Assembly: GCA_003280225.1 (NCBI GenBank)
Contig: QCFO01000005.1
Location: 1-64,000, forward strand
DNA from: Prochlorococcus sp. AG-363-K07
GTDB lineage: Bacteria > Cyanobacteriota > Cyanobacteriia > PCC-6307 > Cyanobiaceae
Reading direction: 5' to 3'
DNA: 64,000 nucleotides
The translations under genes were made by a program, and so were the position numbers. The notes below the pieces were generated by a model that was not told the DNA's origin, made no database searches, and saw only the letters and a list, made by a program, of their open reading frames with translations. This document shows, one piece after another, positions 1 to 64,000 of this stretch. The stretch's first letter is position 1. Each line of letters opens with the position of its first letter.

Positions 1-173
1 ATCCTATCTTTAAGCGAATTCCAATCAGAAAGCTTATAAAAGGTTACAGATACATTACATTCATAAAGCCAGTAATATCAAAGCATAAGCTCAGAAATTT
101 AGTGGATTTGATTCCTGATTTTTACAAGCTACGTAATTTCAAAAGGATCCTGACCTTCCTTTCTCTTTTATAA
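1..173 (+). CDS. C-terminal tail of an unidentified upstream gene
   Basis: One frame is open from the window edge to a TAA at 171-173, about 57 codons, and ends 13 bases before the next gene. The visible tail is rich in Lys, Arg, Ile and Phe. The spacing and direction fit the end of a gene in the same glycan operon. No domain can be recognised, so the product is unknown. The open frame could also be chance in AT-rich DNA. Confidence 0.4.
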   Translation, partial: PIFKRIPIRKLIKGYRYITFIKPVISKHKLRNLVDLIPDFYKLRNFKRILTFLSLL

Positions 174-186
174 TCCCAAATAAGAA

Positions 187-1350
187 ATGAAAAATTACAA
201 CCCTAGTCGCAATTCTATCTTTATTTTAGTCAATAGTCCTTTATATGTTCTTCAGCATTTGCAGCCGATAATAGAATCACTATGCTCAGCTGCTAATGTA
301 TATCTAATTTCTCCATTTGATAAGAACTATACCCTACCTATTTCAAAATACCAAATTATTAATATTCCCCTAACAAGACAGCCCTCGATACTCGATATTT
401 CTTCCTTAGTAAGTTTCCTGATATTAAGGGTCATTATTAGACCAAAGATTTCAATTTCTTTTACCCCAAAAGCTGGTCTTATTAATTGTCTAACTAGTTT
501 CAGTCCAGGAACAACAGTACATTATTTTACAGGCCAAAGATGGGCCACCTTCAAAGGTAAGAAGAGAACTTTTTATATGTTTATCGACAAACTTATTATT
601 CTTCTATCAAGAAAAGTATTTTGTGATAGTCCATCCCAATCAAGGCTGATTGCTTCAGAACTATCGGTTGTCCCGCCTCATTTCATAGGATCAGGTTCCC
701 TATCAGGTGTTGACCTAAAGCGATTCAAAATCAATAAGTCGTCTCCTATAACTGATCTAATACAAATCAGTGAATCCCTGCCCAAAAAGCTTATATCAGT
801 TTTGAGTAAAGAGAAATTATCTGATCTTTGTATTTTTGGATTTGTAGGCCGAGTAACAAAAGACAAAGGTATCTACGAACTTTTAGAGGCATTTAGACTA
901 CACTCTTCTTCCCATGATAATTCATATTTAGTTATCATAGGGCCAATCGAAGATGATGGTCTAAGTGCTAATAAAATATCAAGCCAAAAAAATGTATTTT
1001 ATATAAATTTCTCTAGCCAAATCGAAATATACCTTCCTTGTTTTTCAGCTTTAATTCTGCCAAGTTATCGAGAAGGGTTTGGATCAGTTATTTTAGAAGC
1101 AGCATCTTGTGCCAAACCATCAATTGTTTCTAACATTCCAGGTCCAGTTGATTTTGTGACAAACAATGTAAATGGTTTGGTAATTGAACCAAGGTCTGTA
1201 TCAGCATTAAAATCTGCTCTGGATTACATTAATGAGAACCCATCAACAGCAGAATCAATGGGATTATCTGCCAGAAAGTTAGTAGAAGAATCCTATTCTC
1301 AAGACTATGTCTGCGATGAGTTTGTAAAAACAATCATAAAATACTTGTAA
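187..1350 (+). CDS. Glycosyltransferase family 4
   Basis: A 387-residue protein with the two-Rossmann GT-B layout, likely transferring a sugar from a nucleotide sugar to a growing glycan on the cytoplasmic face of the membrane. The C-terminal half has the donor-site start GRVTKDKG (residues 221-228) and the retaining GT4 EX7E motif, Glu296 and Glu304, within REGFGSVILEA. The N-terminal half diverges, as acceptor domains do. It lies 13 bases after the tail of another gene in the same direction, at the head of an AT-rich polysaccharide island. Donor and acceptor sugars cannot be told from sequence. Confidence 0.85.
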   Translation: MKNYNPSRNSIFILVNSPLYVLQHLQPIIESLCSAANVYLISPFDKNYTLPISKYQIINIPLTRQPSILDISSLVSFLILRVIIRPKISISFTPKAGLINCLTSFSPGTTVHYFTGQRWATFKGKKRTFYMFIDKLIILLSRKVFCDSPSQSRLIASELSVVPPHFIGSGSLSGVDLKRFKINKSSPITDLIQISESLPKKLISVLSKEKLSDLCIFGFVGRVTKDKGIYELLEAFRLHSSSHDNSYLVIIGPIEDDGLSANKISSQKNVFYINFSSQIEIYLPCFSALILPSYREGFGSVILEAASCAKPSIVSNIPGPVDFVTNNVNGLVIEPRSVSALKSALDYINENPSTAESMGLSARKLVEESYSQDYVCDEFVKTIIKYL

Positions 1351-1442
1351 AGGGCATCTCTTTCAGCTTGACTTTAATGATTGCAATGCAACTTGAGCTT
1401 AATTCGCCAAGCGCAAAGCAGATGTCTGACAATGTCAGCAAA

Positions 1443-1472
1443 TTGTATTTACCCTTGAGGGTTAGTTATAAT
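1443..1472 (+). promoter_or_regulatory. Candidate sigma-70 promoter for the CapD-like gene
   Basis: TTGTAT at 1443-1448 and a consensus TATAAT at 1467-1472 are separated by 18 bases, about 57 bases upstream of the ATG at 1529. The element lies in the 178-base gap between two co-directional glycan genes. This would give the dehydratase gene its own promoter. The spacer contains a short inverted repeat (ACCC TTGA GGGT). Promoter activity is inferred. Confidence 0.4.
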
Positions 1473-1528
1473 ATGCAAGGTAGATCAACTATAAGTTCAC
1501 CTTTTGCATGCTTTTACCTCTTTGACTT

Positions 1529-3436
1529 ATGTCTTTAACCAGTAGAATCGTTAAGAGGCTTCTTTCATTAAACAGTCAGACAAGGACCATAATCCTTATT
1601 TTAGTCGATGCCACTCTAATATTAGTAGCGGTAAATTATCTTTTGTGGCAATTACAATTACCACAAGATACTATACACCAACATTTTTCTAGATATTGGA
1701 TATTAACTTTTGCGCTTATAGTTGGACTGCCGCTTTACTTATTAACGGGGCAGTACAAGAGCTTAACTCGGTACGTAACTAGCTCAATACTCTATAATTT
1801 AGCAGCTAGAAATTTTATATTAGTAATTCTTCTATTCTCCATTGCGGCAGTCTTTTCATATCAACCATTCCCTATCAGTGGCTGGGCAAACCTATTCTTA
1901 ATGCTCACTTTCTCTACTGCTTCTGTCAGACTTATTTTTCGTGACGTTCTTTTTAAACTACTTAAATTATCTCAAAATCAAAAACGAGTTGTTATCTATG
2001 GAGCTGGAGAGGCTGGAGCTCAATTAGCAGCATCACTAAGTAGAGAAAAAAATTATCGGATAGTTGCCTTTATAGATGATTCTCCTCAGTTACAAAATAG
2101 GTATATGAATGGGATAGCCATAGAATCACCTCTAAAACTTTACGCATTAAAAAATCAAATTGATCTCATCTTAATAGCAATTCCCTCATTAAGTAGAGAA
2201 CATATGAGGCGTCTGCTAGGTAATTTACAATCTTTAGGGGTTCCTGTTTTAAAAATACCTTCACTTGATGAACTTACTTCTGATTTAGGTTTAAATACCC
2301 TTAAACCTATATCAATTGATGATTTACTTGGAAGAGATGGAATTTTCTATGATCCCAAGATCCTTTCACCTTTTATCAACAATACTGTTGTATGTGTTAC
2401 TGGAGCAGGAGGCTCTATAGGTTCTGAACTTTGTAAGCAAATTATTCAATTGAATCCTTCTAAATTAATTTTAATAGACTCAAGTGAACCTAGCCTGTTT
2501 GCTATAGAACAAGAGTTAATCAATCAAATTAAAACCAAGTCAAAAGTAAGAGCTGTACTAGGAAATGCAACTGATGAGAAGGAGCTAATTAAGCTATTTA
2601 GCCATTATAAGGTTGAATTTGTTATTCACGCAGCAGCATACAAGCATGTACCGCTGGTTGAGGCAAACCCTCTCGTTGGTATCTCTAATAATGTCTTTTC
2701 TACGCTGGCAGTCTGTAATGCTGCAAAAAAGACCAATGTTAAAAAAGTGATCCTAATTTCAACAGATAAAGCTGTTAGGCCCACGAATGTAATGGGCGCC
2801 TCAAAAAGATTATCAGAAATTATTTTTCAAGCATTCTCTGAAGAGGAAGACATAGAATCAAGTCCTTCGAATAAGCTCAACAAAACCAAGATATCCTACT
2901 CAATGGTGAGGTTTGGAAATGTTCTTGGCTCTTCAGGATCTGTTGTTCCAACCTTTACAAAGCAAATAGCGTCTGGAGGCCCTATAACTCTGACTCACCC
3001 TGAGATAGTCAGGTATTTCATGACCATCTATGAAGCATCAGTTTTAGTATTACAAGCGGCAGTTCTTGCTGAAGGTGGTGAGGTTTTTCTTTTAGATATG
3101 GGAAAACCTGTTCCCATTCTGAATCTAGCAAAGCAAATGGTGCACTTAAGTGGACTGACTGTCAAAGATCATCAAAATCCGGATGGGGACATAGAAATTA
3201 TTTATACAGGGCTGAGACCTGGTGAGAAATTATTCGAAGAACTTCTAATAGACGCAAAATCTCTAAAAACACCACATCCTTTAATATATAGAGCTGTTGA
3301 AAGATCAGTACCAGCGTCTGAACTTTGGCCAAAGGTAAATGAATTAAAAGAAGCTGTAATTAACCAAGATAGCCATCAGGCTCTTTCTGTACTCTCGAAT
3401 TTAGTCCCTGAATGGAAAAGAAAAGATAATTACTAA
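1529..3436 (+). CDS. Membrane-bound UDP-sugar 4,6-dehydratase (PglF/WbpM/CapD family)
   Basis: A 635-residue protein with about four N-terminal membrane segments (residues 20-135) and two Rossmann regions. The first has YGAGEAGAQ at 158-166. The second, catalytic SDR domain has TGAGGSIG at 291-298. As is typical of the large membrane dehydratases, the SDR Tyr is replaced by Met: Met422-x3-Lys426 in NVMGASKR, next to STDKA. Known members convert UDP-GlcNAc to a 4-keto-6-deoxy sugar, the first step to bacillosamine- or QuiNAc-type residues. Here it probably supplies the first sugar of a surface polymer, fitting the phosphoglycosyl transferase gene that follows on the other strand. Confidence 0.88.
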   Translation: MSLTSRIVKRLLSLNSQTRTIILILVDATLILVAVNYLLWQLQLPQDTIHQHFSRYWILTFALIVGLPLYLLTGQYKSLTRYVTSSILYNLAARNFILVILLFSIAAVFSYQPFPISGWANLFLMLTFSTASVRLIFRDVLFKLLKLSQNQKRVVIYGAGEAGAQLAASLSREKNYRIVAFIDDSPQLQNRYMNGIAIESPLKLYALKNQIDLILIAIPSLSREHMRRLLGNLQSLGVPVLKIPSLDELTSDLGLNTLKPISIDDLLGRDGIFYDPKILSPFINNTVVCVTGAGGSIGSELCKQIIQLNPSKLILIDSSEPSLFAIEQELINQIKTKSKVRAVLGNATDEKELIKLFSHYKVEFVIHAAAYKHVPLVEANPLVGISNNVFSTLAVCNAAKKTNVKKVILISTDKAVRPTNVMGASKRLSEIIFQAFSEEEDIESSPSNKLNKTKISYSMVRFGNVLGSSGSVVPTFTKQIASGGPITLTHPEIVRYFMTIYEASVLVLQAAVLAEGGEVFLLDMGKPVPILNLAKQMVHLSGLTVKDHQNPDGDIEIIYTGLRPGEKLFEELLIDAKSLKTPHPLIYRAVERSVPASELWPKVNELKEAVINQDSHQALSVLSNLVPEWKRKDNY

Positions 3437-3459
3437 TAAATTCTCTTACATATTTCAAG

Positions 3460-4533
3460 TTATTTTATTTTACTTAGATTAGGTTTTCTGTAAAAAAAGC
3501 AAAATGTTAAAACGATTGTAGATATTATCATTATTGGAAGTTTGATTATGTTGAGCAGTAATAAAGCCAAAACACCAAACCACTGGGTAATAGCATAAAT
3601 CAAGACAACGGTCGATCGCTGTCCTCTTCCGCTAGTGAGTAATCGATGGTGTAAATGCCTTCTATCAGGATAAAATGGTGACTTCTTATCAAGAGTCCGC
3701 TTAAATATCACATAAGTCATGTCAAAGATAGGTACAAAAAGGATAAGCACTGCAATATGCAAGCTGAGAATATTCTCTGTGAAAATTGATGAAAGTAGAG
3801 TTAATGTTGATAAAATAAATCCAAAGAAATAAGAGCCACCATCACCCATAATTAACTTAGAAGGATAGAAGTTATACCTTAAAAATCCGATGGATGAACC
3901 GAACGTCGATACCATTAACAAACAAAGGGAATATTGATTAATCGACAAGGCGATAGGAATTAATATTAATAATGTAATTGCGACTATGCCTGCTGCTAAT
4001 CCATCAAGACCGTCCATCCAGTTTATTGCATTAATAACGCCTACAATCCAAATCAAGGTGAAAAATAGACTCAATATTTCAGGCAGAATGATTACGCCTA
4101 GCTGAGGATAAATAAACGAGAAATCAATAATATCAATTTTAATACCATTAAGCCAAGCAAAAAAAGCAAGTGCAGATTGAAAGATCAATCTGGACCAGGG
4201 AGATAAACTCAAGATATCGTCAGTTAAGCCAATAAAGAAAGCACAAGTTGCCCCAGCTGAAACGATCCAAAATTTGCTGCTTAACGGAACACTAAGTAGG
4301 CCTGATAGATCTAGAAACAGTCCCAATATTAATGATATTAGAAATCCCAGAAAAATAGCAGCCCCTCCAATACGAACAGTTGGTCGGGTATTTTGCCTGC
4401 GTTGACCTGGTTGATCTATTAATTGAAAATTAACTCCAAGAGTGTTAATACTTGGAATTAAAAGCATAGTTGCCAAAGCCGAAGACAGTAAAATTATAAG
4501 GATGGAAATAATTTCACTGGTTACTAGCATCAA
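3460..4533 (-). CDS. Undecaprenyl-phosphate sugar-1-phosphate transferase (WecA/TagO/MraY-like)
   Basis: A 357-residue polytopic membrane protein with roughly ten hydrophobic spans. It has the polyprenyl-phosphate transferase signatures: Asp105-Asp106 in GLTDDILSL, NWMDGLDG at 171-178, and a His cluster around RRHLHHR (291-297) in a cytosolic loop. The family moves a HexNAc-1-phosphate from UDP-sugar to undecaprenyl phosphate and so starts glycan assembly at the membrane. The loop resembles WecA/TagO more than MraY, and the glycan setting agrees. The first two codons are both Met, and the second is equally possible as the start. Confidence 0.85.
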   Translation of the reverse strand: MMLVTSEIISILIILLSSALATMLLIPSINTLGVNFQLIDQPGQRRQNTRPTVRIGGAAIFLGFLISLILGLFLDLSGLLSVPLSSKFWIVSAGATCAFFIGLTDDILSLSPWSRLIFQSALAFFAWLNGIKIDIIDFSFIYPQLGVIILPEILSLFFTLIWIVGVINAINWMDGLDGLAAGIVAITLLILIPIALSINQYSLCLLMVSTFGSSIGFLRYNFYPSKLIMGDGGSYFFGFILSTLTLLSSIFTENILSLHIAVLILFVPIFDMTYVIFKRTLDKKSPFYPDRRHLHHRLLTSGRGQRSTVVLIYAITQWFGVLALLLLNIIKLPIMIISTIVLTFCFFYRKPNLSKIK

Positions 4534-4760
4534 AGAAATGAGAGTCGAATAAACGAAGGAAGAGTGATTACAAGTTAGCTCTTAATTTGTCCTAACTTCT
4601 AATATATTCTACTACTTATTTTGTGAGATCTCAATATGGATATAGGATTAGGGACTATGCTTTAATCTTCGTTACATCAATTTCAGACCAGCGGAATATC
4701 AAGTAGTTTATTATTTAATAGGAATAGTCTTCTCAAACCATTTCAAATGAACCTCAGTAT

Positions 4761-5786
4761 ATGCCTTTGATACGAAACTCAAAAAGAAGCCTAACCTCAT
4801 TTGATATTTTATTAGTATCAATATTTGCACTATTTTATTGGATCTATAATGGTCTTTGGGATGGAAGTGGGTTTGGCACTGATCTGACAAGGTATTACAA
4901 TGTTTTTCTACTCATACCCGACAACCTAAATCTTGATGCAATTGGCACAGTACTGCAGTTGGATGACAAGGATGCATTTTCATTAATCCTGCAATATATA
5001 CCAAAGGTTTTTGGACTCTCATTTAATCTTCTTTTGCTTATTATTATCTTTTTATACTATAGATCTGGTATTCATAGAGTTAAAAAGTTAGCGAACAAAA
5101 GCTCCTCGGCCCTAAAATTATTTACAATAATTATATATAGCTTTCTGATGCTGTCCCTTGTCAATGTAGCTTTTCGACAGGGGATGTCCTTATTAGTTAT
5201 TTTAATCTATTTATTTGACCCTAGTAAGAACAGGACGAGAAGAGGGGATTTCTTTTCGGACATCTTTTATGCAATAATTGCGACGCTTATACACCTAGGA
5301 ACAATAATAGTTTTTCCCTTTATATTCCTGAGAGAATATATAGAAAAATACAGAAGGTACTTTGATTTTTTATTTTATATAATATTCATACTTTATATAA
5401 TTGGTGCTTTCAACTCTATAGGCTCGTACATACTTGGTGGTGCTGGTCAGTCATTTTTGGCCTTAATAAGAGCCATGTCGAATACAGACTCAGATTACGT
5501 AGTAGGTCCAACCCTGAGTAAAGCCTTGTCCATAATTGTTCCTGTTGTCGCACTAAGGCTTGGAACTAAAAGATATTCATCAACTCAACTTCGTAATATT
5601 AATCCAATCCTGATATATTACCAATATATTATGATGATAGGAATGGGTTTGAGTGGTTTTCCTTACCATGACAGAATCCTAATTATTGGATGGGTATTTC
5701 TTCCGTTATTACTTGCATTGCCTTTTCTCAACTTTATGGTTAATTTAACGAAAATCAATTCAGATCGATATAGGACAGCATCGTAG
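4761..5786 (+). CDS. EpsG/Wzy-like polysaccharide polymerase
   Basis: A 341-residue, very hydrophobic protein with about nine predicted spans. Near the N terminus GFGTDLTRYYNVF resembles the Asp...Tyr-Tyr segment of EpsG-family proteins, which are thought to polymerise repeat units at the outer face of the membrane. The position among sugar-priming and transfer genes supports a polymerase role. Similarity is at family-architecture level only, so a flippase-like or other membrane glycan function is possible. The gene is divergent from the WecA/TagO-like gene across a 227-base gap that probably holds both promoters. Confidence 0.6.
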   Translation: MPLIRNSKRSLTSFDILLVSIFALFYWIYNGLWDGSGFGTDLTRYYNVFLLIPDNLNLDAIGTVLQLDDKDAFSLILQYIPKVFGLSFNLLLLIIIFLYYRSGIHRVKKLANKSSSALKLFTIIIYSFLMLSLVNVAFRQGMSLLVILIYLFDPSKNRTRRGDFFSDIFYAIIATLIHLGTIIVFPFIFLREYIEKYRRYFDFLFYIIFILYIIGAFNSIGSYILGGAGQSFLALIRAMSNTDSDYVVGPTLSKALSIIVPVVALRLGTKRYSSTQLRNINPILIYYQYIMMIGMGLSGFPYHDRILIIGWVFLPLLLALPFLNFMVNLTKINSDRYRTAS

Positions 5787-5857
5787 ATGCCAAAAAATGA
5801 TGATGACTGTTGTTTTTAGGATAAAGATATATAAGCTTGCACAGGTGGGAATATTCT

Positions 5858-7081
5858 CTAAATAGACTTATACCTGGAGATAAAACTTTCTAAGGCTTTC
5901 GAGATTCCAAAGCAGGCTAGCGGTATTAAAGGAAGAAAATATCGAAGAAGTGGATTGAATAGAATGGGAATAATGATAATAGAGATTGGCAATAAGCTAA
6001 GGTCTGGTCGAATAGAGTATGTGGATTTAACCCAAAAAAACAAGCCCAAGATATGTAAAATCGCAAAAAACAATAATGGCAATAGAACTTTTAATATGAA
6101 TTCAGATTGATATGATGATTGGGAAAAATCCTCAAGCATGCTAGCAGTACCAGGTGTTAAATTTGTAATAGAAATATCACCGATATTTACTTGCCAGGAT
6201 GCGCTAAAAAGGCGTTCTCTTGCTCCAGCAACAAAGAACAAGGAGAGTAAAAGATAGGCTGAATAACTCACAATAATAGTAAGTAAATTAATTAATAGCG
6301 AGTCTGAACTACTTAAAGAGCTAAATCCTTCATATAAGTTCTTAGGCCTAAATGAGTAGGGACCACCCCACATATATCTGGGTATGATTACTAGATAATC
6401 ATGAATCAAAGTGTAGAGTCCAGATATGATTAGTGAGGCAGTTAAAAGGATAATAAATATTCTTATAAGATAATTACGTCTAGATGGAATGTTGTTTTTA
6501 TTGATATATAGCCTAATAAACTCATATAGTTCAATACCAAATAATGGTAAATTCTGTGCTCTAAAACATACGAGTATTAACTGCAGAAAAAGATTCCTAA
6601 GTCTTGAAAGAAGTGACTTCGCATAATTATATGGGTTTAATTTCTGCCTAGTCACGAAAAAGACTGCTACAGCCAATAGAGAGAAATTCTCTGTGCAAAA
6701 TTTCAAGCTATATGTAGCTAACATTGGATGAATAGCAAGCAAAACCAATGAAAAATAATTGAGCTTGAAATACCTATTGCAAACAAAAAAAAGTGTTATG
6801 CAGGATAGTCCCGAAATCAACTGCGCTAGAAGTAATTTGAACAATGGACCTAGCAAAGGAAGGCCATGAATTAATTGGAGGGTAATTGAGAATAAAGGAT
6901 TAAAATTAAAGCCATTTAGGTACTTTAATTTATCTGGAATAGAGGTCACATCTACATATCTTTCTCTGAAGGGGTCTAAAGTTAAATGGGCGCTATCAAA
7001 ATTAGAAAACAACAATGCACAAACAGCAAGGCGAGGCAACCAAAACCAAAGAATAATATCCCTTTTAAGAAAAGAAAGCAT
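5858..7081 (-). CDS. Polytopic membrane protein, possible GT-C glycosyltransferase
   Basis: A 407-residue protein with about nine or ten hydrophobic segments and a large hydrophilic loop near residues 245-330. Asp and Glu residues in the first loop (FDSAHLTLDPFRERY, residues 28-42) are placed where GT-C transferases carry catalytic acids. GT-C enzymes use polyprenyl-phosphate sugars at the outer face of the membrane, and a donor-making operon (GT2 plus DUF2304) lies just upstream in divergent orientation. This role is inferred from topology and context. No specific family is recognised with confidence. Confidence 0.55.
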   Translation of the reverse strand: MLSFLKRDIILWFWLPRLAVCALLFSNFDSAHLTLDPFRERYVDVTSIPDKLKYLNGFNFNPLFSITLQLIHGLPLLGPLFKLLLAQLISGLSCITLFFVCNRYFKLNYFSLVLLAIHPMLATYSLKFCTENFSLLAVAVFFVTRQKLNPYNYAKSLLSRLRNLFLQLILVCFRAQNLPLFGIELYEFIRLYINKNNIPSRRNYLIRIFIILLTASLIISGLYTLIHDYLVIIPRYMWGGPYSFRPKNLYEGFSSLSSSDSLLINLLTIIVSYSAYLLLSLFFVAGARERLFSASWQVNIGDISITNLTPGTASMLEDFSQSSYQSEFILKVLLPLLFFAILHILGLFFWVKSTYSIRPDLSLLPISIIIIPILFNPLLRYFLPLIPLACFGISKALESFISRYKSI

Positions 7082-7255
7082 ATAGAAGTCCTATTTATTC
7101 ATTGGAGCACTATATACGAGAAACAGTCAATATCATTATCAATTAGTCAAAATACTAGTAAATCTACCTACCAAAAGTCGGTAGACTATTGACCGGGGAA
7201 TGCTATAGTAGAAAATATTTAAATTTAATCATTCCTGTTATCCGCAAGAGAATAA

Positions 7256-7948
7256 ATGACAATGAGTTGTGTAAATGAGAAGGCATTAATAATTATTGCG
7301 GCCTACAATGAATCGTCGAATATTGAAAGTACCTTACAGGAGGTGAAAGATTATTTTTCGAATATAATTGTAATTAATGATGGAAGTGATGACAACACCC
7401 TAGAATTGCTTAATAAGCTAAGAGTAGATACTATTTCACACTGCATAAATATAGGTCAAGGTGGTTCTTTAGGAACAGGCTTGGCATTTTTTCTAAAACA
7501 TACAAACCTTGAATATGCAATTACTTTCGATGCTGACGGACAGCATCGACCAAATCAAGCCATGGAAATGCTAAATTTCGCCAATAAAAATAATTTATAT
7601 GCTGTGCTTGGCTCAAGATTCCTAAACAAGGAATATCTCAAATCAATACCATTTACTAAAAGACAAACCCTAAGAGCTGCGTCTATTTATGAAAAGATTT
7701 TCTACTCGATTAACCTTTCTGATGCTCATAATGGTCTTAGGGTTTTACATAGAAAACTGGTAAAAGAACACTTGGTCCCAATAAGGAATTTTGATATGAA
7801 TCATGCTACAGAAATTTCGAAGAAGATAGTTGATTCTACCTTGCCCTTTGAGGAATTCCCAGTAGATATTATTTACCAGAATAAAGATTCTCAGAGTACA
7901 ATAAATGCTGTCAATATCACAATAGCCTCCCTGCTGAAACACAGATGA
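7256..7948 (+). CDS. Family 2 glycosyltransferase, polyprenyl-phosphate sugar synthase type
   Basis: A 230-residue single-domain GT-A enzyme. The AAYNES start of the nucleotide-binding fold is at 15-20, NDGSDDNT at 41-48, and the metal-binding DAD at 92-94 in FDADGQHRP. The layout matches DPM1/GtrB-like enzymes that load a sugar from a nucleotide donor onto a polyprenyl phosphate. It lacks C-terminal membrane spans of its own. The next gene, a small DUF2304 membrane protein, overlaps it by 4 bases and probably anchors or assists it. It opens a four-gene operon ending with an SDR-like and a flavin enzyme. Confidence 0.85.
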   Translation: MTMSCVNEKALIIIAAYNESSNIESTLQEVKDYFSNIIVINDGSDDNTLELLNKLRVDTISHCINIGQGGSLGTGLAFFLKHTNLEYAITFDADGQHRPNQAMEMLNFANKNNLYAVLGSRFLNKEYLKSIPFTKRQTLRAASIYEKIFYSINLSDAHNGLRVLHRKLVKEHLVPIRNFDMNHATEISKKIVDSTLPFEEFPVDIIYQNKDSQSTINAVNITIASLLKHR

Positions 7949-8301
7949 GTATTTATGCGAAGTTTGTATTTTTTGCTGTGGTTGTCTTAAGTTACAGCCT
8001 CTCATATGTTTTTGCAAAAACAAACAGTATAAAAGCACTTGAGAAATTACTGATCATATTTTATGCAACTCTGCTCCTCCTTTCCGTATTGTTTCCTGAA
8101 GCTACTGTTGTCTCGGTCTCGCAGTTGCTTGGGGTAAGTCGATATACAGATTCATTATTATTTCTATTTATTGTTTTATCACTATCAATAAATTTCGTCT
8201 TAACCAGAAAAGTAGTTGAGATGGATCAGAGGATAAAATCATTGGTCCAGCATATTTCACTGACTAGAGTAACTGAACGCAATGGTTTAACTCCTAAATA
8301 A
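7945..8301 (+). CDS. DUF2304 small membrane protein
   Basis: A 118-residue protein with three hydrophobic segments and a charged C-terminal helix (MDQRIKSLVQHISL) typical of DUF2304, a family usually found directly after family 2 glycosyltransferases. Its ATG overlaps the stop of the transferase gene (ATGA), so the two are translationally coupled. The biochemical role of DUF2304 is not established. From context it is likely a membrane partner of the lipid-linked sugar synthase. The next gene begins 18 bases downstream. Confidence 0.75.
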   Translation: MSIYAKFVFFAVVVLSYSLSYVFAKTNSIKALEKLLIIFYATLLLLSVLFPEATVVSVSQLLGVSRYTDSLLFLFIVLSLSINFVLTRKVVEMDQRIKSLVQHISLTRVTERNGLTPK

Positions 8302-8319
8302 ATTTAATGTTTACGCCCT

Positions 8320-9147
8320 ATGACTAAGCATCGAAAATATATACTCCTTGGTAAAAATAGCAAGATCTCCAAGTATTTGTATAAAGAAATAGTCTCCAGG
8401 CAACTTGAAGTTCATCAGCTTAGCTGGTATCTAATTAAGAAATATGGGATTGTCTCCTGTTTATTAAAGACTCTAAATATATCTTTTTTGAAGAGTAATC
8501 ATGCAGTTGGTTTAGAACTCATTATCATAGATTGTCTAATAGGAGGTAGTGATATTAAATACGAGTTGGAACTCCATACAAATTTACTTTTTGAGTCCAA
8601 AAAACTATCTTTGGATTCAAAATTTATCTACCTTTCAACTTTTGAACCGTCTAAATCAGCTGGTACCGATTATAGGGAGATGAAATTAATCCTAGAAGGA
8701 CATATGGTCAAAAATAATGCTGTCATCATAAGAATGGGCCAACCTATTGATCCCATCATAGATAGCTACTTTGACAAACTTAATAAGTGGCAAAGAGGTT
8801 ATCTACTAACAGATCTGCGTCTGAGGCCAATAAAAATACCAGGAACATATATCAGTGAAATAGTTGATATAATTTCGAATCAGAGAGATTTTAAGTCACT
8901 TTATAAATGTTATTCAGATATTTTATATCTAGTACTAGATATAAAATATAATCCAAAAGTCTTGTTTTCATTAAAAGCTGATAATAGGTTGATAGTTCCA
9001 ATACCACTGTTTCTTATCTCTTATTTCACTAAATATTTATCATTCTTACTAAAAATAATTAACTGCCCCAGCAAAACAACAGACTTCTTTCAGAAGTTCT
9101 ACTCAATTTATGAACATCAAAACATCTTAAATAGAACATTTAAGTAA
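8320..9147 (+). CDS. Atypical short-chain dehydrogenase/epimerase-like protein
   Basis: A 275-residue protein without a strong family match by eye. A hydrophobic strand followed by a glycine (YILLGKNSKIS, residues 7-17) resembles a degenerate Rossmann start. Tyr118-x3-Lys122 (YREMK), preceded by Ser106-Thr107 after the strand KFIYLS, matches the SDR catalytic Ser...YxxxK layout. The classical GxxGxxG is not conserved, so cofactor binding is uncertain. It lies between the DUF2304 gene and a GMC flavoprotein gene that starts 11 bases downstream. A role as the reductase of a two-step sugar modification is inferred. Confidence 0.55.
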   Translation: MTKHRKYILLGKNSKISKYLYKEIVSRQLEVHQLSWYLIKKYGIVSCLLKTLNISFLKSNHAVGLELIIIDCLIGGSDIKYELELHTNLLFESKKLSLDSKFIYLSTFEPSKSAGTDYREMKLILEGHMVKNNAVIIRMGQPIDPIIDSYFDKLNKWQRGYLLTDLRLRPIKIPGTYISEIVDIISNQRDFKSLYKCYSDILYLVLDIKYNPKVLFSLKADNRLIVPIPLFLISYFTKYLSFLLKIINCPSKTTDFFQKFYSIYEHQNILNRTFK

Positions 9148-9158
9148 TTATTTTAATC

Positions 9159-10679
9159 ATGACTTCCTCTAATACGATGAATAATTTAGTCTATGATTGT
9201 GTTGTTGTCGGGACAGGAATAAGTGCCGAACCAGTGTTACACCACTTATCAAAAACAAATTTAAAAGTCTTAGTGATTGATGGCAGTGAAATCAAGAATG
9301 ATTATTGTGAACGAAAAGAATCAAACAAAGAAATTACGCGTCTAACGCCCAAGCAAATTTTCAAATCCTTAAATATTTATAACAATACTATTCCTATTAA
9401 ATCAACCCGGTATTCACAAATTAGTTGCTCTAAATTTACTTATATTTATACCTCTGTATCAGGAGGTTTGAGTAACTTTTGGGGTGGAGGACTGCATGAA
9501 TGGCCAGATGATGAGTTAACAAAGACAACAACACTACCTCTTGATAAAGTAAAAGAATCTTACAAAGACTTAAAAAATAGATTGATTTGTAAATCAAGAG
9601 ATCATTTTTTCAATTCTTCTCCATTCGCAATGCCTTATATCAATGACAAGAAAGTATCGACTAGATTCATTACTAAAGTAACAGAATTCTTTTTTAATCC
9701 GCATGGTTTGTCAACTCATCCAAACAGGAGACTACCATTTGACCAGCATCTAATTTGGAATTCCAAAAGTACTATTTTGAATTACATAAATACTAGCAAA
9801 AACCTAATTTATAAATCGAATATAACTGTAGAATCAATTAGAAATACGTCCAATGAGAATACGCTTTACTGTACGACACCTCAAGGAGATGTCCAAATTC
9901 ATAGTAAAAATATCTTTTTATGTTGTGGAACTATAAACTCAACATTGCTCGCATTTAGTGCTTTACAGAAACCGCATGCAAACCTTGAACTTAGGCATAC
10001 AAATGCAGCCATTTGCCCTGTTTTATCTTTGAAGAAATCCCAATTATATTCTAATAATAATATTGACTTACCAGATATATCTTGGTCGTACTATCCAAGT
10101 AAAAATCAAGAGCCTTCTGCTGCTGGTTATTTAATAGCCTCTAATTTTTTATTAAAAAGATTCAAAAGTCGTTTTTACAGAATCCTTTCTCCAAAAATCA
10201 CTGTTCTTTTTACTCAGTTTTTCTCTAGTTTAACATTCCTCACGATTTATAAAAAAGACACTAATTCAAATACTCATCTAAAAATCACGAGAAAATCATC
10301 TCATAATGAGTCCCATAGTGATTTTTTATTAGAGATATCTAGCAAACCTAAAATACAAAAAATCATGGCCAGTATGCTTCTTGATATGTTATCCCTAGGT
10401 AAATGGATTAAAAATAGATCAATCCTTCTTATCCCATTAGCAAGGCTAGTGAGAATTGGGGCTGATGTACATTACACCTCAACCATGCCAGATTCAAGCC
10501 TAAAATATAGTGAAATATCAACAAATTCGTATGGAGAAATCCAAAATCTCGTCAACATATATGCTTGTGATCCATCAAGGTTAGCTTATCTTTCATGCCT
10601 ACCACATAGCTTTACATCAATGGCAATTATAAATGCCTCAATGCCTCACATTATTGATAAAATTCAAAAAAATCTTTAA
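9159..10679 (+). CDS. GMC-type FAD-dependent oxidoreductase
   Basis: A 506-residue flavoprotein. The N-terminal dinucleotide fold begins YDCVVVGTGISAEP (residues 12-25) and ends with an acidic residue at VLVIDG. SGGLSNFWGGGL near residues 103-114 is the GMC-type flavin segment. The C-terminal region has His438 in VHYTSTMP and His483 in LPHSFTSM, matching the His-His/Asn catalytic pair of GMC enzymes that oxidise an alcohol to a carbonyl. Placement after a polyprenyl-sugar synthase, DUF2304 and SDR-like gene suggests the substrate is a sugar or lipid-linked sugar hydroxyl. The substrate is unknown. Confidence 0.75.
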   Translation: MTSSNTMNNLVYDCVVVGTGISAEPVLHHLSKTNLKVLVIDGSEIKNDYCERKESNKEITRLTPKQIFKSLNIYNNTIPIKSTRYSQISCSKFTYIYTSVSGGLSNFWGGGLHEWPDDELTKTTTLPLDKVKESYKDLKNRLICKSRDHFFNSSPFAMPYINDKKVSTRFITKVTEFFFNPHGLSTHPNRRLPFDQHLIWNSKSTILNYINTSKNLIYKSNITVESIRNTSNENTLYCTTPQGDVQIHSKNIFLCCGTINSTLLAFSALQKPHANLELRHTNAAICPVLSLKKSQLYSNNNIDLPDISWSYYPSKNQEPSAAGYLIASNFLLKRFKSRFYRILSPKITVLFTQFFSSLTFLTIYKKDTNSNTHLKITRKSSHNESHSDFLLEISSKPKIQKIMASMLLDMLSLGKWIKNRSILLIPLARLVRIGADVHYTSTMPDSSLKYSEISTNSYGEIQNLVNIYACDPSRLAYLSCLPHSFTSMAIINASMPHIIDKIQKNL

Positions 10680-10849
10680 AAATTTTATCCAATTGAGTGT
10701 ATATAATCTAACTGCCTATTGTGACAAGATTATATAATCAAACTAGAACATAGAAATATCTGTCCTGGAATGTATTCCAAGAAGATCAAACCAGTCGAGA
10801 TATAAATATTGAATTGATAATTATCTTTTTCTCTTTACGAATGCATTAA

Positions 10850-11944
10850 TCAAGGTGTATTCCAAACGAATCTAGAAGAGGCCGCGTAGTTCCATACGAA
10901 GGCTAGTAAAATACCAGCCATTTGAGCCCAAAAAGCACTCTGAACTATAGTGTTGTAGAAGGCAGTAGCTATTCCTACATTTGCAATCACAGGTAATGAA
11001 CTAACTAGTAAATACTTAAATACTCCCTTTAAAAGAAAAAATCCTTTTAATTTATTGGACCGAAATGTAAGGAGATTATTAATTAAATAATTAGAAATTG
11101 CGGCAATTACAGCTGAAATTGCTATTGACCTTTCGAAGCCTAACTGTGCAATCTCCATAAAGAACTTTGTAAACATTAGCTGAACAAAACAGCCAGTGGC
11201 CCCTACAATTCCAAAACTTATTGCTCTTCTTGGAACAACCCTAAATGACATTGTATGTAAAATGGATATAACAAAATCCCATAGTATAGAAAAGTCCAAC
11301 TTGGACTCCCCATAAAATCTTGGCTGAAATGCAAGAGGAACTTCCGAAACAATAAGCCTACCTTGACTTACAGCAAGAAGCTCATAGAAGAATTTAAACC
11401 CATTAACATTTACTTTTCTAATTGATTCGTAGCAATTGTTGAAGTTAAGAACAAAACAACCACTCATGTAATCAGTAAGGTGTGAATATTTACTAGGCAA
11501 ACTAAATCTAGAAATCTTATTAGCAATAGATGAGCTCTTTGTCCTTCTTCTGCTTAGTCCAGAAATTGTTGCATCCCCAATAAACCTACTTCCTACTACA
11601 ATATCGGATTTTTGATCAATTAAGAAGCGACATGCATTTATTACATCTGATAATTTATGCTGACCATCTGCGTCCATAACAGCAACTATATCCCCATTTG
11701 CAGCCAATAAACCTTCCTTGATTGCACTTGCAAGTCCAGATCTACCAAGCCTACTGATAAGTCTTATTCGATGATCTTTCTTGGAAATCTCTTTCACAAG
11801 TTCAGGAGTCCCATCGGTCGAATCATCATCAACTACCAATACCTCAACTTCAAAAAAATCTTCTATTGCAAGCAAATCTCTCAGCAAAGGAGAGATGTTC
11901 TCTCTCTCATTAAAAGTAGGAAGAACTACAGAAAGGTGTGTCAT
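10850..11944 (-). CDS. GT2 glycosyltransferase fused to a GtrA membrane domain
   Basis: A 364-residue two-domain protein. Residues 1-225 form a family 2 GT-A fold with VVLPTFNERENI, VVDDDSTDGT (38-47) and the metal-binding DAD in MDADGQHK (91-93). Residues 235-360 form a four-span GtrA domain. The fusion is common in enzymes that make polyprenyl-phosphate hexoses and may also help flip them across the membrane. It resembles dolichol-phosphate mannose synthase plus flippase function in one chain. It is the last gene of the glycan island and points back into it. Sugar identity is not readable. Confidence 0.85.
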   Translation of the reverse strand: MTHLSVVLPTFNERENISPLLRDLLAIEDFFEVEVLVVDDDSTDGTPELVKEISKKDHRIRLISRLGRSGLASAIKEGLLAANGDIVAVMDADGQHKLSDVINACRFLIDQKSDIVVGSRFIGDATISGLSRRRTKSSSIANKISRFSLPSKYSHLTDYMSGCFVLNFNNCYESIRKVNVNGFKFFYELLAVSQGRLIVSEVPLAFQPRFYGESKLDFSILWDFVISILHTMSFRVVPRRAISFGIVGATGCFVQLMFTKFFMEIAQLGFERSIAISAVIAAISNYLINNLLTFRSNKLKGFFLLKGVFKYLLVSSLPVIANVGIATAFYNTIVQSAFWAQMAGILLAFVWNYAASSRFVWNTP

Positions 11945-12298
11945 ATGGATTGCAGAGAAATTATTTTTCTTTAGATTTAGAACCTAAAGCAAGGCAGGCT
12001 AAATGAACAAAGCAAGAGTGACTAGCAAGTAATAAGGCTTTCGATTGATAATCACAGCATTCTAAATCGCAGACTTGAATCGTGGCCATGAGAATTGTGA
12101 TAAGAACCCTTAATCATTACTAATCACCTTACTAAATCCATCAAAGCTCTAAAACTCAAGTAATTGCAACCGTTTCCAATGGAAAACCAGCAGCTAAAAT
12201 CTGATAAAACCCGCCATCAAGTAATTATACCTGTAAAGCTTTCGTAAAGTCACTGAAAGATGCTAGACCAGAAGTATATAGAGGAGGAGATGAAAATT
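11945..12298. other. Gap between glycan island and housekeeping genes
   Basis: About 350 bases separate the divergent GT2-GtrA gene and the small gene at 12299. AT-rich sequence with stop codons in all frames and no RNA gene. A TTATAC-like -10 (near 12225-12231) could serve the small gene. Nothing marks an integration site, although this is the boundary of the accessory island. Confidence 0.5.
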
Positions 12299-12508
12299 AT
12301 GACACTTGCTAAAAAACAACGTCCTAAAAAAAAGCTACACCAACTTGAGCTGAATCTGATGGATGCATTCGCCCATCCCGACGATGGTGAGCAACGCAAG
12401 AGATATATCAAAAGATTTCTGTATGGCGAAGCATCAACTAAAAAAAAACTCAAATCTAAGCAAAGCTTTCTTTGGTTAAAAAATAGCTTTAAGTATTGGG
12501 CAAGATAA
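12299..12508 (+). CDS. Small basic protein of unknown function
   Basis: A 69-residue, Lys/Arg-rich protein if started at the ATG at 12299. That start has a strong Shine-Dalgarno tract GAGGAGGAG at 12281-12289 with a good spacer. An in-frame ATG at 12290 touches the tract, and one at 12260 has none, so both are less likely. The middle (HQLELNLMDAFAHPDDGEQR) is helical and acidic, flanked by basic ends. No domain is recognised. It lies convergent to lexA. Confidence 0.5.
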   Translation: MTLAKKQRPKKKLHQLELNLMDAFAHPDDGEQRKRYIKRFLYGEASTKKKLKSKQSFLWLKNSFKYWAR

Positions 12509-12575
12509 TTTAATCATTTGGATTTGACCTTAGGAACGAAGTGATTAAAAATTTATATCTCCTAAGAATATGGAC

Positions 12576-13193
12576 TCATGCATTCCTCCAAACAGCCAAA
12601 AGCCGGCCTTGTATCTGAACTTGATCAGCCTCTAGTTCTATAGGAGCATAAGCAGAATTAGCAGCTTCTAGCTTTATCGAGGAGCCATGTCTATAAAAAT
12701 ACTTTAATGTTGTTCCACTCCCGGGGACAAGAGCACTAACAACAGTTCCATTCTTCAACCTCATTGGATCTTGAACTGGTTCCATTAAAACGACATCTCC
12801 ATCGGCAATATATGCATCAACCATTGAATCGCCGTTAACAGTTAAAGCAAAGACTCCTTTTTTTTCGAAGACATGATTCAAGTCTAATGTCTCTTGAACA
12901 TCATCGAATGTTTCAACCAACCCACCTGCTGCAACTGCTCCAAGAACAGGAATACCCGAAACCAAACCCCCTAAAAGCTGCAAAGTCCTTGCCTGACCTT
13001 CCTGCCAAGTAATCCATCCTTTTTCTTGAAGGTGCCTCAACCTACTTTGTATGGGGGCAGGAGAGCGCAGACCCATGGCCGTCATCATTTGCCTAATAGA
13101 AGGACTGTGATGATGAGTTCCAATGTATTCGACTAACCAGTCATACAACTCCTGCTGAGATGGAGTAAGGCAATTATCAGAAGTGCTAGTCAA
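12576..13193 (-). CDS. lexA: LexA repressor
   Basis: A 205-residue transcriptional repressor of the SOS type. Residues 9-70 form the winged helix-turn-helix (PSIRQMMTAMGLRSPAPIQSR). The S24 self-cleavage domain follows with the scissile Ala89-Gly90 in GAVAAGGLVE, catalytic Ser123 in GDSM and Lys164 in TTLKYF. All autoproteolysis residues are therefore present. In cyanobacteria LexA controls few or no DNA repair genes in some species, so its regulon here is uncertain. A LexA-like box lies 21 bases upstream of the start, suggesting autoregulation. It follows argF on the same strand. Confidence 0.93.
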   Translation of the reverse strand: MTSTSDNCLTPSQQELYDWLVEYIGTHHHSPSIRQMMTAMGLRSPAPIQSRLRHLQEKGWITWQEGQARTLQLLGGLVSGIPVLGAVAAGGLVETFDDVQETLDLNHVFEKKGVFALTVNGDSMVDAYIADGDVVLMEPVQDPMRLKNGTVVSALVPGSGTTLKYFYRHGSSIKLEAANSAYAPIELEADQVQIQGRLLAVWRNA

Positions 13194-13213
13194 TTTAGTG
13201 CAAATTCCCTACC

Positions 13214-13227
13214 AATACATTTGTACC
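13214..13227 (-). promoter_or_regulatory. Candidate LexA operator upstream of lexA
   Basis: Read on the minus strand, GGTACAAATGTATT matches the cyanobacterial LexA consensus RGTACNNNDGTWCB at all but one defined position (T for C near the end). It sits 21 bases before the lexA ATG, in the 58-base gap after argF, where an autoregulatory operator is expected. The consensus is established for other cyanobacteria. Binding here is inferred. Confidence 0.5.
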
Positions 13228-13251
13228 TACAAAAAAACCTTCTGGCAAGTT

Positions 13252-14208
13252 CTACAGTCCTCCTAGCAAAGCAGCCAAGAGAGCCTGTTGGACATGCAAG
13301 CGATTTTCAGCTTGATCAAAGATCCGACTGGCTTCGTCATCCATAACTTCTGCACTAATTTCCTCACCACGATGGGCAGGTAAGCAATGCAGGACAATTG
13401 CATTGGGATCAGCTTCTGAAAGTATTGCCTTATCCAAACAAAAACTCTTGAAGGATTTTTTCCTAATTGCACTTTCATCTTCCTGCCCCATAGATGCCCA
13501 AACATCTGTATAAAGAATATTTGCCCCTTTTACAGCATCTACTGGATTATTTGTTAATTCAATAGTGGAACCTTCTACTAAAAGTTGTTTTGCTAAATTC
13601 AATATATTTGAAGATGGTTCGAACCCAGCGGGACACCCAATTCGGACATTAACTCCCAAAAGTGCTCCACAAATCATCAAGGAATGAGAAACATTGTTCC
13701 CATCACCTATATACGCAAGTGTTTTCCCTTGAAGATAACCAAACTCTTCCTTTATAGTGAAGAAATCTGCTAAAGCCTGGCAAGGATGTTCTAAATCTGT
13801 AAGGGCATTTATGACTGGTATTGAAGACCAATTTGCATAATCCAACAACTCTTTTTGAGCATATGTTCGGACTGCCAATACATCACAAAACCGGCTCAAA
13901 ACTCTTGCAGTGTCTTCGATTGGCTCTCCCCTCCCTAGCTGGGTAACAGTTGGGTTGAGATCAACAGTTTGGCCACCTAGACGTGCCATCGCAACCTGAA
14001 AACTCACTCTTGTTCGCGTTGAGGCCTTAGTAAAAATCAAACCCAAAACACGATTCCCAAGATCGATTCTGCGATCACCTTTTTTTAACTGAGTAGCCAA
14101 ATCAAACAAAGCATTGATTTGATTTGCAGTTACATCAGCTGATGAAAGGAAGTCCCCGCCTTTGAGTGCTGAAAGCTCGGCAGCGACACCATGGGATTTT
14201 GAAGCCAT
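13252..14208 (-). CDS. argF: Ornithine carbamoyltransferase
   Basis: A 318-residue enzyme that joins carbamoyl phosphate and ornithine to give citrulline in arginine synthesis. It carries the carbamoyl phosphate loop STRT (63-66), HPCQ (141-144) and the ornithine-binding HCLP (274-277), all in the expected order, with normal family length. It lies between ftsH upstream and lexA downstream on the minus strand, 45 bases after ftsH. The argD gene for the same pathway lies about 39 kb away. Confidence 0.95.
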   Translation of the reverse strand: MASKSHGVAAELSALKGGDFLSSADVTANQINALFDLATQLKKGDRRIDLGNRVLGLIFTKASTRTRVSFQVAMARLGGQTVDLNPTVTQLGRGEPIEDTARVLSRFCDVLAVRTYAQKELLDYANWSSIPVINALTDLEHPCQALADFFTIKEEFGYLQGKTLAYIGDGNNVSHSLMICGALLGVNVRIGCPAGFEPSSNILNLAKQLLVEGSTIELTNNPVDAVKGANILYTDVWASMGQEDESAIRKKSFKSFCLDKAILSEADPNAIVLHCLPAHRGEEISAEVMDDEASRIFDQAENRLHVQQALLAALLGGL

Positions 14209-14253
14209 GGAAGAAGCTTTAAAGGATTGTTATTTGGAAACAATAGTGTTTAG

Positions 14254-16140
14254 TCAAGTCTCTGCGATTGCAACTAGCTCTTTAGGCAAGGAACTCTGGT
14301 CAAGCATCTTCTTCAACTCATCCCCTTCAATCACTTCTTTCTCTAGAATCTGCTGTGAGATATTCTCAAGAAGAGAAAGGTTATGCCTCAGAATTTTCAA
14401 GGCATTTTCATGAGCAAAGTCGACCAATCCTCTAACTTCCTTATCAATTGCCTGTGCAGTGGCATCACTTACAACCCGTCTAGGATTGTTATTCCCTCCT
14501 AAAAATTGTCCTCCACCTTGCTTGTCATAAGCGAGAGGGCCAAGAATCTCACTCATCCCATAAGTTCCAACCATCTGCTCTGCTAGATCAGTTGCTCGTT
14601 GCAAGTCATTAGAAGCACCAGTCGTTATTTTGCCAAACACTATTTCTTCTGCAGAACGTCCGCCTAACAAAGTCGCTATCTGACCTTGTAAGTCTTCTTT
14701 GGAGTTCAAAAACCTTTCCTCGGTTGGAAGCTGCAATGTATATCCCAAAGCGCTCATACCTCTTGGAACTATTGAAATCTTGGCAACTTTGCTTCCTCCG
14801 GGCATCAAGTGACCGACAATTGCATGGCCAACCTCGTGATAAGCAACTACTCTTTTCTCATCTTCTTGCAACACACGACTCTTTTTTTCAAGTCCTGCAA
14901 CTACTCTTTCAATAGCTTCATTAAGATCTTTTTGCTCTACTTTATTGCGTTTGCTTCTAGCAGCTAACAGTGCAGCCTCATTAACCATATTGGCTAAGTC
15001 TGCACCAGCAAATCCACTGGTAGCTTGAGCAATTCGATCTAGATCAACCCCAGAAGCTAATTTAACCTTTTTTGTATAAATCTCAAGAATTGTCTTGCGA
15101 CCAGAGAGGTCTGGCCTGTCTACCAAAACTTGCCTATCAAATCGTCCTGGACGCAAAAGAGCTGCATCCAAAACCTCTGGTTGGTTAGTAGCTGCGAGAA
15201 CAATTACAGGCTTATCAGTGGAAGCAAAGCCATCCATCTCTGTAAGCAATTGATTCAATGTTTGCTCTCTTTCATCGTTACCTCCTACTACCCCCATTGA
15301 GCCTGACCTACTTTTCCCTATTGCATCGAGCTCATCAATAAAAATAATGCAAGGAGCTTTCTTTTTAGCTTGTTCAAACAGATCTCTTACACGTGCAGCT
15401 CCTGCACCCACGAAAAGTTCAACAAACTCGGAACCTGAAATGATGAAAAAAGGAACCTCTGCTTCACCCGCCACTGCTTTTGAAAGAAGAGTTTTTCCAG
15501 TTCCTGGAGGCCCTACTAAGAGGACTCCCTTAGGAATTCGAGCACCAATTTCTGTATAACGTTCGGGTGTTTTTAAAAAATCAACAATCTCTGTCAGTTC
15601 ATCTTTTGCTTCATCAACCCCAGCAACATCTTCAAAAGTCACTCTCGATTCTTCATCTGGCACATAAACCTTTGCCTTGCTTTTAGTAAAGCTCAAAGCG
15701 CCTTGAGCGCCTCCTCCACCCATACTCCTGCGCGCAAAAAACTGAAGAACAAGGATGAAAATCAAAGGCGGGACAACCCAACTTAAAACTGTGGTGAAAA
15801 TATTTGGTTTCTTAGGTGGTGCAGCTGCGAATTCAACACCCTTGCTCTCTAATCGCTGAGGCAAGTCCATATCAAATATTGGCGTAGTAGCCAAAACTGA
15901 TGGGGCTCCCTCCTGAGGAGAAGAGAGCTCATATCGAATTTGGTCTTGGGTGATATATGCCCTCTTAACCTCTCCATCATTGACTTGGTTAATAAAAAGG
16001 GAATAGGGCACCCTAGGGACCTGAAGACTTGGGTTAGGCAAAAAGCTGCTTATCAGCAGCAAGGCGCCAAATCCAATCAACACAAAATTAATTATTCCGA
16101 AACGTCGATTCGGCTGATTGTCATCTTGACGAATCGCCAT
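14254..16140 (-). CDS. ftsH: ATP-dependent zinc metalloprotease FtsH
   Basis: A 628-residue membrane AAA protease. It has two N-terminal membrane spans (about 17-34 and 115-135) around a lumenal or periplasmic segment, then the AAA domain with Walker A GPPGTGKT (210-217), Walker [12 protein letters not shown] (265-275) and a second region of homology at RPGRFDR. The zinc-binding HEVGH (435-439) marks the protease domain. Cyanobacteria have several FtsH paralogues. This one resembles the thylakoid type that degrades damaged photosystem II D1, but the exact paralogue cannot be assigned here. Family-typical length. Confidence 0.95.
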
Positions 16141-16233
16141 AGTTCAAAAAACAATTACTTCAATCCAAATTAAGCGGCAGTGACATAAAGCGTTTAATTC
16201 ATCTGGCGTAAGAACCGAACGAAACCCCAGAAA

Positions 16234-17343
16234 TCAAGCTTTTGTTATTGGGAAAGGTATTTTTAAAAGCCAATCTTCACCTAGCCTGAACATCTGCGTA
16301 TCTTTCAATACCAACACCTGTTCCATTGAGGTAAACCCTAAATCAGATAAAGGTGTCATTTGAGGAAAACCTCCAAGCAATTTTGGAGCAATAACTATCG
16401 CCAATTCCTGAACGCAACCCTGCTGAATCGCAGAACTAGCCAAAACTGGTCCACACTCCCAAAGAGCTGAATTCACCCCTTTTTTTGCTAATGCTTTAAA
16501 TAAGTCAATAGGATTAGTAGATGTAAGTGCTAGCCGATCCAGTGATTTAGGCAAATGGTTAAATTTTTCTTGATCCGCTTCAGGACCATACGCAATAAGT
16601 GTTTTCGCTTTTGATGTATCCCAAAGTTGCGCATCTATGGGCAAGTCCAGGCTCCTTGTTAGAACCACTCTGAGAGGCTCTGGATCTTTCAATCCGCGAC
16701 TAGTCAGTAAAGGGTCATCAGCTCGAACAGTCCCACTACCAACAATTACCGCATCACAATTTGCTCGAAGCCCATGAACCCAAGCTCTAGAGGGAGGAGA
16801 ACTAATCCATTGACTTAATCCATTACTTAATCCTGTTCTTCCATCCAAGCTCATTGCCCACTTAAGGACACCCCAAGGTCTTCCCTGCAGAACGCGAAAA
16901 ACATAAGCCCTATTGAGGAAAGTAGCCTCCTGCTCTAGAAAGCCAGTGATTACTTCCAATCCTGCATTTCTTAGTTCAAATATCCCATCACCAGAAACCC
17001 TTGGGTCTGGGTCTTTCATCGCAATAACAACTCTTGCTAAACCTGCGTTCAGAATCGCTTTTGTACAGGGTGGTGTTCGGCCTTGGTGACAGCAAGGTTC
17101 CAACGTGACTACAAGAGTTCCTCCTTTTGCCTTAGAACCGGCCTGAGCCAAAGCAACAACTTCAGCGTGAGGCATGCCTGCCATGAGATGAAAGCCTTCC
17201 CCAACTAATCGACCAGCTTCATTTAAAACAACAGCTCCAACTAGAGGATTAGGGCTTGTATAGCCCTCTGCTAATGCAGCAAGTTGTAATGCCCTTCGCA
17301 TCCAAGGGGTCCAAATTACCGAAGGCGAATCAATACTTTTCAT
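16234..17343 (-). CDS. ribD: Bifunctional riboflavin biosynthesis deaminase/reductase RibD
   Basis: A 369-residue enzyme for two steps of riboflavin synthesis. The N-terminal zinc deaminase has HAE (59-61) and PCCHQGRTPPC (83-93) with the zinc cysteines. The C-terminal part (from about residue 155) is the NADPH-dependent reductase for the pyrimidine ribose side chain. Its first 14 bases overlap the end of the DUF3122 gene, so the two are co-transcribed. The flavin theme continues with ribF in another part of the window. Confidence 0.93.
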   Translation of the reverse strand: MKSIDSPSVIWTPWMRRALQLAALAEGYTSPNPLVGAVVLNEAGRLVGEGFHLMAGMPHAEVVALAQAGSKAKGGTLVVTLEPCCHQGRTPPCTKAILNAGLARVVIAMKDPDPRVSGDGIFELRNAGLEVITGFLEQEATFLNRAYVFRVLQGRPWGVLKWAMSLDGRTGLSNGLSQWISSPPSRAWVHGLRANCDAVIVGSGTVRADDPLLTSRGLKDPEPLRVVLTRSLDLPIDAQLWDTSKAKTLIAYGPEADQEKFNHLPKSLDRLALTSTNPIDLFKALAKKGVNSALWECGPVLASSAIQQGCVQELAIVIAPKLLGGFPQMTPLSDLGFTSMEQVLVLKDTQMFRLGEDWLLKIPFPITKA

Positions 17344-17842
17344 CCAAAAAATTTTCCTGTGTCAAAGAACGCCACTCATTAACTACATAAGGAGGTACAG
17401 GTAAATCTGCAAAAACTCCTGGCAACCTTAAACGTAAAGGACGATTATTACTTAAATCCTCTAAAAGTGGATTTAATTCAAACTCAGCTGCTGCCTGCCT
17501 AGAATCATTTGCCAAATTTTGATTTGACAATGTTATATCATCTAAATACCAATCCCGAAGTCCAGAATGCACTATAAGTCTATTAGGATGATCCATACGC
17601 AAAGTTCCTGAATAACCTACTATTCTCAATACAAATTTCCCTTCGAAAGAACCTTTTCTATAAGCAATTAACTCCCAAGTTTGATAATCCAAATCACGCA
17701 AACTCTCTAAACTTCTAGTAAACAAAGTTCCATCTTCTCCTTTGACTGATTGCAACTTGGCCTGAGCTAATGAAGGGGTTAAGAAAATTATTGCAAAGAC
17801 AACAAAAATACATAGAAAAGCCCTCATTAATTTTTCTGGCAT
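17330..17842 (-). CDS. Exported DUF3122 protein
   Basis: A conserved cyanobacterial DUF3122 protein of about 170 residues, taking the ATG at 17842 (MPEKLMRAF), which avoids overlap with the upstream gene. Residues 6-30 form a signal peptide ending near SLAQA, so the mature protein is periplasmic or lumenal. The core has a lipocalin-like alternation of strands (DYQTWELIAYRK, FVLRIVGYSG), and the DUF3122 end LPGVFADLPVPPYVV is clear. Function is unknown. It lies in a three-gene minus-strand unit with an unknown gene and ribD. Confidence 0.8.
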   Translation of the reverse strand: MPEKLMRAFLCIFVVFAIIFLTPSLAQAKLQSVKGEDGTLFTRSLESLRDLDYQTWELIAYRKGSFEGKFVLRIVGYSGTLRMDHPNRLIVHSGLRDWYLDDITLSNQNLANDSRQAAAEFELNPLLEDLSNNRPLRLRLPGVFADLPVPPYVVNEWRSLTQENFLDEKY

Positions 17843-17852
17843 GACATTTGCT

Positions 17853-18122
17853 TTAAGGTTCACAATGCTCCGAGTCAATTAAGGCATCCAAAGTTATTGC
17901 AGACCGTACCAAAGACTGATACTGCTTGAGGATTCGCCTATTACGTTCTAACCATCTTGCAGGATCATTCTCCTTTGTGGAATTCCTGGTTGTACCATCA
18001 AAGCTAGGCGCTTCAGGATCAACCAATTCAAGATCTTTCTGCCCTTGAATTAAGGCAAGCACAATTTCGTGAACTCGTTGTCGCCTTTCACGAAGATGCA
18101 TTCCAGTTTCTTGTTTTTTCAC
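17853..18122 (-). CDS. Small helical protein of unknown function
   Basis: An 89-residue, charged, mostly helical protein with no signal peptide or membrane span. It begins MKKQETGMHLRERRQRV and contains ARWLERNRRILKQYQSLV. The compact spacing, 10 bases before the DUF3122 start, suggests an operon with that gene and ribD. No domain is recognised. The coding quality (balanced composition, no rare-residue runs) supports a real gene. Confidence 0.6.
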   Translation of the reverse strand: MKKQETGMHLRERRQRVHEIVLALIQGQKDLELVDPEAPSFDGTTRNSTKENDPARWLERNRRILKQYQSLVRSAITLDALIDSEHCEP

Positions 18123-18203
18123 TAATCAGACCAGCTCAATTAAAATTATGCTTAATTAACTCAAACAACATAAGAGAACCTCTTCAGATGTTGAGATTTA
18201 TAC

Positions 18204-19517
18204 ATGGCAAAAGATAAGGCCCCAGCCCATCAAACTTCTAACCTCATCCATTTGATAGGAACAGATGCTGCCGGAATTGAGAATCTACCTACCAGCCTCA
18301 AAAATCTGATTCTTAACTCAACGACGATCTCAGCACCAAAAAGAATTTTAAAAGAGATTCCTAATTGGTGGGAGAACTCCAAAAGTAATAGGCCTCTCCC
18401 AGAATTATTCGAAACTAACAAACCAGAAAAGCTAATTGACTGGCTGAAGAAACAAAAAAAACCAACAATTGTCCTTGCTAGTGGAGATCCCTTGTGGTTC
18501 GGTATCGGCAACACGCTTCTTAAGTCATTTCCGAGAAATCAACTAGTCTTTCATCCATCCCCAACATCTCTCCAATTAGCATTCGCAAGATTGGGAAGGC
18601 CTTGGCACAATGCAAGCTGGATAAGCCTCCATGGTCGAGACCCTTCACCATTAGCGCAGAAATTGCGGAAACGACCAGAATCCCTAGCAGTCATCCCAGA
18701 CCCATCACGTGGTGGCGCGGAAGAAGTCAGACAATATCTTCTAAGCTCAGGCTTGGCAGCAAATTATGACTTTTGGGTTTGCGAGCAATTAGGACATCAG
18801 GAAGAAAAAGTTCGTAACTTTCATCCTCTAAATGAGTTACCGAAAGATCTCAATCCTCTTCATATTGTAGTTCTAATAGAAAAAGAAAAGGTTCATTTTA
18901 TTTCTAAAAAAATTCCATTATTTGGGATTGATGATGGTATTTACTTACAGAACAAAGGTCGACCAGGATTGATGACAAAAAGAGAAATCAGAATTCAATT
19001 AATAGCAGATCTTGAACTGCCAAAGATTGGAGTGATTTGGGATATTGGTGCAGGGGTAGGGAGTATAGGACTTGAGGCAATAAGGTTAAGTCCAGAGCTA
19101 AAGCTTTTAGCAATAGAAAAAAGGACTGGCTCAAGAGAAATAATTCAAGAGAATGCAAGAAGACTCTCAGTAAAACCCGAGAAAATCATCGAATCAGAAG
19201 CATTAGAAGCTATCTCAACTCTCTCCAAAGACTTAATCAATCCTGACAGAGTTATCTTAGGGGGTGGTGGAGGTGGTGGATCTAATGGGCCCAGTAAGAA
19301 AACACTCTTAGAAGCTATTCTCAAAAACTTAAAGCCTAAAGGGATTGTTGTAATTCCTTTGGTTACGCTAGAATCCCTTTCTGAATTATTGGAGATATTA
19401 AAAAGTTCAGATTTAACAACTTCTGTAAGTCAGCACCAATCATGGAGAGGGGTATCGATAGGCAATGGAACAAGGTTAGAGCCTTTAAACCCTGTTTACA
19501 TTCTAAAAGCAAAGTGA
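18204..19517 (+). CDS. cobL: Precorrin-6Y C5,15-methyltransferase (CbiE-CbiT fusion)
   Basis: A 437-residue bifunctional enzyme of cobalamin synthesis. The N-terminal half is a tetrapyrrole methyltransferase (IHLIGTDAAGIENLP; LASGDPLWFGIG) corresponding to CbiE. The C-terminal half is an AdoMet Rossmann methyltransferase (VIWDIGAGVGSIGLEA, with LAIEKR as the acidic strand end) corresponding to CbiT, which also decarboxylates. A glycine run, GGGGGGG, near residues 353-359 lies in the second domain. The order and length match CobL. Marine picocyanobacteria make pseudocobalamin, and this enzyme acts in the shared corrin-ring part of that pathway. Confidence 0.9.
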   Translation: MAKDKAPAHQTSNLIHLIGTDAAGIENLPTSLKNLILNSTTISAPKRILKEIPNWWENSKSNRPLPELFETNKPEKLIDWLKKQKKPTIVLASGDPLWFGIGNTLLKSFPRNQLVFHPSPTSLQLAFARLGRPWHNASWISLHGRDPSPLAQKLRKRPESLAVIPDPSRGGAEEVRQYLLSSGLAANYDFWVCEQLGHQEEKVRNFHPLNELPKDLNPLHIVVLIEKEKVHFISKKIPLFGIDDGIYLQNKGRPGLMTKREIRIQLIADLELPKIGVIWDIGAGVGSIGLEAIRLSPELKLLAIEKRTGSREIIQENARRLSVKPEKIIESEALEAISTLSKDLINPDRVILGGGGGGGSNGPSKKTLLEAILKNLKPKGIVVIPLVTLESLSELLEILKSSDLTTSVSQHQSWRGVSIGNGTRLEPLNPVYILKAK

Positions 19518-19556
19518 ATCATCTGAAAACAGTTAGGCTATGATGAATAATGCCAA

Positions 19557-20075
19557 TTAATACACATTTATATTAACCTTATCACCTTTTTTAATTTGTA
19601 ACCTTTTTATCTCACCAGCAAGCAATTCAATAACACCATCGACCTTATACATTGGTCCGTACAACTTACATGGAGACAAATAACATATAGGGACATTCTC
19701 CTCTAAATGAATAACGACTTTATTAGATATAAAAACCATATCAAGACTGATAAGAGTATTTTTCATCCAGAACTTTACAATTTCAGGCTTAGGATATTTA
19801 AACCACATTCCTCTTCCAGATGGAAACTCATTCCTCATCTGCATTCCAGTTATCTTCTCATGCTGCGTATCTGCTATTTCCAGCAAAATACATTCACCTA
19901 TTGACAAGCACCAATGAGCCTCAATGGGAAGATATTGAGGCTCATTGGTAGTTAAATAATGAGTAGAAACAGATAAAGATTGTACAGAAATCCCCAAAGA
20001 AGCACTGAGGATTGGTATCACTATAAATAAAGTCTTTTTCTTGTTATATATCTTGCCTATCTGGTTTAGCAACAT
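19557..20075 (-). CDS. Exported DUF192 protein
   Basis: A DUF192 protein of about 172 residues if started at the ATG at 20075, just inside the end of nadK (overlap 32 bases). Longer starts reach far into nadK and are unlikely. The N terminus ([18 protein letters not shown]) is a signal or anchor segment. The domain itself shows [18 protein letters not shown] and [15 protein letters not shown], the hallmark of DUF192. The fold is known structurally, but its function is unsettled. The overlap and direction suggest co-transcription with nadK. Confidence 0.78.
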
Positions 20076-20958
20076 GTGGCAAACCCCATCCCAATTTATT
20101 GCGTAAAACTTGAAAGAATTCATGGTCAGACAATCGAACAAATTTAACTGGGTGTTCACTTCTACGTATCAATACCCTGTCCTCTGGCCACACATAACAC
20201 CCTGCACTTCCATCAACAACCATCATCAACCTTTCAGGAGTGGCTGGGAAAACTGTGACAGGCTCCTGATCACTAAAAACCAAAGCTCGCGAGGCAAGCG
20301 AATGAGGGGCAATTGGTGTTAACTGTAAAACCGGACATTCTGGGCTAATAACTGGCCCGCCAGCACTAAGCGAATATGCAGTAGAACCAGTAGGAGTGGA
20401 AAGGATTACACCATCTGCAGAAATATCAACAGGGGCATGTCGACCTATAGAGACTTCAAAGTGGCACATGCTTGTTAAAGGCTCTCGATGCAAAGCCATT
20501 TCATTAAGACACAATGCCTCCCATCTTCGCTGCTCTCCTCGCATAACGCTAACCACAAGACTTGTTCTTTCTTCCAAAGTCCATTCTTTCGATAGGACCT
20601 GCTCTAGTGCCGTGTCCAAATCATCTAAATATGCTTCCGCTAGAAAGCCAAGGTGACCTGTATTGATGGTAAGAATTGGAACTTTGACAGGAGCAGTTTG
20701 ACGAGCCGCCGAAAGGACAGTGCCATCTCCCCCCAAGACAATTGCAAACTCCATCCCTGAATCAAATCCTTCAGGAACACATGCGTTGTAGCCCAAAATT
20801 CGCATATGTTGATCAGGGTTAGCAAAGCCAACCATTCCCCCTGAACTACTTACACGTATAACTTGATAACCAGCCTTTTCTAACCTGCTCTGAATTTTGT
20901 AGGCAGTCTCTACCGCAAGCTCCTTGCCATCATTAACGATCAGTCCTACTCGGGGCAC
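20044..20958 (-). CDS. nadK: NAD kinase
   Basis: A 304-residue enzyme that phosphorylates NAD to NADP using ATP or polyphosphate. The nucleotide-binding GGDGT is at 76-80, followed by the Gly-rich [12 protein letters not shown]-like strand and the NE segment (LNEMALHRE). The substrate-site stretch [21 protein letters not shown] is complete. Cyanobacteria usually have two NAD kinases, and only one is in this window. It follows pheS at about 100 bases and overlaps the DUF192 gene downstream. Confidence 0.93.
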
Positions 20959-21055
20959 CGATCGAATTAGACAAAGTACTTTTTTATTTTAATAAATAAT
21001 TGCCATTTTGAAATAATCCTGGCCTAATTCGATGCATTAACGAAAAATCAAATAA

Positions 21056-22096
21056 TCAAAACTGCTCCAAGAATCTCAAATCGCTTGTATAAAGCCTCCT
21101 TATGTCATCAATTCCATGCCTAACCATACAAAAACGTTCGACTCCTAGACCAGCAGCAAAACCGCTCCAAACATCAGGATCAAGGCCTAATCCTTCCAAG
21201 ACTGCAGGGTCTACCATTCCGCATCCCATTACTTCAAGCCATCGGCCACGCCACTTGACATCCACTTCTGCAGAAGGCTCTGTAAATGGGAAATAGCTTG
21301 CACGGAACCTAACCGGCAAATCCCCGAAGAAGGCCTTCAGAAAAGCCATAACAGTTCCTCGAAGGTGACTGAAGTCAAGCCCCTGATCTATTGCAAGCAG
21401 CTCCACTTGATGAAAAACAGGAGAATGAGTTGCATCAACTGAATCCCTTCTATAAACCCTTCCAGGCGCAACAATCCTGACAGGAGGATGATTTTGTTCT
21501 AAATGACGGATCTGAACTGGAGAGGTATGAGTACGTAAAAGCAGATCACCATCGAGGTAGAAAGTATCCTGCATATCTCTTGCAGGATGATCTTGAGGAA
21601 TATTTAGAGCAGAAAAATTATAATGATCATTCTCCACTTCAGGTCCCTCAGCTACTGAATAGCCCAAACCACAAAATAAATCGACAATATCTTCAGTAGT
21701 TTTTATTAAAGGATGTCTATTTCCTGCAAAGCTTCCAATCGATGGAGCTGTGACATCAATAGTTTCCTTGAGAAGCAAGTCTTGCAATAGTTCCGCCTTT
21801 AAATCATTCAAACGGTCTGAAAGCAATTGCTGTAATTTATTTTTGATCAAATTTGCTCTCTGTCCAATCAAAGGGCGCTCTTTAGAAGGGAGATTACCCA
21901 TTCCGCCTAATATCAATGACAGTCGACCTTTCTTTCCTAAAAAAGCAACTCTTAGTTTTTCTATAGATTTTGGATCTTGAGCACTAGCTATTTCTAACTC
22001 AGCTTCTTTTTCAAGCTGAGCAAGATTTTCGTTGAGTTGGTTAAGAGAGCTGGTCACATCCACGGCATTAACATCAAAATTCCGACTACAGACCAT
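21056..22096 (-). CDS. pheS: Phenylalanyl-tRNA synthetase alpha subunit
   Basis: A 346-residue catalytic subunit of the class II PheRS. The N-terminal coiled coil (about 15-95) binds tRNA. The core has [14 protein letters not shown], motif 2 ([20 protein letters not shown]), [12 protein letters not shown], and motif 3 near [13 protein letters not shown]. The specificity segment [15 protein letters not shown] is normal. It charges tRNA-Phe with the beta subunit, which is not in this window. The gene is divergent from surE across 43 bases. Confidence 0.95.
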
Positions 22097-22139
22097 AGGC
22101 GGCAGTCCGGACTAAGTTCTTCTTAGTACGAATTTCGCA

Positions 22140-22940
22140 ATGCATCCTCTCAGCATCTTAATTAGCAATGACGATGGGGTTTTTGCTGACGGGATTAGAA
22201 CCCTTGCGAATGAAGCCTCTAGCAGAGGGCACAAAGTAACTGTTGTATGTCCTGACCAAGAGCGATCTGCAACTGGCCATGGTCTTACTTTACAGGCGCC
22301 TATTAGAGCCGAGAGAGCAGATGAATTATTCAGCAATGGCATAACTGCATGGGGATGCAACGGGACTCCAGCAGATTGCATAAAACTTGCTCTTTATGAA
22401 TTACTACCAAAAAAACCTGATCTCATACTCTCTGGTATTAATCATGGTCCCAATCTCGGTACTGATGTCTTTTGTTCAGGAACAGTCGCAGCTGCATTAG
22501 AAGGGACCTTAGAGGGAATCCCAGCAATGGCAGTTAGCGTAGCCTCCTTCCAATGGAGAGATTTCACATATTCAGGAAAACTAGCGCTAGCAATCGCAGA
22601 AAATGCGATTGCTAGCATATGGCCCAAAAGTCTTCTTCTTAATCTAAATATTCCACCATGCACCAAAGAAGAAATGAGCTCCCTTAAATGGACAAGACTA
22701 TCTATTAGGCACTATGAAGAACAATTTAGCAAAAGGGTAGATCCAAAAGGTAATCCTTACTACTGGCTAGCAGGAGAGGCAATAAACGACCTTGAAGCGG
22801 CTGGCGATGGCCCAAGTGATTGGCCTAGTGATGTAGCTCAGATAGATAGCCTTGGTCCATCTCTAACGCCAATTCAGCCTGATCTCTTTTGGAGAGGTGA
22901 TCTGGCGCAACTTCCAGAAATCAAAATAAAGATCAATTAG
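22140..22940 (+). CDS. surE: 5'-nucleotidase SurE
   Basis: A 266-residue metal-dependent phosphatase that removes phosphate from nucleoside monophosphates. The metal site starts at once with ILISNDDG (Asn10-Asp11-Asp12), followed by [15 protein letters not shown] and the [14 protein letters not shown] segment. Length and motifs are family-typical. Its last bases overlap the end of a convergent DUF3611 gene. A perfect 13-base inverted repeat lies in its coding region (separate entry). Confidence 0.93.
22586..22616. repeat. Perfect 13-base inverted repeat inside surE
   Basis: Left arm 22586-22598 (GCTAGCAATCGCA), a 5-base loop, and right arm 22604-22616 are perfectly complementary. The RNA form would be a strong hairpin in the surE message, within codons for the segment around AIAENAIAS. 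No T-tract follows, so it is not a standard terminator. Function is unknown. Confidence 0.75.
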
Positions 22941-23496
22941 TTCGATAAATTCTCTGAAGAAGCCAAAGAGAAAAAATCAAGCCAATCAGATGTGCAAATA
23001 AAACTTGAGTATTGCTTAGAACCGACAACATCTCTAATGACGTAATTGGATAGTTTTCCATTGCCCGCATACCTGCCCCTATCGAAATTCCAGGGGCCTG
23101 CATTGATGCCTGAACAAACAGAGCACCTGCCAAAGATTGATACCCTACTGAAGCAAACACAAGCCCAAACAAGTCAGCTATCAATCCTCTCTTCAATAAA
23201 CGACTTGTTTCACCTCTAGAAGGCCTTACGGAGCTATCTATAGCTCTGCCAGTACGTACTATCAACCAACCATGCCAGAGACCGTATAACAAGCAAAAAA
23301 ATGCCAAGGTTGTTAAGGACAAACCAGGTCCTAAGCCCAAAGCTCTCTCCGAGTTACGTGCAAGACTGCTTCCAACATTGTTAAAAAGCAAAACCCCTAC
23401 AACCACCACTCCAAGAACTGTCTGAACCCAAAACCGAATCCAACCAATGCGGCGCAAACCCAAAGAAAGTAGCTGGAAATCAAGTTGATCTGCCAT
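22933..23496 (-). CDS. DUF3611 membrane protein
   Basis: A 187-residue protein with four hydrophobic segments (about 20-42, 58-78, 103-130 and 160-182), matching DUF3611, a family of cyanobacteria and plastid-bearing plants. The N-terminal [20 protein letters not shown] and the central [14 protein letters not shown] are typical of it. Its function is unknown, though a thylakoid or envelope location is likely. It overlaps the 3' end of surE by 8 bases in convergent orientation and is divergent from ribF by 27 bases. Confidence 0.8.
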
Positions 23497-23523
23497 CCAT
23501 AAAAAAGCGCCTGCCGTCCAAAC

Positions 23524-24474
23524 TTGCCACCAAAACCAAAAATTTGCACGCTTCCCTTGATTCCCCTCTGCTCTCCTACGCAGGCACTTCTTCCAACAGC
23601 TTTAGCTTTAGGAAGTTTTGACGGCCTTCATACTGGTCATCGACGCGTGATTGAAACGGTCACGGGGTCTAGTGCTGGGATCCCAACTGTTGTGAGTTTT
23701 TGGCCTCATCCACGAGAGGTCTTATATGGAGAGAAAAGACTACGTTTAGACCTACCTTCTGAAAAAACATCTCTGCTTGAGCCAATTGGTGTAGAACAAC
23801 TTGTTCTGATTCCCTTCGATAAGATTTTAGCTTCACTAACCCCAGAAGAATTTATACATGAAATGCTTCTGGGAACACTAAAAGCAAAAAAAATTGCAAT
23901 TGGAGCCAACTTTAGATTTGGTCGAAATCGAGAAGGCGACGCAAGACAATTAAAAGAAATATGTTCAAATTTAGGAATTGAAGTTTCAGTTGTTCCGATA
24001 ATTAAAGATATGAACGGAAGAATGAGTAGTAGCCGGATTAGATCGGCTCTTAATGAGGGGAACTTAACTTTGGCAAAACGACTTATGGGCCGTGCCTATA
24101 GCTTTCGAGGAAGAGTGGTAAAAGGAAGGGGTCTTGGCAAAAAACTTGGTTGGCCGACAGCAAACCTAGAAGTTGATGGGCGAAAATTCCTTCCTACTCT
24201 TGGGGTTTATGCTGCTTGGGCCTGGATAAGTGACAAATCTCAGCCTTTTCCAGCTGTTATGAACTTGGGACCTCAGCCAACTATCGATCCCTCATCTCCC
24301 TCAGCAGTAGAGGTTCACATGCTAGATAAGGAAATTGATTTAACTGGAAAGGAATTAGTAATCCAGCCCGAACACAGGCTCAGGGACCAAAAGCAGTTTG
24401 GGGACCTTGACTCATTAAGCAATCAAATTTGCAACGATGCAAAATTAGCAAGAAGCTTATTAGAAAGAGACTAA
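23524..24474 (+). CDS. ribF: Bifunctional riboflavin kinase/FAD synthetase
   Basis: A 316-residue enzyme that makes FMN and FAD. The N-terminal adenylyltransferase has ALGSFDGLHTGHRRVI (FDGLHxGH) and SSSRIRSALNEG. The C-terminal flavokinase has FRGRVVKGRGLGKKLGWPTANL, with the GxPTAN signature, and PAVMNLGPQPTI. Order and length are normal. The gene is divergent from the DUF3611 gene at 27 bases. It complements ribD, which makes the riboflavin precursor. Confidence 0.94.
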   Translation: MPPKPKICTLPLIPLCSPTQALLPTALALGSFDGLHTGHRRVIETVTGSSAGIPTVVSFWPHPREVLYGEKRLRLDLPSEKTSLLEPIGVEQLVLIPFDKILASLTPEEFIHEMLLGTLKAKKIAIGANFRFGRNREGDARQLKEICSNLGIEVSVVPIIKDMNGRMSSSRIRSALNEGNLTLAKRLMGRAYSFRGRVVKGRGLGKKLGWPTANLEVDGRKFLPTLGVYAAWAWISDKSQPFPAVMNLGPQPTIDPSSPSAVEVHMLDKEIDLTGKELVIQPEHRLRDQKQFGDLDSLSNQICNDAKLARSLLERD

Positions 24475-24483
24475 TAGACTTGA

Positions 24484-24600
24484 TCAAAGTGTTGGATATG
24501 CATTTGTCATTCCCCAGGCAATAAAAACGCCAATACCCCCTAAAAGGATTACGCCCCAGATCAAAACATTCATTGTGCTATCAAAACCTCCTTGGAGCAT
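24484..24600 (-). CDS. Single-span micro-protein, 29 or 38 residues
   Basis: A short minus-strand frame runs from ATG at 24600 (38 residues) or at 24573 (29 residues) to TGA at 24484-24486. The body LIWGVILLGGIGVFIAWGMT is one clean hydrophobic helix followed by NAYP, the pattern of small photosynthetic or NDH-complex membrane subunits. An AGGAGG tract lies 13 bases before the inner ATG, which is rather long spacing. It occupies the gap between ribF and thiE and is divergent from thiE. No known subunit is recognised. Confidence 0.45.
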   Translation of the reverse strand: MLQGGFDSTMNVLIWGVILLGGIGVFIAWGMTNAYPTL

Positions 24601-24634
24601 TAACTGATATGTGTGCCATCTTGCCAAGATTGAC

Positions 24635-25681
24635 ATGAATTGGATGTCTTTAGACCCAAATACAAATCGGTGCGTTGCTCAGCTCATAGATGCCAACCTA
24701 GACAGAGCCAGAGAGGGGTTAAGGGTTGTAGAAGATTGGTGTAGGTTTGCCTTAGACAAAAAAGAGCTTGTTATAACTCTAAAAGATTGGAGACAACAAT
24801 TAGGTAGGCATCATAAAGATGTTTATAAACAATCCCGTTCAACAGAAAGAGACCAAGGGATTGGATTGAGTCATCCAGAACAAGAAAATCGACATTCCCC
24901 AAAACAAATCATTTCTGCAAACTGCTCACGTGCCCAAGAAGCATTAAGAGTTTTAGAAGAGTTCTCAAGAATTAATGATCCTGCCTTAGCCAAATGCGCA
25001 TCGGAAATAAGGTATCAGTTATACGAATTAGAATTAGAGATCATTAAAGCATCATTACATAATCAAAGAAAACAAAAACTGGAAAAATGCAAAGCCTATC
25101 TAATCACTAACCCACATCCTAATCTTTTGAAAATAGTTGAGCAATCTATAAAAGCAGGAATATCAATCGTCCAATATCGGAACAAAATCGATAATGATCT
25201 TGATAAACTATCCCAAGCCAAAGAGATGGCTTATTTATGCAAAAGAAATAATGCGCTTTTTATTATCAACGACCGCATAGATTTAGCTATAGCTGTTGAT
25301 GCTGATGGCATACATTTGGGCCAAAATGATATGCCATATCTTATTGCGAGAAAAATTTTAGGCGATGAAAAAATTATAGGCAGAAGCACCCATTGCCTAG
25401 AAGAGCTTCTATGCGCCCAAAAAGAGGGGTGTGATTATGTAGGGGCAGGTCCTATTTATCACACAAATACAAAATCAATCAAATCCCCTACAGGAATTAA
25501 GTATGTCAAAGAGGCCACAAAGTTCTCAAAGCTACCCTACTTTGCAATTGGCGGAATCAACAGCTCAAACATCCATGAAGTAATATCAGCCGGGGCAGCA
25601 AGAATTGCTGTTTCCGGAGCGATTATGAACGCCAAGGACCCCACATTAGCAACAATTGAACTGTTAAACAAAGTGTCATGA
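24635..25681 (+). CDS. thiE: Thiamine-phosphate synthase, two-domain cyanobacterial form
   Basis: This enzyme joins the pyrimidine and thiazole precursors to thiamine phosphate. Residues up to about 150 are the extra N-terminal helical domain of cyanobacterial ThiE (ANLDRAREGLRVVEDWCRFAL; CSRAQEALRVLEEF). The TIM barrel follows with YLITNPHP, IVQYRNK, FIINDRIDLA, ADGIHLGQNDMP and GRSTH. A GTG at 24611 could extend it by 8 residues, and the ATG at 24644 (MSLDPNTNR) is also possible. The thiS start overlaps its stop. Confidence 0.92.
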   Translation: MNWMSLDPNTNRCVAQLIDANLDRAREGLRVVEDWCRFALDKKELVITLKDWRQQLGRHHKDVYKQSRSTERDQGIGLSHPEQENRHSPKQIISANCSRAQEALRVLEEFSRINDPALAKCASEIRYQLYELELEIIKASLHNQRKQKLEKCKAYLITNPHPNLLKIVEQSIKAGISIVQYRNKIDNDLDKLSQAKEMAYLCKRNNALFIINDRIDLAIAVDADGIHLGQNDMPYLIARKILGDEKIIGRSTHCLEELLCAQKEGCDYVGAGPIYHTNTKSIKSPTGIKYVKEATKFSKLPYFAIGGINSSNIHEVISAGAARIAVSGAIMNAKDPTLATIELLNKVS

Positions 25682-25890
25682 AAGTCACCATTAATGGCGT
25701 ATTAAATCAAATTCAAGTAGATCATAATTCTTTAAGTCTAGACAGGCTAATTAAGCAGTTAGGGCATCACCCTCGCTTGGTAGTAGTTGAATACAATGGC
25801 ACAATATTGACTCCTGAGAAATGGGAAGAGCAACAAATTAGTGATGGAGATAATCTTGAAATTGTAACAATCGTTGGAGGCGGTTCCTAG
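25678..25890 (+). CDS. thiS: Sulfur carrier protein ThiS
   Basis: A 70-residue ubiquitin-like carrier that delivers sulfur for the thiazole of thiamine. The start ATG overlaps the thiE stop (ATGA), so translation is coupled. The fold is visible as alternating strands (VTINGVLNQIQV, RLVVVEYNGTIL, NLEIVTIVGGGS). ThiS acts through a C-terminal Gly-Gly carboxylate, but here the chain ends GGGS, with a Ser after the glycines. Either the Ser is removed or this variant tolerates it. Confidence 0.88.
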   Translation: MKVTINGVLNQIQVDHNSLSLDRLIKQLGHHPRLVVVEYNGTILTPEKWEEQQISDGDNLEIVTIVGGGS

Positions 25891-25896
25891 AGTTAA

Positions 25897-26874
25897 TTGA
25901 ATTGCAAACAGAAATTGTTCAAATTCAAGTTCTCGGCTGCTGTAATTAAAAGTTGGCTCGCCGTAATTTTTCTCCCATTCATATTGTGTGCAACGCTTTT
26001 AATCCAGCCAGAGCCTGGCTATGCAGCTAGTGGAGGGCGAATAGGAGGCGGAAGTTTTCGTTCACCCTCTATTCCAAGAACTGGAAGTTATGGGGGTGGC
26101 GGAAGTTACAGAGGTGGTTATGGAGGCTATGGAGGTTACAGAGGCGGCGGTATTGGTTTTCCTTTCATACTCCCAATTTTCGGCTTTGGAGGAGGGGGAC
26201 TTTTTGGATTCTTAATCCTAATGGCGATTGTCGGGACAATTACGAACTCAATCCGACGTGGAAGTTCTCAATCACTTGCAAGCAGAACAAATTCAACTAA
26301 TAACCTGACTGGTCCTGTAACAATGATTCAACTTCAAATAGGACTATTAGCTGCAGCAAAGGAGCTTCAAGAAGACCTTAGAATACTCGCCACCTCATCC
26401 AATACAAATACTCCCGCTGGGCTCCAAAAAGTCCTCCAAGAATCAACTTTGTCTCTTCTCAGACAACCTCATCTATGGGTATATGCCAATCTTGAGTCAG
26501 GGAGCGTACCTTTTAACTCTGCAGAAACAACCTTCAACAGGCTGTCAATTACAGAACGAAGCAAATTAAAGGCTGAATTAACATCAAATGTGTCTGGTCA
26601 AATCTTCTCTGAAAAAAATTTAGAGGCAAAAGTCGGGGAAGCTTCTCCTACCAATGAATATATTGCTGTCACAATTTTGGTCGCTTCCAGAACTCGCCTT
26701 GTTCTTAATGAAATAGCCACCAATGATCAATTAAACGAGAACCTCCGAATTCTTGGATCAATTTCTTCTGAGGATTTGATGGCTTTAGAAATTATTTGGC
26801 AGCCAGAAGGACAAGGAGAAGTGTTAAGCAACGAAGATTTGGTACTTGCATATCCAAACCTGAAACACCTGTAA
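25897..26874 (+). CDS. DUF1517 membrane/exported protein with Gly-rich segment
   Basis: A 325-residue DUF1517 protein. A signal or anchor segment (about 12-43, ending GYAAS) is followed by a Gly/Tyr/Arg-rich low-complexity stretch (46-85), a hydrophobic span (90-117), then a soluble domain with TNEYIAVTILVASRTRL and the C-terminal LEIIWQPEGQGEVLS, typical of the family. Function is unknown, and a membrane or thylakoid location is likely. The start is TTG at 25897. Another TTG at 25915 is possible, and no in-frame ATG precedes the domain. Confidence 0.82.
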   Translation: MNCKQKLFKFKFSAAVIKSWLAVIFLPFILCATLLIQPEPGYAASGGRIGGGSFRSPSIPRTGSYGGGGSYRGGYGGYGGYRGGGIGFPFILPIFGFGGGGLFGFLILMAIVGTITNSIRRGSSQSLASRTNSTNNLTGPVTMIQLQIGLLAAAKELQEDLRILATSSNTNTPAGLQKVLQESTLSLLRQPHLWVYANLESGSVPFNSAETTFNRLSITERSKLKAELTSNVSGQIFSEKNLEAKVGEASPTNEYIAVTILVASRTRLVLNEIATNDQLNENLRILGSISSEDLMALEIIWQPEGQGEVLSNEDLVLAYPNLKHL

Positions 26875-27030
26875 AAACAGGAGAAAAGAGCCATCGGCAA
26901 AATTCTTCATAATTTCTTTAGCCAAAAACGTGCAATAAGAACAAAATCAGGGCTTCAACACAATTATCTTTGGTTGACTAATTCTCAAATATCACAAGTG
27001 TCTGCCAGATCTGACCAAGGGCCAAGATCA

Positions 27031-27165
27031 ATGAAATGGGAAACAAATGGGGAACTCGCTCAAAGAGACCTCTCCGAGTTAGTAAATCGTCTTATGAATG
27101 TCGAATCAACAAATCATGGTGATGAGTTGTCCAGGCTAAGTGACAAATGCAACGAAGAGCGATGA
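27031..27165 (+). CDS. First part of a small unknown gene, ends at an in-frame TGA
   Basis: From the ATG at 27031, 44 codons run to TGA at 27163-27165 (ELAQRDLSELVNRLMNVEST is typical). The same frame is open upstream all the way to the DUF1517 stop, and open downstream after the TGA for 77 more codons. The protein-like character on both sides suggests one gene of about 120 residues broken by a single stop, rather than two genes. No domain is recognised. Confidence 0.35.
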   Translation: MKWETNGELAQRDLSELVNRLMNVESTNHGDELSRLSDKCNEER

Positions 27166-27189
27166 ATCTTTGAATTACCTCTTGCGAAA

Positions 27190-27399
27190 TTGCTTTTGAT
27201 ATCTCAACTTCAGTTCAACCAACCTGAAAGGATGAGAAGAAGAACGTTGCAGTGGGTCAACAGTCCTGTCCTATTAGAAGCAATCATGCGCTATGAACAA
27301 GGACGTCTCCCACTTTCCATGAAACTTTGGGTTGAAAAGCTCTTGGAATTAAAATCTCATGAGAGTTCAAAGCTACTGCCTAAGCTTCATAATTCATAA
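27190..27399 (+). CDS. Second part of the small unknown gene
   Basis: This stretch is in the same frame as the preceding part and starts at a TTG at 27190, but the frame is open from just after the TGA at 27165. It encodes a helical, Arg/Leu-rich segment (PERMRRRTLQWVNSPVLLEA; SMKLWVEKLLELK). No good Shine-Dalgarno precedes the TTG. It either starts independently or is the C-terminal half of a gene interrupted by one nonsense codon. Function unknown. Confidence 0.4.
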   Translation: MLLISQLQFNQPERMRRRTLQWVNSPVLLEAIMRYEQGRLPLSMKLWVEKLLELKSHESSKLLPKLHNS

Positions 27400-27422
27400 G
27401 CCATTAGAGATGTTGTTGGTTT

Positions 27423-28076
27423 TCACGACTTAAGGATACGAATAGCTGCCATTGCAGCTCCGTATCCATTATCAATATTGACCACAGTCAATCCGGGCGC
27501 ACAACTTGAAAGCATTCCTTGAAGAGCACTATTTCCGCCTGAGCTAACACCATAACCAACAGAAACAGGAACCCCAACTACTGGTTGTGGAACTAAACCA
27601 GTAATTATTGTAGGCAACGCTCCCTCCATACCAGCACATGCAATCAAAGCCTTGGCCTCTTTGATCTTCTCTAAATTGCTCAAGAGTCGATGCAACCCAG
27701 CGACGCCTACATCAACCAAAAGTTCAACAACAATTCCGTGACAATGCAAAGCTAATTCTGTTTCTTTAGCTATTTGCAAGTCACTTATTCCACCACTCAA
27801 AACAATTACCTTACCCAAGGCTGGTTTTAGAGGAAGAGGATCTCCCATAGTAAGGCACTTGGCATCTGAGTGGTACGTAACTTCTTTGATCAAATTTTGA
27901 ACGTCCTTTGCTTTATGCAATTGCACTCTCGTCACAAGGGCAAATTCATTAGCTAATCTCAGTGTTTCCAATATTTCAGCTATTTGGGCTGCAGTCTTGT
28001 GCTCACCCCAAATAGCTTCAACCATGCCAAGTCTTTTGAATCGTTGAAGGTCAAGCCTTGCTTTAGGAGTATTCAC
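27423..28076 (-). CDS. larB: LarB, pyridinium-3,5-biscarboxylic acid mononucleotide synthase
   Basis: A 217-residue protein with a PurE-like C-terminal domain (VIVLSGGISDLQIAKETELA; ALIACAGMEGALPTIITGLV; PVVGVPVSVGYG). The N-terminal RLDLQRFKRLGMVEAIWGEH is typical of LarB, which carboxylates nicotinic acid adenine dinucleotide in making the nickel-pincer cofactor. LarC and LarE are not in this window, so the pathway is not proven here. The start overlaps the stop of the TIGR03792 gene by 4 bases, and that gene overlaps ispF the same way. An older label is PurE-related protein. Confidence 0.85.
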   Translation of the reverse strand: MNTPKARLDLQRFKRLGMVEAIWGEHKTAAQIAEILETLRLANEFALVTRVQLHKAKDVQNLIKEVTYHSDAKCLTMGDPLPLKPALGKVIVLSGGISDLQIAKETELALHCHGIVVELLVDVGVAGLHRLLSNLEKIKEAKALIACAGMEGALPTIITGLVPQPVVGVPVSVGYGVSSGGNSALQGMLSSCAPGLTVVNIDNGYGAAMAAIRILKS

Positions 28077-28522
28077 TGAGGTAATAACTCACCTTCAAAA
28101 ACAAGTGGGAAAGGATTACCACTTGCTTGGTCAATTGCATTGCGTGCAATTGCTTCAAAACTTTCTTGAACAGAAGCGATTTCATCTTGTGAGATTGATT
28201 TCCATTCTGAACGACTAGCCCAACTAATCAGGAGAGTTGCCTCCTCAGATTGAGGGTCCCAAAATAATTTCCTCCCAAGAAAACCTTGTTTTTGAGACAG
28301 CCATTTTTCCCAACTATGCTTTTCTGCAATCAACCAAGCATCTCTATATTTTTCAGGAACCTTTATACGTAAATGTTCTATGATTTCTGGGGGATTTGTG
28401 GTGTTCATAATCAAAAGCTCAGCATTTATTCCACTGGTCTTAACAAATATAATGCTCAGTCCTAAAATAAGATAAGCAAAGAATTTAGGGAGAATTACAG
28501 ATAATCGCTTAAAGCATTTCAT
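28073..28522 (-). CDS. TIGR03792 family protein (ABM-like)
   Basis: A 149-residue cyanobacterial protein of the TIGR03792 type. An N-terminal anchor (about 10-33) is followed by an antibiotic-monooxygenase-like ferredoxin fold ([51 protein letters not shown]). The function of the family is unknown. It overlaps the ispF end and the larB start by 4 bases each, so all three are translationally coupled on the minus strand. Confidence 0.8.
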
Positions 28523-29019
28523 AATTGTTCCAACAAAGCAACTGCGTAACTACTAATCCCTTCTTCACGCCCTTCGGGACCTAATTTTTCATTGGTAGTT
28601 GCTTTCACACCAACCCTATCTAAATCTACTCTTAGTTTTCTTGCTAAGTTATCTCTAATAGTCTCTATTTGGGGTTTTAACTTTGGACGTTCCGCAATAA
28701 CAACTGAATCAACATTAACAATCTCCCATCCTGCCTCATTAATTAATTCAACCACTTGAGATAAAAGGTAAAGACTATCTACATCCTTCCATTGAGGATC
28801 TTCAGGAGGAAAGTATTTACCGATATCTCCCAAGGAAAGAGCCCCTAACAAAGCATCGGTTATAGCGTGAGACAGAACATCAGCATCACTATGGCCTTCT
28901 AAGCCGAGTTGATCTGGATGAGATAGCAGAACTCCGCCCAAAATCAGTTTTCTCCCAGGCACTAAGCGATGGATGTCATATCCATTTCCTATCCGAATTT
29001 TTCTAGAACCGCTGTTCAT
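28519..29019 (-). CDS. ispF: 2-C-methyl-D-erythritol 2,4-cyclodiphosphate synthase
   Basis: A 166-residue enzyme of the MEP isoprenoid pathway that cyclises the CDP-methylerythritol phosphate. The zinc ligands Asp15 and His17 lie in GYDIHRL, with the third near [31 protein letters not shown] is the C-terminal signature. It supplies isoprenoids for chlorophyll, carotenoids and the polyprenyl carriers used by the glycan genes. It heads a three-gene coupled cassette. Confidence 0.95.
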
Positions 29020-29480
29020 GACTATCGCTCCCTCAAAGAGTTTATGTACTGGAGAAGAGGCAGCGTCAATTTACATCCGATCAAAGTCCTCTTAAAGGAT
29101 ATATCAGCTCCTAAATAACTGATTTGGATTTCAGTGCTTTAGAGATCTATTTAGCACTTCAAGCAAACACAACACTAACTCTTCTAAAGAAAAGCAGATT
29201 AATTGAACTACCTCAGCAAAAGTTCCAACCAAGACCTAAGTAATTTTAATCAGCGCAGCAAATTCCTAATACAAAATTCTACAGGCTTTATCTTTTAAGC
29301 TCAGATATTATTCTTTTCTGGCCATTTAACAAAACAGTTAAATCAGTCATTGCATAAAAAAAACTCCTCTGAAGGCCTAAACCTACAGTGTAAACGTTCG
29401 AGCTGCTAATTCATTTTCTCAACCACCAAATCAAAAGCTGATTAAATTTATAATCTAAGTCTGATTGTGCAAGTAGGTAA
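29020..29480. other. 460-base intergenic gap
   Basis: No open frame of useful length, RNA gene or strong hairpin is visible. The sequence is AT-rich, with a consensus-like TTATAATC near 29443-29452. The gap sits between ispF and trmD, both on the minus strand, and should hold the ispF promoter. A 24-codon plus-strand frame at 29044 has no supporting context. Confidence 0.5.
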
Positions 29481-30272
29481 TCAGCCGCTCAATTCATCCT
29501 CAACTTCGTAACCTTCTTGAGTCCAATCTGCGTGAGAATTTGTCATACACTTTTCCTCTTTGAGAGGTGAAGGCATTGACAAACCCAGCCAACGTGAAAA
29601 AAGGTCTGGCCTGCGCCGCTGCGTTCTTAATTGACTTTGCCTCTTCCTCCATAAATAGACAGCTCTGTGATCGCCACTCAGTAAAACATCTGGGACCCTC
29701 ATGCCCTGAAAATCTGCAGGTCTTGTGAAATGAGGATGTTCCAAAAGGATGTCAGCATGGCTCTCATCTAACAATGATTCTTGTGTACCGACTGTTCCTG
29801 GAATCAAACGCAATACACCATTAACAATCACCATCGCAGGTAACTCACCACCTGTAAGGACAAAGTCGCCCAAAGAGATTTCTTCATCCGCTAATGATCT
29901 AATCCTTTCATCAAAACCTTCATAATTACCACAAATCAGGACTAACTGATCATATTCAGAAGCCCAACGATGGAAATCGGGCTGAGTAACTAACTTTCCT
30001 TGGGGAGTAAGCAGCAAAATCCTCCGTTTTTTGTAGACCGGAATTGAATCCACTGCGGCAAAAACAGGTTCAGGCTTTAGAACCATTCCAGCCCCACCCC
30101 CATAAGGCTGATCATCAACTTTTCTATATCGATCAGTTACAAAATTACGAGGATTATGAGTTTTTATCTCAGCAATTCTTCCTGCAATTGCACGCCCAAT
30201 TACACCTAATCGGTCTAAAACTCCAAAAACTTCAGGAAACAAGGTCACAACGTCAAAACGAAAGGGAGACAT
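29481..30272 (-). CDS. trmD: tRNA (guanine-37-N1)-methyltransferase
   Basis: A 263-residue SPOUT-class methyltransferase that protects reading frame by methylating G37. The knot region is complete: PYGGGAGMVLKPEP, LVLICGNYEGFDERI and EISLGDFVLTGGELPAM. The C-terminal helical part carries RPADFQGMRVPDVLLSGDH. The tail after residue 245 is charged and longer than the E. coli enzyme. It follows era by 5 bases, so the two are probably co-transcribed. Confidence 0.95.
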   Translation of the reverse strand: MSPFRFDVVTLFPEVFGVLDRLGVIGRAIAGRIAEIKTHNPRNFVTDRYRKVDDQPYGGGAGMVLKPEPVFAAVDSIPVYKKRRILLLTPQGKLVTQPDFHRWASEYDQLVLICGNYEGFDERIRSLADEEISLGDFVLTGGELPAMVIVNGVLRLIPGTVGTQESLLDESHADILLEHPHFTRPADFQGMRVPDVLLSGDHRAVYLWRKRQSQLRTQRRRPDLFSRWLGLSMPSPLKEEKCMTNSHADWTQEGYEVEDELSG

Positions 30273-30277
30273 TTTCT

Positions 30278-31252
30278 TTAATTAACCTCGTATCCCAATT
30301 CTGAAAGGCGAGCAGGTTTACTTCTCCAATTAGGAACAACTTTCACAAAAAGTTCTAAGTAAACAGGTCCGTTAATCATTTCTTGGATTTGTAGTCTGGA
30401 AGCTTGTCCAATCTTCTTTAGCATTGCTCCTCCCTTTCCTATAAGAATGCCCTTCTGACTTTTCCTCTCTACAAGTATTGTAGCCAATATAGCAGTATTA
30501 GACTTACCCTTTTTTATTTTATTCCCTGATGTTATTTCCTCTATTCGATCAATCATAACTGCAACGCTATGGGGCACCTCCTCTTTTGTCTGAGAAAGGA
30601 TTTGTTCTCTAATCAATTCTCCAATAACAACCTTATCTGGTTGGTCTGAAACCATCTCAGGTGGATACAATTGTGGGCCTAAAGGTAAAAGAGAGACCAA
30701 AGATCTAACTAATTCTTGACAACCTTCGCCGTTAAAAGCACTACATCGATAAATGGGCCAGACAGAATCTCCAAATAAATTCCTATAGGAATTCTCTCTC
30801 TCCAAGTATTCTGCTTCACTAACTAAGTCAGACTTATTCAACGCAACCAATACAGGTTTAGTCTGATTCTTTAAAAGTTGAACTATAAATGAATCTCCCC
30901 TACCTGGAGGATGGCAAGCCTCAAGTAAAAGCAAAACAATATCCACTTCTCCAATAGCTGACCTTGCACTTTTAACTAATCTTTCACCTAGTAAATGATG
31001 AGGTTTATGTATGCCAGGTGTATCCACTATCACAACCTGAGCATTTGAAGTCGTCAAAATTGCCCTCAAGCGAGTACGAGTGGTCTGGGCTACTGGCGAG
31101 GTAATTGCAACCTTCTCACCGACCAAGTAATTAACAAGAGTTGACTTACCAACATTAGGGCGCCCAATCATCGCAACGAAACCTGACCGGTACGAACTTG
31201 AAATAGGCTCATCAACGAACATGGAATCAAACATGACCTCCAATAACCGCAT
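30278..31252 (-). CDS. era: GTPase Era
   Basis: A 324-residue GTPase for 30S subunit maturation. G1 is GRPNVGKST (30-38), G3 DTPGIHKPHH, G4 NKSD. The C-terminal KH domain, which binds the 3' end of 16S rRNA, carries ILVERKSQKGILIGKGGAML. The start could be the first Met or the Met at residue 7 or 11, since the family start is variable. It lies 5 bases upstream of trmD and is divergent from a gene of unknown function at 31270. Confidence 0.94.
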   Translation of the reverse strand: MRLLEVMFDSMFVDEPISSSYRSGFVAMIGRPNVGKSTLVNYLVGEKVAITSPVAQTTRTRLRAILTTSNAQVVIVDTPGIHKPHHLLGERLVKSARSAIGEVDIVLLLLEACHPPGRGDSFIVQLLKNQTKPVLVALNKSDLVSEAEYLERENSYRNLFGDSVWPIYRCSAFNGEGCQELVRSLVSLLPLGPQLYPPEMVSDQPDKVVIGELIREQILSQTKEEVPHSVAVMIDRIEEITSGNKIKKGKSNTAILATILVERKSQKGILIGKGGAMLKKIGQASRLQIQEMINGPVYLELFVKVVPNWRSKPARLSELGYEVN

Positions 31253-31269
31253 CTAAGTGTCTGAAAAGC

Positions 31270-31794
31270 ATGAACCAAAAAAAACCAACTTTTAAAGAAG
31301 CACTAAACGCATCATTACTGTGGTGTAATGCTTGGGATGCAGGAGAAATAAGTGACGAAGTCTTTGCTGATCGGGTATCAGAGCTTTTAGAGACTAAAGA
31401 CGGAACAAGGGGATTTCTTGCGGTGAGCTTATCTAGTGAGTCTCCCCTGATGGACAGACTCCCAGAATCACTTGTTTTCCAACTAAGAGCAGCGGGGGAA
31501 ATTGTTATTGATCTAACTGTAAGAAATTTAGCAATGAGTACTGCAATGTCACTACACCATCAGCGAGAAAAAAGCCTTCAACAAAAAGCCGGTTCAGAGC
31601 AAGTGAGAAGAAGATGTTTGGATCTTTTAAGATGCCTGGAACCCAATAAAGTTAAAAGGAGACTGGAGAAACTACTAAATGGAACTAAAGGCGAAGGAGC
31701 AGATGTTGAGTTCTTAGAGAAATGGGGCTATGACAATGAACAAAAACAATCTATAGCGTCTTCTATTTATGAAGTGGCAGAAAACCAAAATTAG
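31270..31794 (+). CDS. Conserved cyanobacterial protein of unknown function
   Basis: A 174-residue soluble protein with no signal peptide or span. Residues 15-55 (LLWCNAWDAGEISDEVFADR) and a helical LQQKAGSEQVRRRCLDLLRC stretch are well formed. No domain is recognised. It is divergent from era by 17 bases and convergent with the BI-1 family gene, ending one base before it. The clean composition and tight spacing support a real gene. Confidence 0.75.
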   Translation: MNQKKPTFKEALNASLLWCNAWDAGEISDEVFADRVSELLETKDGTRGFLAVSLSSESPLMDRLPESLVFQLRAAGEIVIDLTVRNLAMSTAMSLHHQREKSLQQKAGSEQVRRRCLDLLRCLEPNKVKRRLEKLLNGTKGEGADVEFLEKWGYDNEQKQSIASSIYEVAENQN

Positions 31795-31795
31795 A

Positions 31796-32533
31796 TCAAT
31801 CTCTGCGCCCACCTCCCTGAAGAGCAATAATCAAGCGCAAAATAAATACAAAAAGGTTTATATAAGTTAGATACATACCAAGAGCACCAGCTAAATATTG
31901 GTCATCGTTGTACCTTCGAGGCATTGTATAGAAATCTACAAAAGACATTCCTACAAAAAGAACTGTCCCAAAGCCTGCGATCATTAATTCAAAACCACTT
32001 CCACCAAACATCCCAGGGACAAATAAGCCTCCAATCAATTGAACAACCATTGCAATAATTAAACCCAAAAGGCCCAAGCCAACTACTCCACTGAGGGCCT
32101 GACCAACACTGTCACTCATGCGGCGACCGACAACAGAAGCGATCACAAAAGTAATTCCTGTCGCAAAAACAGCAGTTCCAATAGCCCCCATTCCTGCAGT
32201 TGCAATTGCTAGACCCACAATTCCACTGAGAGTAAAGCCAGTAAGCAAACTAAAGCCGGTAAGCAAAGGAAGTGCTTTAGTGTTATTTGCATTATTGGCT
32301 GCGCTGGATGCCATAAAAAACAGAATCAGCTCAGCCACAAAAGCCACTAAAAAGAGGGGCTGAAATAACGATGGATTACTTACTTGAAGGGATAAACCAC
32401 CTATTACTCCTCCAGCCGTTAAAAGCATTCCTCCGCCTACATAAGGCAATGCTTTGTTAACCACATTTGGGCCTACCAGAGAACTCGATTGAGCTTCACG
32501 GATTGCCTGTTGGAAATTACTACTTGCTGGCAT
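31796..32533 (-). CDS. Bax inhibitor-1 family membrane protein (YccA type)
   Basis: A 245-residue protein with about seven membrane spans between residues 30 and 235. It resembles the bacterial BI-1/YccA-like family (MPASSNFQQAIREAQ start; IASVVGRRMSDSVGQALSG in a loop; C-terminal YLTYINLFVFILRLI). Family members are implicated in calcium or proton leak and in FtsH regulation, but the role in cyanobacteria is unknown. It is minus-strand and its start lies 36 bases from a 14-base A-tract in the gap before phoH. Confidence 0.82.
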   Translation of the reverse strand: MPASSNFQQAIREAQSSSLVGPNVVNKALPYVGGGMLLTAGGVIGGLSLQVSNPSLFQPLFLVAFVAELILFFMASSAANNANNTKALPLLTGFSLLTGFTLSGIVGLAIATAGMGAIGTAVFATGITFVIASVVGRRMSDSVGQALSGVVGLGLLGLIIAMVVQLIGGLFVPGMFGGSGFELMIAGFGTVLFVGMSFVDFYTMPRRYNDDQYLAGALGMYLTYINLFVFILRLIIALQGGGRRD

Positions 32534-32569
32534 GGCTCACTTCATCACATAACCACTTTACTTTGCCAG

Positions 32570-32583
32570 AAAAAAAAAAAAAA
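32570..32583. repeat. A14 homopolymer tract
   Basis: Fourteen consecutive A residues lie in the 77-base gap between the phoH 3' end and the BI-1-like gene start. On the minus strand this is T14 just after phoH, following a weak GC-rich segment (GGGAGAACCGCCC on that strand), so it could act as a poor intrinsic terminator. Such tracts vary in length and are error-prone in sequencing. Confidence 0.8.
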
Positions 32584-32610
32584 TGTCTAATCAACTCTGG
32601 GCGGTTCTCC

Positions 32611-33583
32611 CTAACGCTTACCTTGAGATGCATAAGCATCAACGACACGCTGCACTAACGCGTGCCTAACAACATCTCTGGAGGTCAACCTACAAACGGA
32701 AACACCTTCAACCTTTTCAAGTAATTCTGCAGCTTCTACGAGTCCACTCAACTGCCCTACAGGAAGATCTACCTGAGTAATATCCCCAGTCACAACCATT
32801 CTAGAGCGTTCACCCAATCGAGTAAGCACCATACGCATTTGTGCGCATGTTGTGTTCTGTGCCTCATCAAGAATTACAAAGGCATCTTCCAGTGTTCTTC
32901 CTCTCATATAAGCAAGAGGTGCTACTTCAATAATTCCCTTCTCAAGCAAGGCCGATGTTTTCTCTAGCCCAAGCAGTGAGTGAAGAGCGTCATAAAGAGG
33001 TCGCAAATAAGGGTCAACTTTTTGTTGAAGGTCTCCCGGCAAAAATCCAAGCCTTTCTCCAGCCTCCACAGCTGGTCTAGTTAAAATTAGTCTCTCGACT
33101 TTTCTTTCCGTAAGCATTCTTACTGCAAGAACAGTTGCTAAAAAAAGTTTTACCAGTTCCTGCTGGTCCTAAAGCTAATGTCAAGTCATGAGTTTCCATG
33201 GCTTCCACATAGCCCTTTTGCCTAAGAGTTCTTGGGCGTAAAAGCTTACCCCGTTGACTTCTAGCTAGGACGAGATTTCCCAATGAGGCATGAGCTGAGG
33301 TTCGACCTGTGTCCAATGAGTTGATTGCTGCCTGTAAGTCAACTTGTTCTACAAGTTGACCCTCTTGCCATATAGGACGAATTAATTCTATTAAAATCCT
33401 TGCTCTTTCAACCTGAGAAGGTCGTCCACTGATTTGGAGCTCCAGTCCTCTAATAACACAACTTGCACCTGTTAAATTCTCAATTCGATGTAAGTTTTTC
33501 TGACCCAATCCTGACAATGCAACTGCAGCACTGGAATCTGGAATGTCGAATAGGAAGCTACCGGAAGAGGTTGCTTCTGACAT
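32611..33583 (-). pseudogene. phoH: PhoH-like ATPase, split by a +1 homopolymer frameshift
   Basis: Two overlapping minus-strand frames together encode one PhoH-like protein of about 320 residues. The first (33583 down to 33077) ends soon after Walker A in [11 protein letters not shown]. The second (from about 33140 down to 32611) continues with [18 protein letters not shown], then [16 protein letters not shown] and Walker B-like [11 protein letters not shown]. Dropping one T from the 7-base run at 33140-33146 restores [11 protein letters not shown] exactly. The N-terminal KH-like domain and C-terminal ATPase are otherwise intact. This may be a sequencing error, a true frameshift or a slippage site. 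Confidence 0.85.
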
Positions 33584-33706
33584 AAATAAATTCAGCCTTC
33601 TGTGTTGTCAGAGGTTGATTCCTCTTGTTGTGCCTCAGTTTTAGCTTTAGAAGAGTTCTTTCCAGCTAACTTTCGAGCTTGTTCTTGCTTTGCTTTTCCA
33701 ACGATT

Positions 33707-33961
33707 TCAGCTGGACGAACTTTTTTTTTCTAAAAGTCCACCTTTCTCTAGCAGGGACCTAACAGCATCTGTAGGTTGTGCACCTTGACTAAGACGAAGT
33801 CTTAGAGCCTCTGTATCAAGCCTTGTTTCCTTAGTTCTAGGGTTATAAAACCCTAGCTCTTGTAGAGGCCTTCCATCTCGGCGAGAGGTGCTATTACAGG
33901 CAACCAGGCGAAAACTCGCTTCTCGCTTCTTTCCAAACCGCTTTAGGCGGAGCTTGATCAT
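33707..33961 (-). CDS. rpsP: 30S ribosomal protein S16, tail lost by a +1 A-run frameshift
   Basis: The 84-residue frame covers the whole S16 core ([50 protein letters not shown]) and ends in KKSSSS. In the 9-base A run (minus strand; 33721-33729) removing one A continues the frame as [17 protein letters not shown] and a charged tail to a TGA at 33592-33594, 8 bases before the phoH start. That extended tail is normal in marine picocyanobacteria, so the intact gene would be 33592-33961. The core alone is E. coli length and probably still functional. Confidence 0.88.
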
Positions 33962-34047
33962 CTTGTCTTTAGTCTATGTAAGGTGTTTTTCTTGGCTAGG
34001 TGCTTTATTTCAGCACTAGCAAGTTATCTACATTAACCTGTTAAGGG

Positions 34048-35526
34048 TCAAAGATCCCCAAATCCTTTCTTTTTTTTGATTGGACGCTGCCTACGTACTC
34101 CTGCTGAACCCCTACCTCCTCTGGATTGTCCCAAATTCCCTCCCATAGGAGATTGCATCTGCTGACCAACTTGACCAGCCTGTCCCATGCCTGGGAAGCC
34201 ACCCATTCCAGGCATTCCTGGTAATCCGCCTCCACTAGACATCTGTTTCATCAAGCCACGCATCCTCTGAAAATCGGCGAGAACCTTATCCACATCTGAA
34301 GCTGTATGACCGCTACCAAGAGCAAGCCTTCTTCTTCGAGAAGGTTGAGCAGCTAGTAATTCAGGCTGAGTTCTTTCTTCTGGAGTCATCGAGCCAATCA
34401 TTGCCTCTATTTTTTTTAACTGCTCCTCTCCACTCTTAAGCATTCCATCATCCAACTTATTCATACCAGGGATCATTTTCATTAAGCCCCCCAGAGATCC
34501 CATTCGTTTGATCAAGCGCATCTGCTTTACAAAATCAGAGAAGTCAAATGTGGCCTCTTGAAGCTTTTTCTGCATCAATTCTGCATCAGCAATTTCAACT
34601 TCTTTTTGAGCTTTCTCTACCAGCGTCAACACATCTCCCATTCCTAAGATTCGACTGGCCATCCTTTCAGGATGAAATGGTTGTAATGCCTCAACCTTTT
34701 CTCCAGTACCAATAAATTTGATAGGTTGTCCACTCACTTTTCTAATTGAAAGTGCTGCTCCGCCTCTTGAATCACCATCAAGCTTTGTAAGAACCGCCCC
34801 AGTGATCCCAACCTTTTCATGAAATGCTCTAGTTAAATCTGCAGCCTCCTGACCAATCATCGAATCAACGACCAAAAGCACTTCATTTGGTTGAACAGCC
34901 GAACGAATTCGAACCATCTCATCCATCATGTCGTTATCAATTTGAAGTCTTCCTGCGGTATCTACTAACAAGACATCAAAGCCCTCCTCACTTGCCTTAA
35001 CCAAGCCTGCGGAAGCAATCTCCTCAGGCTTTAAATCTTCTCCAAGACTAAAAACATCAACACTAATTTGCTCTCCAAGAGTTCGCAGCTGATCAATGGC
35101 TGCTGGCCTATAAACATCTGCAGCAACCATTAATGGCTTTTGACCTTGCTCCTTTAGATAAAGGCCAAGTTTTGCAGTAGCTGTAGTTTTACCTGCCCCT
35201 TGAAGACCAGCCATAAGTACAACTGTTGGCTTATTACTACTAGTTGATAAAGGAGCATTTGCTCCCCCCATTACCTCTTTCAACTGTTCATGGACAACTT
35301 GAATAAACTTTTGATCTGGACTAACGCCTCTAACAACCTCAGAGCCAACTGCTTTCTCCCTAACCTCTGCCACAAAATCTTTTACTACTGCCAAGCTGAC
35401 ATCTGCATCTAAGAGCGCTCGCCTTACCTCTTTTAGAGCTTCATCAACATTGTTTTCGCTAATCTTATTTTCACCTCTGAGACCCTTAACTGCATCTTCA
35501 AAGCGGGCCGAAAGCTCATCAAACAT
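34048..35526 (-). CDS. ffh: Signal recognition particle protein Ffh
   Basis: A 492-residue SRP GTPase. The N domain (1-90) and the G domain follow, with GLQGAGKTT (107-115), DTAGRLQID and TKLDGDSRGGA. The C-terminal M domain is Met/Gly-rich (MKQMSSGGGLPGMPG repeated) for signal-peptide and 4.5S RNA binding, and ends in a basic RRQRPIKKKK tail. It delivers nascent membrane proteins to the translocon and thylakoid. It lies downstream of ftn2 and upstream of rpsP on the minus strand, in line with an ftn2-ffh-rpsP-phoH order. Confidence 0.95.
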   Translation of the reverse strand: MFDELSARFEDAVKGLRGENKISENNVDEALKEVRRALLDADVSLAVVKDFVAEVREKAVGSEVVRGVSPDQKFIQVVHEQLKEVMGGANAPLSTSSNKPTVVLMAGLQGAGKTTATAKLGLYLKEQGQKPLMVAADVYRPAAIDQLRTLGEQISVDVFSLGEDLKPEEIASAGLVKASEEGFDVLLVDTAGRLQIDNDMMDEMVRIRSAVQPNEVLLVVDSMIGQEAADLTRAFHEKVGITGAVLTKLDGDSRGGAALSIRKVSGQPIKFIGTGEKVEALQPFHPERMASRILGMGDVLTLVEKAQKEVEIADAELMQKKLQEATFDFSDFVKQMRLIKRMGSLGGLMKMIPGMNKLDDGMLKSGEEQLKKIEAMIGSMTPEERTQPELLAAQPSRRRRLALGSGHTASDVDKVLADFQRMRGLMKQMSSGGGLPGMPGMGGFPGMGQAGQVGQQMQSPMGGNLGQSRGGRGSAGVRRQRPIKKKKGFGDL

Positions 35527-35591
35527 TTCAGATCAAACCAAAGGTAATACTGATCATCGTAAAAAACGATTGACCTTTCCTGAAAACAAAG

Positions 35592-37652
35592 TTAACTCCC
35601 GCTTATATAATCAACCAACTGCCATAACTCTTTCTCTCGACCAAGTACATACGTAACCTTTAAAGAAGGAATATAAGTCTCAGAAACTTTCTTTCCAGAA
35701 GCTTTCAACCTTTGATCAGTATAAGTCAGGTCTACCTTTACTTCAATTCGCTTATTCGTTTGAGATATTACTTTCAAAGTATTAATTTCAGCATTCACAA
35801 TCTGTTTTTCATTCTTATCAAGATCTTTCATTCGCTCCGATTTTACTCTTTTAACTAATGCCTCTCTAGCAACAACTTTCAAGTTCTCACTTCTGCCTCC
35901 AGAGAGAACTTTAGACTTTGCTGCAAGCCAAGTTTCAATAAGGCCTCTTATATCTTTTTCACCAGGGCTATTCATTATTAATGGCTCTACTTTCTTTACT
36001 ATTAATTCCTCCAAAAGATCAGGCTTGTCAGAATCAGTTCTTGCAATAGTTTTTTCTTGTATTGGCTTAGTTACTACTAAGCCATTATTATTTTTACTTT
36101 CAAAAATCTCCAAATATGTAGCAATAAGAACCAACCCCAAAGCCGAGGCACTAATTATAAAAATTGGTTTTATATTAGACAAGAGTTTTAGAGAATTCTG
36201 TCTAATATGAACTGCATCGAATCCGCTAAAAATAAGAGAAGGACTAAAGACAATTCGCCTTAACAATTCTCCTGGCTTAGTATCATTAAGATTTGTAGAA
36301 TCCTCCTCTTCATATTCACGAACTCCGCCAGGCATAGGCAACCCGGGGTCTGCTTCTAAGTCATCTTCAAGAGGGTCTGCATCCTGCTTCTCTCCAGACA
36401 AAGAGCTCAAAAAAGAAAAGCTCGATTTCGCAAGACCTAAAGCCCCTTTACTTTCGATATTCTCTACAAAAGATTGAACATCTCTATCTGCGAACCAGGC
36501 TTCTAAGTCTACTGGTGCTACTTCAACGTCTCTATATCCAGGAAGTACATCTCGACTTAACCAATCCCTACAATAGTCGCAAATAGCTTCCAAAGAATCA
36601 CCCGGATACTCATTTAACCAATTTTTCAGTTGATCATCTGAACTTTTTTCAAACCTACTTTCCGCTTTTTGCACATCAGCAAGCAATAAATCAATAGATC
36701 CAAGCAAAGGGAATCTATCCAGCCCAGGCAATTCAAGACTGTTAAGGTACTTCCTTGCTTGTTGCAAACGTTCTGGCTTTCTCTGAGAAAAACCAGCAGC
36801 GACTAAGGTAATTACACCAAGGAATCCTGATTCAGGAGAACCTCTTCTTTGCCATTTAATAAACAAATCAAGTTGCTCCTGAACAGTTAAGAATTTTCTT
36901 ATCTGCTGAAAAAACAAAACAAAATCTGACTGATTGAGTCCTCCAAGCAATTCATTAGCCCTTTTACCTTCCAGCCCTCCTCGTAGTCGGACAAAGTCAT
37001 CTAGCAATTGAATGCCTTCTTGATGAGAAGCCTGCTCTCCTAAGTCCCTACTAACAAGATCAAGAATGCGATAAGGGAGCAAAGACTCAAGATCTTTTTC
37101 AAGGTTTTGTCGATGATCTTGGAGTTTCCCCATCCTCTGAAGCAGCTGAATCCCATCTTGCAAAATCAAAGCGGCTTGTTGGTAATGCCTTTGGTCCTGC
37201 TCCAACTGAGCAGCGGCCTTACATGACAAAGCTGCCACCAAAGTCAAATCCGATTCTCTCCCACTACCAAGAGCAGGTGCCTGAGGAGGCTGCAAAGCTT
37301 TTCTCGCCAACTTAAAAGCGTCATATGAAGCATCTGCTTCCCATAGGAGAATTAACCCAGCCACCTCTCTACTTGTCGAAAGATCAAGCCCTAATGCTCC
37401 TGCAAGCAATGCATCCTCATACTCCTTTCGCAAAGATTCATCAGTAAGCAAATCTGCAGAAAGTCGCAAAAGTTCAGCTCTCTGTAGCAAGACTTCATGT
37501 GTAAAGCCTTCCTGAGGTGGCCGATCTAATCGCAACTGAAAGGCCCTAAGCACAGCCTCCGCTTGAGCCGAGGGACTCACGCCTAGTAATCGGAAATGAT
37601 CAATGGGCAATTCCACTCGCTGCTTAAGCATTTGGCATAAAACTCTAGACAT
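35592..37652 (-). CDS. ftn2: Cell division protein Ftn2/ARC6 (ZipN)
   Basis: A 686-residue division protein of cyanobacteria and plastids. The N-terminal J-like domain (PIDHFRLLGVSPSAQAEAVL; no HPD) is followed by a long helical middle, one membrane span (about 490-510) and a C-terminal IMS domain (VVAREALVKRVKSERMKDLD). It anchors the FtsZ ring to the membrane. A GTG at residue 13 (VELPIDHF) is also a plausible start. It lies upstream of ffh and divergent from pdhA by 69 bases. ftsZ itself is 25 kb away. Confidence 0.9.
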   Translation of the reverse strand: MSRVLCQMLKQRVELPIDHFRLLGVSPSAQAEAVLRAFQLRLDRPPQEGFTHEVLLQRAELLRLSADLLTDESLRKEYEDALLAGALGLDLSTSREVAGLILLWEADASYDAFKLARKALQPPQAPALGSGRESDLTLVAALSCKAAAQLEQDQRHYQQAALILQDGIQLLQRMGKLQDHRQNLEKDLESLLPYRILDLVSRDLGEQASHQEGIQLLDDFVRLRGGLEGKRANELLGGLNQSDFVLFFQQIRKFLTVQEQLDLFIKWQRRGSPESGFLGVITLVAAGFSQRKPERLQQARKYLNSLELPGLDRFPLLGSIDLLLADVQKAESRFEKSSDDQLKNWLNEYPGDSLEAICDYCRDWLSRDVLPGYRDVEVAPVDLEAWFADRDVQSFVENIESKGALGLAKSSFSFLSSLSGEKQDADPLEDDLEADPGLPMPGGVREYEEEDSTNLNDTKPGELLRRIVFSPSLIFSGFDAVHIRQNSLKLLSNIKPIFIISASALGLVLIATYLEIFESKNNNGLVVTKPIQEKTIARTDSDKPDLLEELIVKKVEPLIMNSPGEKDIRGLIETWLAAKSKVLSGGRSENLKVVAREALVKRVKSERMKDLDKNEKQIVNAEINTLKVISQTNKRIEVKVDLTYTDQRLKASGKKVSETYIPSLKVTYVLGREKELWQLVDYISGS

Positions 37653-37721
37653 GAGAAGGGGTTTTGCCCATTTTTCATCCTCAGGCCCTTACAGTCGTAT
37701 AAAGAGTGATGAAATTTTGGT

Positions 37722-38816
37722 ATGAGCCAAGGAATAGCAAAAGCCTCAAACCAAAGCACTACAGGGGCTTTAGACGCTGGTCCTCACGCGGAACGATTAA
37801 GCAATCTCTTGTCAGCCAAGAGAGCCAATTGTAACCGTGAAATTGGTCTTGATCTTTTTCGAGACATGACTCTAGGAAGAAGATTTGAAGACAAATGCGC
37901 AGAGATGTATTACCGCGGGAAAATGTTTGGTTTTGTTCATCTTTACAACGGTCAAGAAGCTGTGAGTACTGGTGTGATTGGCGCCATGAAAAAAAAGCAC
38001 GATTGGTTTTGCAGCACTTATAGAGATCATGTACACGCTTTAAGTGCAGGGGTCCCTGCTCGTGAAGTAATGAGTGAGCTTTTTGGGAAAGAAACTGGAT
38101 GCAGTAAAGGAAGAGGAGGCTCAATGCATCTTTTTTCCAAAGAGCATCACCTCTTAGGTGGATATGCGTTTATAGGAGAAGGAATACCAGTTGCACTAGG
38201 AGCAGCCTTTACAAGCAGGTATAAAAAGGATGCCTTAAATGACAAAAGTAGCGATTCTGTTACAGCAGCTTTCTTTGGAGATGGCACATGTAACAACGGT
38301 CAATTCTTTGAATGCCTAAACATGGCCCAGTTATGGAAGCTGCCAATAATATTTGTAGTTGAAAACAATAAATGGGCTATTGGAATGGCTCACGATCGAG
38401 CAACGAGTGATCCCGAAATATGGAGAAAGGCGCAGGCGTTTGGAATGAAAGGAGAAGAAGTTGATGGGATGGATGTTTTAGCTGTAAGAGGTGCTACTGA
38501 GCGAGCCCTTCAACGAGCTAGATCCGGTGAAGGACCAACCTTGCTGGAATGTCTGACATATCGCTTCCGTGGCCACTCTCTTGCCGATCCAGATGAACTT
38601 CGTGAAGAGAAAGAAAAAGAATTCTGGTCCAAAAGAGATCCTCTAAAAAAACTAGAAAAAGATCTTATTGAAAGTTCCTTAGCAACAAAAGAGGAACTTA
38701 AAGCTATAGAGAAAGAGATCGATGCTGAAGTTATCGATTCAGTTGAGTTTGCACTGAGTGCTCCAGACCCTAACCCTGAAGAGTTAAACAAATATATTTG
38801 GGCAGAAAAGGATTAA
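37722..38816 (+). CDS. pdhA: Pyruvate dehydrogenase E1 component, alpha subunit
   Basis: A 364-residue subunit of the thiamine diphosphate enzyme that oxidatively decarboxylates pyruvate to make acetyl-CoA. The TPP-binding segment is visible as [20 protein letters not shown] with ENNKWAIGM, and the phosphorylation-loop equivalent [15 protein letters not shown]. An N-terminal extension of about 30 residues precedes the core. The E1 beta and E2 genes are not here, but lpd (E3) is at 48.9 kb. Thiamine comes from thiE-thiS in the same window. Confidence 0.94.
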
Positions 38817-38879
38817 GCTTGCTTCTAAAGCTAACTAATAATTAAATAATTCATATAGATCTAGATGTGATTAATCAGT

Positions 38880-39821
38880 TCAAATTCCGCTGGGAAGTTT
38901 ACGAGTAAGGTTTCTCAACTTACGCAAAGCTTTCAATTCAACTTGTCTAACTCTTTCTCTAGAGACCTCTAGAAGTCTGCCAATCTCAGCCAAAGTATGG
39001 CGTTCATTACCTTCTAAGCCAAAACGAAGTCTCAAAACATGCTGTTCTTGTTCACTGAGATGGCTTAACCATCTACCCAGCTGTTCCTGGTGAATTCGCT
39101 GTTCAACCTTATCTAGGGGCTCTTCAAGTGAAGAATCAGCAATAAGATCGCCAAGAAAACTCCTGCCCTCATCACCATTAACTGGAGCATCGAGACTACT
39201 AGTCGTCAGTGCTTGTCTAAGCAAAGAATCAAGCTCTTCAACTGGTATCTCCATCGCTTCAGCAATTTCTGAACGACTAGGCATCGCTCCCAACTTATGA
39301 GCAAGATCGAGACTAACTTTCCTAATAGTTGTGAGGCGCTCACTGAGATGAACGGGTAGTCGAATAGTGCGTGATTGACAAGCAATAGCCCTTGTCATGC
39401 TCTGACGAATCCACCAAAAAGCATAAGTAGAAAACTTATACCCACGTGTTGGGTCAAACTTCTCTACTGCTCTTTCAAGCCCAAGAGAACCTTCTTGAAC
39501 TAGATCCAGGAGCTCTAGACCTTTACCTTGATATTTTTTGGCAACACTAACAACTAAGCGAAGATTAGCTTTCATCATTCGCTCTTTTGCACGACGACCT
39601 ATTCGGATCTGCCGCCTTTCCTTAGTTGAAAACTCCTTATTTTCTCCACTTATTAGACATTCCTCAGTCAAGACCATCATTTTCTGAACCTGATTCCCAA
39701 GTTCAATTTCTTCGGCAGGCGTTAACAAAGGAATTCTGCCAATAGTCGAGAGGTACCAACTAATTGGGTCACTACTCCGACGCCTTTGAGAATCCGCAGT
39801 CTTCGGAACTGATGAAACCAT
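38880..39821 (-). CDS. Group 2 sigma-70 factor
   Basis: A 313-residue RpoD-like sigma factor. Region 1.2 (DPISWYLSTIGRIPLLTPAEE) is followed by region 2 with the -10 recognition part (YKFSTYAFWWIRQSMTRAI), region 3 and a C-terminal HTH (TLAEIGRLLEVSRERVRQVE). It lacks the long region 1.1 and the insert of primary sigma factors, so it is a non-essential group 2 type. These control stress and light-responsive genes. The exact paralogue (SigB-like or other) is not assigned. It is convergent with pdhA. Confidence 0.88.
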   Translation of the reverse strand: MVSSVPKTADSQRRRSSDPISWYLSTIGRIPLLTPAEEIELGNQVQKMMVLTEECLISGENKEFSTKERRQIRIGRRAKERMMKANLRLVVSVAKKYQGKGLELLDLVQEGSLGLERAVEKFDPTRGYKFSTYAFWWIRQSMTRAIACQSRTIRLPVHLSERLTTIRKVSLDLAHKLGAMPSRSEIAEAMEIPVEELDSLLRQALTTSSLDAPVNGDEGRSFLGDLIADSSLEEPLDKVEQRIHQEQLGRWLSHLSEQEQHVLRLRFGLEGNERHTLAEIGRLLEVSRERVRQVELKALRKLRNLTRKLPSGI

Positions 39822-39955
39822 TTTGTATAAACCCCTATCACTGGTTGAAAGACTTTCCTACAAAAATCGTCAAACAGCCCAGGCTTTCAAGAATCCTTCA
39901 GATTCTTCATGGGAAAAGTACACATTTCAAGACAAACCAAAGTGATTTCCCAAAT

Positions 39956-41548
39956 TCAATCTGCCTCTTGAAATTTTCCTTGAATGAATTGATGAGTTAA
40001 GGAAGAAAGGTTTTTTTCAATACAGCTAGGACTGCTGCCTGTTTTGGATTGAAGAGATGCCTCTGCATGAAGTAAAGCAGCAGCAGCAAACAACTCGCAA
40101 GAACTACTTGCTAAGGCTGCAATTTCAAGAGCTCCCAATCCTGCAACAAAACCAGCGAGGAGATCACCTGTTCCAGTTCTTGCTGTCCATGGTGCTGTAT
40201 TTCCTAACTGCCAAGTCTTACCTGAAGGAGCTGCAATGACACTATGAGCTCCTTTTAACAAGATGCTGGCTCCTGAAAGCTCAGATGCTCGAGTAACCGC
40301 TTCAATAATTGACGATTGAGAGATATCAGGGAACAATCTTGTGAACTCCGCAATATGTGGCGTCAGCCACATTTGACAGTTGGTATTTGCAATCCATTCC
40401 CAACCTTCTGGAGATTCCGATACTCGATTAATCCCATCTGCATCCAAAACCAACAAACCTGAAAAATTGTTCAAGATCTCTCTAATACATTTCCAATCTT
40501 CATCTCCAGGTCCTAGCCCAGGTCCAATCAACAAAGCATCAATCTTCCCAAGATCTTGTCTATTCAAACTCTTTCCTATATGCAAAAAGCCAGAGGTACT
40601 TTCATCAGTTTCTGCCAAGACAACTTCAGGAGCAACTTGCCATAAAGAATTAGCTAATGACTTAGGTATTGCGGCTTGAATACTTCCAGCTCCACTTGCG
40701 ATTGCTCCCTTCAATGCTAAAAGTCCTGCACCACGATAACGATCACTACCTGCAAGAATCAGTACTCGTCCTCTTTGATATTTACTTGCACTTATATTTG
40801 GCTTCGGCGAAACGAATGTCTTAATATCATTCCCCATAAGCCTTAAAGATAACTGATTTGGCAGTGCATCTAAAACCTTAGAAGGGATCCCAATATCAAT
40901 ACGAATAATCCGACCTACATATGGCAAAGCACTGTCCTGAACCAAGCCTTTCTTAATCAAACCAACAGTAAGGGTATAAGCAGCAAAAGCAGCTGAGTCA
41001 GACAAAAGCCTTCCAGAATCTGAGCAGATTCCAGAAGGTACATCCAAACTAATAAGTCTTCCAGAATTTAGATCCTGCCTTCTCTGAAACAAATCCTCAA
41101 TGAATCTTGGTAATGGACGGCTTTGTCCAAGTCCAAAAAGCGCATCAATCCATAATGCTTTATCAGCAAAATCAGGCATTCCATCAATTTTCTCTATCCC
41201 CAACCAAGTTGCATAATTTAGATGATTAGCAGTTAGTTTTTTATTTATAGGAATTGGGCAAAAAATCCTTACCTCTACTCCAGAAAGGTACAACTCCCTT
41301 GCAACAACAAGACCATCTCCTCCGTTATGCCCTGGACCCACTAAAACCACCACACCATCTCGAATCAAATCAGCATGATCTTTGAACCACAAAGCCATAG
41401 ATTGTCCTACCTTTTCCATCAAAGAAGGAATAGGTAGACCACTTGAAAACATTCCAAGCTCAATATCTTGCATCTGCTTAGCAGAGACCATCAAGTGGTC
41501 CGAATCTCTATTAGGCCAGTCCACGAGACTTAATGCATATAAACTCAC
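39956..41548 (-). CDS. nnrD: Bifunctional NAD(P)H-hydrate epimerase/dehydratase
   Basis: A fused repair enzyme that restores damaged NAD(P)H hydrates. The N-terminal YjeF epimerase (about 15-210) has [18 protein letters not shown]. The C-terminal ribokinase-like dehydratase has [14 protein letters not shown] and [14 protein letters not shown]. The start is set at the GTG at 41548 because GAGG precedes it and the longer frame (ATG at 41677) has a Cys/aromatic-rich N terminus reaching into mnmA. At 21 bases the gene is divergent from mnmA, so both promoters must overlap. Confidence 0.9.
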
Positions 41549-41569
41549 TATGGAGACCTCACAGCGGTA

Positions 41570-42790
41570 ATGGCTATGCCGCCTAAAATTCCAATAACTC
41601 AAGAAGTGAACAAAACAGCAACAACAGCTGGTAAAAATTGCATCTTTCGCTTGCGAGGTCTTCCTGGAGAACACCAAGCAGTAGTAGGGCTTTCAGGAGG
41701 AGTTGATAGCTCACTAACAGCAGCACTTTTAGTAGAGGCTGGATGGGAAATCAACGGCCTAACTCTGTGGTTAATGAGTGGGAAAGGTTCCTGTTGCACA
41801 GAGGGTCTTATTGATGCCGCAGGAATCTGTAAGCAATTGCAAATACCTCACCACATACTGGATTCAAGAACAAACTTTGATAAAGAAATCATTCAAGGAC
41901 TCATAAACGGATATCAAGCAGGGATTACCCCTAGCCCTTGTTCTAAATGCAATCGATCAGTAAAGTTTTCTGCAATGGTTCAATATGCTGCAGAAGAACT
42001 AAATATTAATCGAATTGCTACCGGACATTACGCACGACTTCGTTACTCCAATAAGTTATTAACCGAATCCCCTATCCGAAATTTTCTGGACAACAGAACA
42101 CAACTCTTACGCGGACTTGACAGAAATAAAGACCAAAGTTACTTCCTATATGACTTAACACAAGATGTACTGAACAAAGTGGTTTTTCCATTAGGAGAAC
42201 TCACAAAATCCGAGACAAGAATGGAAGCTCATCGATTAGGACTTCGCACTGCCAAAAAGCCAGAGAGTCAAGATTTATGCCTAGCAGAGCATCATGGATC
42301 GATGAAAGCATTTTTGGACAACTATCTTCTCCCAAGAGAAGGAGAAATTCTTCTGCGGGAGGGAACTGTTCTAGGAAAACACGATGGGGTCGAACACTTC
42401 ACAATTGGACAACGCAAAGGTCTTGGGATTGCTTGGAAAGAGCCTCTTTATGTTGTCGAAATAAATAGTACTACCAATCAAGTAATAGTTGCTCCGCGCT
42501 CTGAAGCAGGCAAATCCTCGTGCACTGTTGGTGAAATTAACTGGGTTTCAATAGCTCCACCAGAAGAAAAGGTCAAGATAGAGGTACAAGTTAGATATAG
42601 AGGGAATCCAGCTATTGCAGAACTTATTCCACTGAAACCTACTCAAGAAGATTTAGAGAAGGAACGACCTCATAGATGCCTTCTTAAGTTTGAGGAAGAA
42701 GAGTTCTCCATCACACCTGGGCAGGCAGCAGTTTTTTATTCAGGAGACATTGTTTTAGGAGGAGGAATTATTAAACCGCAAAGCACTTGA
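41570..42790 (+). CDS. mnmA: tRNA-specific 2-thiouridylase MnmA
   Basis: A 406-residue PP-loop enzyme that thiolates U34 of tRNAs for Glu, Gln and Lys. The PP-loop SGGVDSS is at 42-48. The cysteine site [13 protein letters not shown] and the second Cys in [16 protein letters not shown] form the catalytic pair, and KDQSYFLY and [11 protein letters not shown] are standard. An N-terminal extension of about 35 residues precedes the core. The start ATG at 41570 is 21 bases from the divergent nnrD. Confidence 0.93.
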
Positions 42791-42795
42791 TTTCA

Positions 42796-44274
42796 TTAAT
42801 TCTTAAATCGCTTAGTATAAAAATTACCTGTAACTCCAACCAACAAGACACATAGCAATGGCAGTTCTCTCCATTTACTATAAATTGTATAATTAGATCT
42901 TAAATTTAGCTTGACAACCTGAAGGTTCTCCTCAAAAGGAGATAACAAAGTTCTCACCTCTCCTGTCGCCAATATTAATGAAGAAGGACCTGTATTAGCA
43001 GCAATAATTAGATCTCTCCCATTTTCAATACTTCTCAATTGTGATATAGAAACAAATTGTTTCTGAAGTGACTGTGGGTAAGGGTCTAAATTCGCAATAG
43101 AGAGCAGCCATTGCGCTCCATCATTAACTGACTTCGCCAAAGCATATCCATCACTAATTTCGTAACAAATTGCCGCTCCAAAAGGAGGGCCTGACCATGA
43201 CAGAAACCTAGAAGCATCGCCTGGATAAATTCCTCCAACTGCTGATAGACCAAAATCAGATAAGAAAGGGATATTTGGAACTCTTTCTCCAATGGGAACC
43301 AAGCGATATTTATCAACAAATTTCGAGAATTTTCTTTGACCTTTCTCAAAAACAAGTAATGAGCTCCGTTGAGTACTTCTGACCCAACGGAACCCACCGC
43401 TCAGCAAGGGTATTGGGGCAGGTTTTATCAGATCTTGATTCGCAATAAGTGTCCCTTCAGGTGCTATTAACCACAAAGCCGACCAATCTTTAGCTTTATT
43501 TAGGGCTTTTTCTAATGAAAGAGGAATCTTATTGATCTCTTCTTTAGAAAACTTCTTTCGAACAGGAATATTAGTTTGCCAAATAGCAACATTAGCCGTA
43601 GTTGAGGCTCCTTTTACATCAAGCAAGCTAAAACCAATTAAGTGCGCAACCAGGACAAGAGAAAATCCAATTGAAAATGTTTTTTTCAACGAGATCCCTT
43701 TACGCAAAAGAATATATAAATGCCATAGCCAAAAACCTATCAACAATTGCAAAGTAGCCAAGCCTCCTGCTCCAAACCATCTAGCAAGTCCAGCCAAAGC
43801 CCTATCCCCTGGCAAAACACTCCCGCCTAAACCAATCCAAAAGAGTGGAGAATGAGCCAAAAAAACCTCAGAGAACCCCCAAAAACAAGAAAGCACAGTC
43901 ACTGAGAACACTTCACTTAAGGGACCTATCTGGGACATTCCATCCAAAACAGACAACTTGCCAATCAAGCACCATAAGCAAACAAAAATGCCTGCCATAA
44001 CTCCAAAAAACAACCAAATACAAATAGCTATTGGCAAACTCAACGGATCTGGGACTCCTATCCAACCAAGTGGGTGAAGAGACAAAACCCAACTATGGCT
44101 ATACAAAACAGCAAAGCAACCCCAAAAGAATCCGCCCAAAAGACTCTTTCGTACAGACCATAAAAAAGCAATCGACACCCATATTAAAAGGATCCAACTT
44201 TGACAAAGACCAAATCCTGCAAGACTTCCGCCAACAAGACCAATAATCAAAGGTTGTTTGTTTTCAAAAAACAT
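42796..44274 (-). CDS. lnt: Apolipoprotein N-acyltransferase
   Basis: A 492-residue membrane enzyme of the nitrilase family that N-acylates lipoproteins. About seven N-terminal membrane spans (to residue 220) are followed by a periplasmic amidase domain. The catalytic triad is visible as Glu in IAPEGTLI, Lys in the stretch before [12 protein letters not shown], and Cys in AAICYEI. The domain order and length fit the family. It is divergent from the FKBP-type isomerase and faces mnmA at its 3' end. Confidence 0.88.
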
Positions 44275-44391
44275 AGTGCAGTGCTATTAATAAATCCAAG
44301 AAATCATTCCCTTAATAAAACAATCATCCAACAAACCAATCAAATAGGAATATGCTGTGAGGATAAATTTCATTTTGGTGGTTATTGTTTC

Positions 44392-44985
44392 GTGCGCGAA
44401 ATCCTGATTAGTTTCTCTGTCTTTTTAAGCTGCGTGGTAATTGCTGTGGCAAGCCAGATAATTTCCCCAACCCTCGCTACTGCTAACCCAGTCGATCAGG
44501 CCATCCAAGCCAAAATAGAAACACCACTTCAGGCCAAACCAACCTTTGAATTAGATCCAAACGATCCAAATCCAACCCTATTTGCTATGGCTCTCGACAA
44601 GACTGACAACACAAATCCAATCATGGAATCCCCTCTTGAGAAATCAGCACCTCAAATAACCCCTTCAGGCTTAAGTATTACCGACCTAGAAATTGGTAAC
44701 GGGGATGAGGCAATGCCAGGCCAAAGAGTCACCGTTAACTACAAAGGCATGCTTGAAAATGGCAAAGAATTTGATAGCAGCTACGGGAGAGGACCTTTCA
44801 GCTTCCCTCTTGGAGCCGGTCAAGTAATCAAAGGCTGGGATGAAGGAGTTGCTGGAATGAAAGAAGGAGGGAAAAGAAAACTAGTTATTCCTCCAGAACT
44901 TGGCTACGGGAGCAGAGGTGCTGGAGGAGTCATACCTCCAAATGCAACCTTAATTTTTGAAGTGGAACTGCTTAGTGTGAATTAA
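44392..44985 (+). CDS. Exported FKBP-type peptidyl-prolyl cis-trans isomerase
   Basis: A protein of about 197 residues if started at the GTG at 44392 ([14 protein letters not shown]). The earlier in-frame ATG at 44200 gives a long, non-homologous leader that overlaps lnt. The start is followed by a signal sequence (about 4-25, ending IISPTLA), then a Pro/Asn-rich linker. The FKBP domain follows with [19 protein letters not shown] and [19 protein letters not shown]. It probably assists folding in the periplasm or lumen. Confidence 0.88.
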
Positions 44986-45072
44986 AAAAAACTGAATAGC
45001 TCACTCAACACAAATCCTCCACTTGAGGAGATGCCCAAGTAATGTATTAAAAGGCTTTCTTTCCCTATAGAG

Positions 45073-45546
45073 ATGTTGCGCTCTGCACTTTCATCAATCC
45101 TCCACAGCCTTCCAACCCAAAAGGTAAAGGCTCATTGCGATGGACCATGTGGAGTTTACGACCCTGCTTCTGCTCGCGTAGCAGCAGAAGCAGTACTTTC
45201 CATGACAAAAAAACTTATTGCACTGGAACCACCTCAAGGTAATGATCCAGCAAGCTGGGCTACCTATAACAACACATTTTCAAGATATGTTGCCATCAAA
45301 GAGGATCAAGCCAAAGAAACCAAAAAAGAACTTTTGATCCTTTGGACTGATTTCTTTAAGCCTGAGCATTTAGCGACTTACCCTGACCTTCATGACACTT
45401 TCTGGAAAGCCGCGAAGCTTTGCAGCGCTTGCAAAGTAAATATTGATCAATCCAAAGCTGAAGAACTGATGCAAGCTGTAGAAAAAATACACCACATGTT
45501 TTGGAAAGCAAAAGGCAGAGCTGACGCCTGGGTCACAGCCAGCTGA
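45073..45546 (+). CDS. sodN: Nickel superoxide dismutase
   Basis: A 157-residue Ni-SOD. Residues 1-20 are the leader (MLRSALSSILHSLPTQKVKA) removed by the SodX peptidase, leaving His21 as the new N terminus. The nickel hook HCDGPCGVYDP follows, with both Cys and the His that bind nickel. The rest is a four-helix bundle (TKKLIALEPPQGNDPASWAT; DTFWKAAKLCSACKV). It detoxifies superoxide in place of Fe/Mn-SOD, as in many marine picocyanobacteria. sodX follows 73 bases later. Confidence 0.96.
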   Translation: MLRSALSSILHSLPTQKVKAHCDGPCGVYDPASARVAAEAVLSMTKKLIALEPPQGNDPASWATYNNTFSRYVAIKEDQAKETKKELLILWTDFFKPEHLATYPDLHDTFWKAAKLCSACKVNIDQSKAEELMQAVEKIHHMFWKAKGRADAWVTAS

Positions 45547-45619
45547 GGGGAAAGAAGTTAAACATGCAAATTTAATTACATTACTCTTAGCAATCTTAGG
45601 ATTAAGAAAATATTGCCAA

Positions 45620-45895
45620 GTGAGTGGAGATTCTATGTCTCCAACTTTATTTAATGGTGAAATACTAATTTATCGTTCCATTAAATATCATCATAATCTT
45701 CTTGCCAAAGGATCAATTGTTGTAGCAATTGATCCTTTAGAGGCAAAAACACTAATCGTCAAAAGAATATATAAAATCACTTCATCAGGGATAGAGCTGC
45801 GTGGTGACAATAAATCAAATAGCATCGATAGTCGTCAATTTGGAATTATCAACCCAAAAAATATCAAGGGTATAGTTGAAATGGTAGTGAGATAA
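45620..45895 (+). CDS. sodX: SodX nickel-SOD maturation peptidase, start damaged or unusual
   Basis: An S26-type signal-peptidase-like enzyme that cleaves the SodN leader. The catalytic Ser lies in SGDSMSPTLFNGE, and Lys in LIVKRIYKI with RGDNKSNS. Starting at the GTG at 45620 the protein has 91 residues with the Ser at position 5, which is very short. The same frame is open upstream and reads NLITLLLAILGLRKYCQ, a natural membrane anchor, but has no usual start codon. An ATG at 45564 is one base out of frame. A missing base after it would restore the full gene. Confidence 0.8.
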   Translation: MSGDSMSPTLFNGEILIYRSIKYHHNLLAKGSIVVAIDPLEAKTLIVKRIYKITSSGIELRGDNKSNSIDSRQFGIINPKNIKGIVEMVVR

Positions 45896-46522
45896 GTAGT
45901 AGTTTGGTTCCAAATCTTGACAGACCAGGCAACGAAAAATCATAATAAATAAATCAAAAAACTGTTATTTAATCTTGCAAAAAAGAGTTTCAAGGATCAA
46001 TGGACCCGAAGCTTTCGGCGAAGAGTTACTAATCTCAGCAAAAAGATCTCTAGATATATAGAAAGGGTGTCACTGACCCGCCCCATAACTGTGCCTACTA
46101 CTCATGACATTTTCTTTAACAAAGAGCATTGTTCTTAATAGCTGGGCAATAGGGTCCGACTGGTATCCCTGGGCTGTCTAGGATTCTTTTCAGCATTCGG
46201 GAGTTTTATTTAATGCTGCAGCAAAGGCTTCTCCTCAAAATCAATGCCAAAATTGAGCTTACCCACAATCATTTTTCTAAGAATTCATTCTGAGGGAATT
46301 AAACTGCTTACCTCTTTATCGCTAATGACTAAATCAAAACATTTTCCTGAAAGCAAACTTGCTTAAATATTTGTTGGAGAAATTCCAGTGTCAGCAGATT
46401 TCGTATTTTTTTAAGACCCTTAAAATCAGTTCCCTCGACTTCGATGTCAGTGTCAACTGCATTTTTTGCTCATTGCCTATCCACATGAACATAGTTAGAA
46501 ACAGGGTCCCTTAGGAGCTCAA
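45896..46522. other. Gene-poor 0.6 kb between sodX and a small gene
   Basis: No credible coding frame longer than about 26 codons on either strand. Short inverted repeats occur, such as CCGAA GCT TTCGG at 46006-46018. A few ATG-initiated 25-codon frames (46104, 46213) lack strong ribosome sites. The stretch is less AT-rich than most gaps, so an unannotated small RNA is possible, but none was recognised. Confidence 0.5.
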
Positions 46523-46696
46523 ATGAATTTTGCCGTCAAAATTGTCGAGAGAGAATTCGGTATCGAACAAGTTTACAGATCTGCCGATGGCCTTGAGCAC
46601 TCTATTCCTAAATCACTAGACTCTTGGCTTTTCAGCAGTTATGCTTATGCTAAAAAGAGATCAGGTAATACTCAGAGTTTTTGCCTTTTTGGCTGA
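46523..46696 (+). CDS. 57-residue small protein of unknown function
   Basis: The ATG at 46523 is preceded by AGGAG with a 5-base spacer, and the frame ends at TGA 46694-46696. The protein (MNFAVKIVEREFGIEQVYRS start; SIPKSLDSWLFSSYAYAKKR) is soluble, mixed alpha and beta, with balanced composition. It is too regular to be noise, but no domain is recognised. It lies between the nickel-SOD genes and a Nif11-type gene. Confidence 0.55.
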   Translation: MNFAVKIVEREFGIEQVYRSADGLEHSIPKSLDSWLFSSYAYAKKRSGNTQSFCLFG

Positions 46697-46768
46697 AGTC
46701 TATTGTGCATAAAAACTCATAGTTCAAATCCACCAATAAAACATCAAAGTAAATTATCTAAGGATTTG

Positions 46769-46954
46769 CTAAATCAAAACCCCTCCATGATCTCGCTGCC
46801 AATGTCCAACATTTGCGGGTGAGAATTTATGCCCATACTTATAACCTAGTTCCGAAACACATACTTGGTCTGAGCCACAAGAAGTAACCTGCTTAAGGAT
46901 TTTCTTATCGGCTTGTGCCTTGGCAATAAACTTTTCCAGCTGTTTATTTGACAT
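46769..46954 (-). CDS. Nif11-type leader-like peptide, no core
   Basis: A 61-residue Nif11-domain peptide taking the ATG at 46954, which has GGAGG five bases upstream. An alternative TTG four codons earlier lies within the ribosome site. The domain shows QLEKFIAKAQADKKILKQV and ELGYKYGHKFSPANV. Nif11 leaders precede modified peptides such as prochlorosins. Here the chain ends in DHGGVLI, so a double-Gly is followed by only three residues. Two Cys lie at TSCGSDQVC, inside the leader. No modifying enzyme is nearby. Confidence 0.7.
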   Translation of the reverse strand: MSNKQLEKFIAKAQADKKILKQVTSCGSDQVCVSELGYKYGHKFSPANVGHWQRDHGGVLI

Positions 46955-47134
46955 TGAAACCTCCAAAAGGATCTATCCAACAATTAGCCAATCTTTTACT
47001 TTTAAGCAACAAGAAGAAACATCACGAAAAAGTTAACTTTAGATTTTCTCTGTTTCAATCAAAAACCTACTCTTCTATTGGAATTTATAAGCCAAATAAA
47101 TTAAAATATTTCCAATCATGTCTTGACTTGCATC

Positions 47135-47803
47135 TTAGCCTAAGAAAGGTGCTGTTTTCTGAATCCAAACAAGCCCAGTCGCGATAGAAACCCCTCCGGC
47201 AAAGCCAATTACCAGAGGGAAAGATCTTTGGCTAATTCTCATTGTTGCCCTTGAAAGAATCAGAGTAAAAACACCCATAGATAAAATGGATCCAAATAAA
47301 TATGCAGCCATATACAAAAGAGCTCCAAGAGGTGGCAAAGCCAATGCGGGAAGTACTGCCAAGAAATGACTAGCCCCTGCTAAACCATGCAACACACCCA
47401 AGCTAGTTGCCGCGTGAGTATGGCGAGCATGTCTTTGATGTCCGCGAAGATGAAAATGAATATGCTCGTGCGCTCTCCCATCCCTATGACTATGAGAATG
47501 GGCATGAATATTGACACCAAAAGAAGTCCTGATAGCCAAAGCGCCAACAATTAGTAAAGCTATTCCAACAATGAATTCAGCAACAGATGACATGGCTTGA
47601 ATATGAACCAAGTCCTTCGCCAAAATTGCAATCACTGAAAGAATCAAAACTCCAGAGGAATGCCCTAGTCCCCAAGCAAGGCCATTTCTTAGAGCGACCC
47701 TCTGATCACGCAATATCACTGGAGCCATGGCGGCAATATGATCAGCACCGCCAACTACGTGAATAGATCCAGCTACAAGGCCTGTAAGAATGCTGATCAG
47801 CAT
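47135..47803 (-). CDS. HupE/NicO-like nickel permease, His-rich
   Basis: A 222-residue protein with about six spans. The first span carries HVVGGADHIAAMAP, the motif of the NicO/HupE-UreH nickel/cobalt group. A His-rich loop (HAHSHSHRDGRAHEHIHFH, about 105-123) would bind metal. It lies 1.2 kb downstream of sodX, in the opposite direction, and probably supplies nickel to SodN. Similar genes beside sodN are known as putative nickel transporters. Substrate is inferred from motif and context. Confidence 0.78.
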   Translation of the reverse strand: MLISILTGLVAGSIHVVGGADHIAAMAPVILRDQRVALRNGLAWGLGHSSGVLILSVIAILAKDLVHIQAMSSVAEFIVGIALLIVGALAIRTSFGVNIHAHSHSHRDGRAHEHIHFHLRGHQRHARHTHAATSLGVLHGLAGASHFLAVLPALALPPLGALLYMAAYLFGSILSMGVFTLILSRATMRISQRSFPLVIGFAGGVSIATGLVWIQKTAPFLG

Positions 47804-47911
47804 AGGGAAAGTTGCAGCATGAATATTCTGCCTGTAAAGAGGAGAGCTTTGGCTAGTGAAATCTAGGAAAACGACACGACTTCTGACTCTTTCTTGAAAT
47901 CAAATTAATCA

Positions 47912-48793
47912 TCAACTAATCAGATCCTTTAAGGCTTGACAAATGTCAGCTTGGCGCATTAATGATTCGCCAACTAAAACCGCCTTTGCTCCTGCATCTA
48001 AAACCCTATTCAAGTCAAAACGCTTAGACAAGCCTGATTCACTAACCAGAATAATCTTTTGCTCATCAATCTGTTTCCTATATTGCTTGGCAAGCTTTTC
48101 TGTATTAGATAAATCAGTTTGAAAAGTTGTCAAATCCCTATTATTGATCCCAACTAAAGGAAAGGTACCGAGATTTAAAATGCGTTCTAGCTCAATTGAA
48201 TCATGAACCTCAACGAGAACATTCAATCCTAGGCTTAAAGAAACCTTATTTAAATACTGCAGATCTTGATCAGAAAGTATCGCAGCAATTAATAAAATTG
48301 CATCTGCCCCTGAAGCTCTTGCTTGATATATCTGGTAAGGAGTCAAAATAAAGTCTTTACATAATATCGGGAGATCTACTATCTCGCGAACCTTAGTCAA
48401 TACATCAAACCCACCTTGGAAAAAGTCTTTATCTGTAAGTACTGAAAGACAGGTAGCACCTCCTTCTTGATAAGCTTTGGAAATAGCAACCGGATCAAAA
48501 TTCTCACGGATTACTCCTTTACTAGGACTAGCTTTCTTCACTTCAGCTATCACAGCTGGTAGAACAGGTGCAGAGCGCAATGCGGAATAAAAGTCTCTTG
48601 TTTTAGGCAAGACCAAGATTTGGGATTTCAGAGTTTCAAGAGAACAATGAAGACGAGACTTCTCTACTTCGACACCTTTTGCCCAAACTATTTTCTCAAG
48701 AATATTTCTAGGCTCAGCATCTAAGTGGGGGATTGCATATTCCAAGCTTGCTACCTTTATGCTTGGATTAGGGGGACGACGACGAATCTCCAT
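47912..48793 (-). CDS. trpC: Indole-3-glycerol-phosphate synthase
   Basis: A 293-residue TIM-barrel enzyme of tryptophan synthesis. The substrate-binding motifs are present: [56 protein letters not shown], and [10 protein letters not shown], with [12 protein letters not shown] and LVGESLMR. The N-terminal 45 residues form an extra segment typical of cyanobacterial TrpC. An intrinsic terminator lies between it and lpd, so it is probably transcribed separately. Confidence 0.95.
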
Positions 48794-48822
48794 AGAGTCA
48801 AGAAATTAGGTGAACAAATTTC

Positions 48823-48856
48823 AAAAACAAACTCAGCTCAAAAAGAGCTGAGTTTG
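48823..48856 (-). terminator. Intrinsic terminator after lpd
   Basis: Minus strand, four bases after the lpd stop: 12-base arms CAAACTCAGCTC (48845-48856) and GAGCTGAGTTTG (48828-48839) are perfectly complementary around a 5-T loop, then a run of five T (48823-48827). Hairpin plus T-tract is the classical rho-independent form and would end the trmH-type/lpd transcript before trpC. Confidence 0.85.
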
Positions 48857-48859
48857 GCA

Positions 48860-50311
48860 CTAAAGGGTTGAAACTTGCCTTGCAGCTTGCTTATAAGCCA
48901 CCTCAACTACCTCACTAAGAGTTGGATGAGTATGAACTTCGCAAGACAAATCAAGCACTGTTTGCCTCCTTGCTAATGCATTTGCGACCTCCTGAATCAA
49001 ATCGGCTGCATGCAAACCATAGATATGAGCACCCAAAACTTCTCCAGAATCCTTCCTAAAAAGTAATTTCATAATTCCATCACTCTCCTTTTCTGCCAAT
49101 GCTTTTGAATTCGCCTTGAAATAACTGCGAACAACACCAAGATCAAACTTTTCTTTAGAAGCAAGAACCTTTGCTTCTTCTTCGCTTAGTCCAACAGAGC
49201 TTATTTCAGGATGGGTAAAGGTTGCAGCAGGAATACTTCTATAATCAATCTCACGAAAATCTCCAAGGATATTATCAACAGCGATGGTTCCTTGCGCTGC
49301 AGCAGTATGCGCAAGCATTAATTTCCCTGTTACATCTCCAACTGCCCATAAATGGGACAAGGGATTACCGTCAATCAAAACTCTCATACTTTCATCAATA
49401 GGGATAAAGCCTCTATTAGTCTCAACACCAACAGAATCCAAATTCAATCCTTTAGTTGCAGGGACTCGTCCAGTAGCCACAAGGACCGCATCAACCTCTA
49501 ACTCCTCAATCAACTTACGAGTATTGAAATCGCATAACTCAACAACAACAGGGCATCCTGGAGTAACTTTGCTGGCCAATAAACCAGCTCGAGCATCAAT
49601 ATCACGCCCATCAAGAAGGCGGCGGGAGGCAAGCTTAGAAAGATCTGGATCAAATGTAGGCATAACCCTTTCAAGAGCCTCAATCATGGTGACTTCACAA
49701 CCAAGTGCTGTATAAACATCAGCAAATTCAAGCCCTATATAACCACTCCCAATAATTGCTATCCATCTAGGCAGCCATTCAAGATTTACGGCCTCGTCGC
49801 TAGTAAAGACAGTCCTTCCATCAATTTCAATACCAGGAGGGACAAAAGGATCAGAGCCCGTTGCTAAAATCACATCCTTGGAGGTAAAGATTCGATCCAC
49901 TCCGCTAGGTTCCCTTAATCCAACCTTTTGAATCCCTTCCAACCGTCCTTCGCCTCTAAGAATGGTCACACCTGCCCTTTCTAGGCTCTTAGTCAAATTG
50001 GTACGAATAGTCGCTACCAGATTGTTTGCATGATCAGCAATCTTCTTTCTTTCAAAGCGAACAGGCGCAGCATGTATACCAAAACCTGAAAGATGCTCAG
50101 CATCAGCCAACTCTCTTACCTTCCCACTGGCAGCCAATAAAGCTTTAGAGGGTACACATCCTCTATTTACACAAGTACCTCCCATATCACGTGATTCGAC
50201 AATCGCCACATTCAAGCCATTTTCGGCAGCATGCTTTGCAGCATCAAAGCCGCCATAGCCGGCTCCTATAACAATTAAGTCGAAGTCGAAGTTGGCTTCG
50301 GTCACGAGCAC
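48860..50311 (-). CDS. lpd: Dihydrolipoyl dehydrogenase
   Basis: A 483-residue flavin disulfide oxidoreductase, the E3 subunit that regenerates lipoyl groups of the pyruvate dehydrogenase and glycine cleavage complexes. FAD fold VIGAGYGGFDAA (15-26), redox disulfide GGTCVNRGCVPSKALL with both Cys, NAD fold IAIIGSGYIGLEFADVY, and C-terminal HTHPTLSEVVE with the catalytic His-Glu. All key residues present. It follows an RNA methyltransferase gene by 4 bases and ends at an intrinsic terminator. pdhA lies 10 kb away. Confidence 0.95.
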   Translation of the reverse strand: MLVTEANFDFDLIVIGAGYGGFDAAKHAAENGLNVAIVESRDMGGTCVNRGCVPSKALLAASGKVRELADAEHLSGFGIHAAPVRFERKKIADHANNLVATIRTNLTKSLERAGVTILRGEGRLEGIQKVGLREPSGVDRIFTSKDVILATGSDPFVPPGIEIDGRTVFTSDEAVNLEWLPRWIAIIGSGYIGLEFADVYTALGCEVTMIEALERVMPTFDPDLSKLASRRLLDGRDIDARAGLLASKVTPGCPVVVELCDFNTRKLIEELEVDAVLVATGRVPATKGLNLDSVGVETNRGFIPIDESMRVLIDGNPLSHLWAVGDVTGKLMLAHTAAAQGTIAVDNILGDFREIDYRSIPAATFTHPEISSVGLSEEEAKVLASKEKFDLGVVRSYFKANSKALAEKESDGIMKLLFRKDSGEVLGAHIYGLHAADLIQEVANALARRQTVLDLSCEVHTHPTLSEVVEVAYKQAARQVSTL

Positions 50312-50315
50312 TTAG

Positions 50316-51146
50316 TCATATGTTCAAAGACATTTTGGCTCGTCGACGCTCAAAGAGCAGGGGAACTGCAACGGATGCCACATTTAACGACTCGACCTTA
50401 CTGCTATGAGGCAATGTAATGAAATTGGTACAACTTGCTTTGACAGCTGGATGAAGGCCTTTCCCTTCATTACCAAGAACCAACACAGTCGGCTTTGTCC
50501 AATCAAGCTCCCAATAAGGCACTATTAAATTTGACTGCAAAGAATTAGGAGCAAAAGCTCCAACAACTTGATGCCCATCTCTTGCGGCAGTATCAAGTTT
50601 ATGTACAAATGCTTCCACTGCTATCTCTTCAGGTCCACCAAACCTTTCATATGGGAGATGAAGGAATGCACCGGCGGAAGCTCTCAAAACTTTTTGACTT
50701 AATGGATCTGCACCTGATGCAAGCCATAAAAGTTCAACATCAGCGGCTAAAGCGGTGCGAAACAAAGTGCCTAAATTACCTGGATCCTGCAATCGATCCA
50801 ATGCCAACGCAAAGCTCACGTTTTTCTTGGCTTTCGGCAAAGAATTTAAAGGAAAAACAGACGCAACACCATCTGGATTTTTTGTAGTTAAAGCGCCTTG
50901 AAGAACTGTAGGAGTCAACTCATTTACAGTGATATTCAAAGAAGCCAACTCCAAACGATTGAAATTGGTTTCTAGCCAAAATCTTGTAGCAAATATTTCT
51001 CTAGGCAAATATGACGTCTTCAATGCTTCTACAAGCAAATTAGTTCCTTCCAGTAGCAACAAAGAATATGCTTCTCTCCCCTGCTTCGTTGAGAGCATCC
51101 GTAGCTTCTTAACCAGAGGGTTGCGCCGACTAGTAATTAATGGCAT
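50316..51146 (-). CDS. SpoU/TrmH family RNA 2'-O-methyltransferase
   Basis: A 276-residue SPOUT methyltransferase. The N-terminal substrate-binding part (SRRNPLVKKLRML) is followed by the knot domain with LDRLQDPGNLGTLFRTA (motif 1), VLVLGNEGKGLHP (motif 2) and LPHSSKVESLNVASVAVPLL (motif 3). The target may be a 23S rRNA or tRNA site, which cannot be assigned here. It is 4 bases upstream of lpd, so the two share a transcript. Confidence 0.88.
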   Translation of the reverse strand: MPLITSRRNPLVKKLRMLSTKQGREAYSLLLLEGTNLLVEALKTSYLPREIFATRFWLETNFNRLELASLNITVNELTPTVLQGALTTKNPDGVASVFPLNSLPKAKKNVSFALALDRLQDPGNLGTLFRTALAADVELLWLASGADPLSQKVLRASAGAFLHLPYERFGGPEEIAVEAFVHKLDTAARDGHQVVGAFAPNSLQSNLIVPYWELDWTKPTVLVLGNEGKGLHPAVKASCTNFITLPHSSKVESLNVASVAVPLLFERRRAKMSLNI

Positions 51147-51380
51147 TTAATCAACCCATGGCTTCAAATATAAAAGAATTTAGGCTCCTGCACATTTAAA
51201 TATTTAGCCTTAGTGAACTATTTCCAGAGTATATTCAAAGTTTTAAGAAGCGTACAGATCTATTCGAAGGTTTAAAAGAGACTTCTAACAAATAATCAAA
51301 TATTAACTAAATAGAAGAAGTTAGATTTGTATTCTCTGTCGAGAATTTGATTCTTTATTATAAAATTGATGACATCTTAG

Positions 51381-51464
51381 TGCGGATAGGGAGACTTGAA
51401 CTCCCACAGTCTTTCGACCACATGTACCTGAAACATGCGCGTCTACCAATTCCGCCATATCCGC
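51381..51464 (-). tRNA. tRNA-Leu (CAG)
   Basis: An 84-base minus-strand tRNA with acceptor GCGGATA paired to TATCCGC and discriminator A. The anticodon loop TTCAGGT gives anticodon CAG, and the T-arm reads GGGAG TTCAAGT CTCCC. A long variable arm is present, as expected for Leu. No CCA is encoded. No clear terminator follows; a short hairpin at 51331-51346 lies near its 3' end. Confidence 0.95.
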
Positions 51465-51790
51465 CTGAAGGCAAGAGATTTCAGCAACTGAAGACATGAA
51501 ATTTCTTATCCTTTAATTTAGCAGTCCATGAACTTGTCGGATTCCTTACCTCAAAACACTTCTATCAACCTTGGGATAATTTTGGATCAAACAACAAAAG
51601 GGATAGAGAGAATGAACCTTAGATAAAGCCAAGCGAAATACCAAGATATCTCAAATAGCTAACCTTAGAGGACTCTATCTAGAAACACCTAGAGAAATCC
51701 AACCAAGCAAAACCAACCAGTTTTTAGAATGTCAGACTGGACTTAATGGGTTGCAGTTGTCAATATAAGCAAAATACGAAAGGGGTAAAC
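51465..51790. other. Gap between tRNA-Leu and murA
   Basis: About 325 bases without a gene. A 32-codon plus-strand frame at 51530 (MNLSDSLPQNTS start) is the longest and lacks a ribosome site. The AT-rich 3' half should contain the murA promoter. No RNA gene or inverted repeat of note was seen. Confidence 0.5.
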
Positions 51791-53083
51791 ATGCCCATTG
51801 CGGCCTCAATCTCTAAAAGGATTTCAAAGCCGCATCTTGAAATTACTGGGAATTATGGGCTATCAGGGGAAATAAAAGTCAGCGGTGCTAAAAATTCAGC
51901 CTTAGTCTTAATGGCAGCCTCCCTTTTGACAGCTGATCAAATACGTTTAAGCAATGTGCCTCACCTCACAGACATTGAAGGCATGTCCCAAATCCTTTTG
52001 AGCTTGGGAGTGAAAATCAATAATGAGTCAAGCGGGCTGTGTCTTCAAGCAAATGATTTACATCACCTTGAACTCTCCTATGAACTAGTCCATGGGCTTC
52101 GAGCAAGTTTTTTCTGCATCGGTCCATTACTTGCGAGACTTGGCAAAGCCAAAATTCCGCTTCCTGGTGGATGTGAAATTGGAGCCAGACCTGTCGCTGA
52201 GCATATAAAAGGACTAAAAGCCTTAGGCGCTTATGTGAGTGTTGAGAATGGAGTAGTAACTGCCTCGGTCCCAGGCATCCAAAAACGTTTAAAAGGGGCT
52301 GATGTGATTTTGGACTGCCCAAGTGTTGGAGCAACAGAAACGATTTTGATGGCTGCAGTGCTCGCGGAAGGTAAAAGCAGTATTGAAAATGCAGCTCAGG
52401 AACCAGAAGTACAAGATCTAGCCAAATTACTTAATTCAATGGGCGCAAATATTTCAGGCGCTGGAGGTCCGAAAATAACTATTGAAGGCGTCCAAAGGCT
52501 TTACGGATGTAAACATACAGTGATTCCTGATCGAATAGAAGCAGGAACATTTCTTATTGCAGGAGCAATTACCCGATCCACCTTGCGTGTGAGACCTGTT
52601 ATACCTGAACATCTAAGTTCTTTGCTTCAAAAACTTCGTGACTCAGGATGCAAGATTCACATAGATGGAGATGCGATTGAAATTAACCCTATTGAAGTCA
52701 AAGCTGTAGACATCACAACCCAACCATTTCCAGGTTTTCCAACAGATCTGCAAGCTCCATTTATGGCATTAATGACAACTTCAATAGGGACAAGTGTAAT
52801 TACAGAAAAAATTTATGAAAACAGGATGCAGCATGTCGCTGAACTTCAAAGGATGGGAGCATGTATTCGTCTTCAGGGGAATACAGCAATAATTGAAGGT
52901 GTTCCAGCATTAAGTGCTGCACCTGTTTCTGGAGGAGACTTACGTTCTACTGCAGCCATGGTCCTAGCCAGCTTGGCAGCCACAGGAACTAGTACTGTAG
53001 AAGGCCTTCATCATCTCGATAGAGGTTATTCAGCAATGGAAGAAAGGCTAAATGTTGCTGGAGCGAATATTATTAGGTATTAA
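51791..53083 (+). CDS. murA: UDP-N-acetylglucosamine 1-carboxyvinyltransferase
   Basis: A 430-residue first-step enzyme of peptidoglycan synthesis, adding enolpyruvate to UDP-GlcNAc. The start is set at the ATG at 51791, after AAAGGGG, and the in-frame ATG at 51746 lacks a site. The catalytic Cys lies in LPGGCEIGARP, so fosfomycin sensitivity is expected. KVSGAKNSALVLMAASLL and FPTDLQAPFMALM are standard. A tRNA-Leu and argD follow closely. Confidence 0.94.
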   Translation: MPIAASISKRISKPHLEITGNYGLSGEIKVSGAKNSALVLMAASLLTADQIRLSNVPHLTDIEGMSQILLSLGVKINNESSGLCLQANDLHHLELSYELVHGLRASFFCIGPLLARLGKAKIPLPGGCEIGARPVAEHIKGLKALGAYVSVENGVVTASVPGIQKRLKGADVILDCPSVGATETILMAAVLAEGKSSIENAAQEPEVQDLAKLLNSMGANISGAGGPKITIEGVQRLYGCKHTVIPDRIEAGTFLIAGAITRSTLRVRPVIPEHLSSLLQKLRDSGCKIHIDGDAIEINPIEVKAVDITTQPFPGFPTDLQAPFMALMTTSIGTSVITEKIYENRMQHVAELQRMGACIRLQGNTAIIEGVPALSAAPVSGGDLRSTAAMVLASLAATGTSTVEGLHHLDRGYSAMEERLNVAGANIIRY

Positions 53084-53117
53084 CAACAAGCCTTTCACTG
53101 GCATAAAATTCATTCAA

Positions 53118-53199
53118 GGGAGCGTGGTGGAATTGGTAGACGCACCGCACTCAAAATGCGGCACCTTCGGGTTTGTCGGTTCGAGTCCGACCGCTCCCA
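53118..53199 (+). tRNA. tRNA-Leu (CAA)
   Basis: An 82-base plus-strand tRNA with acceptor GGGAGCG paired to CGCTCCC and discriminator A. The anticodon stem CCGCA/TGCGG holds loop CTCAAAA, anticodon CAA. The T-arm is GTCGG TTCGAGT CCGAC, and a variable arm (CACCTTCGGGTTT) is present. It lies 34 bases after murA and 8 bases before argD, so it may be processed from a longer transcript. Confidence 0.96.
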
Positions 53200-53207
53200 T
53201 TGGTTTA

Positions 53208-54389
53208 ATGAATACCTACAGACGATTCCCCCTAACAATTGTTAGGGGGAAAGGTTGCTGGGTCTGGGACCATACAGGCAAACGATATCTAGATGCAGTA
53301 GCAGGCATTGCTACTTGTAGTCTTGGCCATAGCGATAACGCACTCCGTCGTGCTTTAACAAAACAACTCAACAAAATCCAACACGTTTCTAATCTCTATC
53401 ACATTCCAGAACAAGAAGAATTAGCTGACTGGTTGGTCAATCATAGTTGTGCAGACAAAGTCTTTTTTTGCAATAGTGGCGCTGAAGCAAACGAGGCGGC
53501 TATAAAACTTGCCAGAAAATTTGCTTTTTACAAAAGAGGAATAAATGATCCAGTCATTCTTACTGCTCAAGCAAGTTTTCATGGGAGAACACTTGCCGCA
53601 TTAAGCGCTACTGGCCAAGAGCGTTATCACGAGGGCTTCCAACCTTTAGTGAAAGGGTTTAAATTCTTCGAATACAACAACTATCACTCTTTCGAAAGCC
53701 TTCTGGCCAATGTCGAAAAAGATGGCCCAAGAGTTGCAGCCGTACTTATTGAACCCTTACAAGGAGAAGGTGGAGTTATACCTGGAAGCCCTCACTTTTT
53801 TAAAAAGTTAAAAGAGAAATGCTCCAAACAAAACATCTTGTTGATCTTTGATGAAGTCCAAACAGGGGTTGGGCGCAGTGGCTTCTGGTGGGGATATGAA
53901 TGGCTTGGTATAGAACCTGACGCTTTAACTGTTGCCAAAGGTCTAGGGGGAGGACATGCTATCGGCGCATTAATGATTCAAAATTGTGCAGATATTTTTA
54001 AACCTGGTGATCACGCAAGTACCTTTGGAGGGAACCCCTTCGCCTGCAAAGCGGGCCTAACTGTTGGTATGGAGATTAATAGGAGGGAACTGCTCCAGAA
54101 CGTGAAAAAACGAGGTTATCAACTTGGAGAGGGTCTCCAGAAACTTGTGAAAATCTTTCCAAAGCATCTCAAAGAGACAAGAGGAGTTGGTCTAATTCAA
54201 GGCTTGGAAATTCTCCAAGATTCTCCTCTGACTGCGAGCAAATTGGCTCAAACTGCTCTTGATCATCAACTTCTAGTAGTCAGTGCCGGACCGAAAGTGG
54301 TTCGGATGGTTCCACCTCTTGTAATTAAAGAAAATGAAATCAAGCAACTCCTGCAAAAGCTTGAATTATCATTCCGCGATTGCTGCTAA
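53208..54389 (+). CDS. argD: Acetylornithine aminotransferase
   Basis: A 393-residue PLP enzyme of arginine synthesis that transaminates N-acetylglutamate semialdehyde. The start is the ATG at 53208, eight bases after tRNA-Leu. A longer frame runs through the tRNA and is rejected. Key parts: NSGAEANEAAIKLAR, ASFHGRTLAAL, FDEVQTGVGRSG and the PLP Lys in VAKGLGGG. A perfect 26-base palindrome lies in codons 7-15. folC begins at the base after the stop. Confidence 0.93.
   Translation: MNTYRRFPLTIVRGKGCWVWDHTGKRYLDAVAGIATCSLGHSDNALRRALTKQLNKIQHVSNLYHIPEQEELADWLVNHSCADKVFFCNSGAEANEAAIKLARKFAFYKRGINDPVILTAQASFHGRTLAALSATGQERYHEGFQPLVKGFKFFEYNNYHSFESLLANVEKDGPRVAAVLIEPLQGEGGVIPGSPHFFKKLKEKCSKQNILLIFDEVQTGVGRSGFWWGYEWLGIEPDALTVAKGLGGGHAIGALMIQNCADIFKPGDHASTFGGNPFACKAGLTVGMEINRRELLQNVKKRGYQLGEGLQKLVKIFPKHLKETRGVGLIQGLEILQDSPLTASKLAQTALDHQLLVVSAGPKVVRMVPPLVIKENEIKQLLQKLELSFRDCC
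53226..53251. repeat. Perfect 26-base palindrome in the 5' end of argD
   Basis: TTCCCCCTAACAA followed by its exact reverse complement spans 53226-53251, centred between 53238 and 53239. It starts 18 bases inside argD and 27 bases after tRNA-Leu. As RNA it forms a GC-rich 11- to 13-bp hairpin; as DNA it is a two-fold-symmetric site. No T-tract follows. Confidence 0.85.
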
Positions 54390-55628
54390 TTGGAAAATCA
54401 AAATCCATCTCAAAGTATTCAACTAAGCAACCTTCTCCTACCCTTCCACAAAAGGGGAATGGATCTCAATCTAGATCGAATAAAGGAAGCATTATCAGCC
54501 TTAGGTGACCCAAGTATTAAAATTCCAGCGATTCAGATAATTGGCACTAATGGGAAAGGGTCAATAGCAAGCTTCCTAGAAAGCGCATTGAATATTGCAG
54601 GAGTCAAAACTGGCCTAACAACTTCTCCTCACCTAGTGAGCTGGTGTGAAAGAATTCGAATTAATGGCAACATGATTTCTCAAAAAGAATTATATGAACG
54701 TCTTATCGCTATTAGACAAATAACCAAAAAGCATTCACTTACAACATTTGAGATGATTATCACAACAGCTCTTGACTACTTTGCAAATAATCAAGTTGAA
54801 TTAATAATTTTAGAAGCAGGATTAGGAGGGAGACTGGATGCGACCACAGCTCACCCTTATAGGCCATTAATAGCGGTTTCAAGCATTGGCCTTGATCATT
54901 GTGATTACCTAGGAAAAAGCTTGAGAGAGATTACTAATGAAAAATTAGCGGCAATACCCATCAATTCAAAAGTGATCAGTGGACCTCAGTTACCTGAGGT
55001 TATGAATATCATCAATGAAATAATTCATATAAAAAATTGCACTATTCAATGGGTGAATCCACTAGGTAAGGATTGGAAGCTTGGAATAAAAGGTGATATT
55101 CAAAGAACGAATGCAGCAGTTGCGAAAGGAATACTTGAATCTTTGAAATTACTAAATTTTTCTATAACAAAGGTACAAATCAGGAAGGGATTGGAAAGAG
55201 CAACTTGGCCAGGAAGGCTACAAGAATCGACCTGGGAAAGTCTTCCTATTTTAATAGATGGAGCGCATAATCCACATGCCGCCAAAGCACTTTCAAAAGA
55301 AAGAAATAATTGGATCTATCATGAAACAGGGGTTGAGTGGATACTGGGCATTCAAGCCAGCAAAGACGGTCCTCAAATTCTAAACAACCTACTAAGGGAA
55401 AATGACAAAGCATGGATCGTTCCAATACCTAATCATAAATATTGGAACAAGACAGAATTACTAACATCATGTCCTAATTTAAAAGATCAGTTATTTCAAT
55501 CCGATACAGTTGAAGAAGTTTTATCTAACTTTCTGCAACAAGAAAGATGGCCAGAACCTGCTCCTGTGATTGCAGGTTCCTTATACTTAATAGGAGATTT
55601 ATTAGAAAAAAAAATAATATCAATTTAA
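54390..55628 (+). CDS. folC: Folylpolyglutamate/dihydrofolate synthase
   Basis: A 412-residue Mur-ligase-type enzyme that adds glutamate to dihydropteroate and folates. The P-loop is IQIIGTNGKGSIASF, with LEAGLGGRLDATT and ILIDGAHNPHAAKAL following. It starts at a TTG at 54390 immediately after the argD stop, implying coupled translation. Length and motifs are normal, so the TTG is the probable start. Confidence 0.92.
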   Translation: MENQNPSQSIQLSNLLLPFHKRGMDLNLDRIKEALSALGDPSIKIPAIQIIGTNGKGSIASFLESALNIAGVKTGLTTSPHLVSWCERIRINGNMISQKELYERLIAIRQITKKHSLTTFEMIITTALDYFANNQVELIILEAGLGGRLDATTAHPYRPLIAVSSIGLDHCDYLGKSLREITNEKLAAIPINSKVISGPQLPEVMNIINEIIHIKNCTIQWVNPLGKDWKLGIKGDIQRTNAAVAKGILESLKLLNFSITKVQIRKGLERATWPGRLQESTWESLPILIDGAHNPHAAKALSKERNNWIYHETGVEWILGIQASKDGPQILNNLLRENDKAWIVPIPNHKYWNKTELLTSCPNLKDQLFQSDTVEEVLSNFLQQERWPEPAPVIAGSLYLIGDLLEKKIISI

Positions 55629-55649
55629 AACTACATTCTGAAAAAATGT

Positions 55650-56990
55650 TTAAAGCCAACCTTTTAACTTGCCTGGATTCAATATCCCAGAGGGGTCAAA
55701 AAGCCGCTTGGCCTCAACTTGATCACTATCAACAACTCCTAGTCCCCCATCTTCAACAGTAATGGCATGAGGATTAAACATAACTGCGCCAATATCTCTG
55801 CATTGAGTCATTAACTCTTCCAATAAATCAGCTCCTCGCCAACGAACAACTGGCAGTGCAGCTAAGCGCTGTGTGCCATTTTGACGAACAGCCTCTAGAT
55901 GCCATAGCAAATCATCGCCCCATCTTTCTTTCAGCACTTCCGTAGCTTGCCTTTCAGGCTGTGGCAACAACATTTGCAAATAAGTCCATCCCGAATCCAA
56001 TGCACGCATATGTAAGGTAGTGTGATTCCATGAAAGCTCTCTTAATCCACCAGTTTTTCGGTTCTCCTCAGCACCTAAATACTTAAAAGTTGCATCTGCT
56101 TGGGTAGCTATACGCTCAAGAGTCGACAACCCATCAGGCGCCACCAATATCAATAATCGATGCTTACCCGTTGAAGCTCCAGACCATGTGGGAATACTAT
56201 CAACAATTTTGTTCTCTAATAAGCTGCAGAGATGGAGGGAGATTGCTGCTTGAGAGCAAGACAGAAGCAACTTCAATGCAGTAGACCAATCCTCGCAATC
56301 AATTACGACTTCTTGCCATGCAACAGCTGGCGCGGTTGAAAGAGTGAGAGCAGTAATAATTCCATTAGTTCCATAAGCATGATTAATTGCTTCAGCAGAC
56401 TTTGAGTCAAGTTGTAGTTTCTGTGGTTTTTCTTCTAGTGTGATTATTTCAAGTCCCAACAAATGGCCTGGATCTCTAAGAAAACCCCATCTCACCGATC
56501 CGATACCACCAGAACCTCCTGCTATGAAACCACCAATTGAGGCACTTCGCCATGTACTCGGCAGCAATCGCAATTGGCGACCCTGAAGAGCAAGATACTT
56601 ATCTAAATCGCCAAGTAAACATCCCGACTCAACAGTAACTTGACCAGTGAAAGGATCAAAACTTCTGATATCCTTAAATGCATCCATTAACATCACTATC
56701 CCTCCTTCTAAAGGGACACTTTGACCATAATTTCCTGTACCAGCCCCTCGCAAAGTCAATGGAATTAGATGTCTTTTAGCAATTTCAACGACTGAAATAA
56801 CTGCTACTAAAGAACCAGGTCTAACTACAACATCTGCACAACATCCAGCTAACTTTTGCTGAAGTACTGGAGAATAATCAAAGAAGTCGCGAGAAAAACG
56901 TTTTATTTCTATAGGCAAGTCGAAGAGTTGTAAATCAGGTATAGACGACAACTGATTAATTAACTTTTCGGGCAAAGGTGAGTGCTTCAT
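55650..56990 (-). CDS. FAD-binding oxidoreductase (GlcD/D-lactate dehydrogenase type)
   Basis: A 446-residue flavoprotein with an N-terminal PCMH FAD domain (LVAVISVVEIAKRHLIPLTL; GAGTGNYGQSVPLEGGIVML; STWRSASIGGFIAGGSGGIG) and a shorter substrate domain. The C-terminal FNPHAITVEDGG and LFDPSGILNPGKL are typical of GlcD-like subunits. Glycolate or another 2-hydroxy acid is possible as substrate. Its ATG overlaps the stop of an amidohydrolase gene (4 bases), so the two form a coupled pair. Exact function unknown. Confidence 0.82.
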   Translation of the reverse strand: MKHSPLPEKLINQLSSIPDLQLFDLPIEIKRFSRDFFDYSPVLQQKLAGCCADVVVRPGSLVAVISVVEIAKRHLIPLTLRGAGTGNYGQSVPLEGGIVMLMDAFKDIRSFDPFTGQVTVESGCLLGDLDKYLALQGRQLRLLPSTWRSASIGGFIAGGSGGIGSVRWGFLRDPGHLLGLEIITLEEKPQKLQLDSKSAEAINHAYGTNGIITALTLSTAPAVAWQEVVIDCEDWSTALKLLLSCSQAAISLHLCSLLENKIVDSIPTWSGASTGKHRLLILVAPDGLSTLERIATQADATFKYLGAEENRKTGGLRELSWNHTTLHMRALDSGWTYLQMLLPQPERQATEVLKERWGDDLLWHLEAVRQNGTQRLAALPVVRWRGADLLEELMTQCRDIGAVMFNPHAITVEDGGLGVVDSDQVEAKRLFDPSGILNPGKLKGWL

Positions 56991-58279
56991 TGGCCAAAAT
57001 TCAAATTATCTTCTCCAACATTGTGCTTGTCTAGCCATAAACCATTAATTAGAACTCGCCTATCTGAAGAAGTAGCTAAAGCCTCAGCCCAACTACTTGC
57101 GTTAAGCACAATTAGCTCAGCAGGACTTCCTCTGCGAAGGATTCCATCCCATTCCAGCCTCATTAAAGAAGCTGCAGAAGTAGTAAAAGGGGAAAGGCCC
57201 AAACGCTGCCAAGGCGCTAAATGAGCAAGTAGCAGAGAATATGAGATCAATTCAATAGGATCAAAATTACCTAGTGGCAACCATGGATCCTGAGCATTAT
57301 CTCCACCAACAGCAACCGTGACCCCTGCCTGTTGAAGTTCAGCAATAGGAGCCAAGGGCCTTTTAACTTCAGTACCTTTGGAACAACGACCAAGTAGCCA
57401 TGCATTTGTCAAAGGAAGAGCTACTACATTTATTTGATGATGAGCAAGGCTATCGGCTAATCGGCGTAAATCAACTAGAGGAAGGAGGCTCATACTGCTT
57501 GCATGGCTACATGTGATTGGCACTTGATTATCAACTTGATCAAGTGCTTGCACTAATTGCTTGAGTCCTAACCCAGGTTGGATATCAGCCTCATCGATAT
57601 GTAAATCAATTCCACAGCCCAAATCATTAGCCAATTTCAGCACCTCAACAAGAACTCTCCTGGCTTTTCTTTTATCAAAAGGAGGAACTAAAACTCCTCC
57701 CAAGAGCCCTCCAAAATTTGCAACTTTAGACGCAAACAATCGTCCCTTAGCAGTAATCCAAAACTCCAATGGGACCAATGCTACTAACTGCAATTCAATG
57801 AGTTCCCTCCATTGACTACGAAGGTCCAAAAGGACTTCCCAGCTTTGGTCAGCAAATGATCCAAAGCTATCAATATGACTTCTTACTGCTCGCAAGCCAT
57901 TTTTCAAACCAAGCTTTAAAGATCGCTCTCCTCGAAGTCTTACCGTATCTCCAGTACGATTTTGGTGTTCCTGAAAATTGTGTTTAAGAGCACCCCCATA
58001 AGTCCCAATCAAATTTGGATACTCAGTCCATGTGAATGCCTTATCGATATGGGCATGTGGCTCCAGTAACCTTGGCAAAGCAAACTTCGTTGGGTATTGC
58101 GAAGGGATGTCAATGGGGGCAATACTAGAAACAATGCCTTCGTTCCAAGTAATACGAACAGGGCATAATCCTTCATTAGTGAGATGCGTGGAGGTAAAAC
58201 ACTCCTCTCCATCTAAGAGCCCTCGTGGAAACCATGCCTCAATAGATCCACTACAGTTTTTAATGGTCAAAGGATTCAC
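56987..58279 (-). CDS. Cytosine-deaminase-like amidohydrolase
   Basis: A 430-residue metal hydrolase of the amidohydrolase superfamily. The metal motif is PHAHIDKAFTW, with LHIDEADIQPG, TCSHASSMSLLP and VAVGGDNAQDPW downstream, most like the cytosine deaminase/CodA-TrzA group. The substrate is unknown and need not be cytosine. Its coupling with the flavoprotein downstream suggests a two-step route for one compound. No signal peptide. Confidence 0.82.
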   Translation of the reverse strand: MNPLTIKNCSGSIEAWFPRGLLDGEECFTSTHLTNEGLCPVRITWNEGIVSSIAPIDIPSQYPTKFALPRLLEPHAHIDKAFTWTEYPNLIGTYGGALKHNFQEHQNRTGDTVRLRGERSLKLGLKNGLRAVRSHIDSFGSFADQSWEVLLDLRSQWRELIELQLVALVPLEFWITAKGRLFASKVANFGGLLGGVLVPPFDKRKARRVLVEVLKLANDLGCGIDLHIDEADIQPGLGLKQLVQALDQVDNQVPITCSHASSMSLLPLVDLRRLADSLAHHQINVVALPLTNAWLLGRCSKGTEVKRPLAPIAELQQAGVTVAVGGDNAQDPWLPLGNFDPIELISYSLLLAHLAPWQRLGLSPFTTSAASLMRLEWDGILRRGSPAELIVLNASSWAEALATSSDRRVLINGLWLDKHNVGEDNLNFGQ

Positions 58280-58496
58280 TCATAAGTCAGCCAAAGTGTT
58301 TTAAGAAATTTCATCAAAGAAATTCTGGATTATAGAAAGGCAAAGAAGAAATCGGAAATCAAAGAAACTACCAATATGAACAGACTAAAGGTACATAATT
58401 TCAGATGACAAGAAAATTTCCTGGGTAATAAGATTCTTTGACTAAAAATGTTTTTGAGCAAATTTGGCCATGAATTGGTAAATTCATATTGACGCG

Positions 58497-58569
58497 GCGG
58501 GCGTCGCCAAGTGGTTAAGGCAGCGGCTTGTGGCGCCGCTATTCGGGGGTTCGAATCCCCTCGCTCGCC
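58497..58569 (+). tRNA. tRNA-His (GTG)
   Basis: A plus-strand tRNA with acceptor GCGGGCG paired to CGCTCGC (one G-T), anticodon stem GCGGC/GCCGC and loop TTGTGGC, anticodon GTG. The base before (58496) is G, able to pair with the discriminator C at 58569 as the extra G-1 typical of tRNA-His. T-arm GGGGG TTCGAAT CCCCT. No CCA encoded. Confidence 0.95.
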
Positions 58570-58677
58570 CTCATCAATCCCTATCTAGGTTTTTCACACG
58601 CAAGATTTCGGTTGCTACCCAATTGCGATCTCAATAAGTACGAGAAACCAATACCGGCCCCTCTCAAGACTTGAACT

Positions 58678-60078
58678 GTGATAACAACACTACAAAGCTC
58701 GCGATCTAATCACTCCTCAATCACAGCGAAGGAACGTGGAAGCTATTGGATTACAACATTTGGCTGCCAAATGAATAAAGCCGACTCAGAAAGAATGGCA
58801 GGCATCCTTCAATCGATGGGATATACAGAAGCCGAGGAGGAAATAAAGGCAGATTTAGTTCTCTACAACACATGTACCATTCGGGACAATGCCGAGCAAA
58901 AGGTTTATAGCTATTTAGGTAGGCAAGCAAAACGAAAAAAAAACAACCCTCATCTAAAATTAATAATTGCAGGATGCGTAGCCCAGCAAGAAGGAGAAAG
59001 ACTTCTTAGAAGAGTCCCAGAAATCGATCTTGTAATGGGGCCCCAACATGCAAACCGTTTGGAAACACTTCTAACACAAGTAGACAATGGGCAACAAGTT
59101 GTAGCAACTGAAGATCATCAAATTCTTGAAGACCTCACCACAGCTCGTCGAGATAGCAAAATATGTGCGTGGGTTAATGTTATATACGGCTGCAATGAGC
59201 GCTGTACTTATTGTGTCGTCCCTTCAGTCAGGGGCAAAGAGCAATCAAGGATCCCAGAAAGCATTCATTCAGAAATAGAAGGCCTTGCTTCAAGAGGTTA
59301 TAAGGAAATCACTCTTCTAGGGCAAAACATAGATGCATACGGAAGAGATCTCCCAGGAATCACCAAAGAAGGTCGTCGCACAAATACTCTCACTGATCTT
59401 CTTCATTATATTCACAATATCAAGGGAGTAGAACGAATTCGATTTGCCACCAGTCATCCTAGATATTTTTCCAGTCGGTTAATAGATGCGTGTGCACAAC
59501 TAGAAAAAGTTTGCGAGCACTTTCATATCCCATTTCAAAGCGGAAATAACGAGATTCTAAAAGCAATGGGGAGGGGATACACAATCGAAAAGTATAAAAA
59601 AATCATCGCTCGAATTAGAGATTTAATACCTAATGCATCAATTAGTGGGGATGCAATAGTTGCATTCCCCGGTGAATCTGAAGCACAATTTAAAGACACT
59701 CTAAAAATTATTGATGAGCTCCAGTTTGATCAGGTTAATACAGCAGCTTATTCGCCTAGACCTAACACTCCTGCATCAAACTGGCCTAATCAACTTCCTG
59801 AAGAAATCAAAGTCAAGCGTCTTAAAGAAATAAATCACCTTGTTGAGCTAACTGCAAGAAAAAGAAACACTAGATATCAAGGACTAATTGAAGAGGTTCT
59901 TGTAGAAGGTATAAATCCAAAAGATAAAACGCAATTAATGGGTAGAACCAGGGGGAATAGACTAACCTTTTTCCCAAGGAAGAATCTTCAAAATGGCTCA
60001 TATAACCCCGGGGAACTAATTAAAGTCAAGATCACAGAAGTTCGTCCTTTTTCACTTAGTGGCATCACTATAAATTGA
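58678..60078 (+). CDS. miaB: tRNA-2-methylthio-N6-dimethylallyladenosine synthase
   Basis: A 466-residue radical-SAM methylthiotransferase for A37 of tRNAs. The N-terminal cluster Cys are C30 ([15 protein letters not shown]), C66 (NTCTIRD) and C100 (AGCVAQQEG). The radical-SAM triad is C172, C176 and C179 ([13 protein letters not shown]). The C-terminal TRAM domain starts around residue 395. The start is a GTG. It follows tRNA-His by about 108 bases and precedes ddl. Confidence 0.94.
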
Positions 60079-60136
60079 ATTTGCCAATCAATACTGATAG
60101 CTTTCAATGGAATTACAGAAGTCCCCAATAAAGTAA

Positions 60137-61198
60137 ATGCCTTCCCAAAAAAAACTGATTGGTGTTGTCTTTGGAGGTGCATCTGGTGAGCATAATGTTT
60201 CCATCAAATCTGCTGCAACCGTTATCAAGGCTTTAAATAGCAAAGTAAATTCAGCAAGATTCAAAGTCACTGCAATCTATATAGACATAAAAGGAGGATG
60301 GTGGGGAGAGGACTTTGCTCAAAAAGCCTTAACTAAAGGTTCTTCACTAGATGAAAGTGATTTCCCTGTCTTAAACGAACTCCGAATGTTTAGTCGACTA
60401 CCTCTAGAGACTGAAAAAGTAGATATCTGGTATCCAGTACTCCATGGCCCCAATGGCGAAGATGGCACTGTTCAGGGACTTTTTGAGCTCACCGGCAAAC
60501 CTTATGTTGGCTCAGGTGTGATGGCCTCTGCAATTGGAATGGACAAGCTGGCCATGAAAGCTGTCTTCAATGCTGCAGGATTACCACAAGTTCCTTACTT
60601 ATCAGCTAATGCTCTTGATCTCACAAATACTGAAGCACAGCAAAAATTAATTCACAAGATACAAACAAAAATTGGATATCCATGTTTCATCAAGCCCGCA
60701 AACTTAGGTTCATCAGTCGGTATTACAAAAGCCAACAATCCAAAAGATCTTCTTTATGGACTCAACAAAGCCGCAAAGATGGATAGACGAATCGTTATAG
60801 AGGAAGGTGTTCTCGCAAGGGAACTTGAATGTGCAGTACTTGGCAGTGATGAATTAAAAATATCCCCTGTTGGAGAGATCCGTTTTAAGTCTGATTGGTA
60901 TGACTACGACACAAAATATTCACAAGGGGGGAGTGAAATGCTTATTCCTGCGCCTCTAGACAAGACAACCACTCAAAATGTTCAGAACCTAACACTACAA
61001 GCATGTAAAGCCATTTCCATAAATGGCATGGCAAGGGTTGATTTCTTCTATAAAGAAAGAACAAATGAACTCTGGATAAATGAGATAAACACATTGCCTG
61101 GGTTTACTGCCAGCAGCATGTATCCAAGCCTTTGGGAAGCTGGCGGCATCCCTCTCGATCAACTAGTAGCAAAACTGATTGAAACTGCTCAAGACTAA
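60137..61198 (+). CDS. ddl: D-alanine--D-alanine ligase
   Basis: A 353-residue ATP-grasp ligase that makes D-Ala-D-Ala for peptidoglycan. GGASGEHNVSIKSA starts the N domain, followed by VLHGPNGEDGTVQGLFEL, CFIKPANLGSSVGI, and the metal-binding ending INEINTLPGFTASSMYPSLW. It opens the division and wall line ddl - small membrane protein - ftsQ - J-domain protein - ftsZ. Confidence 0.95.
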   Translation: MPSQKKLIGVVFGGASGEHNVSIKSAATVIKALNSKVNSARFKVTAIYIDIKGGWWGEDFAQKALTKGSSLDESDFPVLNELRMFSRLPLETEKVDIWYPVLHGPNGEDGTVQGLFELTGKPYVGSGVMASAIGMDKLAMKAVFNAAGLPQVPYLSANALDLTNTEAQQKLIHKIQTKIGYPCFIKPANLGSSVGITKANNPKDLLYGLNKAAKMDRRIVIEEGVLARELECAVLGSDELKISPVGEIRFKSDWYDYDTKYSQGGSEMLIPAPLDKTTTQNVQNLTLQACKAISINGMARVDFFYKERTNELWINEINTLPGFTASSMYPSLWEAGGIPLDQLVAKLIETAQD

Positions 61199-61245
61199 CG
61201 CTTTGCCTCCTCGATCTCTCTTCGGAAATTCCAATTTGAACTCCA

Positions 61246-61656
61246 ATGATTCACGGATTGCTCTGGTTACCACTTCTAATAGCTTTTGTTCTATTGACTG
61301 CATTAGGTTGGTTAGAACGTAGAAGACAAAACCTTTTTTTAAATTGGGCAAAAGGATCTGAATTATCAAAGCTAGATGGAGCAGGTGCGGCTCGCCTCAA
61401 AGACGGAATTTTCAGCTGGAGCAGCTTTGAAGCAGGAAGCTTCAAAGAGAAAGATACATTTGAAATTTCAAAGCTTGAACTTTTAGAACTCATGGCTCTC
61501 ACTTCAGGAGAAGCACCTTTAACAAACGAATCCCAAGGTCGTTGCCGTCTGAGATTAATTGGCTGTGGGAAAGAAATGGATGTGCCCTTTTCAGATGCTG
61601 AGCAAGCCAGAGAATGGATGAGCCAGCTAATGGGAAGAGCGCGCTGCGATCTGTGA
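61246..61656 (+). CDS. Single-span protein of unknown function in the division operon
   Basis: A 136-residue protein with one N-terminal span (about 4-21) followed by a basic RRRQN and a soluble domain (ELLELMALTSGEAPLTNES; CRLRLIGCGKEMDVPF). No domain is recognised. It lies 47 bases after ddl, and its stop overlaps the likely GTG start of ftsQ (GTGA), implying coupling and a possible role in wall synthesis or division. Confidence 0.75.
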   Translation: MIHGLLWLPLLIAFVLLTALGWLERRRQNLFLNWAKGSELSKLDGAGAARLKDGIFSWSSFEAGSFKEKDTFEISKLELLELMALTSGEAPLTNESQGRCRLRLIGCGKEMDVPFSDAEQAREWMSQLMGRARCDL

Positions 61657-62477
61657 AAGGGAAAGAAATCAAAAAGGTTCCTTCTTCGATAACCTTCAAA
61701 ACAAACCCAAGGGTTGAAAGACGCAGAAAAATACTTCTAGAAAGAAGAAATAACCAGCTAATTCAAATCTGGCGTATCTTTTTTTTCGGTTCAATCAGTT
61801 ATGGCCTTAGCCTATTAATCATAGAAAATGGCTGGAGTTCTATTGATGCAAGTCGTATAAAAGTGAATGGGGCATTAAGAATTGATGGTAATCAAATAAT
61901 TAAAGCTTCTAGAATTGACTTTCCAAAACCACTCTTAGAAATCAATCTTAGAACCTTAAAGCAATCTCTTGCCAACGAGCTTCCAGTAAATAGTGTTTCA
62001 ACTTACAGGCAATTAATCCCCCCTAAATTGCATATATATCTAACAGAAAGGGAGCCAGTTGCCTATGCTCAAAGGAGAGTCGCAAATGGAGTAGAGAATG
62101 GGATGGTGGACAAGTCTGGGGAGTGGATGCCAATCCGAATGGCAACAATGGCATCACAACAAATTCCCAACATTTATATAGAAGGTTGGATGCTCACACA
62201 TCAAAGTTGGATAGCAAAAATCCTACAAGAAAAGGAGAATCTTGGAAGTCCTCTAAGAAAAATTATCATCAGTCCAAATGGAGAAGTAATACTAAATACA
62301 AAAGACTTTGAGACTATTTTCCTTGGTTCTAGCAGTTACAATCTAAACAAGCAAATCAAAGCCCTAAATCACCTGAGCAAGAATCTGCCAAAAGATTTCC
62401 TAAACAAACGTCCAATTGTACTCGATATGCAAGACCCCTCTAAACCAGAATTTCAAATAAAAAGTAAAAGTTTTTGA
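61653..62477 (+). CDS. ftsQ: Cell division protein FtsQ
   Basis: A bitopic division protein of about 274 residues if started at the GTG at 61653, which overlaps the previous stop. An ATG at 61614 would add 13 residues. One membrane span (about 40-58), then the POTRA domain (IKVNGALRIDGNQIIKAS; LEINLRTLKQSLANELP) and the conserved ERE of YLTEREPVAYA. It links early and late division proteins at the septum. Confidence 0.88.
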   Translation: MKGKEIKKVPSSITFKTNPRVERRRKILLERRNNQLIQIWRIFFFGSISYGLSLLIIENGWSSIDASRIKVNGALRIDGNQIIKASRIDFPKPLLEINLRTLKQSLANELPVNSVSTYRQLIPPKLHIYLTEREPVAYAQRRVANGVENGMVDKSGEWMPIRMATMASQQIPNIYIEGWMLTHQSWIAKILQEKENLGSPLRKIIISPNGEVILNTKDFETIFLGSSSYNLNKQIKALNHLSKNLPKDFLNKRPIVLDMQDPSKPEFQIKSKSF

Positions 62478-62655
62478 TGCAAATATTTCTACTATAAAAA
62501 ATTCATTCTTAAGACGCACCCTGATCGATTAGGCGCCTTAATGACTATTTGGGAATTAGGTCAATAAAAAAATAAACAATCTAGGTCAAAAACACTAGCC
62601 TTGATGCCGTTTATTTGATATCGATAGTAGAACTATTTAACTGAATACGCAGAAG

Positions 62656-63048
62656 ATGACCTCATCTGCTGAAACTTTTACCTATTGGTCCTTACTGGGT
62701 CTGACACCAGGGTGCAATGCTGCTGAAGTCAAACAAGCTTTTAAAAGAGAAGCTAAAAGATGGCATCCTGACCTAAACAAGGCTTCCTCAGCAGAAGAAA
62801 GGTTCAAATGGATTAATGAAGCATATCTTGTTTTAAGTGACCCAAAAAGAAAACTTGAGTGGGAAATATCAGGTCGGCCAAGCTTTGTCATCAAAGGAAC
62901 GAATCCGACAAAAGAAGCATCTTTTGACCCTGTCGGGGTCAAAAGCACCGCAAGGCAAGCCTCCTCCTCATTCAATGAGGCAGAAAAAATACTAATCGTA
63001 TTGATTTGCACATTCATTTTATTTTTAATCGATACTTGCTTTCTCTGA
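62656..63048 (+). CDS. J-domain protein with C-terminal membrane span
   Basis: A 130-residue co-chaperone. The J domain (about 10-75) has YWSLLGLTPGCNAAEVKQAF, the essential His37-Pro-Asp39 in RWHPDL, and ERFKWINEAYLVLSDPKRK. A hydrophobic span (about 110-128) ends the chain. It lacks the Gly/Phe and zinc domains, so it is a DnaJ-like membrane-anchored type, recruiting a DnaK. It lies between ftsQ and ftsZ. Confidence 0.85.
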   Translation: MTSSAETFTYWSLLGLTPGCNAAEVKQAFKREAKRWHPDLNKASSAEERFKWINEAYLVLSDPKRKLEWEISGRPSFVIKGTNPTKEASFDPVGVKSTARQASSSFNEAEKILIVLICTFILFLIDTCFL

Positions 63049-63217
63049 TAGCAAGACCCTTTTAATTACTGGCTTTTAGCCCAAAGAAAGCTTTAAAACG
63101 GTAATCAAAACCCATCCTGACTATTCTCAAAAATTGAGTAACTTTTTTGAAAAACTCAACAGATGTCTATCCTAAGTACATAATAAGTGCACCAAAACTA
63201 AGTGCTTAAATCTAAAG

Positions 63218-64000
63218 ATGGATATGGGTAGCAGCAACAAGCCAGCCTTGATGAGAATGGACGGTATCAGTCCAAGCCAATCGGCACGAATTGAAGTCAT
63301 TGGCGTAGGAGGTGGAGGAAGCAATGCCGTCAATGGCATGATTCTTAGTGACATTGAGGGTGTTGCATATCGAGTATTGAATACTGATGCGCAGGCCCTT
63401 CTAGAATCTCAAGCTCAAAGCAGGCTGCAACTTGGCCAAACTTTAACGAGGGGCTTAGGAGCAGGAGGCAATCCAAGTATTGGCCAAAAAGCCGCCGAAG
63501 AATCCCGCGCTGAATTACAAGAGGCGCTTCAAGGTTCTGATTTAGTTTTTATAGCTGCTGGCATGGGAGGAGGCACGGGGACTGGAGCCGCACCTGTAGT
63601 TGCTGAAGTAGCCAAAGAGAGTGGGGCACTCACTGTAGGAATTGTCACGAAACCTTTTAGTTTCGAAGGACGTCGCAGAATGCGCCAAGCTGATGAAGGG
63701 ATAGCTCGTTTAGCTGAAAATGTTGATACTTTGATTGTCATTCCTAACGACCGCTTAAAAGATGTAATAGCAGGAGCCCCACTTCGAGAAGCCTTCAGAA
63801 ATGCAGACGATGTCCTCAGAATGGGTGTCAAAGGCATCAGTGACATCATTACCTGCCCTGGACTAGTCAACGTTGACTTTGCAGACGTCCGCTCAGTAAT
63901 GACAGAAGCTGGCACAGCCCTATTAGGCATAGGACTTGGTTCAGGCAGATCTAGAGCTGTAGAGGCCGCTCAAGCAGCAATTAACAGTCCTCTCCTTGAA
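63218..64000 (+). CDS. ftsZ: Cell division GTPase FtsZ (cut by window end)
   Basis: The first 261 codons of the tubulin-like division GTPase, starting at the ATG at 63218. A short N-terminal segment is followed by [16 protein letters not shown], the tubulin signature [14 protein letters not shown] (in [14 protein letters not shown]) and [10 protein letters not shown]. The frame stays open at the window edge, with about 110 more residues expected. It forms the Z-ring, which Ftn2 tethers. The promoter probably lies in the 170-base gap before it. Confidence 0.96.

Follow-up and report, generated by a model that had tools for sequence, protein, structure and literature searches.

A GMC flavoprotein paired with an SDR-like protein beside a PpgS-like glycosyltransferase in Prochlorococcus sp. 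AG-363-K07: possible redox editing of a lipid-linked sugar

To our knowledge, DprE1/DprE2 and one SDR system are essentially the only known cases in which lipid-linked sugars undergo redox epimerisation. DprE1/DprE2 is a validated tuberculosis drug target, and the flavin fold of DprE1 is of the VAO type, not GMC. This pair constitutes the established two-enzyme oxidise-then-reduce route acting on a polyprenyl-phosphate sugar (PMC9993113). The authors of the 2024 paper on three-component pentofuranose systems, among them that of Citrobacter, state that they are aware of no further epimerases among the systems for O-polysaccharide side-chain glycosylation (PMC11127046). As for the synthesis of such lipid-linked sugars, PpgS (Rv3631) of Mycobacterium tuberculosis works with the help of Rv3632, a small membrane protein (PMC6487176; PMC3485146).

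We analyzed a stretch of 64,000 nucleotides (the window) from contig QCFO01000005.1 of Prochlorococcus sp. AG-363-K07, whose draft genome is 1.74 Mb. A preliminary description had proposed that four consecutive genes of this window carry out DprE-like chemistry on a lipid-linked sugar with an unrelated flavin fold. We suggest, tentatively and at somewhat under an even chance, that this operon serves both to build a lipid-linked sugar for a surface glycan and to remodel it through oxidation by a GMC flavoprotein and reduction by an SDR-like protein, the product being then flipped and transferred.

Gene layout and the GT2-DUF2304 pair

The ORF coordinates (Table 1) bear out the four-gene arrangement of the preliminary description and its spacings, with 18 bases between the DUF2304 and SDR-like ORFs and 11 bases between the SDR-like and GMC-like ORFs. 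The residues quoted there are also present, namely the DAD at residues 92-94 of the GT2, which forms its DxD motif, Tyr118-x3-Lys122 of the SDR-like protein, and His438 and His483 of the flavoprotein. The GT2 and DUF2304 genes overlap by 4 bases (ATGA). As genes on the opposite strand bound the set at both ends (5858-7081 and 10850-11944), it looks like one four-gene transcription unit; promoter and terminator scans gave no signal above shuffled sequences. The four genes sit in a low-GC surface-polysaccharide region together with an EpsG/Wzy-like gene and a GT2-GtrA fusion. The GC content is 32-36% over the first 12 kb, 38-44% in later 2-kb blocks and about 41% further right.

Table 1. Genes of the locus, with positions counted from the first nucleotide of the window.
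Feature	Coordinates	Strand	Length	Remarks
EpsG/Wzy-like polysaccharide polymerase	4761..5786	+		PF14897 1.5e-09
Polytopic membrane protein, GT-C-like by eye only	5858..7081	-		No Pfam or NCBIfam family; no relatives among the loci examined
GT2 glycosyltransferase, PpgS-like polyprenyl-phosphate-sugar synthase (predicted)	7256..7948	+	230 aa	PF00535 8e-21; best family NF058614 (PpgS)
DUF2304 small membrane partner of the GT2 (putative Rv3632-like role)	7945..8301	+	118 aa	PF10066 2.4e-13
Degenerate extended-SDR-like protein	8320..9147	+	275 aa	YxxxK (Y118, K122) kept; glycine motif reduced to GKNSKIS
Divergent GMC flavoprotein	9159..10679	+	506 aa	N-terminal FAD Rossmann motif VGTGIS; signature GGLSNFWGG; catalytic-type His438
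GT2-GtrA fusion, second polyprenyl-phosphate-sugar synthase/flippase candidate	10850..11944	-		PF00535 2.4e-30; PF04138 2e-17

NCBIfam NF058614 (PpgS) was by far the best family for the GT2 (1.6e-43), with a score of 148.7 bits that falls short of the equivalog cut-off of 370 bits. Genes for DUF2304 proteins are rare, being found in 2 of the 251 genomes of the window's family, both times after a GT2 of this type, and the relative of the GT2 in genome G216 likewise adjoins a DUF2304 gene. Based on the PpgS match, the DUF2304-GT2 linkage and the precedent of PpgS/Rv3632, the pair most likely makes a polyprenyl-phosphate sugar.

The flavoprotein and its family

Pfam searches with the GMC-like and SDR-like proteins returned no family above cut-off. 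Single-sequence searches with both proteins in 99 relatives, and with the GMC protein in 400 genomes of the family, gave only FAD-motif or chance matches; those of genome contigs (GMC) and of viral contigs, plasmids and phages (GMC for the phages) gave nothing. The weak matches were rejected as relatives, their similarity being that of the FAD motif or of chance. Also, ordinary GMC genes of the window's family (PF05199) were set aside, as they belong to other subfamilies and are not similar to the window protein. When bacterial genome contigs were scanned for the protein pattern GGLSN[FVL]WG[GA], at least 117 stretches matched; of the matches listed, 91 contain a GMC gene of one family, which occurs in Proteobacteria, Verrucomicrobia, Acidobacteria, Elusimicrobia, Bdellovibrionota, Spirochaetes, Melainabacteria and others. 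The relatives L055 and L114 reach the GMC families of Pfam at sub-threshold scores only. A profile of this family, built without the window protein, matched the latter with 138 bits. The window flavoprotein is a very divergent member of this large GMC family found in many phyla. A strict profile search of 194 genomes from the phylum picked out the window's genome and just two more, both of one other family; within the window's own family, a looser search of 251 genomes added six divergent members. The family is rare among photosynthetic cyanobacteria.

The AlphaFold model of the flavoprotein (pLDDT 78, pTM 0.84) has a GMC fold, with Foldseek E-values down to 1.5e-17. All 50 PDB matches listed were sugar-oxidising GMC enzymes (oxidases or dehydrogenases), for example fructose dehydrogenase, pyranose 2-oxidase, C-glycoside oxidases and FAD-glucose dehydrogenase. 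Both the profile score and the model thus agree with the GMC identity given in the preliminary description, and the fold with its proposal of a flavin enzyme unrelated to DprE1. His438 is invariant in the family alignment (45/45 rows), and its position aligns, profile against profile, with the HxxGT-type His motif in the C-terminal part of glucose dehydrogenase. The pairing of His438 with His483 highlighted earlier does not extend to the family, as the latter is common to one other row only of the 45. The candidate position of the second catalytic His/Asn is occupied by Pro482/His483 in the window and mostly by Thr-Ile across the family. A CxxCxxCxxxC motif is present in 32 of the 45 rows, and in the profile alignment this region falls on the Cys-containing region of FAD-glucose dehydrogenase ending in CPIGAMYN, where that enzyme carries an Fe-S cluster. 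The motif is absent from the window protein, from the two SDR-linked relatives in the window's own family, from the Pelagibacter members and from the L114 group. In a quick tree the window protein formed a very long branch (3.5 changes per column) near the members devoid of this motif, its placement being unsure.

Conserved neighbours and the SDR-like partner

Neighbours were counted in the loci of the motif-selected scan, among the matches listed and ignoring relatedness. Partner genes were scored in the 67 loci with more than 500 bases on both flanks, and the controls were the few motif-match loci (26) that had no GMC gene. Among the matches listed, an SDR of one family adjoins the GMC gene in 46/67 loci from many phyla, against 0/26 controls; a DegT aminotransferase does so in 9/67, and neither of the two in 12/67. 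GMC and SDR genes are almost always on the same strand with the SDR directly downstream, many of them with overlapping stop and start. Clustering of the neighbours of 102 loci, again among the matches listed, placed the SDR first (45 loci, 41 directly downstream), then the GT2 (43/102), with DegT at 15. GT2 genes were found in 42/91 GMC loci compared with 4/26 controls (p = 0.006 with relatedness ignored, among the matches listed). Representative neighbour GT2s best matched AglJ, dolichyl-phosphate hexose transferase, PpgS, PgfS or ArnC, and the tested ones resemble, by sequence, lipid-phosphate-sugar synthases.

Similar associations occur within the window's own family. Genome G034 has the SDR-like gene followed by the GMC gene, as in the window, with GtrA and an AglJ-like GT2 beside them, and G227 holds GMC, GT2 and SDR-like genes together. 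Four of the six same-family GMC loci combine the GMC gene with a DegT-like gene and a GT2, three of these four with GtrA-like genes nearby. None of the other GMC loci examined had all four genes of the window, DUF2304 included. The co-occurrence that the preliminary description suggested as a check holds for the GMC-SDR pair, often with a GT2 (GMC, SDR-like and GT2 genes in two other same-family genomes), and not for the complete set. That no DUF2304 gene was found beside the GMC-SDR pair at other loci weighs against the lipid-sugar reading, as does the merely marginal enrichment of polytopic (GT-C-like) membrane neighbours (p = 0.058). We found no described GMC/polyprenyl, GMC/GtrA, GMC/DprE or GMC/O-antigen system in the open-access literature; the pair of a GMC protein and a reductase-like protein is widespread and, as far as that literature shows, apparently undescribed.

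Some neighbours fit the remodelling of soluble or nucleotide sugars, which counts against the lipid-sugar reading. In Melainabacteria-type genomes a transaldolase lies directly upstream of the GMC-SDR pair, with a SIS-type sugar isomerase and a HAD-type phosphatase beside it, and one of these genomes has GHMP-kinase-like and nucleotidyltransferase-like genes further upstream. A transaldolase is also found at the Pelagibacter GMC loci and an isomerase at L191. These genes would suit a GMC-SDR pair that remodels a soluble or nucleotide-linked sugar (e.g., a heptose-type precursor) before lipid loading, the GT2 using the finished sugar. We regard this as unlikely, because GT2 neighbours are much commoner (43/102) than transaldolases (5/102) among the matches listed, because the tested GT2s look like lipid-phosphate-sugar synthases, and because nucleotide-sugar epimerases normally oxidise and reduce within one SDR, for which a flavoenzyme is unneeded.

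The SDR-like protein of the window aligned weakly, though colinearly, with the profile of the SDR partners (14.4 bits, E 0.004 over 4928 ORFs). Its AlphaFold model has a low overall pLDDT of 63; the N-terminal Rossmann core is mostly at 66-87, and modelling is poor in the middle and in some stretches of the C-terminal half. The best Foldseek matches were RmlD, UDP-rhamnose synthase and UDP-GlcNAc 4-epimerase; most of the matches were extended SDRs and a few were flavodoxin-like hydrolases, and the RmlD-like matches had a probability of 1.0 but a TM of about 0.4. With low confidence, the protein is thus predicted to fold as an SDR-type Rossmann protein, in line with its initial assignment. In the SDR alignment Y118 stands in a nearly invariant column and K122 in an invariant one. 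The GxxGxxG motif reads GxxSxxS, only the first glycine remaining; the loss of two of the three glycines and the weak detectability by sequence speak against the lipid-sugar reading.

The degenerate motif would also suit a non-catalytic, structural role of the SDR-like protein in this branch, the keto-sugar or other oxidised sugar being then the end product of the GMC enzyme or the substrate of an unlinked enzyme. The SDR-like relatives at L191 and L192 also deviate from the glycine motif and are shorter, and SDR folds can serve as scaffolds; one example, the complex-I 39 kDa subunit, is itself one of the best profile matches. Such a role nevertheless seems improbable to us, since the YxxxK pair is kept in the window protein despite divergence elsewhere and the full glycine motif in most SDR partners outside this branch. 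Finally, the two divergent ORFs could lack a joint function here, having come together by chance or being in decay within a variable surface-polysaccharide island. This would account for the low GC, the very long GMC branch and the absence of near relatives in the window's family, but it is very unlikely given the four intact reading frames, the preserved invariant GMC residues and YxxxK, the same order and tight spacing at L192, and the same pairing in many phyla.

Proposed function and comparison with known systems

A redox edit in two steps is the most economical reading: the GMC enzyme would generate a ketone and the SDR would reduce it to an epimer or, at other loci, DegT would aminate it. 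The GT2 and its DUF2304 helper would move a sugar from a nucleotide sugar onto polyprenyl phosphate. The GMC flavoprotein would then turn one sugar hydroxyl into a ketone. Position C2 or C3 is probable, since several of the nearest solved GMC relatives act there. The SDR-like partner would reduce the keto-sugar from the other face, or hold it for reduction, yielding an epimer, and membrane enzymes encoded nearby would flip and transfer the product. The data establish the genes and their order, the families of the GT2, DUF2304 and GMC proteins, and the conserved adjacency of GMC and SDR genes in the wider family. A sugar as substrate and the lipid linkage of this sugar are supported but not proven, and we infer the oxidised position, the epimerisation, the electron acceptor and the activity of the degenerate SDR. 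A lipid-bound sugar is suggested by the linked genes for lipid-phosphate-sugar synthases and GtrA and by the analogy with DprE1/DprE2 (PMC9993113). Epimerisation would not be the sole use of the system, considering that the partner is of the DegT type at 9/67 loci and at four of the six GMC loci in the window's own family. The DprE-like chemistry initially proposed is thus well founded in outline, as probable redox remodelling, on account of the GMC-SDR adjacency and the PpgS-like GT2s; it fits less well in that related loci use an aminotransferase instead and that the window SDR carries GxxSxxS.

More doubtfully, the widespread GMC family may be a general keto-sugar maker acting on polyprenyl-phosphate sugars, with an exchangeable second enzyme, SDR for an epimer or DegT for an amino sugar. 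In most members, electrons could be handed to the membrane through a predicted Cys motif of the ferredoxin type (CxxCxxCxxxCP); the cyanobacterial member in the window would be highly divergent and its SDR reduced. If this is true, a second, unrelated flavin solution exists across many phyla and the editing of sugars on carrier lipids is common in bacteria, which would help to account for the rare epimers and amino sugars of surface glycans. The GMC-SDR finding also supplies concrete gene pairs for assay.

The window flavoprotein shares with the sugar-oxidising GMC enzymes the fold, the FAD motif and the catalytic-type His. However, identity in the structure matches is only 10-13%, its family has its own signature GGLSN[VF]WG, the second catalytic residue does not appear to be conserved, and most of the family, unlike the window member, has a Cys motif at the Fe-S region of glucose dehydrogenase. 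As in the PpgS/Rv3632 polyprenyl-phospho-GalNAc synthase pair, a GT2 is followed by a small membrane protein, but the window GT2 differs (149 bits against a cut-off of 370) and the described pair includes neither a GMC nor an SDR protein. The Citrobacter system, with its SDR (ORF13), resembles our proposal in that redox epimerisation is predicted for a sugar on undecaprenyl phosphate that serves to decorate a glycan, together with GT-C and flippase; unlike the window, it relies on a single SDR, has no flavoenzyme, and takes its pentofuranose from PRPP (PMC11127046). Decaprenylphosphoryl-ribose 2'-epimerase, DprE1/DprE2, has the succession that we propose for the window, a flavoprotein oxidase and then an SDR-type reductase on a polyprenyl-phosphate sugar, and adjacent genes near lipid-sugar synthesis. 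An SDR-type partner adjoins the flavoprotein in the window, where it is degenerate, and in 46/67 family loci among the matches listed. The lipid sugar of DprE1/DprE2 derives from PRPP, whereas in the window a GT2 would supply it from a nucleotide sugar. Also, the modelled GMC fold of the window flavoprotein contrasts with the VAO-type fold of DprE1; judged by this comparison, it is not a member of the DprE1 family, and its likeness to DprE would be one of function only.

Surroundings of the operon

Beside the operon, on the opposite strand, lies a GT2-GtrA fusion gene, a candidate second polyprenyl-phosphate-sugar synthase/flippase. Positions 1-12000 of the window form a surface-polysaccharide region of low GC (32-36%); close to where it ends lie genes that by eye are LexA-like, ornithine carbamoyltransferase-like and FtsH-like.

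Gene neighbours of other GMC proteins

A distinct, divergent GMC branch occurs in four genomes of the same family, with DegT-like aminotransferase genes adjoining or near, GT2 genes close by and, in most, GtrA as well; these loci are candidates for a lipid-linked amino-sugar module. In Melainabacteria-type genomes and Pelagibacter, a transaldolase-like gene stands immediately upstream of the GMC gene, accompanied in the former by SIS isomerase and HAD phosphatase genes. In genome G030 (locus L042), within a glycan cluster, a gene that by eye is aldo/keto-reductase-like directly precedes each of two other GMC genes, a further GMC-reductase pairing.

Features discussed in the text
Feature	Locus	Positions	Strand
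GT2-GtrA fusion	window	10850-11944	-
DegT-linked GMC (G038, G157, G191, G046)	L187, L188, L189, L190		
Transaldolase-like	L198	5936-6676	
Transaldolase-like	L199	4843-5580	
Transaldolase-like	L059	2780-3475	
Transaldolase-like	L132	1857-2552	
Aldo/keto-reductase-like + GMC, first	L042	5052-6050 with 5999-7612	
Aldo/keto-reductase-like + GMC, second	L042	13852-16421	

Cysteine motif in the GMC relatives

Most relatives of the window GMC protein (32 of 45 alignment rows; genes at L055, L084, L109, L155 and others) carry a ferredoxin-type CxxCxxCxxxC motif, and the window's own branch is without it. The motif, which falls at the position of the Fe-S region of FAD-glucose dehydrogenase, suggests that its bearers hold an Fe-S cluster and transfer electrons to the membrane.
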